Shown piece by piece: positions 1-59,762 of a stretch of DNA of 59,762 bases (positions are counted from its first letter, which is position 1; the number at the start of each line of letters is the position of its first letter). Source of the stretch: Gammaproteobacteria bacterium (GTDB taxonomy: Bacteria > Pseudomonadota > Gammaproteobacteria > Eutrophobiales > Eutrophobiaceae); the NCBI GenBank assembly GCA_030835405.1, contig JAURPG010000032.1, positions 1 to 59,762 of the forward strand. The letters are read 5' to 3'. The notes under the pieces are model-generated. The model was not told the DNA's origin and ran no database searches. It worked only from the letters and a program-made list of their open reading frames with translations. The position numbers and the translations under genes are program-made.

Positions 1-396
1 CTATGCCTGGGATTACAGGCATTATTTGATTTCAGCGAAGAAGATGATGGAACCGAGGGACTGGGCATCATCCCGGGTAAGGTCTTGCGGTTCCCTGCCC
101 GCAGTAGAGACGAAAACAATGAGGCATTCAAGATACCGCATATGGGCTGGAACCTGGTGTCGCAGAAAAAATCACACCCCATGTGGAATGATATTGGGAC
201 ACAAGAACGGTTTTACTTCGTCCATAGTTACTATGTCAAACCGCAAAACCAGGATGATATCTGCGGTACAACAGATTATATCTTTCCCTTTACCTCGGTA
301 GTGGCCAGAGATAACCTGTTTGCGGTGCAATTTCATCCCGAAAAAAGCCAAAAATGCGGCCTACAACTACTTTCAAACTTCCTGGACTGGGAATAA
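1..396 (+). CDS. hisH: Imidazole glycerol phosphate synthase, glutamine amidotransferase subunit HisH (3' part)
   Basis: HisH hydrolyses glutamine and passes ammonia to HisF in the fifth step of histidine synthesis. Only the C-terminal 131 residues are present; the frame is open to the left edge. The second visible residue is a Cys in the context LCLGLQALF, which matches the nucleophile elbow of class I amidotransferases. The other triad members lie in QFHPEKS near the end. KIPHMGWN and FYFVHSYYV are family hallmarks. The usual HisH is about 200-215 residues, so about 75-80 are missing. A shared terminator follows immediately. The other his genes presumably lie to the left. Confidence 0.95.
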   Translation, partial: LCLGLQALFDFSEEDDGTEGLGIIPGKVLRFPARSRDENNEAFKIPHMGWNLVSQKKSHPMWNDIGTQERFYFVHSYYVKPQNQDDICGTTDYIFPFTSVVARDNLFAVQFHPEKSQKCGLQLLSNFLDWE

Positions 397-431
397 AAAA
401 AGGCCGGATTCTTAAAAACCCGGCCTTTTTT
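396..431. terminator. Bidirectional intrinsic terminator between hisH and the HU gene
   Basis: GGCCGG at 402-407 pairs with CCGGCC at 420-425. The stem is flanked by an A-run on the left (396-401) and a T-run on the right (426-431), so it can end transcription from both convergent genes. Confidence 0.85.
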
Positions 432-450
432 ATTTACTAGATGCTCTGGA

Positions 451-777
451 TTAAGATGCAACAGCGTCTTTTAATGCCTTCAGAGCGGTAGCCTTAACTG
501 CGGTTGAGGCGGGTTTGGCCTTAATCATAATCTTCTCGCCTGTGAATGGATTGGTGCCTTCTCTAGCTTCACGTGCCGGCTTGATTACTCTGCGTAATTT
601 AATTCCCAGGGAAGGTACGGTAAATTCTCCAGATCCGCCTTTCTTCAAGTGAGCATGAGCAAGTTCTGCAAGGGCATCCAGAACTGCTGTGACTTCCTTC
701 TTTGACATCCCGGTATCTTCTGCGAGGGTGCTGAGAATCTGTGATTTGGTTTGTTTGGTAGCAACTGTATTAGCCAT
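451..777 (-). CDS. HU-family nucleoid DNA-binding protein
   Basis: This is a small basic protein of 108 residues, expected to bind and bend DNA as a dimer. The HU/IHF fold is recognisable: an N-terminal helical body (about 10-45), the strand EFTVPSLGIKLRRVI, and the flexible DNA-binding arm with GTNPFTGE at 74-81, equivalent to the usual GRNPxTGE. It is longer than the roughly 90-residue E. coli HU, with extra residues at both ends. AGGAG lies just before the ATG. It is a single-gene unit with its own promoter and faces hisH. Whether it is the main HU or a paralogue cannot be told, so no symbol is given. Confidence 0.9.
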   Translation of the reverse strand: MANTVATKQTKSQILSTLAEDTGMSKKEVTAVLDALAELAHAHLKKGGSGEFTVPSLGIKLRRVIKPAREAREGTNPFTGEKIMIKAKPASTAVKATALKALKDAVAS

Positions 778-882
778 TTTTTCTCCTCATGAATTGCATC
801 ATTAAATTAATTGTTCTTAGTCCATTTACCAGTGGTGATTCTTGTCAGGTCAACCGTGTTAACAACGTCCCCAAGTTGGCCA

Positions 883-911
883 ATTATGCTATGTAAATAC
901 CTCAAAGCCAA
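883..911 (-). promoter_or_regulatory. Probable sigma-70 promoter of the HU gene
   Basis: Read on the minus strand there is a -35 TTGGCT (906-911), a 17-base spacer and a -10 CATAAT (883-888). These match the consensus at 4/6 and 5/6 positions. Transcription would start near 876, leaving a leader of about 100 bases. Confidence 0.55.
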
Positions 912-1026
912 CTCCTAACCTCTATTTTTTTGCTATTTTTTCGGATTTTTTTATGAATATTGGCGACTGAGGAGGGATGTACAATTAATAGTTTCCGTGA
1001 ACTTCACATTCCTAAGTTTTTTATTA

Positions 1027-2325
1027 TTAACTCTTTTTATGGGATGACTCTCTGGCGATGGCACGATATCCGATATCAGGGCGAAAAAACATACCTTCCC
1101 AGGATATCTTGTTGATCGCGCTGAGGGCTGCCGATTGTGCAGAAGTGACGTCATCTCCCAATGCGGTGACACAGAGTACCCTGCCTCCCGCGGTGACTAT
1201 GTCCTCATCCTGCTCAACGGTCCCGGCATGGAATACCTTAACCTCTCGTCCAAGGTCATTATTGAGACCATGGATTTTATCACCTTTATGTGGCGCATCA
1301 GGATAACCCTCCGCTGCGGCTACGATACCCAGTGCGGTGCGCTTGTCCCAGGTAATATCACATTTATCCAGTTTTCCCTGCAGGGCAATGTCACATAGTT
1401 GAACCAGGTCTGATTGCAGGCGCATCATAATGGGCTGGGTTTCCGGATCACCAAAACGGCAATTATATTCCAGCACCTTGATATCACCTTGAGGTGAGAT
1501 CATTAGTCCGGCATATAGGAAGCCTGTATAAGGAATACCGTCAGATATCATGCCAGCAATGGTTGGATTGATAACTGTCTCCACTATCTTGTGATAAATT
1601 TCAGGGGTAACTACCGGTGCTGGCGAATACGCCCCCATACCACCGGTATTTGGCCCCTTGTCCCCCGAATCCCTGGCCTTATGGTCCTGTGAGGTGGCCA
1701 TGGGCAGGATGTGCTTTCCATCGGCCATAACGATAAAGCTCGCTTCCTCACCTTCCAGAAAATCTTCGATGACGACCCTGTGACCAGCTTCCCCAAAACG
1801 GTTGCCGAATAGCATGTCGTTAATAGCTCGTCGGGCTTCGTCTTTGCTCAGGGCAATAATCACACCTTTTCCTGCCGCCAGGCCATCAGCCTTGATGACA
1901 ACGGGTATCGCATGGTCATCAATATAGGCCTGGGCCTCTTCAATCTCGGTAAAAACCTGGTAATCGGCGGTTGGGATCTGGTGTCTTGCGAGAAAGTCTT
2001 TTGTAAATGCCTTGGAACCTTCAAGTGCAGCTGCCGCCCTGGTTGGCCCAAAACACTTCAATCCTGCAGCATCAAATGCATCTACAACACCGGCAACCAG
2101 CGGTCCTTCAGGACCAATGATAGTCAGCCCAACCTGGTTTTCCCTGGCAAATTCAATAAGCCCTTGAATATCATCTGCGGCGATATTGACATTTTTTAAT
2201 CCTGGCTCATGTGCACTACCAGCATTTCCAGGTGCAACAAACACGGTCTGAACCCCTTCAGACTGGGCGCATTTCCAGGCCAATGCATGTTCACGTCCTC
2301 CACCGCCTACGATTAATATATTCAT
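1027..2325 (-). CDS. purD: Phosphoribosylamine-glycine ligase (GAR synthetase)
   Basis: This enzyme joins glycine to phosphoribosylamine using ATP, the second step of purine synthesis. The 432-residue length is normal. The N-terminal MNILIVGGGGREHALAWK, the ATP-grasp segment PVVIKADGLAAGKGV, and QDHKARDSGDKGPNTGGMGAYSP are diagnostic, and EYNCRFGDPETQ supplies the metal-binding region. It follows purH after about 100 bases and is probably the last gene of a dusB-fis-purH-purD transcript. No clear Shine-Dalgarno sequence precedes its ATG. No obvious terminator was seen after the stop. Confidence 0.97.
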   Translation of the reverse strand: MNILIVGGGGREHALAWKCAQSEGVQTVFVAPGNAGSAHEPGLKNVNIAADDIQGLIEFARENQVGLTIIGPEGPLVAGVVDAFDAAGLKCFGPTRAAAALEGSKAFTKDFLARHQIPTADYQVFTEIEEAQAYIDDHAIPVVIKADGLAAGKGVIIALSKDEARRAINDMLFGNRFGEAGHRVVIEDFLEGEEASFIVMADGKHILPMATSQDHKARDSGDKGPNTGGMGAYSPAPVVTPEIYHKIVETVINPTIAGMISDGIPYTGFLYAGLMISPQGDIKVLEYNCRFGDPETQPIMMRLQSDLVQLCDIALQGKLDKCDITWDKRTALGIVAAAEGYPDAPHKGDKIHGLNNDLGREVKVFHAGTVEQDEDIVTAGGRVLCVTALGDDVTSAQSAALSAINKISWEGMFFRPDIGYRAIARESSHKKS

Positions 2326-2423
2326 TCAAGTAAGGAGTAAAAAGTGATAGGTGAGTGGACATGCACGCTACAGGGTGTCGGCCGCAAGCGATTGGATATA
2401 TTTCTAAATCTCATTACTGTTTC

Positions 2424-3986
2424 CTAATGGCGGAAGTGGCGCATGCCAGTGAATACCATGGCCATATCGTGTTCATCGGCAGCAGCAATCACTTCTTCGT
2501 CACGCATGGACCCCCCTGGCTGTATCACTGCGGTAATTCCGGCCTTTGCTGCAGAGTCAATCCCGTCTCTGAATGGGAAAAAGGCATCAGATGCCATCAC
2601 TGAACCAGCAACCTCAAGATCTTCATCTTCTGCTTTAATTACCGCAATTCTTGCGCTATACACGCGGCTCATCTGGCCGGCACCAATACCGATGGTTTGT
2701 TGGTTTTTTATATAAACAATGGCGTTGGACTTAACATATTTTACAACATGCCAGGCAAACAACAGGTCCTTTAGTTCCTGTATAGAAGGTTCGCGCCTGG
2801 TCACTGTCTTCAGGTCTGAAGAATTAATTCGACCAGTGTCGTTGTCCTGGACTAACAAACCACCACTGACCCGTTTGAGGTCAAGTTGCTGCATAACATG
2901 CGCCCGGTTGCCAATGGAGAGTACCCGGATATTGGCCTTGGCGCTGATGATCTCAAGGGCCGCCTGGTCAACCTCTGGAGCGATAATGACCTCAACAAAC
3001 TGTCTATCGATTATGGCTTTGGCTGTTTCGGCATCTAGTTTCCTGTTAAAAGCGATTATGCCGCCAAATGCAGAAACCGGATCTGTCTTATATGCCCCTT
3101 CATAGGCATCCAGTATCGTCTCACCCATGGCAACGCCACAGGGGTTGGCGTGCTTTACAATAACACAAGCCGGTTGAGTAATTCCCAGCACACATTCCAA
3201 TGCCGCATCTGTATCGGCAATATTATTATAAGACAGTTCCTTGCCCTGTAATTGGCTGGCATTTGCCAATGTACCGGGCGTTGAAGTGTGCTCTACATAA
3301 AAGGCAGCACTCTGATGCGGATTTTCACCATATCTCAGGTCCTGTTTTTTTCTGAACTGCATGGTATAAGTCATGGGATAATCAACGTATTTACCCGGCT
3401 CCTCCATTGCTCCAAGATAATTTGACACGGATGCATCATAGTTTGCAGTATGTGAAAAGACTTTTTGCGCCAATTTGAACCGGGTTTTATCGGACAACTG
3501 ACAATCGTTCTTTTGCAATTCATCAATGATACCTTCATAGTCACCTGCATCCACAACCACACCTACATAGGCATGATTTTTTGCCGCCGAACGCAACATG
3601 GTAGGGCCTCCGATATCAATATTCTCTATGGCCTCCTCAAGGGTACATTCATGCCTTGATACCGTCGCTTCGAATGGATAGAGATTAACTATCACCAGGT
3701 CAATAGGATCAATACCGTGTTCCGCCATTACATCATCATCGGTTCCCCGTCTTCCCAGTAAACCACCATGCACCTTGGGGTGCAGGGTCTTGACCCTGCC
3801 ATCCATAATCTCCGGAAAACCCGTATATTCGGAGACATCGGTTACCTCTATGCCATTTCCTTCAAGTAACTTGGCAGTACCACCGGTAGACAGAATACTG
3901 ATTTCCAAGGCCTGCAACTGACTACACAATTCGATGATTCCGGTTTTATCTGAGACGCTGACCAGCGCACGCTTTACAACTGACAT
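2424..3986 (-). CDS. purH: Bifunctional AICAR transformylase / IMP cyclohydrolase
   Basis: PurH carries out the last two steps of IMP synthesis: formyl transfer from 10-formyl-THF to AICAR, then ring closure. The 520 residues cover both domains. The N-terminal MGS-like cyclohydrolase domain (about 1-200) contains LISTGGTAK-like [22 protein letters not shown] and [13 protein letters not shown]. The transformylase domain contains [19 protein letters not shown] and [10 protein letters not shown] and ends in MRHFRH. The gene lies just downstream of fis and upstream of purD on the same strand, an arrangement common in gammaproteobacteria. Confidence 0.97.
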
Positions 3987-4036
3987 AGGTATGGCTTCCT
4001 TTACAGAATAGTTAGTTCCTGGTTTTACTACAGAGT

Positions 4037-4321
4037 TTATTCAATTTTGTACTTGCGTAACCTGTTTCTCAATGTCCCCCGGTTCAATCCAAGCATGTCT
4101 GCTGCCCTGGAAACATTTCCCTCGGTATAATCAAGAACAGATTCAAACAAGGGCACTTCGATTTGGGTCATTATCAATTGGTAAAGGTCCGCAGGATCCT
4201 GCCCATCAAGGTCCTGAAAATATCGATCCATGGCAACCCTGACATTTTCACTCAAACATGCGGCCCCATTACTACCAACTTTTGGAGAGTTTGTTTTTTT
4301 CTTTTTCCTTGCGGATGTCAT
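4037..4321 (-). CDS. fis: DNA-binding protein Fis
   Basis: Fis is a dimeric nucleoid protein that activates stable-RNA promoters and organises the chromosome in fast growth. The protein has 94 residues (E. coli 98). The C-terminal helix-turn-helix [19 protein letters not shown] (about 66-84) is very close to the E. coli sequence. The N-terminal 30 residues are poorly conserved and rich in Lys and Ser. Its ATG overlaps the dusB stop codon (ATGA), so translation is probably coupled, as in the classical dusB-fis operon. Confidence 0.96.
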
Positions 4322-5301
4322 GCTGCCAGGCTCACCTCTAACCGGGAATTTATGAAGTCCCTGACCATTGCAATTTGCAACTCCGCATCACTTATTCGAC
4401 ATATCCTGATACGGAAACTTTCAAATTCCGGAAATTTAACACAGTATTTATAAATATGTTTGCGCGCGATCCTCACTCCCAGATAGTCACCATAATGTTT
4501 ATGTATTTCCCGCAAATGCCATTCCACAACATTTGCGATTTCATGCAAATCTGGGGCTTGTGGTTCTATGCCGGTGGCCAGAAAATTTCTTATTTGCCTG
4601 AACAGCCATGGATTGCCCATGCTGGCCCGGCCTATCATGACGCCATCTGCACCGGTATCATTCAGGACAGTCTGCACATCTTCAACAGATCTTATATCAC
4701 CGTTGGCAATCACCTGTATGCCAACACTGGCCTTAACCTCAGCTACGGTATGGTGTTCAACATCACCACTAAAACCACAGGCCCGGGTCCGGCCATGAAC
4801 AGTTAATCTTGCAATACCACAATCCTCGGCTATTTTTGCAATTTTCACGGCATTTTTTGAGGTTTTGTCCCACCCGGTACGGATTTTCAGGGTCACGGGA
4901 ACCGTGGCGGCCTTGACCACAGAACGAAGTATATTTTCCACCAGCCCGGGGTCTCTAAGCAAGGAAGACCCTGCCATCACGTGACAAACTTTTTTTGCCG
5001 GACAACCCATATTTATATCAATAACGTCAGCACCATTTTCAATATTCAACACCGCAGCCTCAGCCATCCTGGTCGGGTCTGCACCTGCGATTTGAACGAT
5101 CACCGGGGACTCTTCATCAGCCAGGTCACGTCTGAATTTTGATTTACTTGATCTATATAGATTAACATCAGATGAAATCATCTCTGAGACACAGGCATGC
5201 GCACCCATGCGTCTACACAAGCGCCTGAATGGCTTGTCAGTAATGCCGGCCATAGGCGCAAGCATAATAACTTTTTCTTTTGAATCAGACCTGATGATCA
5301 T
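4318..5301 (-). CDS. dusB: tRNA-dihydrouridine synthase B
   Basis: This FMN- and NADPH-dependent enzyme reduces uridine to dihydrouridine in the D-loop of tRNA. The protein has 327 residues. MLAPMAGITDKPFRRLCRRMGA opens the TIM barrel, and INMGCPAKKVC carries the catalytic Cys at about residue 100. TVHGRTRACGFSGDV and IANGDI are phosphate- and flavin-binding segments. It is the first gene of the dusB-fis unit, with a 334-base gene-free stretch upstream. The assignment to DusB rather than DusA or DusC rests on these motifs and on the linked fis. Confidence 0.96.
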   Translation of the reverse strand: MIIRSDSKEKVIMLAPMAGITDKPFRRLCRRMGAHACVSEMISSDVNLYRSSKSKFRRDLADEESPVIVQIAGADPTRMAEAAVLNIENGADVIDINMGCPAKKVCHVMAGSSLLRDPGLVENILRSVVKAATVPVTLKIRTGWDKTSKNAVKIAKIAEDCGIARLTVHGRTRACGFSGDVEHHTVAEVKASVGIQVIANGDIRSVEDVQTVLNDTGADGVMIGRASMGNPWLFRQIRNFLATGIEPQAPDLHEIANVVEWHLREIHKHYGDYLGVRIARKHIYKYCVKFPEFESFRIRICRISDAELQIAMVRDFINSRLEVSLAA

Positions 5302-5635
5302 CCTTGTACCGCTTATTATTTTTTTAAATCGGGGCGGTTTAACGTAGAGTCCTAATCATATCGAGGATTATGATTATTGGAAAGTACTACCTGAATAAAT
5401 CTTCAGTAAAAATTTCTTTGCAAGTTACAGTGTTGTTCTAATTCTCTATACAGGTATCGACGTTAAGCTATTCATTGAGTTGCAAATTCTCATATGCGTG
5501 TTCTGCTGAAAATGGGGATAACTTGAACAGGTTTTTACCTGGGTCTCTAATATTCCGCAACATTAATCATGTTCAGTATCAAATCCTGCTGGTATGTACC
5601 GGTGGTACAGGATATTCAGTTAATTCAGGAATGGT
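5302..5635 (-). promoter_or_regulatory. Gene-free stretch holding the likely dusB-fis promoter and a dyad
   Basis: No credible gene lies in these 334 bases. The most visible structure is an 8-base perfect dyad, TAATCATA at 5353-5360 with TATGATTA at 5369-5376, centred about 64 bases upstream of the dusB start. Between the dyad and dusB, the minus strand holds a G/C-rich patch (CCGCCCCG) followed by A-rich DNA. That would suit a G/C-rich discriminator, but no convincing -35/-10 pair could be fixed. The part nearest 5635 is the 3' flank of the zinc-ribbon gene and shows no strong terminator. Confidence 0.35.
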
Positions 5636-6514
5636 TCAAATAAAATTAAACTCGAAACTCACAGCAGCACTTGTACTGCCAGTTAGTTCAAGAATAATAT
5701 GAACCGGGATTTTAACAGGCATACCATCTTCAATAATTATGGATTGATCAAGATATTCAAGTGGTTTGAATATTCGATATCCGGTCACCTGTCCTTCAGT
5801 ATTATACAACGTCAACCTGAGGTCCGGATAAGGTTGTATTATCTCAGACTGGTTTTCCATCGTAGCATTAACCAGAAGGGTATCCGCATACCTTGGGTGA
5901 TCTCTCACATCTCTATTTAACAGGACAATTGACTGGATATCTCTGGCCCTGACCAATTCACATTCAAACCGTTCACAAACCTTACGGGCGTAGGGTAGAT
6001 ATTCCGGATAGGCAGAGAGTATCCGATCCCTGTTAAACCATACCAGCTGGGTGGTTGCCACAATAAACAGGAGCGTGACGGCAATAAACCAGAAAAATAT
6101 TTTCCACCTGGACGGCTGTGACTCATGGGTTCCCAGGATTTCATGGGCACGTTCATCATCTGCCAACATAGTATCCTGTTGTTCAGAAAAGTAAGTTTCT
6201 GACGACTCATTATCTATTGCATTGTCACCAGGTTCATCCTGCTCCAAAGCGGGTTCAGAAACATCCGGATCATACTGAACACCATCGCTATTCCCTTCGG
6301 CACCGGGAATATCAAACTGTGGTTCTTCAAGCTCGCCATCCAGGGCTGCGATATCTTCTAAATCTTGTTTTGTTGCTATGGGCAAGTCATGTAATCTTTC
6401 AAGGGCATTAAATTGTTCTCCACAAAACCCGCACTGAACGGTCCCCTTTGCGGCTGATAGCTGCCATGCATAGATACGAAACTGGCGAGAACAGGATGGG
6501 CAATCTGTAATCAT
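5636..6514 (-). CDS. Zinc-ribbon and DUF3426 domain membrane protein
   Basis: The function is unknown. An N-terminal zinc ribbon of the MJ0042 type has the pairs C5-P-S-C8 and C28-G-F-C31. An acidic, low-complexity stretch (about 55-125) follows, then one membrane helix (about 137-160, WKIFFWFIAVTLLF onwards), then a C-terminal DUF3426-like domain. The ribbon would face the cytoplasm and the C-terminal domain the periplasm. It starts 10 bases after prmA ends, so it is probably the last gene of the aroQ-accB-accC-prmA operon. Proteins of this kind often sit next to prmA in gammaproteobacteria, but no role is established. Confidence 0.85.
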   Translation of the reverse strand: MITDCPSCSRQFRIYAWQLSAAKGTVQCGFCGEQFNALERLHDLPIATKQDLEDIAALDGELEEPQFDIPGAEGNSDGVQYDPDVSEPALEQDEPGDNAIDNESSETYFSEQQDTMLADDERAHEILGTHESQPSRWKIFFWFIAVTLLFIVATTQLVWFNRDRILSAYPEYLPYARKVCERFECELVRARDIQSIVLLNRDVRDHPRYADTLLVNATMENQSEIIQPYPDLRLTLYNTEGQVTGYRIFKPLEYLDQSIIIEDGMPVKIPVHIILELTGSTSAAVSFEFNFI

Positions 6515-6523
6515 GAAATGAGA

Positions 6524-7414
6524 TTATAACAAATCCATTTTTTTGACACCTGTTAACATGGCCCATTCATTCTTGAATACTGGATCAGACATATCAAACC
6601 AGTCTGAATAACATCCAAGGCAATCGTCAACCTGGTTGGCTAGCAATCCAGACAAAACGATCCTGCCGTCATTTACCAGATAACTATTAAAACGACCCGC
6701 AAGCAACAGCAAAGGCTCAAGCAGGATGTTGGCAATAAGGATGTCTGCAGAATGTTTACCGGGGTTGCCTTGCTTTAAAATAAAGAATTTGTCCTGGACT
6801 TCATTTTTTTCTGCGTTGGCAATAGATGCAGTGACTGCCTGGGGATCAATATCGATACCGGTTACTGATTTTGCCCCTAATTTTGCCGCTGTAATTCCCA
6901 AAATACCTGAACCACACCCATAATCAATCACACGTTTAAGCTTGGGCGGGTTATCTACCAGCCATTCAAGGCACAATGATGTGGTTTCATGGGTGCCGGT
7001 TCCGAAGGCCAGCCCGGGGTCCAGTTTAACCAGGCAGGCAATCCCCTCAGGCGCCTCAGTCCAGCTCGGGCATACACAAAGTGTATCTTTAATAGTGACC
7101 GGCCCAAACCCGGCCTTAAACGCACCCTCCCAGTCTTCATCCTTTAATAAGTCCAGCTGATAACCCAGAATATTCTGGGTTCCGATCCTGTTTCGAACAC
7201 AGGCCATCAGAATGTCCATATCGATATCCGGGTCCAGTAATGCAGTTAAATTGGTAATTTTCCAATATTGCTGAACGGCTGTAGGATCATCAAACACTGC
7301 CTCAGGGGAACCCGGGGTATAGCTGATAGATGCCGCAGAGAAACTTTCCAGTAACCCCCTCAGGTCGTCAAGATACTCCTGTGGGCATGAGATACTCAGC
7401 CTTAACCATGTCAT
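6524..7414 (-). CDS. prmA: Ribosomal protein L11 methyltransferase
   Basis: PrmA trimethylates several amino groups of ribosomal protein L11 using S-adenosylmethionine. The protein has 296 residues, the usual length. The N-terminal substrate-recognition domain begins MTWLRLSISCPQEYLDDL. The C-terminal methyltransferase domain has LDPGLAFGTGTHETT, the SAM motif VIDYGCGSGILGI, and DILIANILLEPL. The gene lies downstream of accC after a gap of about 70 bases, a widely conserved neighbourhood. Confidence 0.97.
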   Translation of the reverse strand: MTWLRLSISCPQEYLDDLRGLLESFSAASISYTPGSPEAVFDDPTAVQQYWKITNLTALLDPDIDMDILMACVRNRIGTQNILGYQLDLLKDEDWEGAFKAGFGPVTIKDTLCVCPSWTEAPEGIACLVKLDPGLAFGTGTHETTSLCLEWLVDNPPKLKRVIDYGCGSGILGITAAKLGAKSVTGIDIDPQAVTASIANAEKNEVQDKFFILKQGNPGKHSADILIANILLEPLLLLAGRFNSYLVNDGRIVLSGLLANQVDDCLGCYSDWFDMSDPVFKNEWAMLTGVKKMDLL

Positions 7415-7481
7415 TATATGGTCCCGGCCTGGATTAAAGTTGTCATGAACTAGAACTTGTCAGTAGTACAACAATATGGGA

Positions 7482-8825
7482 TTACTTTAAGCCCATTTTC
7501 TTTTCGAGATAATGAATGTTAGTGCCACCATTAATGAATGCAGCATCATCCATAAGCTTTCTATGCAAGGGGATATTGGTTTTTATACCATCGATAACAA
7601 TCTCTGATAATGCCATGGACATTCGCTTAATAGCCAGCTCACGGGTCTCGCCATGGGCGATTAGCTTCCCGATCAGGGAGTCATAATGGGGAGGTATCGC
7701 ATATCCCTGGTATACATGGGTATCCACCCTGATGCCTGGACCACCGGGAGGGTGGTAATGGGTAATGGTGCCAGGGGATGGCATGAAGCTCTCCGGGTCT
7801 TCTGCATTGATCCTGCATTCAATGGCATGTCCATTAAGATGGATTTCAGACTGACGATAGGACAACTTTTCACCGGCGGCAATACGTAGTTGTTCCTTAA
7901 CGATATCCACACCGGTAATACATTCAGTTATCGGATGTTCAACCTGTACTCTGGTATTCATTTCTATAAAATAAAATTCGCCATCTTCATATAAAAATTC
8001 GAATGTGCCGGCATTCACATAACCTATTTTTCTACAGGCATCGGCACATAGTTCTCCCACCTTTCTTTTTATGCGGTCTTTAATATGTGGGGCCGGGGCC
8101 TCTTCTAATATTTTTTGATTCCGCCTTTGCATGGAACAGTCTCTTTCTCCCAGGTGTATCACATTTCCATGGGTATCCGCCAGAACCTGTATCTCAATAT
8201 GCCTGGGGTTCTCCAGGTACTTTTCCATATAAATCGTATCGTCATTAAATGCCGCAAGAGATTCAGAGCGGGTCAGGGATACCGCATTACGCAAGGTCGC
8301 TTCACTATGGACCACACGCATTCCCCTGCCTCCTCCTCCACCCGATGCCTTGATAATGACCGGGTAACCAATATCTTTGGCGATCTTTGACACTTCGGTC
8401 ATATCATCAGTCAATGGACCGTCAGAGCCCGGCACGCATGGGACACCGCTTTCCTGCATGGCTGAGCGTGCGGATATCTTGCTTCCCATCAACCGTATGG
8501 TTTCTGACCTGGGACCGATAAACGTGAAGCCGCTTTGCTCAACCCGCTCTGCAAAATCCGGGTTTTCCGACAAGAATCCATAACCGGGATGAATTCCAAC
8601 CGCATCTGTCACCTCGGCAGCACTAATTACTGAAGGGATATTCATATAACTTTCTACCGAAGCCGCAGGACCGATACAGACAGCCTCATCAGCTAGCAAT
8701 ACATGCTTTTGACTTCTGTCCGCCTCAGAAAATACTGCAACAGTCTTAATACCCAGCTCATGGCAGGCACGTAACACCCTGAGTGCGATTTCACCGCGGT
8801 TTGCTATGACAACTTTTTCAAGCAT
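7482..8825 (-). CDS. accC: Acetyl-CoA carboxylase, biotin carboxylase subunit
   Basis: AccC uses ATP and bicarbonate to carboxylate the biotin on AccB, the first half of the committed step of fatty acid synthesis. The 447 residues are typical. [20 protein letters not shown], the glycine-rich ATP-grasp loop [23 protein letters not shown], and [22 protein letters not shown] are all present. It lies 45 bases downstream of accB, as in E. coli, and the two are almost certainly co-transcribed. Confidence 0.98.
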
Positions 8826-8870
8826 TTATAAACACACTGATCTTAGGCTTGGCGATTGGGCAATGGATAA

Positions 8871-9344
8871 TCAGGCTTCACGAACCTGAAAAAGCGGTTG
8901 GCCATATTCAACCGGATCACCATTCTCCACCATGACGCGACTGATGACGCCATTTGCATCAGATTCAATCTGGTTCATTATCTTCATTGCTTCAATAATG
9001 CAGACCACGTCTCCTACTTTTATAGGTTTACCATGCTCAGTAAATGGGGGTTTATCTGGTGCCGATGAACTGTAAAAGATACCCACCATGGGCGCTATGA
9101 TGTAATGACCGAGGTCTTCCTTGGGAGCTTCTGCCTGGGCTGGATTTGTGGATTGGCCTGCTGGCGCAGATACCGTTTCCTGCCGGACATCATTAGAGGG
9201 GACATGGACGACTGTTTGTGGATGCTCTGCATAGCTACTATGCCTGCTGATTCGAACCGATTCTTCGCCCTCATGAATTTCAATTTCTGAAACCTTGGAT
9301 TCCTCCAGCATTTCGATGAGCTTCTTAACCTTACGAATATCCAT
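8871..9344 (-). CDS. accB: Acetyl-CoA carboxylase, biotin carboxyl carrier protein
   Basis: AccB carries the biotin that shuttles CO2 between AccC and the carboxyltransferase. The protein has 157 residues. It has a short N-terminal helical region (1-25), a Pro/Ala/Gln-rich linker (about 50-78), and a biotinyl domain. Lys121 in IIEAMKIMNQIESD is the expected biotinylation site. The usual EAMKM motif is EAMKI here, a conservative change. The thumb segment (YSSSAPDKPPF) is present, as in bacterial AccB. Only one base separates it from the end of aroQ. Confidence 0.97.
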   Translation of the reverse strand: MDIRKVKKLIEMLEESKVSEIEIHEGEESVRISRHSSYAEHPQTVVHVPSNDVRQETVSAPAGQSTNPAQAEAPKEDLGHYIIAPMVGIFYSSSAPDKPPFTEHGKPIKVGDVVCIIEAMKIMNQIESDANGVISRVMVENGDPVEYGQPLFQVREA

Positions 9345-9345
9345 A

Positions 9346-9792
9346 TTATTGCCCCTGTTTTAATTTTTCATCGATTGCGCTGAGTGCATATATATAGCCC
9401 TGTGCCCCAAGCCCACTGATGACACCAATGGCCCGGTCAGATAAATAAGAATGCTGTCTGAATGCTTCTCTGGCAAATACGTTAGAGAGGTGTACCTCAA
9501 TAAACGGGATATCCACGCCCAGCAGGGCATCACGCAACGCAATACTGGTGTGAGTAAAGGCGCCGGGGTTAATGATGATATGGCTTACCCCTTGATCTCG
9601 CGCGAGATGGATCCTGTCAATAATCTCATGCTCGGCATTACTCTGATAATGTTCCAGTCCGTGGCCAAGTTTTTTTGCTTCTGTCACCAGCATTCGCTGG
9701 ATATCGTCCAGCGTGGTAGTACCATACACCTCAGGCTCCCGGGTCCCCAGTAGATTCAAATTTGGACCATTAATAACCAGAATTGATGCCAT
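9346..9792 (-). CDS. aroQ: Type II 3-dehydroquinate dehydratase
   Basis: AroQ dehydrates 3-dehydroquinate to 3-dehydroshikimate in the shikimate pathway; the type II enzyme is a dodecamer. The chosen start gives 148 residues beginning [20 protein letters not shown], the standard N-terminus with the catalytic loop. [14 protein letters not shown] and [19 protein letters not shown] contain the catalytic His and substrate-binding residues. The frame could begin nine codons earlier at 9819, but that ATG has no ribosome-binding site while 9792 is preceded by GAGGGG. It heads the aroQ-accB-accC-prmA operon. Confidence 0.95.
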
Positions 9793-9923
9793 TTTCCCCT
9801 CAAATTCGGCAAAAGCCATTATTATTAGAATGTATTAAAAAAATGAAAATAGATACTTATATATGCATTTTAGCGGAATTTAGACGAATATTCGAGTTTT
9901 TTTCGATGCAGGATCTAATTTGT

Positions 9924-10502
9924 TTACATTAAAAGATCGGCGATTAGATCTTCCACTTCAGAACGGCTAATGGGTCCGGCCTTGGTAAATACCACTATAC
10001 CATCACGGTCAATAATAGCAGTATAAGGAAGTGCCCCAATATGGTTGCCATAACTTTCGGCAATAACAATGACTTCCGCTTCACCTGCCAATACGGGGTA
10101 TGTCATATTATGTTCAGATACAAAGCCGGTTACTTCTTCTGGCTTTTGCAACGCAATTCCCACTACCTGTAGGCCTTGTTGCCCATAATCATCTTGCAGG
10201 GTGAGTAATTCCGGGATTTCAGTCAGACACGGTAGACACCAGGTGGCCCAGAAATTTACCAGCACCACCTTGCCATTCCACTCTGTAATTGAACGCGGTT
10301 GCCCGTGTATGTCCGGCAAGGAAAAATCAGGACGGTAAGTTCCTTCTATACTCTCAAATAGATCTTGTGTCTGGATATTCAGACTGTCAGCCTGTGGGGC
10401 ATCCGGGCCTGTTTCATCAGTGCTTAGTAGCGTGATACCCAGACCGATAATTAACAAGACCACGCCTGTGATAATGAATACACGGGGAAGGGGTAATGTC
10501 AT
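9924..10502 (-). CDS. TlpA/ResA-type membrane-anchored thiol-disulfide oxidoreductase
   Basis: This is a thioredoxin-fold protein held in the inner membrane with its active site in the periplasm. The 192 residues comprise one N-terminal membrane helix (about 8-27) and an AhpC/TSA-redoxin-like domain. The active site is WATWCLPC (Cys89, Cys92), and the cis-proline region GALPYTAIIDRDG is present. Its ATG overlaps the dsbD stop (ATGA). This suggests that DsbD supplies its electrons, as for CcmG- or TlpA-like reductases. The actual client (cytochrome c maturation, a peroxidase or other) is not visible, so no symbol is assigned. Confidence 0.92.
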   Translation of the reverse strand: MTLPLPRVFIITGVVLLIIGLGITLLSTDETGPDAPQADSLNIQTQDLFESIEGTYRPDFSLPDIHGQPRSITEWNGKVVLVNFWATWCLPCLTEIPELLTLQDDYGQQGLQVVGIALQKPEEVTGFVSEHNMTYPVLAGEAEVIVIAESYGNHIGALPYTAIIDRDGIVVFTKAGPISRSEVEDLIADLLM

Positions 10503-12379
10503 ATGGAAGTTTGTGTTGCTCGTACTACATGGTCTGAAAAATCATCTGCGTCAAAATATCCATATAGTCGGTATGCATTACGTTCCTTACCATCACTGCC
10601 AAAGAACATAATGGCAGGCGGACCGTAGATATTGAAATGCTTCAGTAACGCCTTATCTTCTTCATCATGCGCAGTGACATCTGCCTGTAATAAAACTACC
10701 CCTGCCAGGGCCTGTTTCACCTGGGGTTGAGGAAAGGTGTTCTCTTCCATTCGGATACATTCAATACACCAGTCAGCATAGAAGTCCAGCATAACGGGCC
10801 TGCCCTGCATACTGGCCTGTTGTAATTGACTATTGAGATCGGTAACGGTTTTGATCCTGATAAACGTCAGGCCCTCGTGGTCCTGTAAAGTTGTGCCGTT
10901 GCCAACGATGCCTGCCAGGGGACGGTAAATACTTTTTCCACCAGACGACGCGCCTATCACCAGGAGCGCCCCATACAGAAGCATAATCAGACCGGCACCT
11001 TTCCATAGACGACGCCATCGATCCTGGCTATCCAGCTGATCCAATGCCCCCATATAAATAGCAGTAATAATAAATAACGCCCCCCAGAGATACAGTTCAA
11101 CGGCAGGAGACACCACCCTGGCAAGAAACCAGATTGCCAATCCAATCAATGCCACACCAAAAATTTGTTTTACTATCTCCATCCAGGGACCTGCCCTGGG
11201 TAGTATTGAGCCGGCAGAGCCACCAATCACCAGGAGTGGCACACCCATTCCCATGCCCATGGAAAATAGTGCCATGCCGCCGAGGACTTCATCACCGGTC
11301 TGGGAGATATAGGTCAATGCCCCAACCAATGGCGGCGCGACACAGGGACCAACGATTATGGCTGAAACCGCGCCCATGATTGCTACACCGGACAATGTTC
11401 CGCCCTGCTGGCTATTACTCAGTTGAGTGAGTTTATGCTGCAGTGCTGAAGGCATCTGTATCTCATAAAACCCGAACATTGACAGGGCCAAAGCCAATAA
11501 CACCAGACAAAGCGCGGATATGATCCATGGGTCCTGAGCCGCCGCCTGAATATTTATCCCTGCCAATGCCGCGATCACCCCAACCACAGCATAGGTCAAG
11601 GCCATGGACAATACATACACCAGCGAAAGGGTAAAGCCTTTGCCGGGAGTCAGGGTCTTTTCCTGGCCGGCTATGATGCCGGACAGGATTGGGATCATGG
11701 GAAACACACAGGGTGTCATGGAGAGCAGTAAACCTGCGCCAAAAAACATCGCCAGATTCAGGAGAATCCCGCCGCTGACAAGTCGTTGGGTAATACTATC
11801 CTGTTCCGACACTATTCCGTTGCCAGGTAGATTACTGGCGCCCTGATCTGTTGTTTGCGCAGTTACGGATGAGGTACTGGTTATCGCTGTCTCAGGTAAT
11901 AATAATGTTGCCGTTTTTTTGATGGGCGGATAACACAAAGATTCATCCTTACAACCCTGGTAACCATATTGAAATGTAATCTCGGTCTCTTCCCTTGTCT
12001 CACGAACCACAGGGACCTGGATGTCAAAGACACCGATATTGACCTCAACATTTCCAAATGAAGGGTCTTGTTTAATCTTGCCATCCGGGATTGTAACAGC
12101 CTGTTTATCTATGCTGTCTGTCCCTTCAATTATTTCAAAGTTAAACTTGTCATGATAAAGGTAATAACCTTCAGCAACGATTACATTGACGTTGATGCTG
12201 TCTGCAGCGGTAACTACAGGTGTTAATAAAAATGCCTGATCAGGGTGGAGAAACTCCTGCTCCGCAGACCGGTTGAGAAAACCACCAATACTTTGCAGGC
12301 GCTCACTGACCGTCTGCGCCCATGAAGGTATTGACAGGGAAACCAGCAAGAAAAACAGGATGAAATTATGCCAAATCAT
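10499..12379 (-). CDS. dsbD: Thiol:disulfide interchange protein DsbD
   Basis: DsbD moves electrons from cytoplasmic thioredoxin across the inner membrane to periplasmic partners. All three parts are visible in 626 residues. A signal peptide precedes the N-terminal domain with CKDESLCYPP. The eight-helix membrane domain has its cysteines in MTPCVFPMIPIL and IVGPCVAPPLVGAL. The C-terminal thioredoxin-like domain has DWCIEC. The reading frame can be extended to a TTG at 12418 inside cutA, but the ATG at 12379 directly precedes a normal signal peptide and is preferred. It sits between cutA and the TlpA-like gene, an arrangement seen in E. coli (cutA-dsbD). Confidence 0.96.
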   Translation of the reverse strand: MIWHNFILFFLLVSLSIPSWAQTVSERLQSIGGFLNRSAEQEFLHPDQAFLLTPVVTAADSINVNVIVAEGYYLYHDKFNFEIIEGTDSIDKQAVTIPDGKIKQDPSFGNVEVNIGVFDIQVPVVRETREETEITFQYGYQGCKDESLCYPPIKKTATLLLPETAITSTSSVTAQTTDQGASNLPGNGIVSEQDSITQRLVSGGILLNLAMFFGAGLLLSMTPCVFPMIPILSGIIAGQEKTLTPGKGFTLSLVYVLSMALTYAVVGVIAALAGINIQAAAQDPWIISALCLVLLALALSMFGFYEIQMPSALQHKLTQLSNSQQGGTLSGVAIMGAVSAIIVGPCVAPPLVGALTYISQTGDEVLGGMALFSMGMGMGVPLLVIGGSAGSILPRAGPWMEIVKQIFGVALIGLAIWFLARVVSPAVELYLWGALFIITAIYMGALDQLDSQDRWRRLWKGAGLIMLLYGALLVIGASSGGKSIYRPLAGIVGNGTTLQDHEGLTFIRIKTVTDLNSQLQQASMQGRPVMLDFYADWCIECIRMEENTFPQPQVKQALAGVVLLQADVTAHDEEDKALLKHFNIYGPPAIMFFGSDGKERNAYRLYGYFDADDFSDHVVRATQTSI

Positions 12380-12392
12380 ATGACAAATATAT

Positions 12393-12737
12393 TCACTTTG
12401 GCGTTGAATTGGTTTCAATCCATTGCAGATATTGGTCTAGTCCATCAGATATGGGTATGGCTATCAGTTCGGGGACCTCATAGGGATGAATCGCCATCAC
12501 GCGCTTTTCCAGCTCCGGATAACGCTCTGATGTGGTTTTGATGATCAACAGTAACTCATCAGAGGTATCCACCCGGTTCACCCAGCGAAAGAACGACTGA
12601 ACACCCGGGATAATCTGTACGCAGGCTCCCAGGTTCTCCAGCACCACTTCGTTTGCTATCTTTTTCGCGGTGATCGTCCCTGGACACGTCGTTAATACCA
12701 GGAGGTGTTTTTCCTTGTCTTCCATATCCTTACTCAT
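12393..12737 (-). CDS. cutA: Divalent-cation tolerance protein CutA
   Basis: This small trimeric protein was named from copper tolerance mutants in E. coli; its true role is unsettled. The 114 residues match the family: VLTTCPGTITAKKIANEVVLENLGACVQIIPGVQSFFRW and IKTTSERYPELEKRVMAIHPYEVPELIAIPI. A start at the second Met (MEDKEKHL) is possible. It is the first gene of a cutA-dsbD-tlpA unit and is divergent from fxsA. Confidence 0.95.
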   Translation of the reverse strand: MSKDMEDKEKHLLVLTTCPGTITAKKIANEVVLENLGACVQIIPGVQSFFRWVNRVDTSDELLLIIKTTSERYPELEKRVMAIHPYEVPELIAIPISDGLDQYLQWIETNSTPK

Positions 12738-12825
12738 TTATAACAATATTTACCGTTGAAATATGCTATTTTGCCAATACATGAGTCATTTAGCTATCAT
12801 TCTTTAGTCACACGATAAATTATCA

Positions 12826-13272
12826 ATGTTCAAAATTTTATTCCTAGGCTTCCTGTTTGTCCCCCTGGCAGAGCTTTATGTGCTCATCCAGGTCGGGTCT
12901 GAGTTTGGTGCCATCACAACTATCGGCCTGTGCCTGTTTACAGCGGCGTTGGGGGCATTTTTACTCAGATTACAGGGTATAGAAACCATCAACCGGGTTC
13001 AGGTACAGGTTAAAGATGGAAAAATGCCCGCCACGGAGCTGGTGGGTGGCTTTATTCTAATGATCTCAGGGTTTTTACTACTAACACCCGGTTTTATTAC
13101 CGATGTCATCGGCTTTCTCTGCCTGGTGCCGGGGCTGCGAATGGAAGTGGCTGGCTGGATATTATCCAGGTTAATCATCCACCACCAGCAAGACCATGAT
13201 AAGACCGTGATAATTGAAGGGGAATTCTGGGACGAGGAAAACCAAAAACTACGGGATGATAATCGCCGCTAA
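12826..13272 (+). CDS. fxsA: FxsA family inner-membrane protein
   Basis: FxsA is a small membrane protein; in E. coli overproduction relieves exclusion of phage T7 by the F plasmid. Its normal function is unknown. The 148 residues contain three to four hydrophobic helices, starting FKILFLGFLFVPLAELYVLI, with the family segments GAFLLRLQG and LLLTPGFITDVIGFLCLVPG. The tail is polar and charged. Its last bases overlap the end of djlA on the other strand by four bases. Confidence 0.9.
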   Translation: MFKILFLGFLFVPLAELYVLIQVGSEFGAITTIGLCLFTAALGAFLLRLQGIETINRVQVQVKDGKMPATELVGGFILMISGFLLLTPGFITDVIGFLCLVPGLRMEVAGWILSRLIIHHQQDHDKTVIIEGEFWDEENQKLRDDNRR

Positions 13273-14042
13273 AAGTCTCTGTGCTGCTTTAGTGTCTCAT
13301 AGGCTTTTCTGATTTCATGGGTTTTTTCTGTCGCTAACTTGACCATTTCCTCGGGCAGCCCTTTTGACACCAGTTTGTCGGGATGATGTTGGCTCATTAA
13401 CCGTCTATAGGCCTTTTTCACCTCTGCATCAGTGGCATGGCTGCTGAGTCCAAGGATTTTATATGCGTCGGCTGGCGTGAAAGTTTGAGGTTGCTGAAAG
13501 CTGGACCTTGTTGCAGCCAGCAAGTGATCCAGCTCATGTCGACTGAACCCGATTATATCGCAAACATGCAGTAACAACTTCTTTTCCTTGGGATGCACTT
13601 TTCCATCCGCAAGGGCAGCGAGACATTGTATCTCCATAAACATACGTCTCAGGGTAAGTCTATGTCCGATCTCAGATCGTAATTGCACAAGGACTTCATC
13701 AAGCGGGAACCCTAATTTTTTTCCTTCATTGAATAAGGCCCGGGCAGCCTTTTTCTGTTCAGGGTTCAACTCCATATGTCCCATGACCTGGTTTGCAACA
13801 GAAATTTCATCCCGGGTAACCTGACCATCTGCCTTACACACATGTCCCATGACGGAAAAACTGGCAGTAAAGAATGCGGTTTGTATTCTGTATTGTCTAT
13901 TCTGATGCTCACCCTGCTGGCCTGAAAAACCTTTCAGTCCACGATCAAAATTATGGCCGAATGCCGCACCTAGTAGCGCGCCTATCGGGCCACCCATCAT
14001 GAACCCAAATGTTCCACCTATGACCTTACCCCACCAACTCAT
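13269..14042 (-). CDS. djlA: DjlA-type membrane-anchored DnaJ-like co-chaperone
   Basis: DjlA stimulates DnaK ATPase from the inner membrane and is linked to envelope stress and capsule control in E. coli. The 257 residues have an N-terminal glycine-rich membrane segment (about 5-30, GGTFGFMMGGPIGALLGAAFG), a central TerB-like helical domain (about 55-175), and a C-terminal J domain (about 190-257). The last has the HPD motif in SQHHPDKLVSKGLPEE. The length and order match DjlA. It is divergent from the methyltransferase gene, with 82 bases between. Confidence 0.94.
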   Translation of the reverse strand: MSWWGKVIGGTFGFMMGGPIGALLGAAFGHNFDRGLKGFSGQQGEHQNRQYRIQTAFFTASFSVMGHVCKADGQVTRDEISVANQVMGHMELNPEQKKAARALFNEGKKLGFPLDEVLVQLRSEIGHRLTLRRMFMEIQCLAALADGKVHPKEKKLLLHVCDIIGFSRHELDHLLAATRSSFQQPQTFTPADAYKILGLSSHATDAEVKKAYRRLMSQHHPDKLVSKGLPEEMVKLATEKTHEIRKAYETLKQHRDF

Positions 14043-14124
14043 AATTTCTCCGTATAAAGCACATTAATGAATTATATCTGTATAATATCGTCCGGCCGAT
14101 TAATGCAGAGAACTATAACAACAA

Positions 14125-14946
14125 ATGGGAAAACAAAGAAAACCTAAATCCGGGAAAAAACCCAGAGCTGAGCAGGTAGATATCCATGTACTGTATGAGG
14201 ATTCCGTACAGTGTGTGGAGGCTGAGATAGATTTTGTCGACCAGACATACAGAAAAATAAGAGGTAAATCAGCAAATGTCCTCCGTGAGGATTTCTGCGG
14301 CACCATGAATACCAGTTGTGAATGGGTCAGGCGACGGAAGACCAATACAGCATACTGTGTAGACATTGACCAGGGCGTCCTGGATTGGGGAATCAATAAT
14401 AAGTTATCCAGGTTAAAGCCAGGCCAACGTGACAGAATGAATGTGATCAATGGTGATGTAACCACAGAATCGACACCGGGGGTTGATGTGGTTCTTGCCA
14501 TGAATTTTAGTTACTGGATTTTCAAACAGCGTCAAACCATGCTCGCTTATTTTCGTCACGTGTATAACTACCTGGCTGATGACGGGATATTTTTTCTGGA
14601 TGCCTTCGGTGGGCCAGAAGCCATACAGGAAATGAAAGAAGACACCGAATATGACGGTTACACCTACGTCTGGGACCAGCATAAATATAACCCCATAACC
14701 GGAGAGGGTATCTATCATATCCATTTTAAATTTGATGATGGATCAAAGATTAAACGCGCTTTCAGCTATGACTGGCGAGTCTGGACCTTGCCGGAGATTA
14801 AAGAGATCCTGTCAGAAGCCGGGTTTTCGCCATATATTTATTGGGAGGGCACGGACAAGGACGGTGAAGGTAACGGGGTTTTCACCCGCACCGAGCAGGG
14901 TGAAGCCGACGATAGCTGGATAGCATATATTGTTGCCGAGAAATAA
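14125..14946 (+). CDS. Class I SAM-dependent methyltransferase of unknown substrate
   Basis: This 273-residue protein looks like a Rossmann-fold methyltransferase of the Methyltransf_25 type. The SAM region is unusual. The first motif is LREDFCGTMNTSCEW rather than the common GxGxG, followed by AYCVDIDQGVLDWG for the acidic ribose-binding residue. NGDVTTE and DVVLAMNFSYWIF follow. The N-terminal 15 residues are very basic (KQRKPKSGKKPRAEQ), which might mean an RNA or acidic partner, but that is a guess. It abuts sixA tail to tail with no gap. No pathway can be inferred from its neighbours. Confidence 0.8.
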   Translation: MGKQRKPKSGKKPRAEQVDIHVLYEDSVQCVEAEIDFVDQTYRKIRGKSANVLREDFCGTMNTSCEWVRRRKTNTAYCVDIDQGVLDWGINNKLSRLKPGQRDRMNVINGDVTTESTPGVDVVLAMNFSYWIFKQRQTMLAYFRHVYNYLADDGIFFLDAFGGPEAIQEMKEDTEYDGYTYVWDQHKYNPITGEGIYHIHFKFDDGSKIKRAFSYDWRVWTLPEIKEILSEAGFSPYIYWEGTDKDGEGNGVFTRTEQGEADDSWIAYIVAEK

Positions 14947-15471
14947 TTACGGTAATTCCTTTGGTCTCATTAATTCAACTAATGTAGCTGATCTATCATT
15001 AGTAGAGATGGCCCCATCCCCATAATCCAATACAGCAATCGCTGCTGTAGTCATGAGTTTCCCTGATAATGTCGTTTGGGGTTTGTTCATTGCAAGATAC
15101 TGCACGAGACTGTCCATACCTGGATTATGACCTACTAATAGTAGCCGTTGAGCCTCCTCGCGATGCTCATCTATTACTTTAAGCAGATCACCTAGCCCGG
15201 CCTCATAGATCCGTTCATCACGGATTACCTTTATTTGGTCCAGTTTCATTGTCTTTAATACCAGGGCGGATGTTTGTTCTGCACGCCTGGCGGGAGACGA
15301 GACAACCCTGTCAGGGATAAGCCCACTATCACTTAACCATTGGCCCATCATCTCAGCATTACTAAGACCACGTTTGGACAATGGCCGGTCAAAATCCCGA
15401 CTGTATTGGACATTCCAGTCAGATTTAGCGTGACGCATAATTAATAATTGGTGATTTTGCTCTGATGTCAT
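14947..15471 (-). CDS. sixA: SixA-like histidine phosphatase
   Basis: This is a member of the histidine phosphatase superfamily. SixA of E. coli removes phosphate from histidine phosphotransfer proteins, including NPr of the nitrogen PTS. The 174 residues start with the phosphohistidine motif LIMRHAKSDWN, the family's RHG-type motif with Ala. It continues with VVSSPARRAEQTSAL and LLVGHNPGMDSL. The gene is divergent from ppx with about 40 bases between them. The substrate here is not known; a role near phosphate control is only suggested by position. Confidence 0.85.
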   Translation of the reverse strand: MTSEQNHQLLIMRHAKSDWNVQYSRDFDRPLSKRGLSNAEMMGQWLSDSGLIPDRVVSSPARRAEQTSALVLKTMKLDQIKVIRDERIYEAGLGDLLKVIDEHREEAQRLLLVGHNPGMDSLVQYLAMNKPQTTLSGKLMTTAAIAVLDYGDGAISTNDRSATLVELMRPKELP

Positions 15472-15513
15472 ACCATTGACCTGAAACTATATAGAATTAG
15501 TATATCAGTCTAA

Positions 15514-17016
15514 ATGGCAAATGACCCGGTAGAAACCTATGCCGCTGTTGATCTTGGATCCAACAGCTTTCATATGATCGTTGCAGAATATTCTGAAGGC
15601 CGTATTCGCATTATCGATCGTATACGCAAGATGGTCCGTCTGGCATCCGGTCTTGATGAGAATGATAACCTGAGCGATAAATCCACACAAAGTGCCCTGG
15701 ACTGTCTAAATGAGTTTGGCCAACGGATCAGGGAAATTCCCCAGGTCAATGTCAGGGCGGTTGGTACCAATACATTACGGCAGGCCAATAATAACAGAAA
15801 GTTTCTCAAGGCCGCACGAAAAGCCCTGGGGCACCCCATAGAAATCATTGCCGGACGCGAGGAGGCACGATTAATTTATCTGGGAGTAGCCCACACTATT
15901 TACGAAGAAACTGATAATCGTATGGTCATCGATATTGGCGGTGGCAGCACTGAGATCATCATTGGCAAGGGGTTTGAGGTACTGGCCAGGGAAAGCCTCT
16001 ACATTGGTTGCGTAAACATGACCCGGCGGTTTTTTGAATCCGGAAAAATTACAACGGTCAATATTCATGAGGCCGTCCTTGCAGTCAGACAGGAGATTGA
16101 ATCGATTAAGGCAGAATACAATAAACTTGGCTGGCGAAATGTAATAGGTGCATCGGGCACCATCCATTCAATCAATGATATTGTCACGAATGCAGGCTGG
16201 AGCAATTCTGGAATTACTCAACAATCACTGCTCAGGCTGAAGGATGAAATAATTCAAACAGGCAATGTAGATTCATTGAACCTCACCGGCCTGTCCTCAA
16301 AGCGAAAACCGGTGTTTATCGGTGGTCTGGCAGTATTGTGTGGGATTTTTGAGGCATTCAAGCTTGAACAGCTCAATGTCTCCGATGGTGCCCTAAGAGA
16401 AGGTCTTCTATATGACCTAATTGGACGCGAACATGATGAGGATATCAGGAACAACACCATCAGCTTCCTGGCCAGGCGATACAATGTGGATAGCGAACAG
16501 GCTGACAGGGTGAAGGGCACCGCGACCAGACTATTTGACCAATTAAGAGACCTGTGGGAACTTGATAATAAAATAAGTCTGAAGTTTCTGGAATGGGCCG
16601 GAGAAATACACGAGATAGGCCTTGCCGTGGCCCATGCCCAGTATCACCGCCACGGCGCTTACCTGATTGCTAACTCGGACCTCGCCGGTTTTTCCAGGGG
16701 GGAACAGGAGAAGCTGGCCTTGCTTGTTCGGGCGCATCGAAGAAAATACCCGCTGCTGGAGCTGGACAATATTGGTTCTGACGAAAAAGACAAAACTATC
16801 CGCCTGTGTATTCTGTTCCGGCTGGCAGTGTTATTAAATCGCAGCCGTCTATATGTCTCTCTACCCAATATCGACATAACAACGAAAAATAATAAAATTC
16901 ACCTGGCGTTTCCAAGGCAATGGTTAGACAGTAATCCATTGACAAGAACAGATCTCGATCAGGAGGCAGGTTACATCAAGGCGATCGGCTATAAATTAAT
17001 CTATAGTTGTGATTAG
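15514..17016 (+). CDS. ppx: Exopolyphosphatase (Ppx/GppA family)
   Basis: The enzyme releases phosphate from the ends of polyphosphate, and family members also cleave pppGpp. The 500 residues include YAAVDLGSNSFHMIVAEYSEG (actin-like ATPase phosphate-1 region), GREEARLIYLGVAH, and the second phosphate loop MVIDIGGGSTEIIIG. The C-terminal half is an HD-like helical domain with GEIHEIGLAVAHAQYHRHGAYLI. It converges on ppk with 15 bases between the stops. The sequence does not separate Ppx from GppA; the ppk neighbour favours exopolyphosphatase. Confidence 0.92.
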   Translation: MANDPVETYAAVDLGSNSFHMIVAEYSEGRIRIIDRIRKMVRLASGLDENDNLSDKSTQSALDCLNEFGQRIREIPQVNVRAVGTNTLRQANNNRKFLKAARKALGHPIEIIAGREEARLIYLGVAHTIYEETDNRMVIDIGGGSTEIIIGKGFEVLARESLYIGCVNMTRRFFESGKITTVNIHEAVLAVRQEIESIKAEYNKLGWRNVIGASGTIHSINDIVTNAGWSNSGITQQSLLRLKDEIIQTGNVDSLNLTGLSSKRKPVFIGGLAVLCGIFEAFKLEQLNVSDGALREGLLYDLIGREHDEDIRNNTISFLARRYNVDSEQADRVKGTATRLFDQLRDLWELDNKISLKFLEWAGEIHEIGLAVAHAQYHRHGAYLIANSDLAGFSRGEQEKLALLVRAHRRKYPLLELDNIGSDEKDKTIRLCILFRLAVLLNRSRLYVSLPNIDITTKNNKIHLAFPRQWLDSNPLTRTDLDQEAGYIKAIGYKLIYSCD

Positions 17017-17031
17017 GCAATGCGCTTGCGA

Positions 17032-19104
17032 CTAACTGTCACAAAAATGAGAAAGGGCTGTATCCTGGGCCGATCGTTGCTTTGCCCCGGAAGGCTTGAC
17101 CTGTCTATACGAGCCATCGCTATGCATCACCCAGGCGCGGGTATTATCCGTCAGGTAATTTTGTAACCCAAAATTGAATATCTGGTCACGTGGCCGTTTT
17201 TCTTCTATGGGGAAGGCGGTCTCCACCCGGATATGCATATTTCTTGGCATCCAGTCGGCACTTGAGCAGTAAATCAATTCCTCTCCGCCATGATAAAAAT
17301 AAAACACCCTTGTATGTTCTAGAAACCGTCCAACAATGGAACGAACATGTATATTCTCTGACACGCCCTTAATACCAGGTCTTAAACAACACACACCTCG
17401 AATAATGAGATCAATCTTTACCCCCGCCTGTGATGCCCGATACAGGGGCTTTATCAGATCCGGGTCCACCAGGGCATTCATTTTTAGAATAATCCTGGCA
17501 TCTTTGCCGATTCTGGCATTTTCCGCCTCAATTTCGATGTGCTCCAACATACTCTTAAACAGGGTAAAAGGGGACTGCAGCAATTTTTTAAGTTTACCTG
17601 CCTTACCAAGACCGGTGAGTTGAAGAAACAGTCTGTTCACATCCAGCCCCACTTCCTTATCACATGTGAGGAGTCCGTAGTCCGTATACATTCTCGACGT
17701 CCTGGAATGATAGTTACCCGTTCCCAGATGGACATATCGTCGCAACCCACGACCTTCCCTGCGTACTACCATGCACATCTTACAATGGGTTTTGTAGCCG
17801 ACAATGCCATACACAACCTGTGCCCCGGCTTCCTGCAAATCAGTCGCCATTTCAATATTGGCCTCCTCATCAAACCTGGCGCGAAGCTCAATGACCACTG
17901 TCACTTCTTTGCCAATCCTGGCTGCTTCTTTTAATGACTCCACAATCACTGAATCATTACCTGTACGGTATAAGGTCTGTTTGATAGAAAGGACATCAGG
18001 ATCATGTGAAGCCTGCCTGATAAAATCCACTACCGGGGCAAAAGACTGAAAAGGATGGTGAAGCAGGATGTCTCCATTCTTTAAGCTATCAAAAATATTC
18101 GTACTCTTGAGGACCCTGGGGGGTATGTCAGGGGTAAACCCTGGGTAAACAAGGTCTGGACGGTTTGCCAGGTCCGAGATGGCCATCAGCCTGCTGAGGT
18201 TTACCGGACCATTGACCTGGTAGAGATCTGTTTCTTCCAGTTCAAATTTTCGGAGTAGAAACTGACTGAGCTCATCAGGACAATTATCAGCCACCTCAAG
18301 CCGTACTGCATCACTGAAACGCCGGGAAGGCAACTCACCTTCCAACGCCCGGAGTAAATCATCTACTTCTTCATTGTCCACAAAAAGATCACTGTCTCGG
18401 GTCACCTTGAACTGGTAACAACCCGTGGCCTTCATACCTGGAAACAAATCACTGACGTGCTTATGAATGATTGATGACAGTAATATGAAATCATTTTCGC
18501 CTGATGTATGCTCCGGTGGCACTTTCACCACTCGAGGCAGAGAACGAGGTGCCTGCACGATGGCCAGGTCGGATTCGCGACCAAAGGCATCTTTTCCATC
18601 CAATGACACAATAAAATATAGATTTTTATTTAATACCCTGGGAAACGGGTGAGCCGGATCCAGCCCGATGGGACTGAGCACGGGAAGAACACTGCTATTA
18701 AAATAGCGCTTTACCCACCTGGCCACAGATGGTCGCCAGGATGCACGCCTGAGTACCCTGATTTTTTCCTTTGCCAGTTCCGGGGTAATAATCTCGTTTA
18801 ATACCCGGTATTGCTCATCTACCAGCTCATGGGCAGTGCGGCTGATTTTTTCCATGACCTCTGGGGGCGAAAGGTTGTCCGGGCCCTTCTGGCCCGAGCC
18901 ATACTTGACCTGTTGTTTGATCCCGGCGACCCGGATCTCAAAAAATTCGTCCAGGTTGGTACTGGAGATACACAGGAATTTCAGCCTCTCGAGCAGTGGC
19001 GTGGTGTCATCCAGCACCTGGGCAACTACCCGACGGTTAAACTCCAAAAGGCTGAGTTCACGGTTAATAAAAAATTCTGGGTTATTGAGATTATTTGCGT
19101 CCAT
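17032..19104 (-). CDS. ppk: Polyphosphate kinase 1
   Basis: Ppk1 makes polyphosphate from ATP, reversibly, through a phosphohistidine. The 690 residues match the family. The N-terminal domain begins FINRELSLLEFNRRVVAQ. The two phospholipase D-like catalytic domains contain GYKTHCKMCMVVRREG (candidate phosphorylated His), LGTGNYHSRTSRMYTDYG and HTRVFYFYHGGE. The gene lies about 95 bases downstream of phoU on the same strand, so it may be read from the pst promoter. The facing ppx makes a store-and-release pair. Confidence 0.97.
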   Translation of the reverse strand: MDANNLNNPEFFINRELSLLEFNRRVVAQVLDDTTPLLERLKFLCISSTNLDEFFEIRVAGIKQQVKYGSGQKGPDNLSPPEVMEKISRTAHELVDEQYRVLNEIITPELAKEKIRVLRRASWRPSVARWVKRYFNSSVLPVLSPIGLDPAHPFPRVLNKNLYFIVSLDGKDAFGRESDLAIVQAPRSLPRVVKVPPEHTSGENDFILLSSIIHKHVSDLFPGMKATGCYQFKVTRDSDLFVDNEEVDDLLRALEGELPSRRFSDAVRLEVADNCPDELSQFLLRKFELEETDLYQVNGPVNLSRLMAISDLANRPDLVYPGFTPDIPPRVLKSTNIFDSLKNGDILLHHPFQSFAPVVDFIRQASHDPDVLSIKQTLYRTGNDSVIVESLKEAARIGKEVTVVIELRARFDEEANIEMATDLQEAGAQVVYGIVGYKTHCKMCMVVRREGRGLRRYVHLGTGNYHSRTSRMYTDYGLLTCDKEVGLDVNRLFLQLTGLGKAGKLKKLLQSPFTLFKSMLEHIEIEAENARIGKDARIILKMNALVDPDLIKPLYRASQAGVKIDLIIRGVCCLRPGIKGVSENIHVRSIVGRFLEHTRVFYFYHGGEELIYCSSADWMPRNMHIRVETAFPIEEKRPRDQIFNFGLQNYLTDNTRAWVMHSDGSYRQVKPSGAKQRSAQDTALSHFCDS

Positions 19105-19199
19105 AGATCCATTATATTATGGCCTTAGTTGTGAATTCAGCCATTTGACTTTATTCTCTTTGATTTATATCAACAATGCCACAGCTAATGAAGCAGAGG

Positions 19200-19904
19200 T
19201 TATTCGCTTAATTCCTTTTCCATCTCTTCAAGGGTGATATGACGAACGTCCTTGCCCTCTACGAAATAAATGACATATTCACAGATATTACGGGCATGGT
19301 CCGCAATCCTCTCCATAGCCCGGGCAATCCAGACGGCATCTAGTGATGTTGTGATATTTCTGGGATCTTCCATCATATAGGTCATGAGTTGCCTGAGGAT
19401 TGCAACATATTGCTCATCAGATTCAGGTTCCCGACTGGCCACTGCAAAGGCCGCCTTGGAATCCATGCGGGCAAAAGCATCCAGGGCATCATGCAGCATT
19501 CCCGTCACCAGAGTCCCCATGGCCTTGATACTGATGTAATAGAATTTAGGTCCCTGGGATTCAGACAGAGAAATCGCCTTCTTGGCAATCTTCTGGGCCT
19601 CGTCACCAATGCGTTCCAGGTCGGTTATGGTCTTGATAACCGCCATGATTAAACGCAGGTCTACCGCAGCGGGTTGTCGTTTTGCCAGTATCCTTATACA
19701 CTTTTCATCGATAGCGACTTCCTGCCGGTTTACCTTGTACTCGCCTTTGACAGTTGTTTCTGCCACTTCCAGGTCAGAGTTAACCAATGCTGTTATCGCA
19801 TCCGTCAATTGGTTTTCGACGATACCGCCCATCTCCATGACATGGCTTCTGATCGTCTCCAGCTCATTATCATATTCTTTGGATATATGTTTCTCGATAT
19901 TCAT
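19200..19904 (-). CDS. phoU: Phosphate signalling regulator PhoU
   Basis: PhoU is the negative regulator that links Pst transport activity to the PhoR kinase when phosphate is plentiful. The 234 residues form two repeated three-helix units. Metal-binding E/D clusters are typified by DLERIGDEAQKIAKKA in the first repeat and MERIADHARNICEYVIYF in the second. It starts 10 bases after pstB, as in most pst operons. No unusual residue was noticed. Confidence 0.97.
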   Translation of the reverse strand: MNIEKHISKEYDNELETIRSHVMEMGGIVENQLTDAITALVNSDLEVAETTVKGEYKVNRQEVAIDEKCIRILAKRQPAAVDLRLIMAVIKTITDLERIGDEAQKIAKKAISLSESQGPKFYYISIKAMGTLVTGMLHDALDAFARMDSKAAFAVASREPESDEQYVAILRQLMTYMMEDPRNITTSLDAVWIARAMERIADHARNICEYVIYFVEGKDVRHITLEEMEKELSE

Positions 19905-19914
19905 AATAGTTAGT

Positions 19915-20772
19915 TTAGCCCATACGCCCGGTAATATAATCCTCGGTCATTTTTTCCTTCGGATTGGTAAATAAGTCTGCTGTGTCATTAAATTCAATCA
20001 ACTCACCCAGGTACATATAGGCCGTATAATCTGACACCCTGGCGGCCTGCTGCATATTATGAGTGACAATGACAATCGTATAATCTGTCTTTAATTGGTA
20101 AATCAATTCCTCAATCTTTAACGTTGATATGGGGTCCAGCGCTGACGCCGGTTCATCCAGTAGCAGGACTTCAGGCTCAATGGCAATGGCCCGGGCGATC
20201 ACCAACCTCTGCTGCTGCCCACCGGAGAGACCCATGGCGTTATCTTCCAGCCTGTCCTTTACCTCGTCCCATAACGCGGCATGTTTCAATGAGTTTTCCA
20301 CGGCCTCATCCAAGACATGGCGGTTTTTAATACCCTGAATTCTGAGTCCATAGGCAACATTTTCATAGATGGATTTAGGGAAGGGATTGGGTTTTTGAAA
20401 TACCATGCCTATCCGTCGGCGAAGGTCAGAGACGTTAACTGACTTATCAAAGATATCTTCCCCGTGCAATGTCATTTGGCCCTCAACCCGGACGCCATCT
20501 ATGAGATCATTCATTCGGTTAAAACACCTGAGTAGCGTCGACTTTCCACAACCACTTGGGCCAATAAATGCCGTGACCCGTTGTTTGGGAATTTTAAGGT
20601 TAATATCTTTAAGCGCCTGGTTCGACCCGTAATAAAAATTAAATTTATTTACCTCAAGGCAAATTTCTTCGTCTTTTAACGAGGTATTATGCTTATGAAT
20701 CACAGAGGGATCTATGGCATGGGTGGGCACACCATGTTGTTCCTGAGTTTCACTTGTGTTATTCATTATCAT
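19915..20772 (-). CDS. pstB: Phosphate ABC transporter, ATP-binding protein PstB
   Basis: PstB powers high-affinity phosphate uptake through PstA and PstC. The 285 residues carry Walker [12 protein letters not shown], the Q-loop [11 protein letters not shown], the signature [16 protein letters not shown], Walker [15 protein letters not shown], and the switch His in [10 protein letters not shown]. About 35 extra N-terminal residues precede the usual [10 protein letters not shown] start, which is common in gammaproteobacterial PstB. It is the third gene of pstC-pstA-pstB-phoU. Confidence 0.98.
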
Positions 20773-20786
20773 CTAAATCTCTCTTG

Positions 20787-22460
20787 TTAGTGCTGTTCTG
20801 AAGCACGGTATTTCTCCCTTAGCTTATTTCTTATCTGGATGGCTGCCAAGTTTAAAATAATAATTATTAAAACTAACAACAACGCCGTGGCATATACCAG
20901 CGGCCTGGCTGCCTCCACGTTTGGACTTTGAAATCCCACGTCATAGATATGAAACCCCAGATGCATAAACTTTCTCTCAAAGTGTACATAGGGGAAATTT
21001 CCATCCAATGGTAAAGAAGGTGCCAGTTTGACCACCCCCACCAGCATCAATGGTGCCACCTCTCCAGCCGCCCGGGCAATGGCCAGGATCAGGCCGGTCA
21101 TCATGGCCGAGGCCGTCATGGGCAACACCGTCCTAAATAACGTTTCCGCCTTGGTAGCCCCCAGCGCAAGACTGCCTTCCCGAATGGCGCGGGGGACCCT
21201 GGATAGCCCCTCTTCAGTAGAGACAATCACAACGGGTACGGTCAGGATCGCCAGGGTAAGTGATGCCCATAATAACCCCGGGGTACCAAATGTGGGCGAG
21301 GGCAGGCTTTCGGAAAAAAGCAGCTCATCGATGTTGCCGCCGATGAAATAGACAAAGAACCCGAGTCCAAACACACCGTAGACTACAGACGGTACCCCGG
21401 CAAGATTATTCACTGCGATACGTATAATCCTTACCAGTGCCCCTTGCTTTGCATATTCATGAAGATATACAGCGGCCACCACTCCAAAAGGAGTCACCAT
21501 AATGGACATGATCAATACCATGATCACCGTGCCAAAGATAGCCGGATAGATACCACCTTCTGTATTGGCCTCGCGTGGTTCATCGGATACAAACTCCCAG
21601 AGTTTGCCCATATAATGGACAAGGTCCTGTGCCAGGTTCATAGCATTAGGCCGGTATGCCCTGACCACCTGTGACAAAGGCAGTTCCACTTCTCTACCAT
21701 CAGAAATCCTGGTCACAAACGAATACTGGTTTAATTCTTCATACAAAACACCCAGCTGAGAAGAATACTCTTCATATTCTGCCTCAAGAGATTGTTGTTG
21801 AATGGTTATCTCCTGTAATTCTTCTGAATTATTATTCCCTTCTCTTCCTAACGCTCTTTGCCTGAGACGCAACCTTTCCATCTGGTAATTGATGTCACCA
21901 ATGATGTCTTTTTCAATTTCTTTTATTTGATCATGAACCTCATGGTTGGCTTGGACCTGCTGCTGAAACAAATCCCAGGAAGCCCCAGAACCACTCTCTA
22001 TCACTTCACCATTCTGTTTCACGGCCACCAGGTAGCCATACAGGTTCCCCCATTCATGCCGTTCCACCGCCATCAATTCTTCCGGGTAATCAATATCACC
22101 CACCGCCAGATCCATGACCCACCTGAAATCCAGGCCCAGGTAATCCCGGTTACCCATCTTGATTAGGGTCCTGTTGATGAGTTCCTCACCTGGTGGAATA
22201 CGGGAATCAAAATCAGGCAAGCGTGTGCGGGAAACGGTTTCGTGTTCTACCATTTCCCCAATGATTGTAATGATTGAGCCGTCCGCTTCAGTTAATTGAA
22301 ACTGGGCGATATCACCCGGCCAAAAATGACTTAATCCCTTATAGGCAATAAAAAATATTAGTCCTAAAACCATTAATACGGATACGGTAACCGCACCGGC
22401 ATTTAACCAGATATAAGGGGTTCCGGAATCAAACCAGGCTTTTATATCTTTGGTGATCAT
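20787..22460 (-). CDS. pstA: Phosphate ABC transporter permease PstA, long form
   Basis: PstA is one half of the membrane channel of the Pst system. At 557 residues it is much longer than E. coli PstA (about 296). After a first membrane helix (about 20-42) there is a roughly 250-residue extracytoplasmic insert of the DUF3333 type with a predicted coiled coil (about 170-235, rich in Glu, Gln and Leu). The standard permease domain follows, with ALGATKAETLFRTVLPMTASAMMTG as the coupling loop for PstB. The long form is known in marine and other gammaproteobacteria. Its ATG overlaps the pstC stop. Confidence 0.95.
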   Translation of the reverse strand: MITKDIKAWFDSGTPYIWLNAGAVTVSVLMVLGLIFFIAYKGLSHFWPGDIAQFQLTEADGSIITIIGEMVEHETVSRTRLPDFDSRIPPGEELINRTLIKMGNRDYLGLDFRWVMDLAVGDIDYPEELMAVERHEWGNLYGYLVAVKQNGEVIESGSGASWDLFQQQVQANHEVHDQIKEIEKDIIGDINYQMERLRLRQRALGREGNNNSEELQEITIQQQSLEAEYEEYSSQLGVLYEELNQYSFVTRISDGREVELPLSQVVRAYRPNAMNLAQDLVHYMGKLWEFVSDEPREANTEGGIYPAIFGTVIMVLIMSIMVTPFGVVAAVYLHEYAKQGALVRIIRIAVNNLAGVPSVVYGVFGLGFFVYFIGGNIDELLFSESLPSPTFGTPGLLWASLTLAILTVPVVIVSTEEGLSRVPRAIREGSLALGATKAETLFRTVLPMTASAMMTGLILAIARAAGEVAPLMLVGVVKLAPSLPLDGNFPYVHFERKFMHLGFHIYDVGFQSPNVEAARPLVYATALLLVLIIIILNLAAIQIRNKLREKYRASEQH

Positions 22461-24733
22461 AAGGTGCTGTACTTAACCCGCAACCTCTGACGGACGACTT
22501 CAGCCAGGGTATTAAAAAAGAAGGTGGCCATAAACAACACCAGGCCGGCAAGAAACAAAATACGGTAGTGAGTACTGCCCAATTCAGACTCAGGCATCTC
22601 CACGGCGATATTGGCGGACAGGGCACGAAAACCCTGGAAGATATTGAGATCCATAATGGCGGTATTCCCGGTGGCCATGACCACGATCATGGTTTCTCCC
22701 ACCGCTCGACCCAGACCAATCATTATCGCGGAAAAAATACCCGGGCTGGCGGTCAGCAAAATGACCTTGGCCATGGTCTGCCAGGGAGTAGCCCCCAGTG
22801 CCAACGATCCTGTCGTTAAATGTTTAGGCACACCGAATATTGCGTCTTCACTGATGGAAAAGATAGTAGGGATAACAGCAAATCCAATGGCGATTCCAAC
22901 CACGAATGAATTTCGCTGGTCAAACGATATCCCCAATTCCTGGCTCAGCCATAAGGGCATATTCCCTGCAAACAACCACAACTCTATTGGCTTGCTAATG
23001 TAGAACACCATAGCCGTTGCTAAAATAATCACTGGCACCAATAACACCCCTTCCCAGCCATCAGGTACCGAGTGCTTAATACCTTCTGGTAACCGCTGCC
23101 AAAGATACGCAACAATCAATATGGCCGCTGGTACAACCAGAAATATTAGAAACATCGCCGGCAAATAGGCCTCAACGATGGGTGCAAACCAGAGACCTGC
23201 AAGAAACCCCAGAATCACGGTGGGCAAGGCCGCCATGATCTCTATGGTGGGTTTAACTACATTCCTAAGACCGGCAGACATAAAATATGCGGTATAGATT
23301 GCCCCCATAATTGACAGTGGGATGGCAAAGATCATGGCATACAACGATGCCTTCAAGGTGCCAAATGCCAGCGGGGTCAGGCTGAACTTGGGCTCAAAGA
23401 TACTGCTGGCAGATGATGATTGCCAGATATATTCCGGCCCACCCCTGTTTTCATACCACACCTTTCCCCACAGCGAACTCCAGGACACCTCGGGATGTTC
23501 ATTTTCCATTTCCCAAATTTCTGCCCCGCCACCTGTATTTTCTATTATCAGGCCATTTGCTCTTGGAGCGACCGCTAATATTCCATTTTCGCCGGTATCC
23601 AATTGTTGCAACTTGACTGTCCTGTGAGCGGTTGCATGGTAAACCCCCATCTCCCCGGAACTATCTAAGGCAACGAACCCCTTTCGAAAATATTCAGGTA
23701 CAATTTGTATAATTGGTGAGGATTGTGAATCAAATGTCCTTATTTTCTGTAAAGAATATTCGTTGTTACTGTCACGGACTGGAAACCATTGGGCAATACT
23801 TCCGCTACTGTCCCCTATCATTACGGATATCCCGCCGCTAAGGAAAGACATGGCAGTTATATCTAATTCATCCTCAACTACAGATAGACTTTGAACCAGC
23901 ACGGGGGATTGTTTATTCCGTATATCGTAATAATGCAGGACGTTCTCATTATCCGTGTAATACAATTCAACCTGGTCAACGTCCATAATGAGATGTCTGA
24001 CACCATGCGGAACCGGTATTGACGAGACTGTCTGATTAACGGTTTCTTCACCGGTTAGAAAGTTCGACTCTACTGTCAGGTTGACCAACATTAATCGTGA
24101 ATCATCGGTGAGTGCGGCTATCGATGTCTGATCTTCGTCACCCTGTACGGCAAGCTTGATGATTGCAGAACCTGAACTATCAACCACGATCGGAGCTCCA
24201 TCAAAAGGCGCAAATACCTGTGGCGTGATTTCCCTGATATCGTTCGGATAGCTGACATTATATTGATGGTATCGCAACACTACCGATCCATCACTCATAC
24301 CAAAACCAAGCAGGCGGGTGGTAGGGCTGCCAGCGGCAAACGAGACTACCTCTGCATTATTCGATGCAGGCAAGGGTTCATTATCTATGACACTGCCATT
24401 ACTGGTGTTAATAAAGGTAATGCTGCCATCATCCCTAACTCGCATAGCTATTTCACGTTGCTCTTCCAGAGCGTAATACAGGGTTTTCTCTGAAGTACTA
24501 TCGGTAATTTTGAATTCAGCAGCTTTGCTGATGTGGGCGGGAAGAAATAATGGTATTACCACCCAAACCAGATAAATTGCTATCAGCACAATGGCAATAA
24601 TTACGCTGACACCCCCGAACGTCATTAAAAGTCGTGTAATAGCGTCTTTTATTTGACGAATGTCCCTATATTTTGAGCTTACAGACAAGGTAAATTTGTC
24701 CTGACCGGGTTTATTTTCTATTGCCGAATTCAT
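22457..24733 (-). CDS. pstC: Phosphate ABC transporter permease PstC, long form with beta-rich insert
   Basis: PstC is the partner permease of PstA. At 758 residues it is more than twice E. coli PstC (about 319). Membrane helix 1 lies at about 38-62. Next comes a segment of about 390 residues rich in short beta-type strands (for example SFAAGSPTTRLLGFGMSDGSVVLRY), resembling a beta-propeller. The permease core begins near 460 and has ALGATPWQTMAKVILLTASPGIFSAI as the coupling loop. Related long PstC proteins occur in Vibrio and Shewanella. It is the first gene of the operon, with a candidate Pho box upstream. Confidence 0.94.
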   Translation of the reverse strand: MNSAIENKPGQDKFTLSVSSKYRDIRQIKDAITRLLMTFGGVSVIIAIVLIAIYLVWVVIPLFLPAHISKAAEFKITDSTSEKTLYYALEEQREIAMRVRDDGSITFINTSNGSVIDNEPLPASNNAEVVSFAAGSPTTRLLGFGMSDGSVVLRYHQYNVSYPNDIREITPQVFAPFDGAPIVVDSSGSAIIKLAVQGDEDQTSIAALTDDSRLMLVNLTVESNFLTGEETVNQTVSSIPVPHGVRHLIMDVDQVELYYTDNENVLHYYDIRNKQSPVLVQSLSVVEDELDITAMSFLSGGISVMIGDSSGSIAQWFPVRDSNNEYSLQKIRTFDSQSSPIIQIVPEYFRKGFVALDSSGEMGVYHATAHRTVKLQQLDTGENGILAVAPRANGLIIENTGGGAEIWEMENEHPEVSWSSLWGKVWYENRGGPEYIWQSSSASSIFEPKFSLTPLAFGTLKASLYAMIFAIPLSIMGAIYTAYFMSAGLRNVVKPTIEIMAALPTVILGFLAGLWFAPIVEAYLPAMFLIFLVVPAAILIVAYLWQRLPEGIKHSVPDGWEGVLLVPVIILATAMVFYISKPIELWLFAGNMPLWLSQELGISFDQRNSFVVGIAIGFAVIPTIFSISEDAIFGVPKHLTTGSLALGATPWQTMAKVILLTASPGIFSAIMIGLGRAVGETMIVVMATGNTAIMDLNIFQGFRALSANIAVEMPESELGSTHYRILFLAGLVLFMATFFFNTLAEVVRQRLRVKYSTL

Positions 24734-24809
24734 TTGTATTGAGTAACAATCTATCTTTCTTTCTATCTACTGTAATGGTTCCATTTCGGCTGATATTTCT
24801 GTGATTTCC

Positions 24810-24843
24810 CTTATACTGCCCGTTTGTTACAAGAGTGTTACAC
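24810..24843 (-). promoter_or_regulatory. Candidate Pho box and -10 of the pstCAB-phoU operon
   Basis: Read on the minus strand, 24843-24826 is GTGTAACACTCTTGTAAC. This is two 7-base half-sites (GTGTAAC, TTGTAAC) with an 11-base period, resembling the PhoB consensus CTGTCAT-N4-CTGTCAT. Ten bases later comes TATAAG (24815-24810) as -10, the spacing of PhoB-activated promoters. Because TGTAAC reads as GTTACA on the other strand, the same DNA also resembles a box for the divergent LpxR-like gene. There, however, it would end only 18 bases before the GTG. Confidence 0.6.
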
Positions 24844-24859
24844 TTGACCTATTATCACC

Positions 24860-25867
24860 GTGAAAATTTTTACCTATTATTATAATTATTTGATTTTCCT
24901 GAAAATAATCCCGCTACTCGTCTGGCCTTTATTTTGTTACAGCGCAGATACTCAGCGAAATATCTCATTAATATCAGAAAACGATATCTATGCCCCAAAA
25001 GCCCAGGACAGGCATTACACAAATGGCCTTAGACTAAGTCTTGGTAATAGCAATCTATCATGGGAAAGTTTGGAACCCCTGTTAAATACAAGCTCATCAA
25101 CGACATATCGTGATGAAATCGCTATTGGCCATAGCATTTATACTCCTGAAAATTACATCTCTCCTGAACTACAGGAAAGTGACAGGCCATTTGCTGGATG
25201 GATGTACGGTGAATACACTGCCATCGCAAACACTCAAATTACCGAAACCGCGATTGGTTTAAGTATTGGGCTTGTAGGATCTGCGGCTCTGGGAAGGCAG
25301 ATTCAGACGTTGAATCATTCAATCATAAATGATCCAAAACCCTTAGGGTGGGACAATCAACTAAATAATGAGCCTGCAATATTACTTAAATACAGACAAA
25401 GTCAATTTCACCCTATCGCTGAATTGGGCAATACTAACCTGGGGCTAATTACCCGCCTTGGCTTGAACCTTGGTAACGTCTTTACTGATGCAGGTGCTGG
25501 CATGGTGTTGAGATTAGGTAGTTATCTATCAAACCACGAGCTACCCATTAGAATCCAACCCGGAATCTCAGGCAATAGCACCTATATTGAGGTTAGAAAT
25601 AATCGTTTTGACTGGCAGATATTCACTGAAATACAGGGCAGAGGTGTGATACATAATATTTTCCTGGATGGAAATACATTTAATAACAGTCATTCAGTCA
25701 GGAAAAAGCCATTTGTGTGGGAATCATCCGCCGGGTTGGTTTTATCATCAGGACACTTTAAACATCCACTTTATTTAGCATTCACATTGACCTGGAGAAG
25801 TCTTGAGTTTGAATTGCAAAATGGAAACAACAATTTCGGGTCCGCTTTAATAGGTTTGCAATATTAA
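24860..25867 (+). CDS. LpxR-like outer-membrane lipid A 3'-O-deacylase (DUF2219)
   Basis: LpxR of Salmonella removes the 3'-acyloxyacyl chain of lipid A from the outer membrane. This 335-residue protein has a signal peptide (about 1-28) and the family pattern: ENDIY (Asn41, Asp42), DRHYTNGLRLS (Thr54), GHSIYTPENY, DRPFAGWMYGEYT, and HSIINDPKPLGWDNQLNNEP (His153). These correspond to catalytic residues known from LpxR. A 12-stranded barrel is expected. The start is GTG with no clear Shine-Dalgarno sequence. Its stop overlaps that of gspN on the opposite strand. It sits between pstC and the secretion operon. The substrate is inferred from family only. Confidence 0.85.
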   Translation: MKIFTYYYNYLIFLKIIPLLVWPLFCYSADTQRNISLISENDIYAPKAQDRHYTNGLRLSLGNSNLSWESLEPLLNTSSSTTYRDEIAIGHSIYTPENYISPELQESDRPFAGWMYGEYTAIANTQITETAIGLSIGLVGSAALGRQIQTLNHSIINDPKPLGWDNQLNNEPAILLKYRQSQFHPIAELGNTNLGLITRLGLNLGNVFTDAGAGMVLRLGSYLSNHELPIRIQPGISGNSTYIEVRNNRFDWQIFTEIQGRGVIHNIFLDGNTFNNSHSVRKKPFVWESSAGLVLSSGHFKHPLYLAFTLTWRSLEFELQNGNNNFGSALIGLQY

Positions 25868-26652
25868 ATATCTAAATACCACTCCCAATTTATTAATACC
25901 CTGTTATTTTCAAGCCTTCCCATCACCAGCAAGAACTCATTTAATGAGGTATCTACCTTCTCAGATAACCAAGAATATCCATTCACTCCAAACTTTTTAT
26001 CATCCTTACTTAGTACTAATTTTACATTAACAAAAACCTGATTATCGTCAGCAATATTAACTATAGAAGCAATTATATGTTTGTCATTAATTTCATCATC
26101 TATCAACCTATAACTGCCAATTGGTCTCGAACCAAACATTGCTGACGTAAGCCCTGATATGTCAAGCTTGAAATTTCCTGAATTTGGTAGTTGATTGACT
26201 TCCCCCGATAGGTTTGTATGCTCCAATTCAAGCACCCCTGATATACCAAATAATTCTAACTCAGGGAATATATGTGTCAGATCTGTTACTAAAATTTCTC
26301 CTGATACTTCGGATAGTTTCCAAGCCTCTAATGTAATTATTCCAATTCCTGATACCTGACTATCATTTTTCCAGATTTGAAATTCTGTTGATATATTGCC
26401 CAATAACAGAGAAAGCTTTGAAGTAGAAATTGATACTCGATCCAGATTGATTAGCCTGCCCTGCACCGTTTTAACTGAAAGACCATAAATATTAAGGTTA
26501 AATATTGATCCGTCAATTTGTTGCCACTCTATTGGATAAGCAGACCTTTGTTGTGCCCATCCTAATGCCAGGGATGCAGGAAAATTCAATATTGCAGTAA
26601 TAAGTAAAATGAATACTCCTGCTATCGATAACTTCAGCCAACGCCGACTCAT
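25864..26652 (-). CDS. gspN: Type II secretion system protein N
   Basis: GspN is an optional inner-membrane component of the type II secretion system. With the chosen ATG it has 262 residues: a short basic N-terminus, one membrane helix (about 9-28) and a periplasmic beta-rich domain containing SALALGWAQQ-like ASLALGWAQQ. The reading frame extends six codons further to a TTG at 26670 that overlaps gspM; the ATG is preferred, though no strong ribosome-binding site precedes either. It is the last gene of the gspC-N operon and its stop overlaps the LpxR-like stop. Similarity within this family is low, so position carries weight. Confidence 0.88.
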   Translation of the reverse strand: MSRRWLKLSIAGVFILLITAILNFPASLALGWAQQRSAYPIEWQQIDGSIFNLNIYGLSVKTVQGRLINLDRVSISTSKLSLLLGNISTEFQIWKNDSQVSGIGIITLEAWKLSEVSGEILVTDLTHIFPELELFGISGVLELEHTNLSGEVNQLPNSGNFKLDISGLTSAMFGSRPIGSYRLIDDEINDKHIIASIVNIADDNQVFVNVKLVLSKDDKKFGVNGYSWLSEKVDTSLNEFLLVMGRLENNRVLINWEWYLDI

Positions 26653-26659
26653 TGACCAT

Positions 26660-27148
26660 TCAACCGCCAATTATTATTAATGCCTGGACCATTCCCTGAT
26701 CCTCTTCAAGTCTTGATATCCTGGCAGTCGTTATGATTGCGTTTGATGTGGCCTTAAGTTGGTAAAGAAACCCCATTAGCTCAGGAAACCCTATCTGTCC
26801 AAACTGTATCCGTACGGCCTGTCCTGAGCCAGGACCCAGCTCATCCAGTGTATCCTGCAATGCAAGCCTGTTTATGATGGACTGGACGGTGGAAAGCGAG
26901 ACCTGTCCAGACACCGAGATATCACTATCACCTTGAACTAATTGCAAGGATTTGAGTTTTGATACATTCTGCTTCATCCAGAGAAGGTCTGTCCGTAACT
27001 GTGGAAGACTATCTCTCATTCGGTTTCGTTCTATAAGGATTGGCTCCATGGCAAGATATACTGCCAAAATGATGACTACCCCGGTCGCGATAGTGAGCAC
27101 CAGTCTTTCCCTGTGGCCTCTTTCATGCCACCAGAGCAGAATATTCAT
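26660..27148 (-). CDS. gspM: Type II secretion system protein M
   Basis: GspM is a bitopic inner-membrane protein that binds GspL and helps form the assembly platform. The 162 residues show a basic N-terminal segment (WWHERGHRERLVL), one membrane helix (about 19-37), a predicted coiled-coil stretch (about 40-75), and a ferredoxin-like periplasmic domain (about 85-160). It overlaps the end of gspL by four bases. Confidence 0.92.
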   Translation of the reverse strand: MNILLWWHERGHRERLVLTIATGVVIILAVYLAMEPILIERNRMRDSLPQLRTDLLWMKQNVSKLKSLQLVQGDSDISVSGQVSLSTVQSIINRLALQDTLDELGPGSGQAVRIQFGQIGFPELMGFLYQLKATSNAIITTARISRLEEDQGMVQALIIIGG

Positions 27149-28398
27149 GTCCTGGTCTCCAGGGATATTCTGGACTTGACCTGCTCACCCTGTAGCTCCG
27201 CTTTTTCAACTGTCACATCCATTTCAGAACCGAGACGTTGTTGCAACTCTTCAAGCAATTCATAATTTTCAATACTGATATCAACACTGAGTTTTTCACC
27301 GTCATATTCAATCTGCTCTATATTGCCGGTATCCGGGTTAATCAATCGAGAAAACGTTTCTAGCTGAGAGAGAAAACCCGTTGCGCTGTTTTGATTTTGT
27401 ACTGAACTGGATTGCAACCGCTCCATCGCCTGTTCCATCTGAAACCTGGGATCCACCAGGTTTCGTGCCTGGGGAAACAGTTCACGGTAAGTATCTTCCA
27501 TTTCAGCCCGTAAAAATTCATACTCTGTCTCAACTCGATCTTTGTCCAGGACCACCTGGGCCAATATCAATATCAATAACAGCAGGGTCATTACCATTGC
27601 CGGTGCATATTGTGAAAAAAGCTTAGTTTTTCTACTGGCTGTTTTGTAATTGCCTGTCAGGAAATTTACTCCCATACCCGGATCAGGAAATCTTGATAAC
27701 CAGTCTATTCGTGATTTGTCATCCACAATAATTTCAGATTGTACTCCAAGCTCATTCAAGTCTTCCCGCCAACCGTTAATTTTTTCTGACTGTTCTTCAT
27801 TGCTGACTCGTATCTGTAATTTTTCGGGCGGTGTGACTGACCTTTCCAGCGCCAACCTTAAGGCGGGATGCAGTCTTGCGGTAATGTCACCTGCCAATGC
27901 TGATCCCAGTTCGGGATAATTCCCGCGTAATAACGCCGGGGAATCTGTTATATTTAATATCCATTGGCGCTCGTCAGGTTCAGCAATGAAAATATAGTCT
28001 GCTGTGATTAAATTTACATGCCAATGTTTATCCGAGATTTTTGATATGGTCTTATCAAATTCTTCTTTTGCAATAACCGCCACCGCAATTTGTCCACTAT
28101 CATGTTCTTTTGTCATTGGCACAAAATGATAATCCTCTGGGCCATGTAACAGCTTGTCTTCCAGTACATAGGGAATAGATTGCAGAAATCTTTGTCTGTT
28201 CTTACGGGGCAAATCCACCTGAAAGGTTCGAATGTTTTCCCCCTGCAGACACACGACGACATTTGCCCCTTGTGGCGCAGGCACATCCATCAGATCCTCA
28301 CAGCTCCCTGAATTAACAGGCAGTGAGTCACCACGGATCCATTGGGACCAGTAGACCTTGTTACGTGTAAGACATATCCACCAGTAACTGCTACGCAT
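27145..28398 (-). CDS. gspL: Type II secretion system protein L
   Basis: GspL recruits the ATPase GspE to the membrane. The 417 residues have an N-terminal actin-like cytoplasmic domain (about 1-245) with VVVCLQGENIRTFQVDLP and SIPYVLEDKLLHGPEDYHFV. One membrane helix (about 263-282, APAMVMTLLLLILILAQVVL) follows, then a periplasmic ferredoxin-like domain ending with the strand-rich IEQIEYDGEKLSVDIS. The length is normal for the family. The 40 bases between it and gspK are the largest gap within the operon. Confidence 0.94.
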   Translation of the reverse strand: MRSSYWWICLTRNKVYWSQWIRGDSLPVNSGSCEDLMDVPAPQGANVVVCLQGENIRTFQVDLPRKNRQRFLQSIPYVLEDKLLHGPEDYHFVPMTKEHDSGQIAVAVIAKEEFDKTISKISDKHWHVNLITADYIFIAEPDERQWILNITDSPALLRGNYPELGSALAGDITARLHPALRLALERSVTPPEKLQIRVSNEEQSEKINGWREDLNELGVQSEIIVDDKSRIDWLSRFPDPGMGVNFLTGNYKTASRKTKLFSQYAPAMVMTLLLLILILAQVVLDKDRVETEYEFLRAEMEDTYRELFPQARNLVDPRFQMEQAMERLQSSSVQNQNSATGFLSQLETFSRLINPDTGNIEQIEYDGEKLSVDISIENYELLEELQQRLGSEMDVTVEKAELQGEQVKSRISLETRT

Positions 28399-28437
28399 TA
28401 CAAAATATTCCCGTTAACATATTGTGTTTTATAAGCA

Positions 28438-29385
28438 TTAAAACAATGTCCTGTTTTGATCGATCATCCTGGCCCGGCCAGCGTTTCTTGAATATAGGGT
28501 TGACATCCGTTGCTCCACGTTACCAAACATCATTTGTGTGTGAGCCCTGAAATAATGACTATTGACCTCAAGAGACTCAACACTTAACTCCTGGCTTTCT
28601 GCTAATGCTTCATTTAATTCTTGCATTGATGCAAAAGGTTCTGTGATCACCAATTCAGACAACCGCTGGGCCTCCTTGATGAAGTCCTTTTGTGTTTCAG
28701 GATTATATACTACAGCGGCTATCACCTCGGGCTTTGCAGTATTAATATTGACCTTGGTATGTTCAGGTAGCGCTGTAATAAAAGGTTCAAGCCTGTTCCA
28801 GACAGTCTGATCGATTCCTTTAACCTGCAATACCTCCCGCAGATCGATAATCGGTCTGTTTGCAGCAAGATAAGGTCTATCCAAACCCATGTAGTACAGG
28901 TCTTCTGCTCCATGGGCTCCTGTATTCACCCCATCAGGATCTATCCAGTCTACGATTGCCTCGGCAATGACAGGGTCAAGTTCAAGGGATTTTAGCAGAT
29001 ATTGAAAACGTGCAAATTCCATGGGGACTAGTTTCCCATTCTCATCCACCAGATTATTGATATTAAATCGCGCCTGCATATCTTCGATCCAGCCAAACAT
29101 TTCGCCCCATGCAACAGGAACCGGAATCACCGGCTGCGCCCAGTCATCAGTTTGTCCATCAAAACTATTATTATCTTTTTCCAGGATATCACTGACCCAG
29201 ACCTGGGCAGCACGGGTGGCCTGTCTTGCCTGAACCATTGCCGCACTGTTTTCCACCTGCATCAGCCACAGGCCATTCATTAAACTCAAACGGCTGACAA
29301 TTACCGTCATCAATGCCACGATTAAAATGACGCTGACTAATGCCACGCCTGACTGACGTTTACAGTTAGTCCTGATGTCCAACAT
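28438..29385 (-). CDS. gspK: Type II secretion minor pseudopilin K
   Basis: GspK caps the tip of the pseudopilus with GspI and GspJ. The 315 residues are typical of this large minor pseudopilin. The prepilin cleavage site is after Gly13 (KRQSG/VALVSVIL). Position +5 is not Glu, which is the known exception for GspK. The large globular domain includes DNLVDENGKL-like NNLVDENGKLVPME, IVDWIDPDGV and NINTAKPEVIAAV. The start overlaps the end of gspJ by 20 bases. Confidence 0.96.
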   Translation of the reverse strand: MLDIRTNCKRQSGVALVSVILIVALMTVIVSRLSLMNGLWLMQVENSAAMVQARQATRAAQVWVSDILEKDNNSFDGQTDDWAQPVIPVPVAWGEMFGWIEDMQARFNINNLVDENGKLVPMEFARFQYLLKSLELDPVIAEAIVDWIDPDGVNTGAHGAEDLYYMGLDRPYLAANRPIIDLREVLQVKGIDQTVWNRLEPFITALPEHTKVNINTAKPEVIAAVVYNPETQKDFIKEAQRLSELVITEPFASMQELNEALAESQELSVESLEVNSHYFRAHTQMMFGNVEQRMSTLYSRNAGRARMIDQNRTLF

Positions 29386-30007
29386 AAAAAACTCTTTTTA
29401 TAGACAGGTTATTAGATAGGGTCATTGTCATTTCCATTGCAGCCGGCACAGACAGGCTATCTTCCTGGGTAAACCGTAATGGCCAGTTATCCACCCAGCG
29501 TCGGTTTTCTGCCAGGTATCTGAGCTGGATACCTTCTACATTTTCGATCAAGACAGCTTCTGATCCAGTTTCGTGTTCCGGCAGATTCAGACCGGGCCAG
29601 GTCACACGATACAAAGTGCCATCTTGCAGTCTATAGGCCATCCTCTGGAAGGGGCTTGCGTTTGATACAAGGAAGGACTGATGACCTCCCCGGGTAAACT
29701 TTATAAATTCCCCAAAAGCTTCTTCAGTATGGTTGCCGTATCCTTTAAAGGCGACGTTATCCCAAAGCGGCACCCTGGGTGAAATTTGTTTAACCTGCTC
29801 AAGGTCCTGTTCCAACAACATGACAACAGCATCCAGTTTTCGCCAGAATAATTGCTCTTGTTGCAGTTGATTTTGCACACCAATTCCCTGCTGTAAACCA
29901 CTATAACCAGCGGCAGCAATGATGGTAAAGATGACCAGGGCGACCAACACTTCCAGCAAGGTCATGCCGGACTGGGTACGGGACTTCGTGATGATTAAAC
30001 TTGTCAT
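29366..30007 (-). CDS. gspJ: Type II secretion minor pseudopilin J
   Basis: This is a tip pseudopilin of 213 residues. The signature is a prepilin peptide cut after Gly14 (RTQSG/MTLLEVLVALVIF), with Met at +1 and the Glu at +5 of the mature protein. The C-terminal domain has DLEQVKQISPRVP and YRVTWPGLN. It overlaps both neighbours, which suggests coupled translation with gspI and gspK. Confidence 0.95.
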   Translation of the reverse strand: MTSLIITKSRTQSGMTLLEVLVALVIFTIIAAAGYSGLQQGIGVQNQLQQEQLFWRKLDAVVMLLEQDLEQVKQISPRVPLWDNVAFKGYGNHTEEAFGEFIKFTRGGHQSFLVSNASPFQRMAYRLQDGTLYRVTWPGLNLPEHETGSEAVLIENVEGIQLRYLAENRRWVDNWPLRFTQEDSLSVPAAMEMTMTLSNNLSIKRVFYVGHQD

Positions 30008-30411
30008 TGGCCGAAGATCCGCTCGTATGGTAATGCTGGATCTGATCTTTGCAAATACCCTTCCAGGGTAAAGATAACCTCATTTTCCATCCGGCCAATA
30101 TTTACCGTTATCCTTCGCATGCCCGCAACGGTGGTGGAGCTAACAATCTCTTCCCAGTACCAGTCCTTGCCAGCCATAAAATCTTCCCCGGTGTAGGTCC
30201 TTGTTTCCGGCCATTCTCCCAGCACCTGCCTGGTAATCACGCGATTTTGTGCTACCCACCGGGCAACGACACGGTCGGGTAATTCCGTAGCGATTGTCTG
30301 CCCCTGTAACAGGCCCTTCCATAACGCTGCCATGGCTATGGCCACGACGGCAAGCGCCACCAGGGACTCCAGCAGGGTAAAACCATGTGTGGCCTTGCGG
30401 GTATTTAACAT
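30004..30411 (-). CDS. gspI: Type II secretion minor pseudopilin I
   Basis: This is a tip pseudopilin of 135 residues that nucleates the GspI-J-K complex. The cleavage site follows Gly10 (RKATHG/FTLLESLVALAVVAIAMAAL), with Glu at +5. VVARWVAQNRV in the mature domain is typical of GspI. The frame can start two codons earlier at a GTG overlapping the gspH stop. The ATG at 30411 is better placed after GGAGAGG and is chosen here. Confidence 0.95.
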   Translation of the reverse strand: MLNTRKATHGFTLLESLVALAVVAIAMAALWKGLLQGQTIATELPDRVVARWVAQNRVITRQVLGEWPETRTYTGEDFMAGKDWYWEEIVSSTTVAGMRRITVNIGRMENEVIFTLEGYLQRSDPALPYERIFGQ

Positions 30412-30413
30412 GC

Positions 30414-30893
30414 TCACAACCTCTCCAGGTGTGCAGGCCCCACCGGCCCCATGGCCACAGCGTATTCCGTTTCTTCTGTTTTCAGGACCAATCGCAGACT
30501 ATCCTGCTCCCCAGTAGGGTAAAGATAGACCTCCGCGATTTCTGTCCGTATTGACTGATTATTAATCTCCAGTGCTTCAAAATCAGCCGGTGAAATATCA
30601 TGTTCCCCAGCTAATGGACGGGTGGTAATTTCTTCAAATTCCAGATTTCCGAGCTTCTGAAACCGGTAATTTCTATTTTCAACATCCAGCACCAGTTGCC
30701 AGACTCTCGAGGTCATGATGGCTTCCTGCTGTGCCATGTTAATCATTAACACCAGAGATTCTGCGCCATTCTGGGCATTACGGTCATTGTTTCCCATCGA
30801 GGGAATTAACACGCCTACCATGACCGAAAGGATGACGATGACCACTAGCAATTCCAGTAATGTAAACCCGGCAAAGTGATTTCTTTTTTTCAT
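30414..30893 (-). CDS. gspH: Type II secretion minor pseudopilin H
   Basis: GspH is a pseudopilin joining the tip complex to the GspG filament. The 159 residues begin with a prepilin peptide cut after Gly9 (NHFAG/FTLLELLVVIVILSVMVGVLIPSMG). The mature part has SLVLMINMAQQEAIMTSRVWQLVLD, typical of GspH. It ends one or two codons into gspI. Confidence 0.94.
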   Translation of the reverse strand: MKKRNHFAGFTLLELLVVIVILSVMVGVLIPSMGNNDRNAQNGAESLVLMINMAQQEAIMTSRVWQLVLDVENRNYRFQKLGNLEFEEITTRPLAGEHDISPADFEALEINNQSIRTEIAEVYLYPTGEQDSLRLVLKTEETEYAVAMGPVGPAHLERL

Positions 30894-30902
30894 AGCGCTT
30901 GT

Positions 30903-31343
30903 TTACAGATTCCAGGTGCCAATATCATCCTCATCACCTACCCTGCCATTGGGGCCGGGACTGAATAAATCAATATCACCATGCTTACCTGGTTCAAGAT
31001 ACAGGTAACGGTTACCCCAGGGATCGGTCGGGACATTATCCATATAGCGGTTCCAGTTGGCAGGTTCAGGCTCGCTATTGGGTTCTGACACCAGGGCCTC
31101 AAGCCCCTGGTCCGTCGTGGGATACCGATGGTTATCCAGTTTGTACATGTCCAGCGCCGACTGGATTGCCCTGATATTATTTTTTGTCGCGGCAATCCTT
31201 GCCTGTTCCGGTCGGTCCATTACCCTTGGGACAACTACCGCGGCCAGTATCCCCAGGATCACCACCACCACCATTATTTCAATCAGAGTAAAACCCTGTT
31301 CATGTGTCAAACAGGACCGGTTAATTATTTTATTGTCACGCAA
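30903..31343 (-). CDS. gspG: Type II secretion major pseudopilin G
   Basis: GspG is the main subunit of the periplasmic pseudopilus that pushes substrates through the secretin. The 146 residues match the family closely. The cleavage site is after Gly17 (THEQG/FTLIEIMVVVVILGILAAVVVPRVM). The mature protein has ALDMYKLDNHRYPTTDQGLEAL, NVPTDPWGNRYLYL and a calcium-site tail GPNGRVGDEDDIGTWNL. The start codon is TTG, supported by AGGAG seven bases upstream. The Shine-Dalgarno sequence is one of the best in the operon, fitting the need for many copies. Confidence 0.97.
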   Translation of the reverse strand: MRDNKIINRSCLTHEQGFTLIEIMVVVVILGILAAVVVPRVMDRPEQARIAATKNNIRAIQSALDMYKLDNHRYPTTDQGLEALVSEPNSEPEPANWNRYMDNVPTDPWGNRYLYLEPGKHGDIDLFSPGPNGRVGDEDDIGTWNL

Positions 31344-31357
31344 AGTTTTTCTCCTGT

Positions 31358-32575
31358 TTATAAACCTACCAGCTGGTTCATTTCGAAAATCGGCAACAGT
31401 ATTGCAAGCACGATTAATAATACAATACCGCCCATAATAATTATCAACACAGGCTCCAACAGAGACGTTGCTGCCGTTATCATGGTATTCATTTCATGCT
31501 CATGATGGTTTGCCGCTTTGTCCAGCATCTTTTCCAGTTCACCACTTTCCTCACCTACAGAAATCATATGAACCAACATGGGAGGGAAATAACCACTGTT
31601 ATTCATTGCCAAATGTAATCGTCCCCCTTCCCTTAAGGATTCAGCGGCATTAGACATGGCCTCACGCACTGGCAGGCTTTTAATGATTTGCAAACTGATG
31701 CCCAGTGCATCCACCAGGGTTACGCCACTTTCCGTAAGTATAGAAAGGATTCGGGCCAGGCGCGCTGAAATTATTGTCCTGGTCAGATCACCAATAAAAG
31801 GTAAGGAGAGTTTTAACCTTTCATACCGGTATCGGACATGTTCCTTTCTCAGTAACCAGGAACCGAGAAAAAAAGCCCCAATCACTAGGCCACATATCAA
31901 CAACCCCTGCTGCCGTACAAAATCACTTGTGATGATCAACCACTGGGTCAATAACGGCAGGTCCTGACCGGTCTGGTTAAAAACTCTCACGACTTCGGGC
32001 ACCACATAGGTCAGCAATGCAATGACTACTGTGATCGCAACACCTGTCAGGATTACCGGATAGATCATGGCGACAGCTACCTTCTGTCTTAAATAATTTT
32101 GCTGCTCTGTATATTCCGCCAGCCTTTCCAGGATGTCATCAAGTTGTCCACTGGCCTCACCGGCTTCCACCATCGCGCAGTAATATTGAGGGAATATCCT
32201 GTTATATTGAGACAATGCGGCGGACAATGAAGACCCCTCCATGATCTGTGAACGCAGTCCAGCAACCACGGACTTTAGTCGTGGGAGCCTCACTTGTTCT
32301 CCCAGCACACGTAAGGATTCTTCCAGCGGCATTCCGGCCCTGACCAATGTGGCCAATTGCCGGGTCATAAGTGCAAGGCTTGCAACGGGTATATTACGCT
32401 TAAATAACGAGCCCCTGTACGCCTTGCGTTCCGTTTCTTCCACCGGTCTGACGTCCACCGGACTCAATCCCTGGTCGCGTAACTGTGATCGTATATGTCG
32501 TAGAGAATCGCCGGTCAGTATGCCCTTATGGGAATGACCACCGGAATCCAGGGCATGGTATTCAAACGCGGCCAT
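31358..32575 (-). CDS. gspF: Type II secretion inner-membrane platform protein F
   Basis: GspF is the polytopic platform protein at the base of the pseudopilus. The 405 residues carry two T2SSF repeats (about 70-195 and 275-395), each with a helical cytoplasmic domain. The segments LATLVRAGMPLEESL, VEAGEASGQLDDILERLAEY and SVGEESGELEKMLDKAANHHE are family hallmarks. Three membrane helices lie near 170, 222 and 378. It follows gspE by a single base. Confidence 0.97.
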   Translation of the reverse strand: MAAFEYHALDSGGHSHKGILTGDSLRHIRSQLRDQGLSPVDVRPVEETERKAYRGSLFKRNIPVASLALMTRQLATLVRAGMPLEESLRVLGEQVRLPRLKSVVAGLRSQIMEGSSLSAALSQYNRIFPQYYCAMVEAGEASGQLDDILERLAEYTEQQNYLRQKVAVAMIYPVILTGVAITVVIALLTYVVPEVVRVFNQTGQDLPLLTQWLIITSDFVRQQGLLICGLVIGAFFLGSWLLRKEHVRYRYERLKLSLPFIGDLTRTIISARLARILSILTESGVTLVDALGISLQIIKSLPVREAMSNAAESLREGGRLHLAMNNSGYFPPMLVHMISVGEESGELEKMLDKAANHHEHEMNTMITAATSLLEPVLIIIMGGIVLLIVLAILLPIFEMNQLVGL

Positions 32576-32576
32576 A

Positions 32577-34295
32577 TCAACTTTGCGTTACCCTGAGGAC
32601 TTCCTCAAGGCTGGTAATTCCGGATAAGACTTTTACTACACCGTCTTCCCGCAAGGACTTCATGCCATTTTGTTTCGCTGCCTTACGCAAGGATGACTCG
32701 CCTTCAAAGTCATGAATCAGGTGCTGGATTTGTTCGTTAATTAACATGAATTCGTAGATACCGGTTCTCCCACGGTAACCGGTATAGGAGCAGTGCTCAC
32801 ACCCCTTAGGATGAAATATCTTCACCTCATCCGCTCCATTCTTGCCTAATAATTGCTTTTCACCATCATCAGCTAGACGCTCTGTCCTGCAGTCAATACA
32901 AAGCTTGCGCACCAGGCGCTGGGCCATCACTCCCAGAAGGCTGGAAGCCACCAGGTAGGGTTCAACACCCATGTCCATCAATCGGGCTACACTGCCTACG
33001 GCATCGTTGGTATGTAATGTCGAGAATACCAGGTGACCTGTCAGACTTGCCTGTACAGAGACCTCGGCGGTTTCCAGGTCTCGGACTTCACCTACCATGA
33101 TAATGTCAGGGTCCTGCCTGAGTATGGCCCGAAGCCCCCTGGCAAAGGTCATACCGGTCTTGACATTAACCGGGGTCTGCCCAACACCATCCAGATCATA
33201 CTCCACTGGATCTTCAATGGTGATGATATTGACTCCAGGGCTTCTTACCTCCTGCAGGGCCGCATAAAGTGTGGTGGTCTTGCCAGAACCCGTTGGTCCA
33301 GTGACCAGGAATATGCCGTGAGGTGACTGGATCAATTTACGGAGTTGTCGACTGACGTCTTCGGACATGCCAATTTGTTCCAACGTCAATGGACCGGCAT
33401 CTTTCTCAAGGATACGCATGACAACCCGTTCACCATAATACGTAGGTAATGTTGAAATGCGGATGTCAATCAATCGGCCGGCCAACCTAAGACTCATCCT
33501 GCCGTCCTGGGGAACCCGGCGTTCAGCGATATTTAGTCTGGCCATCACCTTGATCCTCGCAGCAATCCGGCCAGCCAGGCCAATAGGCGGCTCAATAACA
33601 TCTCGAAGCACTCCATCCACCCGGTAACGGATCACTACCTGGGTTTCCAGTGGCTCGATATGAACGTCAGAGGCCCCTTCTTCTATAGCCTGGGTAAGGA
33701 CTGCATTGAGCAACTTGATAATGGGCGCATCGTCCTGACTTTCCATGAGGTCTTCAGGTAATGCTGCAGACGCTGTTTCCAGATCCACCGCCTCTCCCAG
33801 GTCCTCTACCGCATCCGCAGCGGCACTGGACTTTTCAAAGGCACGCTGTAACGCACGATTGAAATGGGAATCACTGACCAGTATAGGACACACATCAAGG
33901 CCGAATTCCGCCTGCATCTCTATCCAGGTATCCCAGTTAATATCCTGCCTCACCAGGAATCTAATTTCTTTCTCTGTTCTGAAATACGGTAATATCCCCA
34001 TGCGCCTTGCATGACGGTAGCTAATGGCGCCACATAATTTCTGGTCGAGCAAAGCAAGGTCTGGGTTCATATCATATTGCCAGCCCAACTTAGTAGCACG
34101 TTCAACTACCTGGTTAATGGCTGCAACCGGCTCTGGTTCAAGTTCCGGCACACTCACCTTCTCAGTCAGAGATGGCTCATTGACGGTATCCTCCTTGTGC
34201 AGAACTGTGTCCCTGGAATTGAAAACCGGATTCACTGGCTGTTGCCCCCGGCTGCCTCCTCCGCTGACTGATCCACGGGCGCTATAAAGTCCCAT
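32577..34295 (-). CDS. gspE: Type II secretion ATPase E
   Basis: GspE is the hexameric ATPase that drives pseudopilus assembly. It has N1E-type domains (about 55-150), then SDVHIEP, Walker A GPTGSGKT (333-340), the Asp box IEDPVEYDLDGVGQT, Walker B RQDPDIIMVGEVRD and the His box STLHTNDAVGS. A zinc motif follows with C466, C469, C499 and C502. The coordinates give the full open frame, whose first 21 codons overlap gspD. The true start is uncertain. A strong AAGGAGG (34190-34196) serves an ATG that is out of frame and stops after four codons. In-frame GTG codons at 34157 and 34151 are candidates. Confidence 0.96.
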   Translation of the reverse strand: MGLYSARGSVSGGGSRGQQPVNPVFNSRDTVLHKEDTVNEPSLTEKVSVPELEPEPVAAINQVVERATKLGWQYDMNPDLALLDQKLCGAISYRHARRMGILPYFRTEKEIRFLVRQDINWDTWIEMQAEFGLDVCPILVSDSHFNRALQRAFEKSSAAADAVEDLGEAVDLETASAALPEDLMESQDDAPIIKLLNAVLTQAIEEGASDVHIEPLETQVVIRYRVDGVLRDVIEPPIGLAGRIAARIKVMARLNIAERRVPQDGRMSLRLAGRLIDIRISTLPTYYGERVVMRILEKDAGPLTLEQIGMSEDVSRQLRKLIQSPHGIFLVTGPTGSGKTTTLYAALQEVRSPGVNIITIEDPVEYDLDGVGQTPVNVKTGMTFARGLRAILRQDPDIIMVGEVRDLETAEVSVQASLTGHLVFSTLHTNDAVGSVARLMDMGVEPYLVASSLLGVMAQRLVRKLCIDCRTERLADDGEKQLLGKNGADEVKIFHPKGCEHCSYTGYRGRTGIYEFMLINEQIQHLIHDFEGESSLRKAAKQNGMKSLREDGVVKVLSGITSLEEVLRVTQS

Positions 34296-36145
34296 TCTTC
34301 TAATGGTGGGAGAGAATCATCATCCTGTCTCATATCCTGTTCTACAGATAATTGATCCAGGTATTCATACTTTTTACGGGTGGGTTCATCCATGTCACCG
34401 GATACTCGTATGATCCTGGGCCTTAAAAAGATCAACAGGTTGGTTTTTTCCCTTGAGTTTCGTCGATAGGAAAACAGGTTGCCCAGGAGGGGGATATCAC
34501 CCAGTAACGGGATTTTCTGACGGTTCTGAGAGATATCATCCTGTATCAGGCCACCCAGGACAATCATCCGGTTATCTTCCGCCACCACCGTGGTTTGCAG
34601 GGAGCGAGTATTGGTTACAATGTCCCTGGCCTCGTTACGAGGGGCTACACTTGACACTTCCTGAAAGATTTCCAGTTTTATGGCGCTGCCCTCGGTAATC
34701 TGCGGTTTGATCCTTAAGGTCAGACCCACATCCCGCCGTTCAATCGTTTGAAAGGGGTTTTCCACGGCGGTACCAGAACTGATCTGGCTGAATGACCCGG
34801 TCACAAAGGGCACATTCTGGCCAACCACGATCTCTGCCTCCTGGTTATCCATGGTCAGCAGATTTGGTGTTGAAAGGATATTGGCATTGGTCTGATCATC
34901 CAGTGCCCTGGCCAGCGCTGCCAGGTTCGCGATCTCTGTACCATCAGGCAAGGTGATCGTGCCATCGATAAAGCCCATACTAAAACCCGCTCCAACACCA
35001 AGCGGGTTTATTGCGGCGTTTTGAATACTGGTACCCACACCAAAACTGGAACCACCCACAAACCCGGTATTATCAGATTCCAGCCCTTCGGCTGTCTGAA
35101 ACTGTATACCGAATTCCCTGGCAAACTCTGTGGACACCTCAGCAATTAATGCCTCTACATAGACCTGTAGTCGTCTGACATCCAGGTTTTCAATGACCTG
35201 GCGAATGGTATTGAAGTCAGATTTTGAAGCATGAACGATAATCGCGTTGGTTTCAGGATCAGCCATAATCTCTGCATTTGATGTGATTCCTTCCCCCTGG
35301 TTTGCATTAGAGCCCACCATGTTTTGCAGGACTTCCACCAGATTTTCTGCATCGGCATTATTAAGAAAGATCACATTGGTATCGCCGGTTCGCTCAGCCG
35401 GCATATCCAGTTCCCGGGTAATATTTTTAATTTCATCGCGGGTAGCGACATCAGCCTTGATAATAAGACTATTAGTCCTGGCATCATTCATCACGGTTAA
35501 CATACCGGCCTCCGTTGGATAAAGCCTGCCCAATAGCTCAGACATCTCTTCAGCAGAGGCATGGACCAGTGGAATGATTTCAACTTCGCCAGTTTCGGCT
35601 GGTCGATCCAATCTGGAGACTATACTCACCAGTCTCGCAATATTGGCTGCCCGATCGGTGATGATTAATGATGAACTCTCAGAATCCGCTGCCATGTGCC
35701 CATAGGCCGGTACCAGCGGCCTGAGGATAGGTACTAATCGCTCCGGGTTGATATAAGTCAGATGTAATACTCTGGTTTGTATATCATCATTGTTGGCGCC
35801 GGGGGCCTCATCAAAGACATTGGTGTTTCGGATCTTGCCTTCTTCTGCCGGGACGATCTTGGTGGCACCGTCCGCCTCAACGGTAACAAACCCGTTCACC
35901 TCCAATACTGCCTGAAACACTTTATAGGCCTGTTCTTCCGTCAACGGTGTAGGCGCCACCACGGTAACTTTACCCTGCACCCTGGGGTCTACCAGAAAAT
36001 TTCTTCCGGAAAACTCTGCCACCGCCTGAATGACGGTCCTGAGGTTCGCATCCTCAAAATCAAAATTGACCTGCTGGGCCACTGCACTATTTATAACAAA
36101 CATGCCAAACATGATTGTCAGTATTTTTTTACATAAAATATCCAT
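34232..36145 (-). CDS. gspD: Type II secretion outer-membrane secretin D
   Basis: GspD forms the multimeric outer-membrane gate. The 637 residues begin with a signal peptide cut near residue 23 (NSAVA/QQ). The N0 domain (about 27-95, FDFEDANLRTVIQAVAEFSGRNFLVDP) follows, then three KH-like N1-N3 domains (about 120-330) and the secretin core (about 400-585). The core contains VGQNVPFVTGSFSQIS, ERRDVGLTLRIKPQI, GGLIQDD and PLLGDIPLLGNLFSYR. The acidic C-terminal tail has no recognisable pilotin-binding domain, and no gspS was seen, so delivery to the outer membrane may use the Lol-independent or an unlinked route. Confidence 0.97.
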   Translation of the reverse strand: MDILCKKILTIMFGMFVINSAVAQQVNFDFEDANLRTVIQAVAEFSGRNFLVDPRVQGKVTVVAPTPLTEEQAYKVFQAVLEVNGFVTVEADGATKIVPAEEGKIRNTNVFDEAPGANNDDIQTRVLHLTYINPERLVPILRPLVPAYGHMAADSESSSLIITDRAANIARLVSIVSRLDRPAETGEVEIIPLVHASAEEMSELLGRLYPTEAGMLTVMNDARTNSLIIKADVATRDEIKNITRELDMPAERTGDTNVIFLNNADAENLVEVLQNMVGSNANQGEGITSNAEIMADPETNAIIVHASKSDFNTIRQVIENLDVRRLQVYVEALIAEVSTEFAREFGIQFQTAEGLESDNTGFVGGSSFGVGTSIQNAAINPLGVGAGFSMGFIDGTITLPDGTEIANLAALARALDDQTNANILSTPNLLTMDNQEAEIVVGQNVPFVTGSFSQISSGTAVENPFQTIERRDVGLTLRIKPQITEGSAIKLEIFQEVSSVAPRNEARDIVTNTRSLQTTVVAEDNRMIVLGGLIQDDISQNRQKIPLLGDIPLLGNLFSYRRNSREKTNLLIFLRPRIIRVSGDMDEPTRKKYEYLDQLSVEQDMRQDDDSLPPLEEWDFIAPVDQSAEEAAGGNSQ

Positions 36146-36159
36146 ACTAATCCTATCGT

Positions 36160-37077
36160 TTATTGGACCGAAAGATTCAGGGAGACGGGCCGGCCATTTC
36201 TCAACACACTCAGCTGGAATGATTTTGATGTTCTTAGCCTACGATATGCATTTAAGGCATCTTCAGCACTCTTCACCGAACGGCCATTGACAGAATGGAT
36301 AATATCGTCTTTTTGTATACCCAGATCCTCAAAAATACTTCCTGATGCTATTTCTACGACTTTAAACCCCATGTTCTCACCGTTTTGTGTATGTGGCACC
36401 GCCTTCGCCTGACGCAACAGGGCCGGCAGATTATTCAACTGCTGCCGCAATGTCTGTTGAGACATGACTCGCTGAGTATCGTTGATCTTCCTGATACCAT
36501 TTTTTTCTGAAACACGCATATCAACGGAACCAGCCTTGTTTTGGTCAGCGCTAAGCTTTGGAATGGATAAATATAACGCCTCATCCCTACCATTGTGGTT
36601 TAATACCACCCTGCCAGGTTCTATCCTGACAATCCTGGCGCCTTCTATCTCTTCACCTATTGCATAGACCTTTTCAACACTACCCGGTATCGCAATCAAC
36701 GCCAGGCGTTGATTTGATTCACGATTAACCATGATGCCGCGCAAGATTAAATTCAGACTGGTCTCTTGCAACTGGGTAGTTAACTCTCTGGTTTCGGCGA
36801 GGCCTGGTTCAGGGACGCCAAACAATGCCATCATCCCGGGTGGAGGTTGAGTGACGATGCCAGATGAAGCTTGCGCATTGCTTACAACTGCGTCATCGGT
36901 TTCTATCTGCTGCCGATATTGAGAAGAAGACGTGGAAAACGCAATATAATCGGTAATCATTTTGCCTGTAATAATGGCCAAAATGACTAACAATAATACC
37001 TCCACAGCCCTGACAAACCGAGGCTGTGTCAGCAAATCAGATTGCAACCCGCTGACGATATTCGAAAATCTTTCCAT
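36160..37077 (-). CDS. gspC: Type II secretion protein C
   Basis: GspC connects the inner-membrane platform to the secretin N0 domain. The 305 residues have one membrane helix (about 24-44), a linker, the HR domain (about 105-180, LNLILRGIMVNRESNQRLALIAIPG) and a C-terminal PDZ domain (about 215-305). The PDZ domain contains GFKVVEIASGSIFEDLGIQKDDIIHSVNG. It is the first gene of the operon. A terminator after pstS lies upstream, so this operon needs its own promoter in the intervening 150 or so bases. Confidence 0.95.
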   Translation of the reverse strand: MERFSNIVSGLQSDLLTQPRFVRAVEVLLLVILAIITGKMITDYIAFSTSSSQYRQQIETDDAVVSNAQASSGIVTQPPPGMMALFGVPEPGLAETRELTTQLQETSLNLILRGIMVNRESNQRLALIAIPGSVEKVYAIGEEIEGARIVRIEPGRVVLNHNGRDEALYLSIPKLSADQNKAGSVDMRVSEKNGIRKINDTQRVMSQQTLRQQLNNLPALLRQAKAVPHTQNGENMGFKVVEIASGSIFEDLGIQKDDIIHSVNGRSVKSAEDALNAYRRLRTSKSFQLSVLRNGRPVSLNLSVQ

Positions 37078-37128
37078 TTTACCGTAACCTTTTTTTCTAA
37101 GAATAATCGAATTAGCTAATTTTACAAA

Positions 37129-37180
37129 CTCTCGAAATTGATAAAACTGATTAAAAATAGACAGTTTTAGACATTTTTTT
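37129..37180 (-). promoter_or_regulatory. Possible PhoB-type site and -10 upstream of gspC
   Basis: On the minus strand this A/T-rich region holds two TGTC half-sites in ATGTCTAAAACTGTCTA. About 11 bases later comes TTTTAT as a possible -10. The half-sites are 10 rather than 11 bases apart, so this is a weak match to a Pho box. Some promoter must lie here because a terminator isolates gspC from pstS. Confidence 0.3.
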
Positions 37181-37232
37181 ATAATAATTGTTAATACTGG
37201 TATATAAATCTGATAATTGCTTGGCTTGATGT

Positions 37233-37261
37233 AAAAAAAATGCCCCTGGCAGGGGCATTTT
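37233..37261 (-). terminator. Intrinsic terminator after pstS
   Basis: ATGCCCC (37240-37246) pairs with GGGGCAT (37252-37258) around a 5-base loop, extended by A/T pairs. On the minus strand the hairpin is followed by a run of eight T. It begins 22 bases beyond the pstS stop and separates pstS from gspC. Confidence 0.88.
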
Positions 37262-37283
37262 GATTAATCAATCAGTTGAGACT

Positions 37284-38264
37284 TTATTGAGTCATTTCTA
37301 GTTGCCTGGCCGCTATATTTGCCGGCAAGGGGATATAACCGTCCTTAACCACCACCATCTGGCCCACCTTGGACATAATCATTTTTAAAAAAGCCGTCTC
37401 CAAAGGAGGTAATGGTCGATTGGGGTGTTTATTGACATATATATACAACAATCTGGATAGAGGATACTTACCTAATACGGCATTTTCGGCGCTAGGTTCA
37501 AAAAATTCACCGCCTTCCTGCTTTGCCAAGGGCACTGCCCTGACGCCAGAGGTCTTGTAACCCACACCGGAGTAACCTATACCGTTTATGGATTTGGTTA
37601 TGCCCTGTACCACAGAAGCAGAACCAGGTTGCTCATTAACGGTATTTTTGAAGTCCCCTTTACAAAGCGCATTATCTTTAAAATAGCCATACGTGCCGGA
37701 GACGGAGTTTCTGCCATATAACTGTATCGGTCGGCTCTGCCAGCTACCGGTCAGACCCAGTTGGCTCCAGGTGGTAATGTCCATACTGTGGCCACAACTG
37801 CGCGTGGCAGAAAAGATTGCATCGACTTCAGGGATGGTCATGCCTTCAATGGGGTTGTCCTTATGGACGTATACGGCCAGGGAATCGATAGCAACGCCAA
37901 TTTCCGTAGGCTTATACCCGTGCTTGCCTTCAAATGCAGCGATTTCACCCTGGGTCATCCTTCTGCTCATGGGCCCGAGATTTGAGGTCCCTTCTGACAA
38001 GGCAGGTGGTGCAGTAGATGAACCTGCTGCCTGAATCTGGATACTCACATTTGGATAAAGCCGTTTGAATTCCTCGGCCCATAGTGTCATCAAGTTTGCC
38101 AGTGTGTCTGATCCTACGCTGATAATATTACCGGATATACCACTTTCCTTTTCATAGTCCGGCAAATTTATATCTATCTCTGTATCTGCACTTATGGGGT
38201 TAACGACAATGGATAGAATGAAAGTAAAAATAATAATTTGTTTAAAAGTATTTGGTCGTATCAT
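37284..38264 (-). CDS. pstS: Phosphate-binding protein PstS family
   Basis: This is the periplasmic phosphate receptor of the Pst transporter. With the chosen ATG it has 326 residues and a signal peptide [30 protein letters not shown] four codons earlier (38276) is also possible, but GGAG lies too close to it. [24 protein letters not shown], the serine-rich [15 protein letters not shown], and [18 protein letters not shown] form the binding cleft. It belongs to the PstS-like family whose members are about 320-340 residues. It is followed by a terminator and is separated from pstCAB by the whole secretion operon. Confidence 0.93.
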
Positions 38265-38331
38265 TAGCCTATGCACTCCAATAGTTTGTTAATCAAGCTG
38301 ATTTTGATATCTCTATCTGTACTTTAGGTTT

Positions 38332-38380
38332 CTTATATTGGAATTCAAATGTTAAAAAATGATTACAATCTAATATTTTA
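38332..38380 (-). promoter_or_regulatory. Possible pstS promoter with a weak Pho box
   Basis: On the minus strand TTGTAATCATTTTTTAAC resembles two half-sites at an 11-base period; the second is poor. TATAAG (38337-38332) follows 13 bases later as a possible -10. The region is very A/T-rich, so chance matches are likely. Confidence 0.35.
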
Positions 38381-38388
38381 TTTAATAT

Positions 38389-39720
38389 TTAGTTTTTCCC
38401 CTTGCTGGCATTGTAATTTTCATTTTTTATGAGTAATGACTTGGGAAACTTAACCCTGAAGGCGCTGCCTTCCCCCAATTTGCTCTCAATTTCAAGGGAA
38501 GAATCATGAATCGCCAAAATATGCTTAACAATAGCCAGGCCAAGACCTGAACCACCTTTTTTTCTAGCCCTGCTTTTGTCTACTCTAAAAAAACGTTCTG
38601 TCAGCCTTGGTATATATTCCGGGTCGATTCCCGCCCCAGTATCTATTACCTCCAGCACTCCAGCATTTTTATTTTCATACCATCTAATTGTAATCACACC
38701 AGGAGGTTCAGTGTGGTTAACTGCATTTAGTATTAGATTGGAAAATACACTATATAGTTGATCATGATTCCCCTGTAACCACAACTCTTTATCTATCTCT
38801 AATATCGTTTCATGCCCGATCTCAGATGCCGAAGAAAACACATCATCAACAACTGTTGAGAGCATTTCTGCCACATTAATTTCCTCCGAATTGGTGATTG
38901 ACTCAGTGGTTTCAAGCGCCGCGAGGTTTAACAGGTCATCAACAAGACGATTCATTCTCAACGCCTGGGATTTCATTCTCAAAACTCTTTTATGTTCAGC
39001 AGAAAACTTCTCACTGGAAAACTCATCTTCAAATGATTCAAGATATCCTGTTATCACAGTAAGTGGGGTTCTTAATTCATGTGAAGCATTCGAAATAAAA
39101 TCAGTTCGCATTTTATTCAAACGAACACTGCTTGATATGTCTCTCGCCATTAAAAGTTTTTCTAATTTCCCAAAGTGAATAAGCCTCACTTCAAGATGCA
39201 ACTCTTTGTCGACAGGCGAAATTATATTTAAACAGGACTCTGTCTCTTCATTTTGGTAAATATTTTTTTTTAAAAACTGGACAAGCGAAGGAATTCTCAC
39301 AAGATTTATAATGCGTTGATCTATGTCCTCACCATACTTTATTCCTAAATATTCGCCTGCTTTTTCATTTGCCCATTTTATTTCGTTGTTATCACCTAAT
39401 ATCACAATTGCATCTGGCAGGGCCTGGGTTGTTAACTTGAAACGCTTTAAATAGCTGGTTAATTTCTTTTTTCTTTTTTTGTGCCTGTTTCTAAGTTTAT
39501 AAAATTGCGTGGTGATTTCATCTATTAAACCTGGAACATCTGGTGGATATACCCGTTTCCCCTGTTTCATCCATAACAACAAATTATTTAGGGATTGCAA
39601 GTGCCAAAGAATATACAATAACAGGCCAATAAATAATCCGAGGAAAACATAACCTGAAATATATCCTGTTATTAATGACAAGAACAAAACAAATGAAAGT
39701 CTTGTTAAATCTTTACTCAA
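38389..39720 (-). CDS. phoR: Phosphate regulon sensor histidine kinase PhoR
   Basis: PhoR phosphorylates PhoB when phosphate is scarce. The 443 residues have two N-terminal membrane helices (about 8-41) and a basic linker. A PAS domain (about 100-190, ALPDAIVILGDNNEIKWANE) is followed by the dimerisation domain with His214 in DFISNASHELRTPLTVITGYLE. The ATPase domain has the N box NLILNAVNHT, G1 VIDTGAGIDPEYIPRLTERFFRVD and G2 GGSGLGLAIVKHI. The start is TTG; no ATG lies nearby and the first helix begins at once. It follows phoB by 14 bases. Confidence 0.95.
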   Translation of the reverse strand: MSKDLTRLSFVLFLSLITGYISGYVFLGLFIGLLLYILWHLQSLNNLLLWMKQGKRVYPPDVPGLIDEITTQFYKLRNRHKKRKKKLTSYLKRFKLTTQALPDAIVILGDNNEIKWANEKAGEYLGIKYGEDIDQRIINLVRIPSLVQFLKKNIYQNEETESCLNIISPVDKELHLEVRLIHFGKLEKLLMARDISSSVRLNKMRTDFISNASHELRTPLTVITGYLESFEDEFSSEKFSAEHKRVLRMKSQALRMNRLVDDLLNLAALETTESITNSEEINVAEMLSTVVDDVFSSASEIGHETILEIDKELWLQGNHDQLYSVFSNLILNAVNHTEPPGVITIRWYENKNAGVLEVIDTGAGIDPEYIPRLTERFFRVDKSRARKKGGSGLGLAIVKHILAIHDSSLEIESKLGEGSAFRVKFPKSLLIKNENYNASKGKN

Positions 39721-39734
39721 AGAATTGTCTCTAT

Positions 39735-40421
39735 TTATTTCATGGAAAATTTATAACCAAAACTTCTGACGGTCTGTATATTCTTATCGATCCCGAAAGA
39801 CTCCAGATTTTTCCGCAACCTTCTGATATGCACATCAACCGTTCTTTCCCCAACAAAGACAACATCCCCCCAAACCTTATCTAAAATTTGAGAACGACTA
39901 AAAACTTTTTCCGGATGACTGATAAAAAAATATAATAATTTGAATTCCGTTGGACTTAAATCCACGCTTTGTTCTCCTGCTATTACCTTGCAGGTTGCAG
40001 GATTCACAAGAAGGCCGGGAATTTCAATTGTCTGTTGAGCATTATCTTCTGCAGTCCGCCTGATTAACGCCCTTATTCTTGCAAGCAATTCTTTTGTTGA
40101 AAAGGGCTTGGTTATATGATCGTCTGCCCCGGTATCTAGCGCCTTAACCTTGTCCGCTTCTTCGCTTTTCGCGGTAAGCATAATTATAGGAACGTGTTTT
40201 GTAAGCAGCTCTGAACGTAGGCTTCTTGCATAATCGACCCCACTGATTCCCGGCAACATCCAATCCAGGATAATCAAACCGGGAAGGCGGTTTTCAATAA
40301 TCCTTTTGGCTTCATTGACTGACCCTGCCTCAAGAATGGAATAACCTGCCTTGGACAAAGTAAACGCCAACATTTCCCGGATAGGCTCTTCGTCTTCGAC
40401 AATAAGAATAGTCTCGCTCAT
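39735..40421 (-). CDS. phoB: Phosphate regulon response regulator PhoB
   Basis: PhoB activates the Pho regulon after phosphorylation by PhoR. The 228 residues have a receiver domain with the acidic pair in IVEDEEP, phospho-acceptor Asp53 in IILDWMLPG, and the conserved Lys in ITKPFS. The OmpR-type winged helix (about 130-226) has the recognition segment RTVDVHIRRLRKNLE. Both phoB and phoR are of normal length. It starts 34 bases after pit ends, too little for a clear separate promoter, so it may be read from upstream. Confidence 0.97.
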   Translation of the reverse strand: MSETILIVEDEEPIREMLAFTLSKAGYSILEAGSVNEAKRIIENRLPGLIILDWMLPGISGVDYARSLRSELLTKHVPIIMLTAKSEEADKVKALDTGADDHITKPFSTKELLARIRALIRRTAEDNAQQTIEIPGLLVNPATCKVIAGEQSVDLSPTEFKLLYFFISHPEKVFSRSQILDKVWGDVVFVGERTVDVHIRRLRKNLESFGIDKNIQTVRSFGYKFSMK

Positions 40422-40455
40422 GGTTGGGTTCTGATATGGGTACAGCAGTCAGAAA

Positions 40456-41886
40456 TTAGAACAAGGCCTTAAGGATATAAAAAAAGATAATCGCCAAAAT
40501 AGCGCCAGCGGGCAAAGTCACTAACCATGATATTACTACATCCCTGACAGTGGCCAGATTTACCGCGCCAATTCCACGCGCCAGACCTACGCCTAAAACA
40601 GCGCCTACCAACGTATGGGTTGTTGATATTGGTAACCCCAGTTTAGATGCTATAACAATGGTTGTTGCAGCACCAAATTCTGCACTAAATCCTCTTGTGG
40701 GAGTTAAGTGAGTTATATTTTTCCCGATTGTCTCCATGACACGCCAACCCCAGGTAGCAAGCCCCACAGCAATACCAGCACCGCCTAAAGCCAGTATCCA
40801 CAACGGAACCGGTGCTCTGGCTGCAATGGTTTCCCCACCGGCAAAAGCAACTGATAATACTGCTGACATTGGACCAATAGCGTTTGCGACATCATTGGCA
40901 CCATGGGCAAATGCGACAAAACAGGCACTCAATATCTGCAGATAGACAAACATCCTCTCCACCTGTTGATATTGCTCGCTGTTGGTGTGAAATTCATACT
41001 TCCTCTGAGATTCCCATCGCATGGTTCTAATAGTTTCAAGTGCCTCTGCGATTTCTGACTTCATATGCCCAGGAGAAGATAGCCTGACTTTTTCAAGATG
41101 CTTGGCGGCCTTGTCAAGTGACTTTACTACTCTCGGATCCGCAATTTTTTCTGATGAGCTTTCATGTTCTGCTACTTTAATCCTGTTAATCAGAAACAAG
41201 CTAATGATGGATGCGGCCAGTCCTATCCCAAAAGCAATGCTAAGTGAGTCGGACATAGATAAATCGAGTTTTAAATTTGCCAGACCTTTAAATACCATTG
41301 TTAGTGTTAGCACGGAAAATACGACGAAAACGATATATGGCGCTATTCTTTTTGCTGCAACAAATGGTTTGGGGTGATAAAAGACTGACCTTAATATCAG
41401 ACTGAATATGAAGTAGGAAATTACGCCGCTAAATAGCGGTGATATTATCCAGCTTGCGGCAATGGTGCCTACCTTGTCCCAATGTATGGCACTCAGCCCT
41501 CCATAAACAAGACCAAATCCCACGATTGACCCCACAATAGAATGGGTTGTAGAAACAGGCCAGCCTTTCCAGGACGCCAACTGCAACCATACGGCCGCAG
41601 CCAGTAATGCAGAGAGCATACCCAGCATAAAAGACAATCCATCACCAGTAAAAATTGCAGGGTCGACAATTCCCCTTCTAACTGTTTCTGAAACATGGGA
41701 ACCCACTAAAAATGCCCCACTAAATTCCAGTATCGCTGCCAGGATTACCGCCCTCTTAAGCGTCAGTGCCCCTGATCCAACTGAGGTCCCCATTGCATTT
41801 GCAACGTCATTGGCACCAATACCCCATGCCATGTATAGACCAAACACAATTGCTAATGCAATAATAATATATAGATAGAGCTCCAT
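40456..41886 (-). CDS. Inorganic phosphate transporter, Pit family
   Basis: Pit carriers move phosphate, often as a metal-phosphate complex, with protons or sodium. The 476 residues have about ten membrane helices and the two inverted repeats of the family, each with GANDVANA (near 24-31 and again near 334-341: AWGIGANDVANAMGTSVGSG and AHGANDVANAIGPMSAV). The central cytoplasmic loop (about 235-300) is charged. PISTTHTLVGAVLGVG and PVSTTHSIVGSIVG are also typical. It is paired with a DUF47 gene, the common partner of Pit-type carriers. The ion coupled cannot be told from sequence. Confidence 0.95.
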   Translation of the reverse strand: MELYLYIIIALAIVFGLYMAWGIGANDVANAMGTSVGSGALTLKRAVILAAILEFSGAFLVGSHVSETVRRGIVDPAIFTGDGLSFMLGMLSALLAAAVWLQLASWKGWPVSTTHSIVGSIVGFGLVYGGLSAIHWDKVGTIAASWIISPLFSGVISYFIFSLILRSVFYHPKPFVAAKRIAPYIVFVVFSVLTLTMVFKGLANLKLDLSMSDSLSIAFGIGLAASIISLFLINRIKVAEHESSSEKIADPRVVKSLDKAAKHLEKVRLSSPGHMKSEIAEALETIRTMRWESQRKYEFHTNSEQYQQVERMFVYLQILSACFVAFAHGANDVANAIGPMSAVLSVAFAGGETIAARAPVPLWILALGGAGIAVGLATWGWRVMETIGKNITHLTPTRGFSAEFGAATTIVIASKLGLPISTTHTLVGAVLGVGLARGIGAVNLATVRDVVISWLVTLPAGAILAIIFFYILKALF

Positions 41887-41911
41887 TTCTGTTTTTCTCT
41901 TCTTCTAAGTT

Positions 41912-42586
41912 TTAATGTGCTTCGAGTAAAAGCCTAACGGCCGCTGCAAGCTCATCTGCGCTATCGGCAATTCCGCTAAGCTGCCTTATTATCCGTGTCC
42001 ACAAGAAAAAATCTCCATAGCTAATTGAATCTTCATATTTGAGCAATTTTCTGATTAACTCACGTTGGCTAACATCTACTTCATGCTCAAGCACGGCTAC
42101 CTTATCTATTAATTCATGCACATTATGCGCTTCATGACCGCCAAACCCTGTCTCAAGCAACTCGTCCAGGCGTTCTATGACAACCTCAGCGCCATGGAAT
42201 GTAGCTATGCACAGATTCGTAAATTCACTTAATGCATCATCGAAACCATCGAATTTTTTTGCCTGTTTGAAAGTCAACAAAATTGCCGTATTTTCAGATT
42301 TATTGGCAATTTTGTCCTGGATGTCCAGAATTTTTAGAATGCTGGACCGGTTAACCGGAGTAAAAATCCCTCGCGGCAAACTGCCCCTTATATCATGCTT
42401 TATCAGGTCCGCTTCATGCTCAAGTTTAGATATTTGCTTTGATATCTTTTCCACACCCTCTGTATCTTCCTGCCTGTAAAGCTCCAGGGTTTCAGGGATT
42501 TTATTGACGCAAACGCTGACCTTCTCCATATGCATCTGTAGTGGTACGAATGGAGACCGTCCAAAAACAGACATAATATTTTTCAT
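41912..42586 (-). CDS. DUF47 family PhoU-like protein
   Basis: This 224-residue all-helical protein belongs to the family formerly called DUF47 (TIGR00153), related to PhoU. These proteins are nearly always encoded with Pit-type transporters and are thought to regulate them, as shown in some bacteria. MSVFGRSPFVPLQMHMEKV and ISKLEHEADLIKHDIRGSLPRGIFTPVNRSSIL are typical; the Glu/Asp pattern could bind metal as in PhoU. It has a strong AGGAGGG ribosome-binding site and lies 25 bases upstream of pit. Confidence 0.93.
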   Translation of the reverse strand: MKNIMSVFGRSPFVPLQMHMEKVSVCVNKIPETLELYRQEDTEGVEKISKQISKLEHEADLIKHDIRGSLPRGIFTPVNRSSILKILDIQDKIANKSENTAILLTFKQAKKFDGFDDALSEFTNLCIATFHGAEVVIERLDELLETGFGGHEAHNVHELIDKVAVLEHEVDVSQRELIRKLLKYEDSISYGDFFLWTRIIRQLSGIADSADELAAAVRLLLEAH

Positions 42587-42648
42587 TTTAAACCCTCCTG
42601 ACAGAAGGAAATTATCATAAATTATGTTTCCGGCTGTTTACGACAATT

Positions 42649-42685
42649 CCAAACTATCCTGTTGAACATGACTTATATCATACAG
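42649..42685 (-). promoter_or_regulatory. Candidate Pho box for the DUF47-pit unit
   Basis: On the minus strand 42685-42668 is CTGTATGATATAAGTCAT, matching 12 of 18 positions of CTGTCATAAATCTGTCAT. Ten bases further is a weak -10 (ATAGTT). The second half-site is imperfect. Confidence 0.4.
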
Positions 42686-42736
42686 ATAGGGATATATTCT
42701 TAAAGTTGAAAATATCTGGTCTTCAAAAAAATTATT

Positions 42737-42770
42737 TTGTAATTAAATTGTAATAAAACCACACTATTTT
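42737..42770 (+). promoter_or_regulatory. Candidate Pho box and -10 of the porin gene
   Basis: TTGTAATTAAATTGTAAT (42737-42754) has two identical 7-base half-sites TTGTAAT separated by TAAA, the exact 7-4-7 layout of a Pho box. Ten bases later is TATTTT (42765-42770) as -10. Transcription would start near 42777, about 60 bases before the chosen porin start. Confidence 0.65.
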
Positions 42771-42839
42771 CGTTCCTGTACGAATAACCGACTAGTATTC
42801 GTATTCATGAATGTATCTATAACAATTGAGGAATATTCG

Positions 42840-44105
42840 ATGCCAGAGATATCAATAAATACAACAGGGCCATTTGCAATAATAAAGCTTATATTACTAA
42901 CGTCACTTTTATCATTTTCAACATCCACATTTGCTACCAACTCAGCCATGCTGGAACTGATTGAAATCCTGCATAACAAGGGAAGTATCAGCGATGATGA
43001 ATACGGCCTGTTACGAAATGCGGCGATGGCAGATCAGGAGCAGATCGAGGCGGAGAAACAGGAAATTCAACATAATGTTGACGATAAAATTCAGGTGGCT
43101 ACCGTGACAAACAAGGCTGCAGACTGGGCATCGAAAATAAAATTAAATGGCGATGTGAGATTACGTTACCAGGGACAGGACAATGACCCGGGCGGTACTG
43201 GTCGTGGCCGGGGGCGGGTCAGATACCGGCTGGGCATTACGGCGAAACCTACGGACGGTTGGGAAGTGGGCGCGGGTCTGGCAAGCGGTTCCTCAGACCC
43301 TAGATCTACCAACCAGTCATTTGACAGCACCTTCTCGTCAAAGGGCATCAATCTGGATTACGCCTATGCCCAATACCAGGTTAATGATCACATCAAGGCC
43401 ATTGGTGGAAAATTCAAGAGACCCAACTATCTGTACCTGACATCTGACCTCATGTGGGACGGCGACATTACCCCTGAAGGTTTTTCAATGAATTTCAGCT
43501 ATCCATCAGAACTGGGGACAACCTTTGCAAACAGCGGTATCTGGGTGCTGGAAGAAAACAGCGGCAGCAATGATGACCCACACATGATGTATGGACAACT
43601 TGGCCAGCGGTTTGGGAATGACTCCATATTTGGCAGTCTTGCAGGGACATTTTATTCCTTTTCAGATAACCCGGTACTGGGATCATTTGTTACGGCAGGA
43701 ACAAACTCTGATCCTAACTTTAGTGAAATCTTTGCCCTGGCTGGCGAGCTGGGCGTTAAAGATTTATTTGGAAATGGTATACGTACCAGCCTGTTTGCCG
43801 AGTGGGTAACTAATAATGACACCATTACCAGTGAAGACGATGGTTATCTGATTGGGGTCAAGGCATCTCAAGGTCCCTGGTCCCTGGCCTATAACTATGC
43901 CCATCTTGAGCAAAATGCCTGGCCGGACATCCTGCCGGATTCAGATCGCTTTGGCGGACTGACTGGCATCAAGGGACATGAAATAGCCTTTACCTACTCC
44001 ATCATGCGCAATGTGGCTGTTGGTGTAGATTATTATATGATTGAAAACTACCTGTTTAACCTGGATCAGGACCTGATCCAGCTGGATTTGAATGTGAAGT
44101 TTTAA
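42840..44105 (+). CDS. Putative outer-membrane porin
   Basis: This 421-residue protein has a signal peptide (about 1-32, ending STSTFA). A charged, probably coiled-coil segment (about 35-80, with many Glu and Gln) follows, then a beta-strand-rich barrel ending with aromatic Phe. It resembles the Porin_5 type of putative porins. GDVRLRYQGQDND starts the barrel. The start at 42840 has GAGGAA at the right spacing; the earlier ATG at 42807 does not. The candidate Pho box suggests phosphate-starvation control, so it may admit phosphate as OprP/OprO do, but it shows no clear kinship to them. Confidence 0.85.
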   Translation: MPEISINTTGPFAIIKLILLTSLLSFSTSTFATNSAMLELIEILHNKGSISDDEYGLLRNAAMADQEQIEAEKQEIQHNVDDKIQVATVTNKAADWASKIKLNGDVRLRYQGQDNDPGGTGRGRGRVRYRLGITAKPTDGWEVGAGLASGSSDPRSTNQSFDSTFSSKGINLDYAYAQYQVNDHIKAIGGKFKRPNYLYLTSDLMWDGDITPEGFSMNFSYPSELGTTFANSGIWVLEENSGSNDDPHMMYGQLGQRFGNDSIFGSLAGTFYSFSDNPVLGSFVTAGTNSDPNFSEIFALAGELGVKDLFGNGIRTSLFAEWVTNNDTITSEDDGYLIGVKASQGPWSLAYNYAHLEQNAWPDILPDSDRFGGLTGIKGHEIAFTYSIMRNVAVGVDYYMIENYLFNLDQDLIQLDLNVKF

Positions 44106-44115
44106 AATTCATATT

Positions 44116-44165
44116 GTCACAGGACAGGTATAGTCCTTACCTGTCCTGTGACAGAATTTTTTATT
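44116..44165 (+). terminator. Intrinsic terminator after the porin gene
   Basis: A 13-base perfect stem (44116-44128 with 44140-44152, GTCACAGGACAGG) surrounds an 11-base loop. A T-run follows at 44157-44162. Confidence 0.9.
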
Positions 44166-44294
44166 TCCTGCCTGTTCTACCAGGATTTGCTATCACCCTT
44201 TTGAGGTATATTCCATTTATTGAAAAATATGTCTAACATCCACCATGTTGTACACGGAAAAAATGGACTATTTGTTAACAACAAGGAGAACAAC

Positions 44295-44561
44295 ATGGAA
44301 ATACTCAAAAGATGTTTATTTGTCGCATTCCTTTCTATTTGTATCAATGCCTATGCCCAGGGTCCCATAGACCTGAATTCGGCTGACAAGGCAACCCTGA
44401 TGATGGTCAAAGGTGTGGGTGAGTCCCGCGCCCAGGCGATCATTAATTATAGAGATAAGTATGGCCCATTTGGATCGATAGATGAACTGGCGGAAGTGGA
44501 TGGTATTGGCCAGGCGACCGTGGATGCCAACCGGGAAATCCTCATCGTTAAGAAAAAATAG
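44295..44561 (+). CDS. ComEA-like secreted helix-hairpin-helix protein
   Basis: The chosen start gives 88 residues. AAGGAG six bases upstream supports it, and the 25 codons before it lack any such signal. A signal peptide (about 1-21, ending NAYA) precedes a double helix-hairpin-helix DNA-binding fold: DLNSADKATLMMVKGVGESRAQAIINYR and VDGIGQATVDANREIL. This is the ComEA-like fold, found in periplasmic proteins that pull in DNA during natural transformation. Proteins of this size are common in gammaproteobacteria and their role in uptake is shown only for some. Confidence 0.88.
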   Translation: MEILKRCLFVAFLSICINAYAQGPIDLNSADKATLMMVKGVGESRAQAIINYRDKYGPFGSIDELAEVDGIGQATVDANREILIVKKK

Positions 44562-47898
<3,337 letters not shown>

Positions 47899-47908
47899 AA
47901 CAGACAAG

Positions 47909-48946
47909 ATGCAAACCAGTGTCGAACAAATCACAAACCACCTGAAGAAGAATGGCTTAAAACCGGTATACCTGGTGGCCGGTGATGAACCCCTGCAATC
48001 CATGGAGGCCGCTGATCATATCCGACATTTTGCCCGCCAGGCGGGCGCAGAACGAACCCTGCTGAGTTATGAAAAGGGCTTCGACTGGAATCAGCTAATA
48101 CAGGAAAGTGCAAATATGGGCCTGTTTTCATCGTCCAAACTCCTGGAACTAAGAATGGCCCATCATGCCCTGGGAAAACCAGGTAGTGAAGCACTGGTAA
48201 ACTATCTGGAAACAGTGCCTCAAGAAAATACCCTGCTGGTCACACTGGACAAGTTTGAACGGAGGATGCAACAGTCCAAATGGTATAAGGCCATAGACCG
48301 GCTCGGCGTAATCATCCAGATCAAGACCCCCAACCTGTCCAGGTTACCCGAGTGGATAATGCGCAGATTCAAACAACAGGGGAAAACCATCAATCCGGGG
48401 GCTGCAGAGTTAATCGCCATGAAAACAGAAGGCAACCTTCTTGCCACCCAACAGGAGATTGAAAAGCTCTGCCTTTTGATTAAAGGTGACAAAGTCTCGC
48501 TGGAAGATGTTCAAAATAGTGTTACCGATAGTTCCAGATATGATGTCTTTGCACTGCTTGAATACGCATTAAACGGCAACAGACAACGGGCCGTAAACAT
48601 GCTCCGTGGTTTGCGCCAGGAAGGATTGGAGCCCATTGGTATTTATGGTGCAATGATGTGGGAAATACGGCGTATCATGTCCATCTCCGGTCAACTTGCA
48701 GCTGGCATACCCAAAGATACCGTATTTAATCAACATCGGGTCTGGTACTCACGCCAGGATGCCATCAATTCACTGCTTGGCCGTCTCAATAGACAGCACC
48801 TTACCTCGATATTACAGGAGGCCATCTATATAGACCGATCGCTGAAAGGTGCTGCCAGGCATAATCCCTGGGAGCTCATGGAAAGGCTTCTGTTCAGTCT
48901 GGGCGGCACAAGATTAGTACCCCATGCCGCCAATGGTTTAAACTAA
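47909..48946 (+). CDS. holA: DNA polymerase III delta subunit
   Basis: HolA is the clamp-loader subunit that opens the beta sliding clamp. The 345 residues include PVYLVAGDEPLQSMEAADHIR, the central AAA+-like fold lacking a Walker A motif, and the C-terminal collar domain (about 210-330, YDVFALLEYALNGNRQRAVNML). It starts 11 bases after lptE, and an 84-base gap precedes proA. Confidence 0.95.
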   Translation: MQTSVEQITNHLKKNGLKPVYLVAGDEPLQSMEAADHIRHFARQAGAERTLLSYEKGFDWNQLIQESANMGLFSSSKLLELRMAHHALGKPGSEALVNYLETVPQENTLLVTLDKFERRMQQSKWYKAIDRLGVIIQIKTPNLSRLPEWIMRRFKQQGKTINPGAAELIAMKTEGNLLATQQEIEKLCLLIKGDKVSLEDVQNSVTDSSRYDVFALLEYALNGNRQRAVNMLRGLRQEGLEPIGIYGAMMWEIRRIMSISGQLAAGIPKDTVFNQHRVWYSRQDAINSLLGRLNRQHLTSILQEAIYIDRSLKGAARHNPWELMERLLFSLGGTRLVPHAANGLN

Positions 48947-49030
48947 CCTCTTCAGAGCAGCAACAATATTGAATCAATAGCGGGCCATGTTGTCTCAAGT
49001 GGCCCTGAATAGTTAATTTTTCAGATTAAA

Positions 49031-50284
49031 ATGAACGTAAACGACTATATTACACAAGTTGCTATACGGGCCCGCAAGGCCGCCCGGGAGATGGCTCGCG
49101 CCCAAACCAGTGCCAAGAATGCGGCATTACACAGAATTGCAGATATCATTCTGGAACAGGCCGCCGAGTTGGCTGACGTTAACGCAAAAGACATGACCGC
49201 AGCCAGGGACAATATTGACCCGGCCATGCTTGACCGCCTGGAACTAACCCCGGCAAGGATTGAATCCATGGCCGACGGCCTGCGCCAGATTGCCACACTG
49301 GCTGACCCCGTTGGTGAGGTCACTGATATGAACTACCGGCCCACCGGGATTCAAGTTGGCAAAATGCGCGTGCCCCTGGGTGTGGTGGGTATTATCTATG
49401 AGTCCAGGCCTAATGTGACGGCCGATGCTGCTGGACTGTGCCTGAAGTCCGGTAATGCCACTATATTGCGTGGTGGTTCCGAGGCCATTCATTCCAACCA
49501 GGCCATTGCAGAATGCCTGCGTCAGGGCCTGAACGAATGCGGACTGCCGGAGGATGCGGTGCAGGTTATAGAGACTACCGACCGTGACGCAGTGGGCACC
49601 ATGTTACAGTTACCAGAATATATCGATGTCATTATTCCCAGGGGTGGTAAAGGCCTGATTGAAAGGGTAACGGAACAAGCCAGGATGCCCGTGATCAAGC
49701 ACCTTGATGGTATCTGTCATGTCTACATCGATCATAAGGCCGATATCGATAAAGCCATTAACATTGCATTCAATGCCAAGACCAATCGATATGGTGTATG
49801 CAATGCCATGGAATCCTTACTGGTTGCTGATACTGTCGCTGAACAGGTGCTCAATAAACTGGGGCCCATGCTGATTGACAAGGGGGTTGAGATCAGAGGT
49901 TGTGGCAAGGCCCAACAAATACTTAGCAGCATCAAGGCTGCCACAGAACAGGACTACGCAACAGAATATCTCGCAGCCATCATGTCCCTGAAGATTGTCT
50001 GTGGCATAGAGGAGGCCATGGAACACATAGAAAAATATGGCTCGCGACATACCGATGCCATCGTAACCGAGGACATCACCGCTGCCAGGACCTTCCTCAA
50101 TAACGTCGATTCAAGTTCTGTGATGGTCAATGCCTCAACGCGGTTCGCAGACGGCTATGAATATGGGCTTGGCGCCGAGATTGGCATTAGCACCGACAAG
50201 TTTCACGCCCGCGGTCCCGTTGGCCTGGAAGGCCTGACATCACAGAAATACATCGTGATTGGTGATGGACATGTACGACAGTAA
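49031..50284 (+). CDS. proA: Gamma-glutamyl phosphate reductase
   Basis: ProA reduces gamma-glutamyl phosphate to glutamate semialdehyde in proline synthesis. The 417 residues contain [41 protein letters not shown], a near-universal block. The catalytic Cys is in [28 protein letters not shown] and the end EFG-like [16 protein letters not shown] follow. The usual partner proB is not in this window. Confidence 0.98.
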
Positions 50285-50368
50285 AAGGGATAAAGTGAAA
50301 AGTTAAAAGTATATGGTTAAAAAACAAACTATTATTAATAATTACTTTCCACCTTTTTCTTTCCACTT
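50285..50368. repeat. A/T-rich imperfect inverted repeat between proA and nadD
   Basis: AAGTGAAAAGTTAAAAGT on the left is partly mirrored by CTTTTTCTTTCCACTT on the right, leading straight into the nadD ATG. The right arm is pyrimidine-rich, so nadD lacks a Shine-Dalgarno sequence. Similar repeats occur scattered in many bacterial genomes. Confidence 0.4.
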
Positions 50369-51016
50369 ATGACTGGCCCCATAGGCATCCTCGGCGGTTC
50401 TTTCGATCCCGTACATTTTGGTCATTTGCGTCTGGCAATGGAATGTATTGAGGCTGCTGGCCTGGAAAAGGTCTTATTTGTTCCTTTGAATATACCGGCG
50501 CACCGCGAGCCATTAATTGCGACTGCTGAGCAACGCAAAGAGATGCTGTCACTTGCAGTTAAAAACAATCACCAATTTGAAATTTCTGATATCGAACTAA
50601 AGCGGAAAGAAGTATCGTACACCATCGACACACTACAGGTTCTGCGTGAAGCTTACCCGAACGATTCTCTCTGCCTGATAATGGGGATGGACGCCTTTGC
50701 CCACTTTGACGGTTGGATACAATGGCAGCATATTCCTGAACTGGCGAACATGATCATCACTAACCGCCCCAACAGTAGCCATAATGTAAGCAATGAAAAA
50801 TTAAATGATTTGCTGAGATCCAGATTAACAGATGACAATACCGAGCTGGCAAATACGCCTGCTGGTAAAATCAGGACTATTGACATACCTATGCTTGATA
50901 TCTCATCCACCCGCATTCGCCAACGAATAGTGCAGGGAAAGTCCATTGATTACCTGTTGCCTGACTCAGTGATTAACTATATAACAATACATAAAATATA
51001 TGGACAAGATAAATGA
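50369..51016 (+). CDS. nadD: Nicotinate-nucleotide adenylyltransferase
   Basis: NadD makes deamido-NAD from nicotinate mononucleotide and ATP. The 215 residues open with GILGGSFDPVHFGHLRLA, containing the GxFxPxHxGH nucleotide-binding motif. LCLIMGMDAFAHFDGW and ISSTRIRQRI (ISSTxIR) complete the family set. The start has no ribosome-binding site but no better in-frame start is near. The stop overlaps the rsfS ATG (ATGA). Confidence 0.96.
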   Translation: MTGPIGILGGSFDPVHFGHLRLAMECIEAAGLEKVLFVPLNIPAHREPLIATAEQRKEMLSLAVKNNHQFEISDIELKRKEVSYTIDTLQVLREAYPNDSLCLIMGMDAFAHFDGWIQWQHIPELANMIITNRPNSSHNVSNEKLNDLLRSRLTDDNTELANTPAGKIRTIDIPMLDISSTRIRQRIVQGKSIDYLLPDSVINYITIHKIYGQDK

Positions 51017-51360
51017 CTGTAGACGTATGTAAGCTGGTTGTATCGACCCTGGAAGACATGAAGGCGAGTGATATCACGGTGCTGGATGTGAGCAAGATCA
51101 CATCGATCACCGATAATATGATCATTGCTACTGGACGATCATCCCGCCATGTTAAATCCCTTGCTGATAAGACCATTGAGGCCGCCAAGGAAAATGGTGC
51201 CGAAATCATTGGTTCAGAAGGCTATCAGCAAGGCGAATGGATCCTGGTTGATCTGGGCAATGTCGTTGTTCATGTAATGCAACCAACCATCCGCGAGTAC
51301 TATCAACTGGAAAAGCTCTGGGCCCAGAATACATCGGATACAAAAGCCGCAGAGAATTGA
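51013..51360 (+). CDS. rsfS: Ribosome silencing factor RsfS
   Basis: RsfS binds ribosomal protein L14 and prevents subunit joining in stationary phase or starvation. The 115 residues match DUF143: LEDMKASDITVLDVSKITSITDNMIIATGRSSRHVKSLAD and YQQGEWILVDLGNVVVHVMQPTIREYYQLEKLW. It is flanked by nadD and rlmH with overlaps on both sides, as is common. Confidence 0.97.
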   Translation: MTVDVCKLVVSTLEDMKASDITVLDVSKITSITDNMIIATGRSSRHVKSLADKTIEAAKENGAEIIGSEGYQQGEWILVDLGNVVVHVMQPTIREYYQLEKLWAQNTSDTKAAEN

Positions 51361-51830
51361 AGAGCATATCTATAGTTTCCGTCATCAAACGGCTCCCTGG
51401 CTGGGCAGAAAGCGCAGCAAGGGAATATGAAAAACGCCTGTCCAGCGACATCACCATAAATTTTATTGATGTATCGCCGGCCAGTCGCGGCAAACGTCAT
51501 GACATAGACAAAATTTTGAAGCAGGAAGCGGAGTCGATTTTAAAAGTCATACCAAAAGATAGTTACACTGTGGTGCTGGATGAAAAAGGCAAAAGCAAGA
51601 ATACACATACCCTTGCAGACAACCTGGATGAGTGGACAACCATGAACCAGGCTGTTTGTTTTATTATTGGTGGCCCAGACGGTCTGGACGACTCCATCAA
51701 ATCGAAGGCAAAGGCAACCTGGTCATTGTCCGATCTGACCCTGCCCCATGCCATGGTAAGGGTCATTTTGATGGAACAGCTGTATCGGGCATTTTGTATA
51801 CTCAAAGGGCATCCGTATCATCGAGACTAG
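51357..51830 (+). CDS. rlmH: 23S rRNA pseudouridine-1915 N3-methyltransferase
   Basis: RlmH is a SPOUT methyltransferase acting on helix 69 of 23S rRNA. The 157 residues include VVLDEKGKSKNTHTLADNLD, CFIIGGPDGLDDSIKSKA and the C-terminal LTLPHAMVRVILMEQLYRAFCILKGHPYHRD, which form the knotted fold. The start is TTG, overlapping the rsfS stop by four bases. Confidence 0.96.
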   Translation: MKSISIVSVIKRLPGWAESAAREYEKRLSSDITINFIDVSPASRGKRHDIDKILKQEAESILKVIPKDSYTVVLDEKGKSKNTHTLADNLDEWTTMNQAVCFIIGGPDGLDDSIKSKAKATWSLSDLTLPHAMVRVILMEQLYRAFCILKGHPYHRD

Positions 51831-51834
51831 TAGA

Positions 51835-52398
51835 ATGATTTTTCTTGCCTCCAAATCCCCTCGCCGTAAGCAGCTTCTTAGCAAAATAACAGGCGATTTT
51901 GAAACCCTGGATATTAACGTTGAAGAGGTCCCCCAGCCGGGAGAAGCGCCTGAAGATTATGTTCTCAGAGTAGCAATGGACAAGGCAAATATGGCAAAAC
52001 GTCGAACCCACGAAGGTGACATCGTGATTGCAGCAGATACTGAAGTTGCCTTGAACGGCACTATCATGGGTAAGCCTGCCAATGAGAATGACGCCATAGA
52101 TATGCTTGGGCGTTTATCCGGGAAATCCCATGAAGTAATCAGCGCCGTAATTATTTTGAGCGACAAACTGGCTTATCGCATTAATAAAAGCATGGTTTAT
52201 TTCAGGCAAACAACCGAGCAGGAGCGCCAGTGGTATTGCAAGACCTACTCACCGCTGGATAAGGCCGGGGCCTATGGGATCCAGGACGGTGCTGCGGCCT
52301 TTATTGATCGGTTTGAAGGTAGTTACTCCGGCGTCATGGGCCTGCCGTTAAATGAAACTCGACAGCTTTTACAGCAATCCGGATTGATGCTCAAATAA
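51835..52398 (+). CDS. maf: Maf family nucleoside triphosphate pyrophosphatase
   Basis: Maf proteins hydrolyse nucleoside triphosphates, including modified ones, and can affect septation. The 187 residues begin MIFLASKSPRRKQLLSKI and carry the SxSPRR-like site, VIAADTEVALNGTIMGKP and GAYGIQDGAAAFIDRFEGSYSGVMGLPL. The sequence is closer to the dTTP/UTP-specific YhdE group than to YceF. It lies four bases after rlmH and is followed by a terminator. Confidence 0.94.
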   Translation: MIFLASKSPRRKQLLSKITGDFETLDINVEEVPQPGEAPEDYVLRVAMDKANMAKRRTHEGDIVIAADTEVALNGTIMGKPANENDAIDMLGRLSGKSHEVISAVIILSDKLAYRINKSMVYFRQTTEQERQWYCKTYSPLDKAGAYGIQDGAAAFIDRFEGSYSGVMGLPLNETRQLLQQSGLMLK

Positions 52399-52429
52399 AA
52401 AGGAGCAATCTAAATTAGATTGCTCCTTT
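52399..52429. terminator. Bidirectional terminator between maf and hppA
   Basis: A 13-base perfect stem (AAAGGAGCAATCT at 52399-52411 with its complement at 52417-52429) surrounds a 5-base loop. It lies between convergent genes, with A and T runs at the flanks. Confidence 0.8.
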
Positions 52430-52459
52430 CATTATATTTCTTGCCTTTAACTTTATTGA

Positions 52460-54487
52460 TTAAAGCAAAGGCACAATCAGAAGTGCAACAATATTAATAA
52501 TCTTAATCAACGGATTAACCGCGGGACCAGCCGTATCTTTGTAGGGGTCGCCTACAGTATCACCCGTGACTGACGCCTTATGGGCCTCGCTACCCTTACC
52601 GCCGTGGTTACCGTCCTCGATATACTTTTTGGCATTGTCCCATGCACCACCACCCACGGTCATGGATATGGCGACAAAGATACCGGTGACAATTGTACCT
52701 ACCAGGAGTCCACCTAATGCCCTGGCGCCGGCGCCTTCACCCATCAATGCACCCATTCCAAAAGCCACCACCACTGGCACCAGAACTGGGAGCAAGGACG
52801 GCACGATCATTTCCTTAATGGCCGACTTGGTCAACAGATCCACAGCACGGGAATAATCCGGTTTTGTCGTACCTTCCATAATGCCTGAAATCTCTTTGAA
52901 CTGGCGTCGGACTTCGATCACCACTGACCCTGCGGCACGTCCCACTGCCTCCATGGCCATGGCTGCAAACAGGTAAGGCACCAGGCCACCAATAAACAGG
53001 CCAATAATCACAGCAGGATCATTAAGACGGAATTCAACCATTATGCCTGCCGTTTCCAGGCTATGAGTAAAGTCGGCGAATAATACCAGCGCGGCAAGAC
53101 CCGCCGATCCTATGGCGTATCCCTTGGTGACAGCCTTGGTGGTATTTCCCACGGCATCCAGGGGATCGGTGATGTTCCTGATCTTCTCATCCAATTGGGC
53201 CATTTCAGCAATACCACCGGCATTATCTGTAATAGGGCCGTAGGCATCCAGGGCCACGATAATCCCGGCCATGGACAACATCGAGGTAGCGGCGATTGCC
53301 AGGCCATACAGCCCGGCCAGTTCATAGGCACCCCAGATACTGGCACACACTGCCAATACTGGCCAGGTGGTAGATTTCATGGATATCCCCAGTCCTGCAA
53401 TGATGTTGGTTGCATGACCGGTGGTAGATGCCGCGGCAATATGTCTAACCGGGGCGTATTCTGTCCCCGTGTAATATTCGGTTATCCACACCATGGCGGC
53501 AGTCAGCGCCAAGCCTATTAGAGTACAACCAAAAAGTGCGCCGGCATCTGCACCCATCATCATGTCAGACACAAAATAAAAGCCAATGGCTGAGAGTGCA
53601 CCTGCCACTATCAAGCCCTTATAAAGTGCCCCCATGATGGAACCGCCTTCTTTGGCATTGACAAAAAAGGTACCGATGATAGAAGCAATGATGGAGACAC
53701 CACCCAGCACCAGTGGATATAAGATGGCATTTTCACCGGCACCCTGCATCACCAGACCACCCAGTAACATGGTGGCAATAACGGTCACCGCATAGGTTTC
53801 AAACAGGTCAGCGGCCATACCGGCACAGTCACCCACATTATCACCCACGTTGTCCGCGATCACCGCCGGGTTTCTCGGGTCATCTTCAGGAATACCAGCC
53901 TCGACCTTACCCACCAGGTCAGCACCCACGTCTGCGCCCTTGGTGAAGATACCACCGCCCAACCGAGCAAAAATGGAGATCAAAGAACTACCGAAGGCCA
54001 GCCCCACCAGGGCATGCAGGGTATCATCCAGCGACAGTCCCATACTGGTCAAAATGGCGTAATACCCGGCGACACCCAAAAGGCCCAGACCGACTACCAG
54101 CATCCCGGTAATGGCACCGCCGCGAAACGCCACTTTCAGTGCGGCATTCAAGCCTTTATTTGCGGCCTCTGCTGTCCTCAAATTTGCTCGCACCGAGATG
54201 TTCATGCCGATATAACCCGCGGCACCGGACAATACGGCCCCGATCAAAAATCCAACGGCGGTATACCAGTCCAGGGCAATTCCCATGGCGAGACATAAAA
54301 CCCCACCAACCATTGCAATGGTAGTATATTGACGATTCAGGTATGCAGACGCCCCTTGCTGGATTGCCAGGGCGATTTCTCGCATCCGTTCATTCCCTTC
54401 CGGTTGCTTTAATATCCATAGTACCGACCAGGCACCATAAACCACTGCAAAAATACCGCAAGCGAGCGCAAAGACTAAAAATGACAT
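52460..54487 (-). CDS. hppA: Proton-translocating membrane pyrophosphatase, K+-independent type
   Basis: This integral pump uses pyrophosphate hydrolysis to move protons across the membrane. The 675 residues have about 16 membrane helices. The catalytic set is present: [20 protein letters not shown] and [23 protein letters not shown], and [10 protein letters not shown] near the end. The motif [10 protein letters not shown] has Lys451 and Thr454, the pair of the K+-independent class (K+-dependent pumps have Ala and Gly). So it is probably a proton pump, not a sodium pump. It has its own -10 and follows pfp. Confidence 0.96.
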
Positions 54488-54516
54488 AGTTATTCCTCTT
54501 TAGAATGGGTCATAAA

Positions 54517-54548
54517 ATTATAGTGATGGGACCAACCCCTAGGGTCCC
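54517..54548 (-). promoter_or_regulatory. Probable hppA promoter element with adjacent dyad
   Basis: The minus strand has a perfect -10, TATAAT, at 54522-54517. Just upstream is the inverted repeat GGGACC (54528-54533) / GGTCCC (54543-54548), where a -35 box would lie. No good -35 is seen, so an activator or repressor binding at the dyad is possible. Confidence 0.4.
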
Positions 54549-54625
54549 GCACCTGAAAAGGGCGCTAGTTTACTGGTTATGCTGTTGAAAAACCAGCACT
54601 TTTCCATGATTTCCAGGAAAAATGG

Positions 54626-55891
54626 TCAGATTTCAAACGTGGTTTTAAGTTTTTTCTCCACTGCGATATTTTTCAATCGTACATACTGCGGCATTCCAGA
54701 TTCATATGGTGGATAGTCCTCGCCCTGGATCAGTGGTGCCAGATAACGGCGACAGGCCACTGTAATACCGAAACCGTCCTCGGTAATAAAGTCCCTGGGC
54801 ATAAATTTTTCCACATTGGCCACATCAGACAGAGAGGCCTTGCCAACCTCCCAGACATAGGGCTGGTCAGATTTCCTGACAATAGTGGGCATAATGGCAT
54901 TTTCCCCGGCCAGGCAGAACTCCACAGCGGCCTTACCCAGGGCATACGCCTGGTCGACATCTGTCTTGGAGGCTATGTGTCTGGCAGCGCGCTGCAGGTA
55001 ATCGGCCACCGCCCAATGATATTTATAACCCAATGCATCCTTGACCATATTCGCCACCACGGGGGCTGCGCCCCCCAGCTGGGCATGGCCAAAGGCGTCA
55101 CGGGTACCCTGTTCTGCGAGAAATTTACCATCAGGCCATTTTGCGCCTTCAGATACTACCACCGAGCAATAACCGAATTTCTCCACATTGGCCTTAACCC
55201 TGTCCAGGAACTTGTCCTTATCAAACTCTATCTCCGGAAATAGAATCACCACCGGGATGTCACCGTCTTCGCTGGCGGCCAGGCCTCCTGCGGCGGCGAT
55301 CCACCCTGCATGCCTTCCCATCACCTCAATAACAAATACCTTGGTGGAGGTCAGCGACATGGATGCCACATCAAAGGATGCCTCGCGGGTAGAGACAGCA
55401 ATATATTTTGCAACGGAGCCAAAACCCGGACAGTTATCAGTTATGGGCAGGTCATTGTCCACGGTCTTGGGGACATGCACCGCCTGGATGGGATACCCCA
55501 TGGTCTCCGATAATTGCGAGATCTTATGGCAGGTATCAGCTGAATCGCCGCCGCCACTATAGAAAAAATAACCGATATTATGGGCCTTAAATACCTCTAT
55601 CAAACGCTCATATTCCGCCTTGTTTTCCTCCAGGCCCTTAAGCTTGTAGCGGCAGGAACCAAAGGCCCCGGATGGCGTATGCCTCAGTGCAGCAATTGCC
55701 TCATCAGATTCCTGGCTGGTATCAATCAGATCTTCGGTTAATGCGCCAATGATCCCGTTCCTGCCGGCAAAAACATTACCTATCTTATCCGGGTTTTGCC
55801 TTGCCGTCTGAATAACACCGCAGGCGCTGGCATTGATTACTGCGGTGACCCCTCCTGACTGGGCATAAAAGGCATTTCTTACCTCTGACAT
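54626..55891 (-). CDS. pfp: Pyrophosphate-dependent phosphofructokinase
   Basis: This enzyme interconverts fructose 6-phosphate and fructose 1,6-bisphosphate using pyrophosphate, reversibly. The 421 residues include AQSGGVTAVINAS, FYSGGGDSADTCHKI (Asp116) and PKTVDNDLPITD, where Lys142 replaces the Gly of ATP-dependent PGTIDND and signals a PPi enzyme. EVMGRHAGWIAAA is typical of the family. The ATG at 55891 is preceded by AGGAGG at eight bases; an ATG two codons earlier is too close. It lies upstream of hppA on the same strand, as reported for Methylococcus capsulatus. The donor is inferred, not shown. Confidence 0.9.
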   Translation of the reverse strand: MSEVRNAFYAQSGGVTAVINASACGVIQTARQNPDKIGNVFAGRNGIIGALTEDLIDTSQESDEAIAALRHTPSGAFGSCRYKLKGLEENKAEYERLIEVFKAHNIGYFFYSGGGDSADTCHKISQLSETMGYPIQAVHVPKTVDNDLPITDNCPGFGSVAKYIAVSTREASFDVASMSLTSTKVFVIEVMGRHAGWIAAAGGLAASEDGDIPVVILFPEIEFDKDKFLDRVKANVEKFGYCSVVVSEGAKWPDGKFLAEQGTRDAFGHAQLGGAAPVVANMVKDALGYKYHWAVADYLQRAARHIASKTDVDQAYALGKAAVEFCLAGENAIMPTIVRKSDQPYVWEVGKASLSDVANVEKFMPRDFITEDGFGITVACRRYLAPLIQGEDYPPYESGMPQYVRLKNIAVEKKLKTTFEI

Positions 55892-56036
55892 CTTCATAAC
55901 CTCCTGTTTTTGTTGCTATCAGTGTTTATTATGGTGTGTATGCTAAACTTCATTATGTAACGTTATCTACATGATTGCCGGACATTATATATTATATGCA
56001 CCGGAACCTAGGAACGAATACGAGACTCTATTAGTT

Positions 56037-57530
56037 ATGAAATTATTACACCGGGTCAGACAAATGCTCAGGAACCTGGTCTGGAAAATTATATTTCTGA
56101 CCTTGTTACCCGGACTCTACGCCAGCGCTGTTACCACGCTGGATCTTCCCGACATGGGGGATCCCACCGGCAATATTTTGCGCCCTGAATTCGAACGTCG
56201 ACTGGGTCAGGCCTTTTTAAATCAGATCAGGCGCCAGGCTGATATTGTCGATGACCCAGAGGTTGAAACCTATATCCAATCCATAGGATACCGGCTGGTG
56301 GCACAGAGCGATAATGCCAGCCAACTATTTACCTTCTTTGTCATCAACGATACCAACATTAATGCATTTGCCGCCCCGGGGGGCATTGTTGGCATTAATA
56401 CCGGGACCATTATCAACTCAGAAACAGAAAGTGAGTTAGCAGGGGTGATGGCCCACGAAATCGCACATGTTACCCAGCGTCATATGGCAAGGTCCGTACA
56501 AATGAGCCAGAGTATGAGTATTCCAATGATGGCGGCCATGCTGGGCGCGATACTACTTGCCACCCAGAGCTCAGATGCAGGTGTTGCTGCCATGTCAGCG
56601 GTGCAAGGGGCAGTAGCCCAAACCCAGATTAACTTCACCCGCAGCAATGAAGAAGAGGCGGACCGGGTGGGTATGCAGCTACTTGAACGGGCTGACTTTA
56701 ATCCCAGGGGCATGCCCAGTTTTTTTGAAAAATTACAGAAGAACAGCCGTTATACAGCACAGGCCCCTGAGTTTTTACGTACTCACCCATTAACCATCAA
56801 CCGTATCGCAGACTCACTTGCCCGGGTAGATGCATCAATACCCTTTGATTCGTTCCATGAAAGCAATACTTACAAACTTGTGCGCACCAAGTTGATTGTT
56901 CGCGCTTTTGCTGAACCGAAGCTGGCAATTGACCGGTACAGTACTGCATTACAAAACGGCCAGTTCACCGACGACGCCCATATTTTCAAATACGGTCTTG
57001 CCCTGGCATACCAGGAAAACCGCGATTTTGATATGGCAGCCAAATTATTGGATGAACTGCTGGAACGAGATAAAAATAATACCTCATATATGCTCGCCAG
57101 GGCTGAGGTTGAGGTGGAAAGAGGTCAATTTGATGACGCCATTGCCATATATGCAAGAATGGACAGGCTGTTTCCCGACTACCGTCCGTTAATACTGAAT
57201 TACGCCAATACCCTTATCCTGGCGAAAAGGCCGAAAGACGCTATAGAAGTCCTGGAGGATTACAATAAATACCATACGCCCGATATTAAATATTATACCT
57301 ACCTTGCGCAGGCACAGGCAGAATCGGGAAACATTATTGAGTCCAGTAAGGCCAATGCCGAGGTTTATTTTCTCACCGGGGAAACGCATGTTGCTATCCA
57401 GTTGCTGAAAGACTTAATCCGTCGACGCAATCCCGTGCCGGATTATTATCAGGAAGAAAAAATCCTGTCTCGAATCAGTCAGCTCGAGAACGAGTTGAAA
57501 ATCGAACGAAACATGAAGTTGACAAGGTAG
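56037..57530 (+). CDS. BepA-like M48 periplasmic metalloprotease with TPR repeats
   Basis: BepA helps LptD assembly and degrades misfolded outer-membrane proteins. From the chosen ATG there are 497 residues. A signal segment (about 12-30) leads to the M48 domain with HEIAH at 140-144 and the third zinc ligand in NEEEADRVGMQLL. A TPR superhelix (about 300-480) follows, with AQAQAESGNIIESSKANAEVYFLTGE. The frame extends 22 codons upstream to an ATG at 55971, without a good ribosome-binding site at any candidate. The gene is divergent from pfp. Confidence 0.92.
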   Translation: MKLLHRVRQMLRNLVWKIIFLTLLPGLYASAVTTLDLPDMGDPTGNILRPEFERRLGQAFLNQIRRQADIVDDPEVETYIQSIGYRLVAQSDNASQLFTFFVINDTNINAFAAPGGIVGINTGTIINSETESELAGVMAHEIAHVTQRHMARSVQMSQSMSIPMMAAMLGAILLATQSSDAGVAAMSAVQGAVAQTQINFTRSNEEEADRVGMQLLERADFNPRGMPSFFEKLQKNSRYTAQAPEFLRTHPLTINRIADSLARVDASIPFDSFHESNTYKLVRTKLIVRAFAEPKLAIDRYSTALQNGQFTDDAHIFKYGLALAYQENRDFDMAAKLLDELLERDKNNTSYMLARAEVEVERGQFDDAIAIYARMDRLFPDYRPLILNYANTLILAKRPKDAIEVLEDYNKYHTPDIKYYTYLAQAQAESGNIIESSKANAEVYFLTGETHVAIQLLKDLIRRRNPVPDYYQEEKILSRISQLENELKIERNMKLTR

Positions 57531-57606
57531 CCTTCGGCATTTCAATATCCCATGATGAATGGGCGCCTGCTAAAACCTGATTTTCTGACCAGATAATAAT
57601 CTGATA

Positions 57607-58491
57607 ATGCCTGTTCTTATATTTGCCCTGGTCTTCATTGCAGCATTATTTACCGGTGCTGTATTGTCCTATCCATTATATATAGCCATTAGGCTGGTTT
57701 TTGATGTTGATTTTGCAGATATCATCATTCTATCAACTCAACTGGCGGGGTTTGTTGGCAGTCTGTTGTATCTGAAATATTCTGATGGACTCAGCCTTTA
57801 TAACCTCGGTTTGCGCGCAACAACAGACAATATTAAACGTGATAGCTTTATCATGTTTGGCCTTGGTTTTCTTATTGTGGTTTTGCTCGGTGGATCACTT
57901 TATCTTGTTGGCGTCTATAACATTCACAGCCAAAGGGATTTTGTTCTCACCGCATTACCAACACTGGTCGTCAGTGCCATCGCTACCGGTATCGTTGTAG
58001 CAACGTTTGAAGAGACCATCTTCCGGGGGGGGTTGTTACGGGGACTGGATAGGCAATCTTCTGCGCCCCTGGCAGTGATCATCACCAGCCTGGTATATGC
58101 CTGGGTGCATTTTATACGGTTTGATGTCCCTCCCGGACCCGATAATATCGATCTATTCACAGCCCCGGTAAATTTTCTTAATGCCTATACTGTACTGTTT
58201 TCAACTCAAAAAATAGATGCCTTTATCTCACTTTTCATACTGGGCCTGCTACTGGGAATGATGCGCATTAAGGAAAAAAGTATTATCAATTGCATTGCCT
58301 TGCATGCAGGTCTGGTGGCAGGGATAAAAATTTTCAGGTACCTGCTGGAATATCAACCCGGCAATCAGTTTCAGTTTCTTGTCAGCCAGCATGATTACCG
58401 GCTGGGGTTTATGGCAACGGTGTGGTTGTTTATGGCGACGCTGATTTATTACTTCTTCGCCTACAGAGGCCCGAAAGCAGGGAGTAGTTGA
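57607..58491 (+). CDS. CPBP family membrane protease (CAAX prenyl protease-like)
   Basis: This is a membrane metalloprotease-like protein of 294 residues with about eight hydrophobic segments. The CPBP signature is present: EETIFRGGLLRGL (Glu-Glu and Arg), a His in YAWVHFIRF, and IALHAGLVAGIKIF. Substrates are unknown; bacterial members include self-immunity and anchoring proteins, but no bacteriocin gene is near. It follows the BepA-like gene after about 75 bases and ends 12 bases before a large inverted repeat. Confidence 0.9.
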   Translation: MPVLIFALVFIAALFTGAVLSYPLYIAIRLVFDVDFADIIILSTQLAGFVGSLLYLKYSDGLSLYNLGLRATTDNIKRDSFIMFGLGFLIVVLLGGSLYLVGVYNIHSQRDFVLTALPTLVVSAIATGIVVATFEETIFRGGLLRGLDRQSSAPLAVIITSLVYAWVHFIRFDVPPGPDNIDLFTAPVNFLNAYTVLFSTQKIDAFISLFILGLLLGMMRIKEKSIINCIALHAGLVAGIKIFRYLLEYQPGNQFQFLVSQHDYRLGFMATVWLFMATLIYYFFAYRGPKAGSS

Positions 58492-58503
58492 TGCAATGTA
58501 ATA

Positions 58504-58793
58504 GACAGGATTATCAGGATTTATTCAGGATGAACAGGATAAGTTTAGATAATTCGTACATCTATGTCGTATACACCATAGATATTCATTTGGATCATAA
58601 TATTGATAACTTATATGATAGACATGAATTATGAGTAAACATGATTGTGTGATATTTCCTAAATAAGATATTAGATTAATCGTATTTATTATTAATGAGG
58701 ATGCTCGCCATTCAATCAGAGCATCTTAATAGTGCATTCTAAATTAATTTTTTTATGTCCTGTTCATCCTGAATAAATCCTGATAATCCTGTC
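58504..58793. repeat. Non-coding element bounded by a 36-base perfect inverted repeat
   Basis: The arms (58504-58539 and 58758-58793) are perfect reverse complements of 36 bases and frame 218 bases of A/T-rich DNA. Each arm holds the unit CAGGAT or its near copies four times, spaced 9, 11 and 9 bases. Internally are two small hairpins: TCTATG 58561-58566 with CATAGA 58577-58582, and GATGCTC 58700-58706 with GAGCATC 58719-58725. The element lies exactly between two convergent genes, 12 bases from one stop and 9 from the other. No gene, tRNA or terminal duplication was recognised. It fills the only gene-free stretch of this size at the right end. Confidence 0.75.
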
Positions 58794-58802
58794 CATTGTT
58801 TT

Positions 58803-59762
58803 TTAATTTTGTACTGCATCCTCATTCGCATTTTCCGGCCACGGTGATTCAAGAAACTCCGCTGGCGCATCGACCGGGCTCGTCAAGGTATGCAAAAACG
58901 CTTCCAGTGACTGCATCTCCTCTTCGGTTAAATCTAACATGGCAAGCTCGGAATGACCTCGCACTGCAAGTGGCGCCTCATTGTAGTGTCGGATCGCTTC
59001 TGTCAAATTCGGCACCTGGCCTGAATGCATAAACGGCGCGGTCTCTCCAACATTACGTAAAGTAGGTGTCTTAAACGCTGCGATTATTTCCTGACCCTCT
59101 GTTCTTGCGTATAACAGATGGTTACAGTGCTCCGTACTTGCATCACTATATTGCCCCTGGCAATTAAACGGATCTTCTTTTACCTCTAACACACCTTCAA
59201 TTCGACCAAAATCAGGGGGGAGATCCGTCGCCGGTGGAATGCCGGTATTATGAAAAGAGTTATTGGTGAACAGTGGGCCATTATGACAATTGATACATTG
59301 GGCCTTGCCAATAAACAATTTCAGCCCCAGGGCCTCGCGATCAGCAAGTAACTCTTCCTGCCTCTGCCGGTTGTTAGATTGAACCGCTTGCACATAGGCA
59401 TCAAATCTCGATGATCCGGGCAGGATTAATCTTTCGTATGCCGCTATAGATTTTCCCATGTTCACAAAGATTTGGTTGATTAGGTCCTGATCTTCCGGAT
59501 CCATGGCGCCCCAGGCAGAACTTGCCACAGGGTCTGGCACCGGTCCAGCAGAAGGTGGGAATCGAGAAGTGTCTGATATATCCGGCATTTCACCAAACAA
59601 TGCCTCGTATTGACCAAGGTAATTGGTATCATTGGCAATGATATGAGCATAGAAAGTACGGTTTGCGCCATGCTCTACCGGACTCTCCATTGGTCCCAGG
59701 GCCTGAGACCAGAGGCTGTCCTTACGCCCGTCCCAAAACAACCAGGGGCTATAAGCCATGCC
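58803..59762 (-). CDS. Di-haem cytochrome c peroxidase / MauG family protein (C-terminal part)
   Basis: Periplasmic enzymes of this group reduce hydrogen peroxide or act on protein substrates with two c-type haems. The frame runs off the right edge of the window, leaving about 319 residues. One haem site, CINCH, is visible in AQCINCHNGPLFTNNSFHNTG. The distal family segments YSPWLFWDGRKDSLWSQALGPMESPVEH and HSGQVPNLTEAIRHYNEAP are also present. The first CxxCH and the signal peptide must lie beyond the edge. Peroxidase or MauG-like use cannot be told from this part. Confidence 0.9.
   Translation of the reverse strand, partial: GMAYSPWLFWDGRKDSLWSQALGPMESPVEHGANRTFYAHIIANDTNYLGQYEALFGEMPDISDTSRFPPSAGPVPDPVASSAWGAMDPEDQDLINQIFVNMGKSIAAYERLILPGSSRFDAYVQAVQSNNRQRQEELLADREALGLKLFIGKAQCINCHNGPLFTNNSFHNTGIPPATDLPPDFGRIEGVLEVKEDPFNCQGQYSDASTEHCNHLLYARTEGQEIIAAFKTPTLRNVGETAPFMHSGQVPNLTEAIRHYNEAPLAVRGHSELAMLDLTEEEMQSLEAFLHTLTSPVDAPAEFLESPWPENANEDAVQN

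Follow-up and report, generated by a model that had tools for sequence, protein, structure and literature searches.

What is the inverted repeat that lies between two convergent genes at 58504-58793, and how might it have come to be there? A repeat search of the window (the whole stretch of 59,762 nt that was analyzed, from a gammaproteobacterial genome) identified two 40-nt arms, 58500-58539 and 58758-58797, which are 98% complementary and have 218 nt between them. Inside these arms lies a perfect 36-nt core (58504-58539 and 58758-58793), with coordinates exactly as given in the first-pass annotation, and the one mismatch is near the outer end, which reads AATAGAC on the left and AATGGAC on the right. 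Four CAGGAT units had been ascribed to each arm. The left arm (AATAGACAGGATTATCAGGATTTATTCAGGATGAACAGGAT; 58500-58540 as a feature, + strand) does contain four, with spacings of 9/11/9, whereas the right arm (58758-58797, - strand), an inverted copy identical at 39/40 positions, has three full units plus CAGGA. The interior (58541-58757, no strand) is AT-rich and without a long ORF, and no match to it was found elsewhere in the genome. The gene at 57607-58491 (+ strand), whose product we take from its own sequence to be a CPBP-type membrane protein, has its stop codon 8 nt outside the left arm; the gene at 58803-59762 (- strand), which extends past the contig end and presumably, again from its own sequence, encodes a di-haem cytochrome c peroxidase/MauG-like protein, has its stop codon 6 nt outside the right arm. 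The arms thus nearly touch both stop codons, as had been remarked. The predicted fold of the inverted repeat is -113.9 kcal/mol (z = -11.5 versus dinucleotide shuffles), and the motif RGACAGGATTNACAGGAT occurs 159 times in the genome at ≤3 mismatches, versus 10 times for a reversed-pattern control; the inverted repeat is therefore not a product of chance.

The genome-wide search for the arm suggested by the first-pass annotation returned many copies instead of a single one: about 60 match RGACAGGATTNACAGGAT at 0-1 mismatch, mostly as inward-facing inverted pairs 55-300 nt apart with unrelated AT-rich interiors, and several contain a nested second arm pair. Arms matching RGACAGGATTNACANGAT at ≤1 mismatch number 75 in this genome (G000), 31 in the sister genome G002, and 0-1 in three other genus members. 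The genes beside the copies that we checked are housekeeping genes (hemE, gltBD, thiG, trmB, pepP, and ubiH). By gap type, 41 arm clusters are divided into about 21 convergent, 18 tandem, and 2 divergent ones, numbers that are approximate since genes were called simply as longest ORFs; with the same gene calls, element ends in this genome are usually 10-30 nt from gene ends. The outer flanks are A-rich, reading T-rich outward. In both species, the elements are heavily concentrated in a single part of the chromosome (G002:C1:1565001-1620000; contigs C89 and C95 of this genome). A lone CAGGATTGTCAGGAT pair without an inverted partner is located at 36623-36637 of the window.

A bidirectional terminator, or an mRNA 3'-end hairpin between convergent genes, would be in keeping with the strong predicted fold, the enrichment at gene ends, and the outward T-rich flanks. 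However, the loops of such hairpins would span 50-250 nt (218 nt in the window copy), elements are also found within operon-like tandem junctions such as pepP-ubiH, there is no Rfam match, and complementarity between the two arms of an element does not exceed that of arms paired at random. Left/right arm similarity was 14.48 versus 14.27 for shuffled pairs among the elements of this genome, and 18.08 versus 18.15 among the cross-phylum elements. Because two arms from one element resemble each other no more closely than arms taken from different elements, it is the sequence, and not base-pairing, that appears to be kept. The missing covariation speaks against an RNA hairpin function, as far as sequence comparison can tell, and we consider the terminator reading unlikely. 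The double hairpin that had been suggested is not supported as the selected feature, for the same reason. Arm covariation was also sought as a sign of RNA or cruciform selection, and none was found.

The same arms occur far beyond this genus. An exact 30-nt arm pattern was found at no fewer than 120 places in species-representative genomes, with hosts among the Chloroflexi, Planctomycetes, Acidobacteria, Bacteroidetes, Sumerlaeota, several proteobacterial groups, and the archaeon Methanoperedens. A strict arm match was obtained in only this genome and one other among 398 genomes sampled across the phylum; taken together with the exact 30-mers in other phyla, this indicates a family that is sparse but very wide. 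Across phyla, neighboring arms within 600 nt of each other are in +/- order in 68 of 86 cases, and the outer ends of the elements read AATRGAC...GTCYATT, with a total length of mostly 70-110 bp. Each arm consists of CAGGAT units arrayed at intervals of 9-11 nt (9 nt in 688 cross-phylum spacings) with the outer boundary AATRGAC, and the window arms match this consensus in their units, 9/11/9 phasing, and boundary. In one arm pair (L167, 459 nt), no gene was found inside.

Some members of the family have a gene. In three cross-phylum loci, a CAGGAT hairpin is adjoined by a gene of the GxxExxY family (TIGR04256, PF13366), and in seven loci (L261, L264, L265, L266, L270, L272, and L276) an intact GxxExxY gene lies exactly between a + arm and a - arm. 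The seven genomes represent six lineages: Sumerlaeota, Candidatus Muproteobacteria, Bacteroidetes, Acidobacteria, Sulfuricaulis, and a betaproteobacterium. These gene-bearing elements are about 500 bp in all and have the same arms, inward orientation, and outer boundary as the gene-less ones. PF13366 was detected in 32/35 CAGGAT-bearing genomes outside the genus of the window versus 63/398 genomes of the phylum, a co-occurrence that is confounded by phylogeny because the CAGGAT-bearing genomes are mostly from environmental lineages in which GxxExxY is common. The nuclease gene is also present in Thioalkalivibrio denitrificans, an isolate rich in CAGGAT repeats. A PF13366 search of this genome and of G002 found no GxxExxY gene, no GxxExxY remnant was found inside the elements of this genome, and none was detectable in the window interior (58541-58757). 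With no such gene between its arms, the window copy is non-autonomous at most. We consider it probable that it belongs to a dispersed inverted-repeat family whose gene-bearing members carry only GxxExxY between the same CAGGAT arms. Plasmids and phages were considered as main carriers and rejected, as genes for distant GxxExxY relatives are limited to 8 plasmid records and 2 phage records, and only three viral contigs hold the arm. On one contig classed as viral (L329, IMG/VR contig 3300029267_003210), five CAGGAT arms in a single orientation occur at 5049-11004.

Comparison of related sites is consistent with gain and loss of these elements. Two loci, L139 and L276, correspond to a single site, as their flanks are shared. 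Between the arms, the gene is intact in L276, but in L139 a stretch of 177 bp holds the arms and just a short fragment from the 3' part of the gene. Judging from the two sequences, this internal deletion is a route by which gene-less copies can arise. At the pepP-ubiH junction, the spacer is an element of 170 nt in this genome and G002, is 19 nt in G003, and in most other family members is a short gap or an 11-nt overlap, a distribution from which the insertion is read as the derived state. Two sister species (G001 and G004) have unrelated inserts of 252 and 163 nt at this junction (L311 and L312), which may thus be an insertion hot spot or a tolerant site. L250 and L192 likewise differ in a GxxExxY element with a different type of arm: L250 has it and L192 does not, between two adjacent genes that we take from their sequences to be trpE/trpG-like. 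The miniature mobile element of the first-pass annotation is supported by dozens of dispersed copies, their patchy occurrence within the genus, the occupied and empty site, and a longer, gene-bearing version with the same arms.

An ordinary MITE family of a DDE-type insertion sequence, with the CAGGAT arrays as terminal inverted repeats, would also give dispersed, intergenic elements with inverted ends, a defined boundary, and short non-coding interiors, a likeness that extends to known MITEs such as Correia/NEMIS. Several findings count against it: no excess of flank direct repeats was detected that would indicate a target-site duplication (k = 2-8; 32 elements of this genome and 103 cross-phylum elements), interiors of different copies share no sequence, and the gene between the same arms in the seven genomes is a PD-(D/E)XK nuclease gene. 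The gene-bearing copies that were found have GxxExxY alone, with no DDE parent among them. We regard a MITE origin as quite improbable.

The protein encoded between the arms exceeds the curated cut-offs of both TIGR04256 and PF13366 (PDDEXK_3) by a wide margin, with a Pfam PF13366 match at E 2e-43. E27, D66, E76, K78, Q90, and Y94 are invariant in 40 GxxExxY sequences (D66, E76-x-K78, Q90xxxY94), and the AF2 model (pLDDT 95.8) has as its best match SSO0001 (Cas4), with a Z of 10.0 over 94 residues. These data place GxxExxY among the PD-(D/E)XK proteins: its catalytic residues are invariant, and its predicted fold resembles that of Cas4. A PDB sequence search with the GxxExxY profile gave no match. 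The TIGR04256 and PF13366 entries describe the protein family only, whereas here the gene is also bracketed by repeats. In the open-access literature, we found no paper tying GxxExxY, TIGR04256, or PDDEXK_3 to flanking repeats, and a search of open-access literature by repeat strings yielded no description of the repeat.

The association between gene and repeat is not limited to CAGGAT arms. Among 60 GxxExxY genes picked regardless of their flanks, 54 are flanked by significant inverted repeats of 8-10-nt phased units, versus 10/449 control segments or ORFs (6/222 and 4/227) in the same test; four further GxxExxY genes in the window's own family are flanked likewise, by inspection (4/4). The unit types around these genes are CAGGAT, CRCRGAT-NAA, CGCCGAT, CGCAAAT, and CRCRRAG, all except CAGGAT having been assigned by eye. 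In a tree of 62 proteins, arm type follows clade. The AG label requires 5 changes versus a shuffled mean of 20.7, and the CAGGAT label 3 versus 9.4, with 0/500 shuffles as low in either case, values to be read with a tree of only 117 columns whose main split is starred and with near-copies that inflate the shuffle tests. One supported clade consists of eight CAGGAT proteins from several phyla. Around the GLLESAYE clade of GxxExxY, arms of the CRCRRAG type (CACAGAG, CGCAAAG, and CACGAAG) make up a sister class of larger size. The phased units, the sequence kept without pair covariation, and the arm type that tracks the GxxExxY protein make it likely, on sequence grounds, that the arms themselves are binding arrays. 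The original interpretation of the locus is thus partly supported: in its mobile element part and probably, for the arms, in its binding array part.

The nearest analog is the REP/BIME-type repeat mobilized by RAYT, a Y1 tyrosine transposase. In REP/RAYT systems, the enzyme gene is bounded by inverted repeats, repeat pairs without the gene enclose unrelated segments, and the type of repeat corresponds to the type of enzyme (PMC2817692). The elements studied here follow the same logic: a small enzyme gene between two inverted short repeats, many dispersed and extragenic gene-less pairs, repeat type tracking enzyme type, and gene remnants caught between repeats. They differ in that the enzyme is of another nuclease superfamily (PD-(D/E)XK, Cas4/RecB-like, instead of HUH/Y1), in that the arms are arrays of 8-10-nt phased units and not a stem-loop, with no left-right compensatory changes, and in their spread over several bacterial phyla and an archaeon. 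The Y1 transposase (PF01797) is absent from this genome, with a sub-threshold match only in G002; RAYT/Y1 was thus ruled out as the partner, and the REP reading is largely refuted for the CAGGAT family. As neither a Y1 transposase nor a compensated palindrome is found, the family falls outside the REP systems, although its way of working appears to be similar, and we hold membership in the REP class to be most improbable. The window copy is best read as a gene-less relic of a REP/RAYT-like element with an unrelated enzyme.

Conservation of the arms counts against reading them as a mere mobile relic. At sites shared by this genome and G002, arms are identical at 23-28/30 nt (77-93%), versus 26-40% at fourfold-degenerate sites (pepP, hemE, gltD, gltB, and thiG), which are saturated; the arms are thus conserved beyond neutral expectation, which a dead parasite would not need. 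The arms may instead be host-maintained (domesticated) protein-binding arrays at gene ends, serving, e.g., nucleoid organization or gene-end insulation, with a real mobile ancestry. The 9-11-nt phasing, the sequence kept without left-right covariation, and the near avoidance of divergent (promoter) gaps would fit this, and its weight is sizeable because the arms are conserved in two genomes that both lack GxxExxY. However, three other members of the genus share the core genes and lack the arrays, which are hence not essential, no reader protein was identified, and the cross-phylum distribution tracks no host clade. We hold a host function to be a real but tentative alternative. Arm conservation without GxxExxY could be caused by either a host role, homogenization or re-insertion, or a nuclease that was present until recently.

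If the family is mobile as we propose, movement would be brought about by the nuclease. GxxExxY protomers may bind the CAGGAT units at both ends, which recur about once per helical turn, as would be expected for an array of protein sites on one face of the DNA. The nuclease would then nick or cut at both arm arrays, after which the segment bounded by the arms may be copied elsewhere by host repair or replication, with a preference for gene ends. In this genome, the copies would have been spread by a matching GxxExxY that is no longer present, or that acted in trans before its loss, and the arms may since have been kept by constraint or homogenization. With nuclease-driven selfish genes such as homing endonucleases and R2, the proposed elements would share a site-specific nuclease as the motor of spread, and the R2 endonuclease has a PD-(D/E)XK fold; unlike those systems, the elements described here have no intron, intein, or reverse transcriptase and occur as many dispersed, non-allelic copies with inverted ends. 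We lean towards the view that GxxExxY and its phased-unit inverted repeats constitute a class of mobile element in prokaryotes that has not been described before, with a stand-alone PD-(D/E)XK nuclease as its engine and without a transposase, recombinase, or reverse transcriptase. On this view, its gene-less copies would make up a considerable fraction of the intergenic repeats of the CAGGAT, CACAGAG, CGCAAAG, and CACGAAG types that are so far unexplained in environmental bacteria and some archaea. This would provide a candidate enzyme for a large set of orphan intergenic repeats in many phyla, a candidate role for TIGR04256/PF13366, a family with a motif name only, and a counterpart to REP/RAYT that is independent of it and uses an unrelated enzyme. 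The long-standing question of how such repeats spread is thereby made testable with one protein of roughly 130 residues and one 40-bp DNA.

At the window locus itself, the CPBP-type gene has an orthologue in 4/4 genus relatives, and a search of the genome contigs with the neighboring CPBP protein found nothing. In G002, the gene pair is kept and the arms are missing, with a different repeat in their place, and the window site thus has no clean empty counterpart there. A second dispersed repeat family, GTCATTCCCGCG...CGGGAATGAC and GTCATGCCGGGC...CCCGGCATCCAG, is found inside several CAGGAT elements and at this G002 counterpart (L037:3906-4167, L037:6525-6753, L049:10886-11225, and L109:1050-1300). 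At its 3' end, the CPBP gene of G002 also has a tandem repeat of the heptamer gaggagt (L109:1430-1500).
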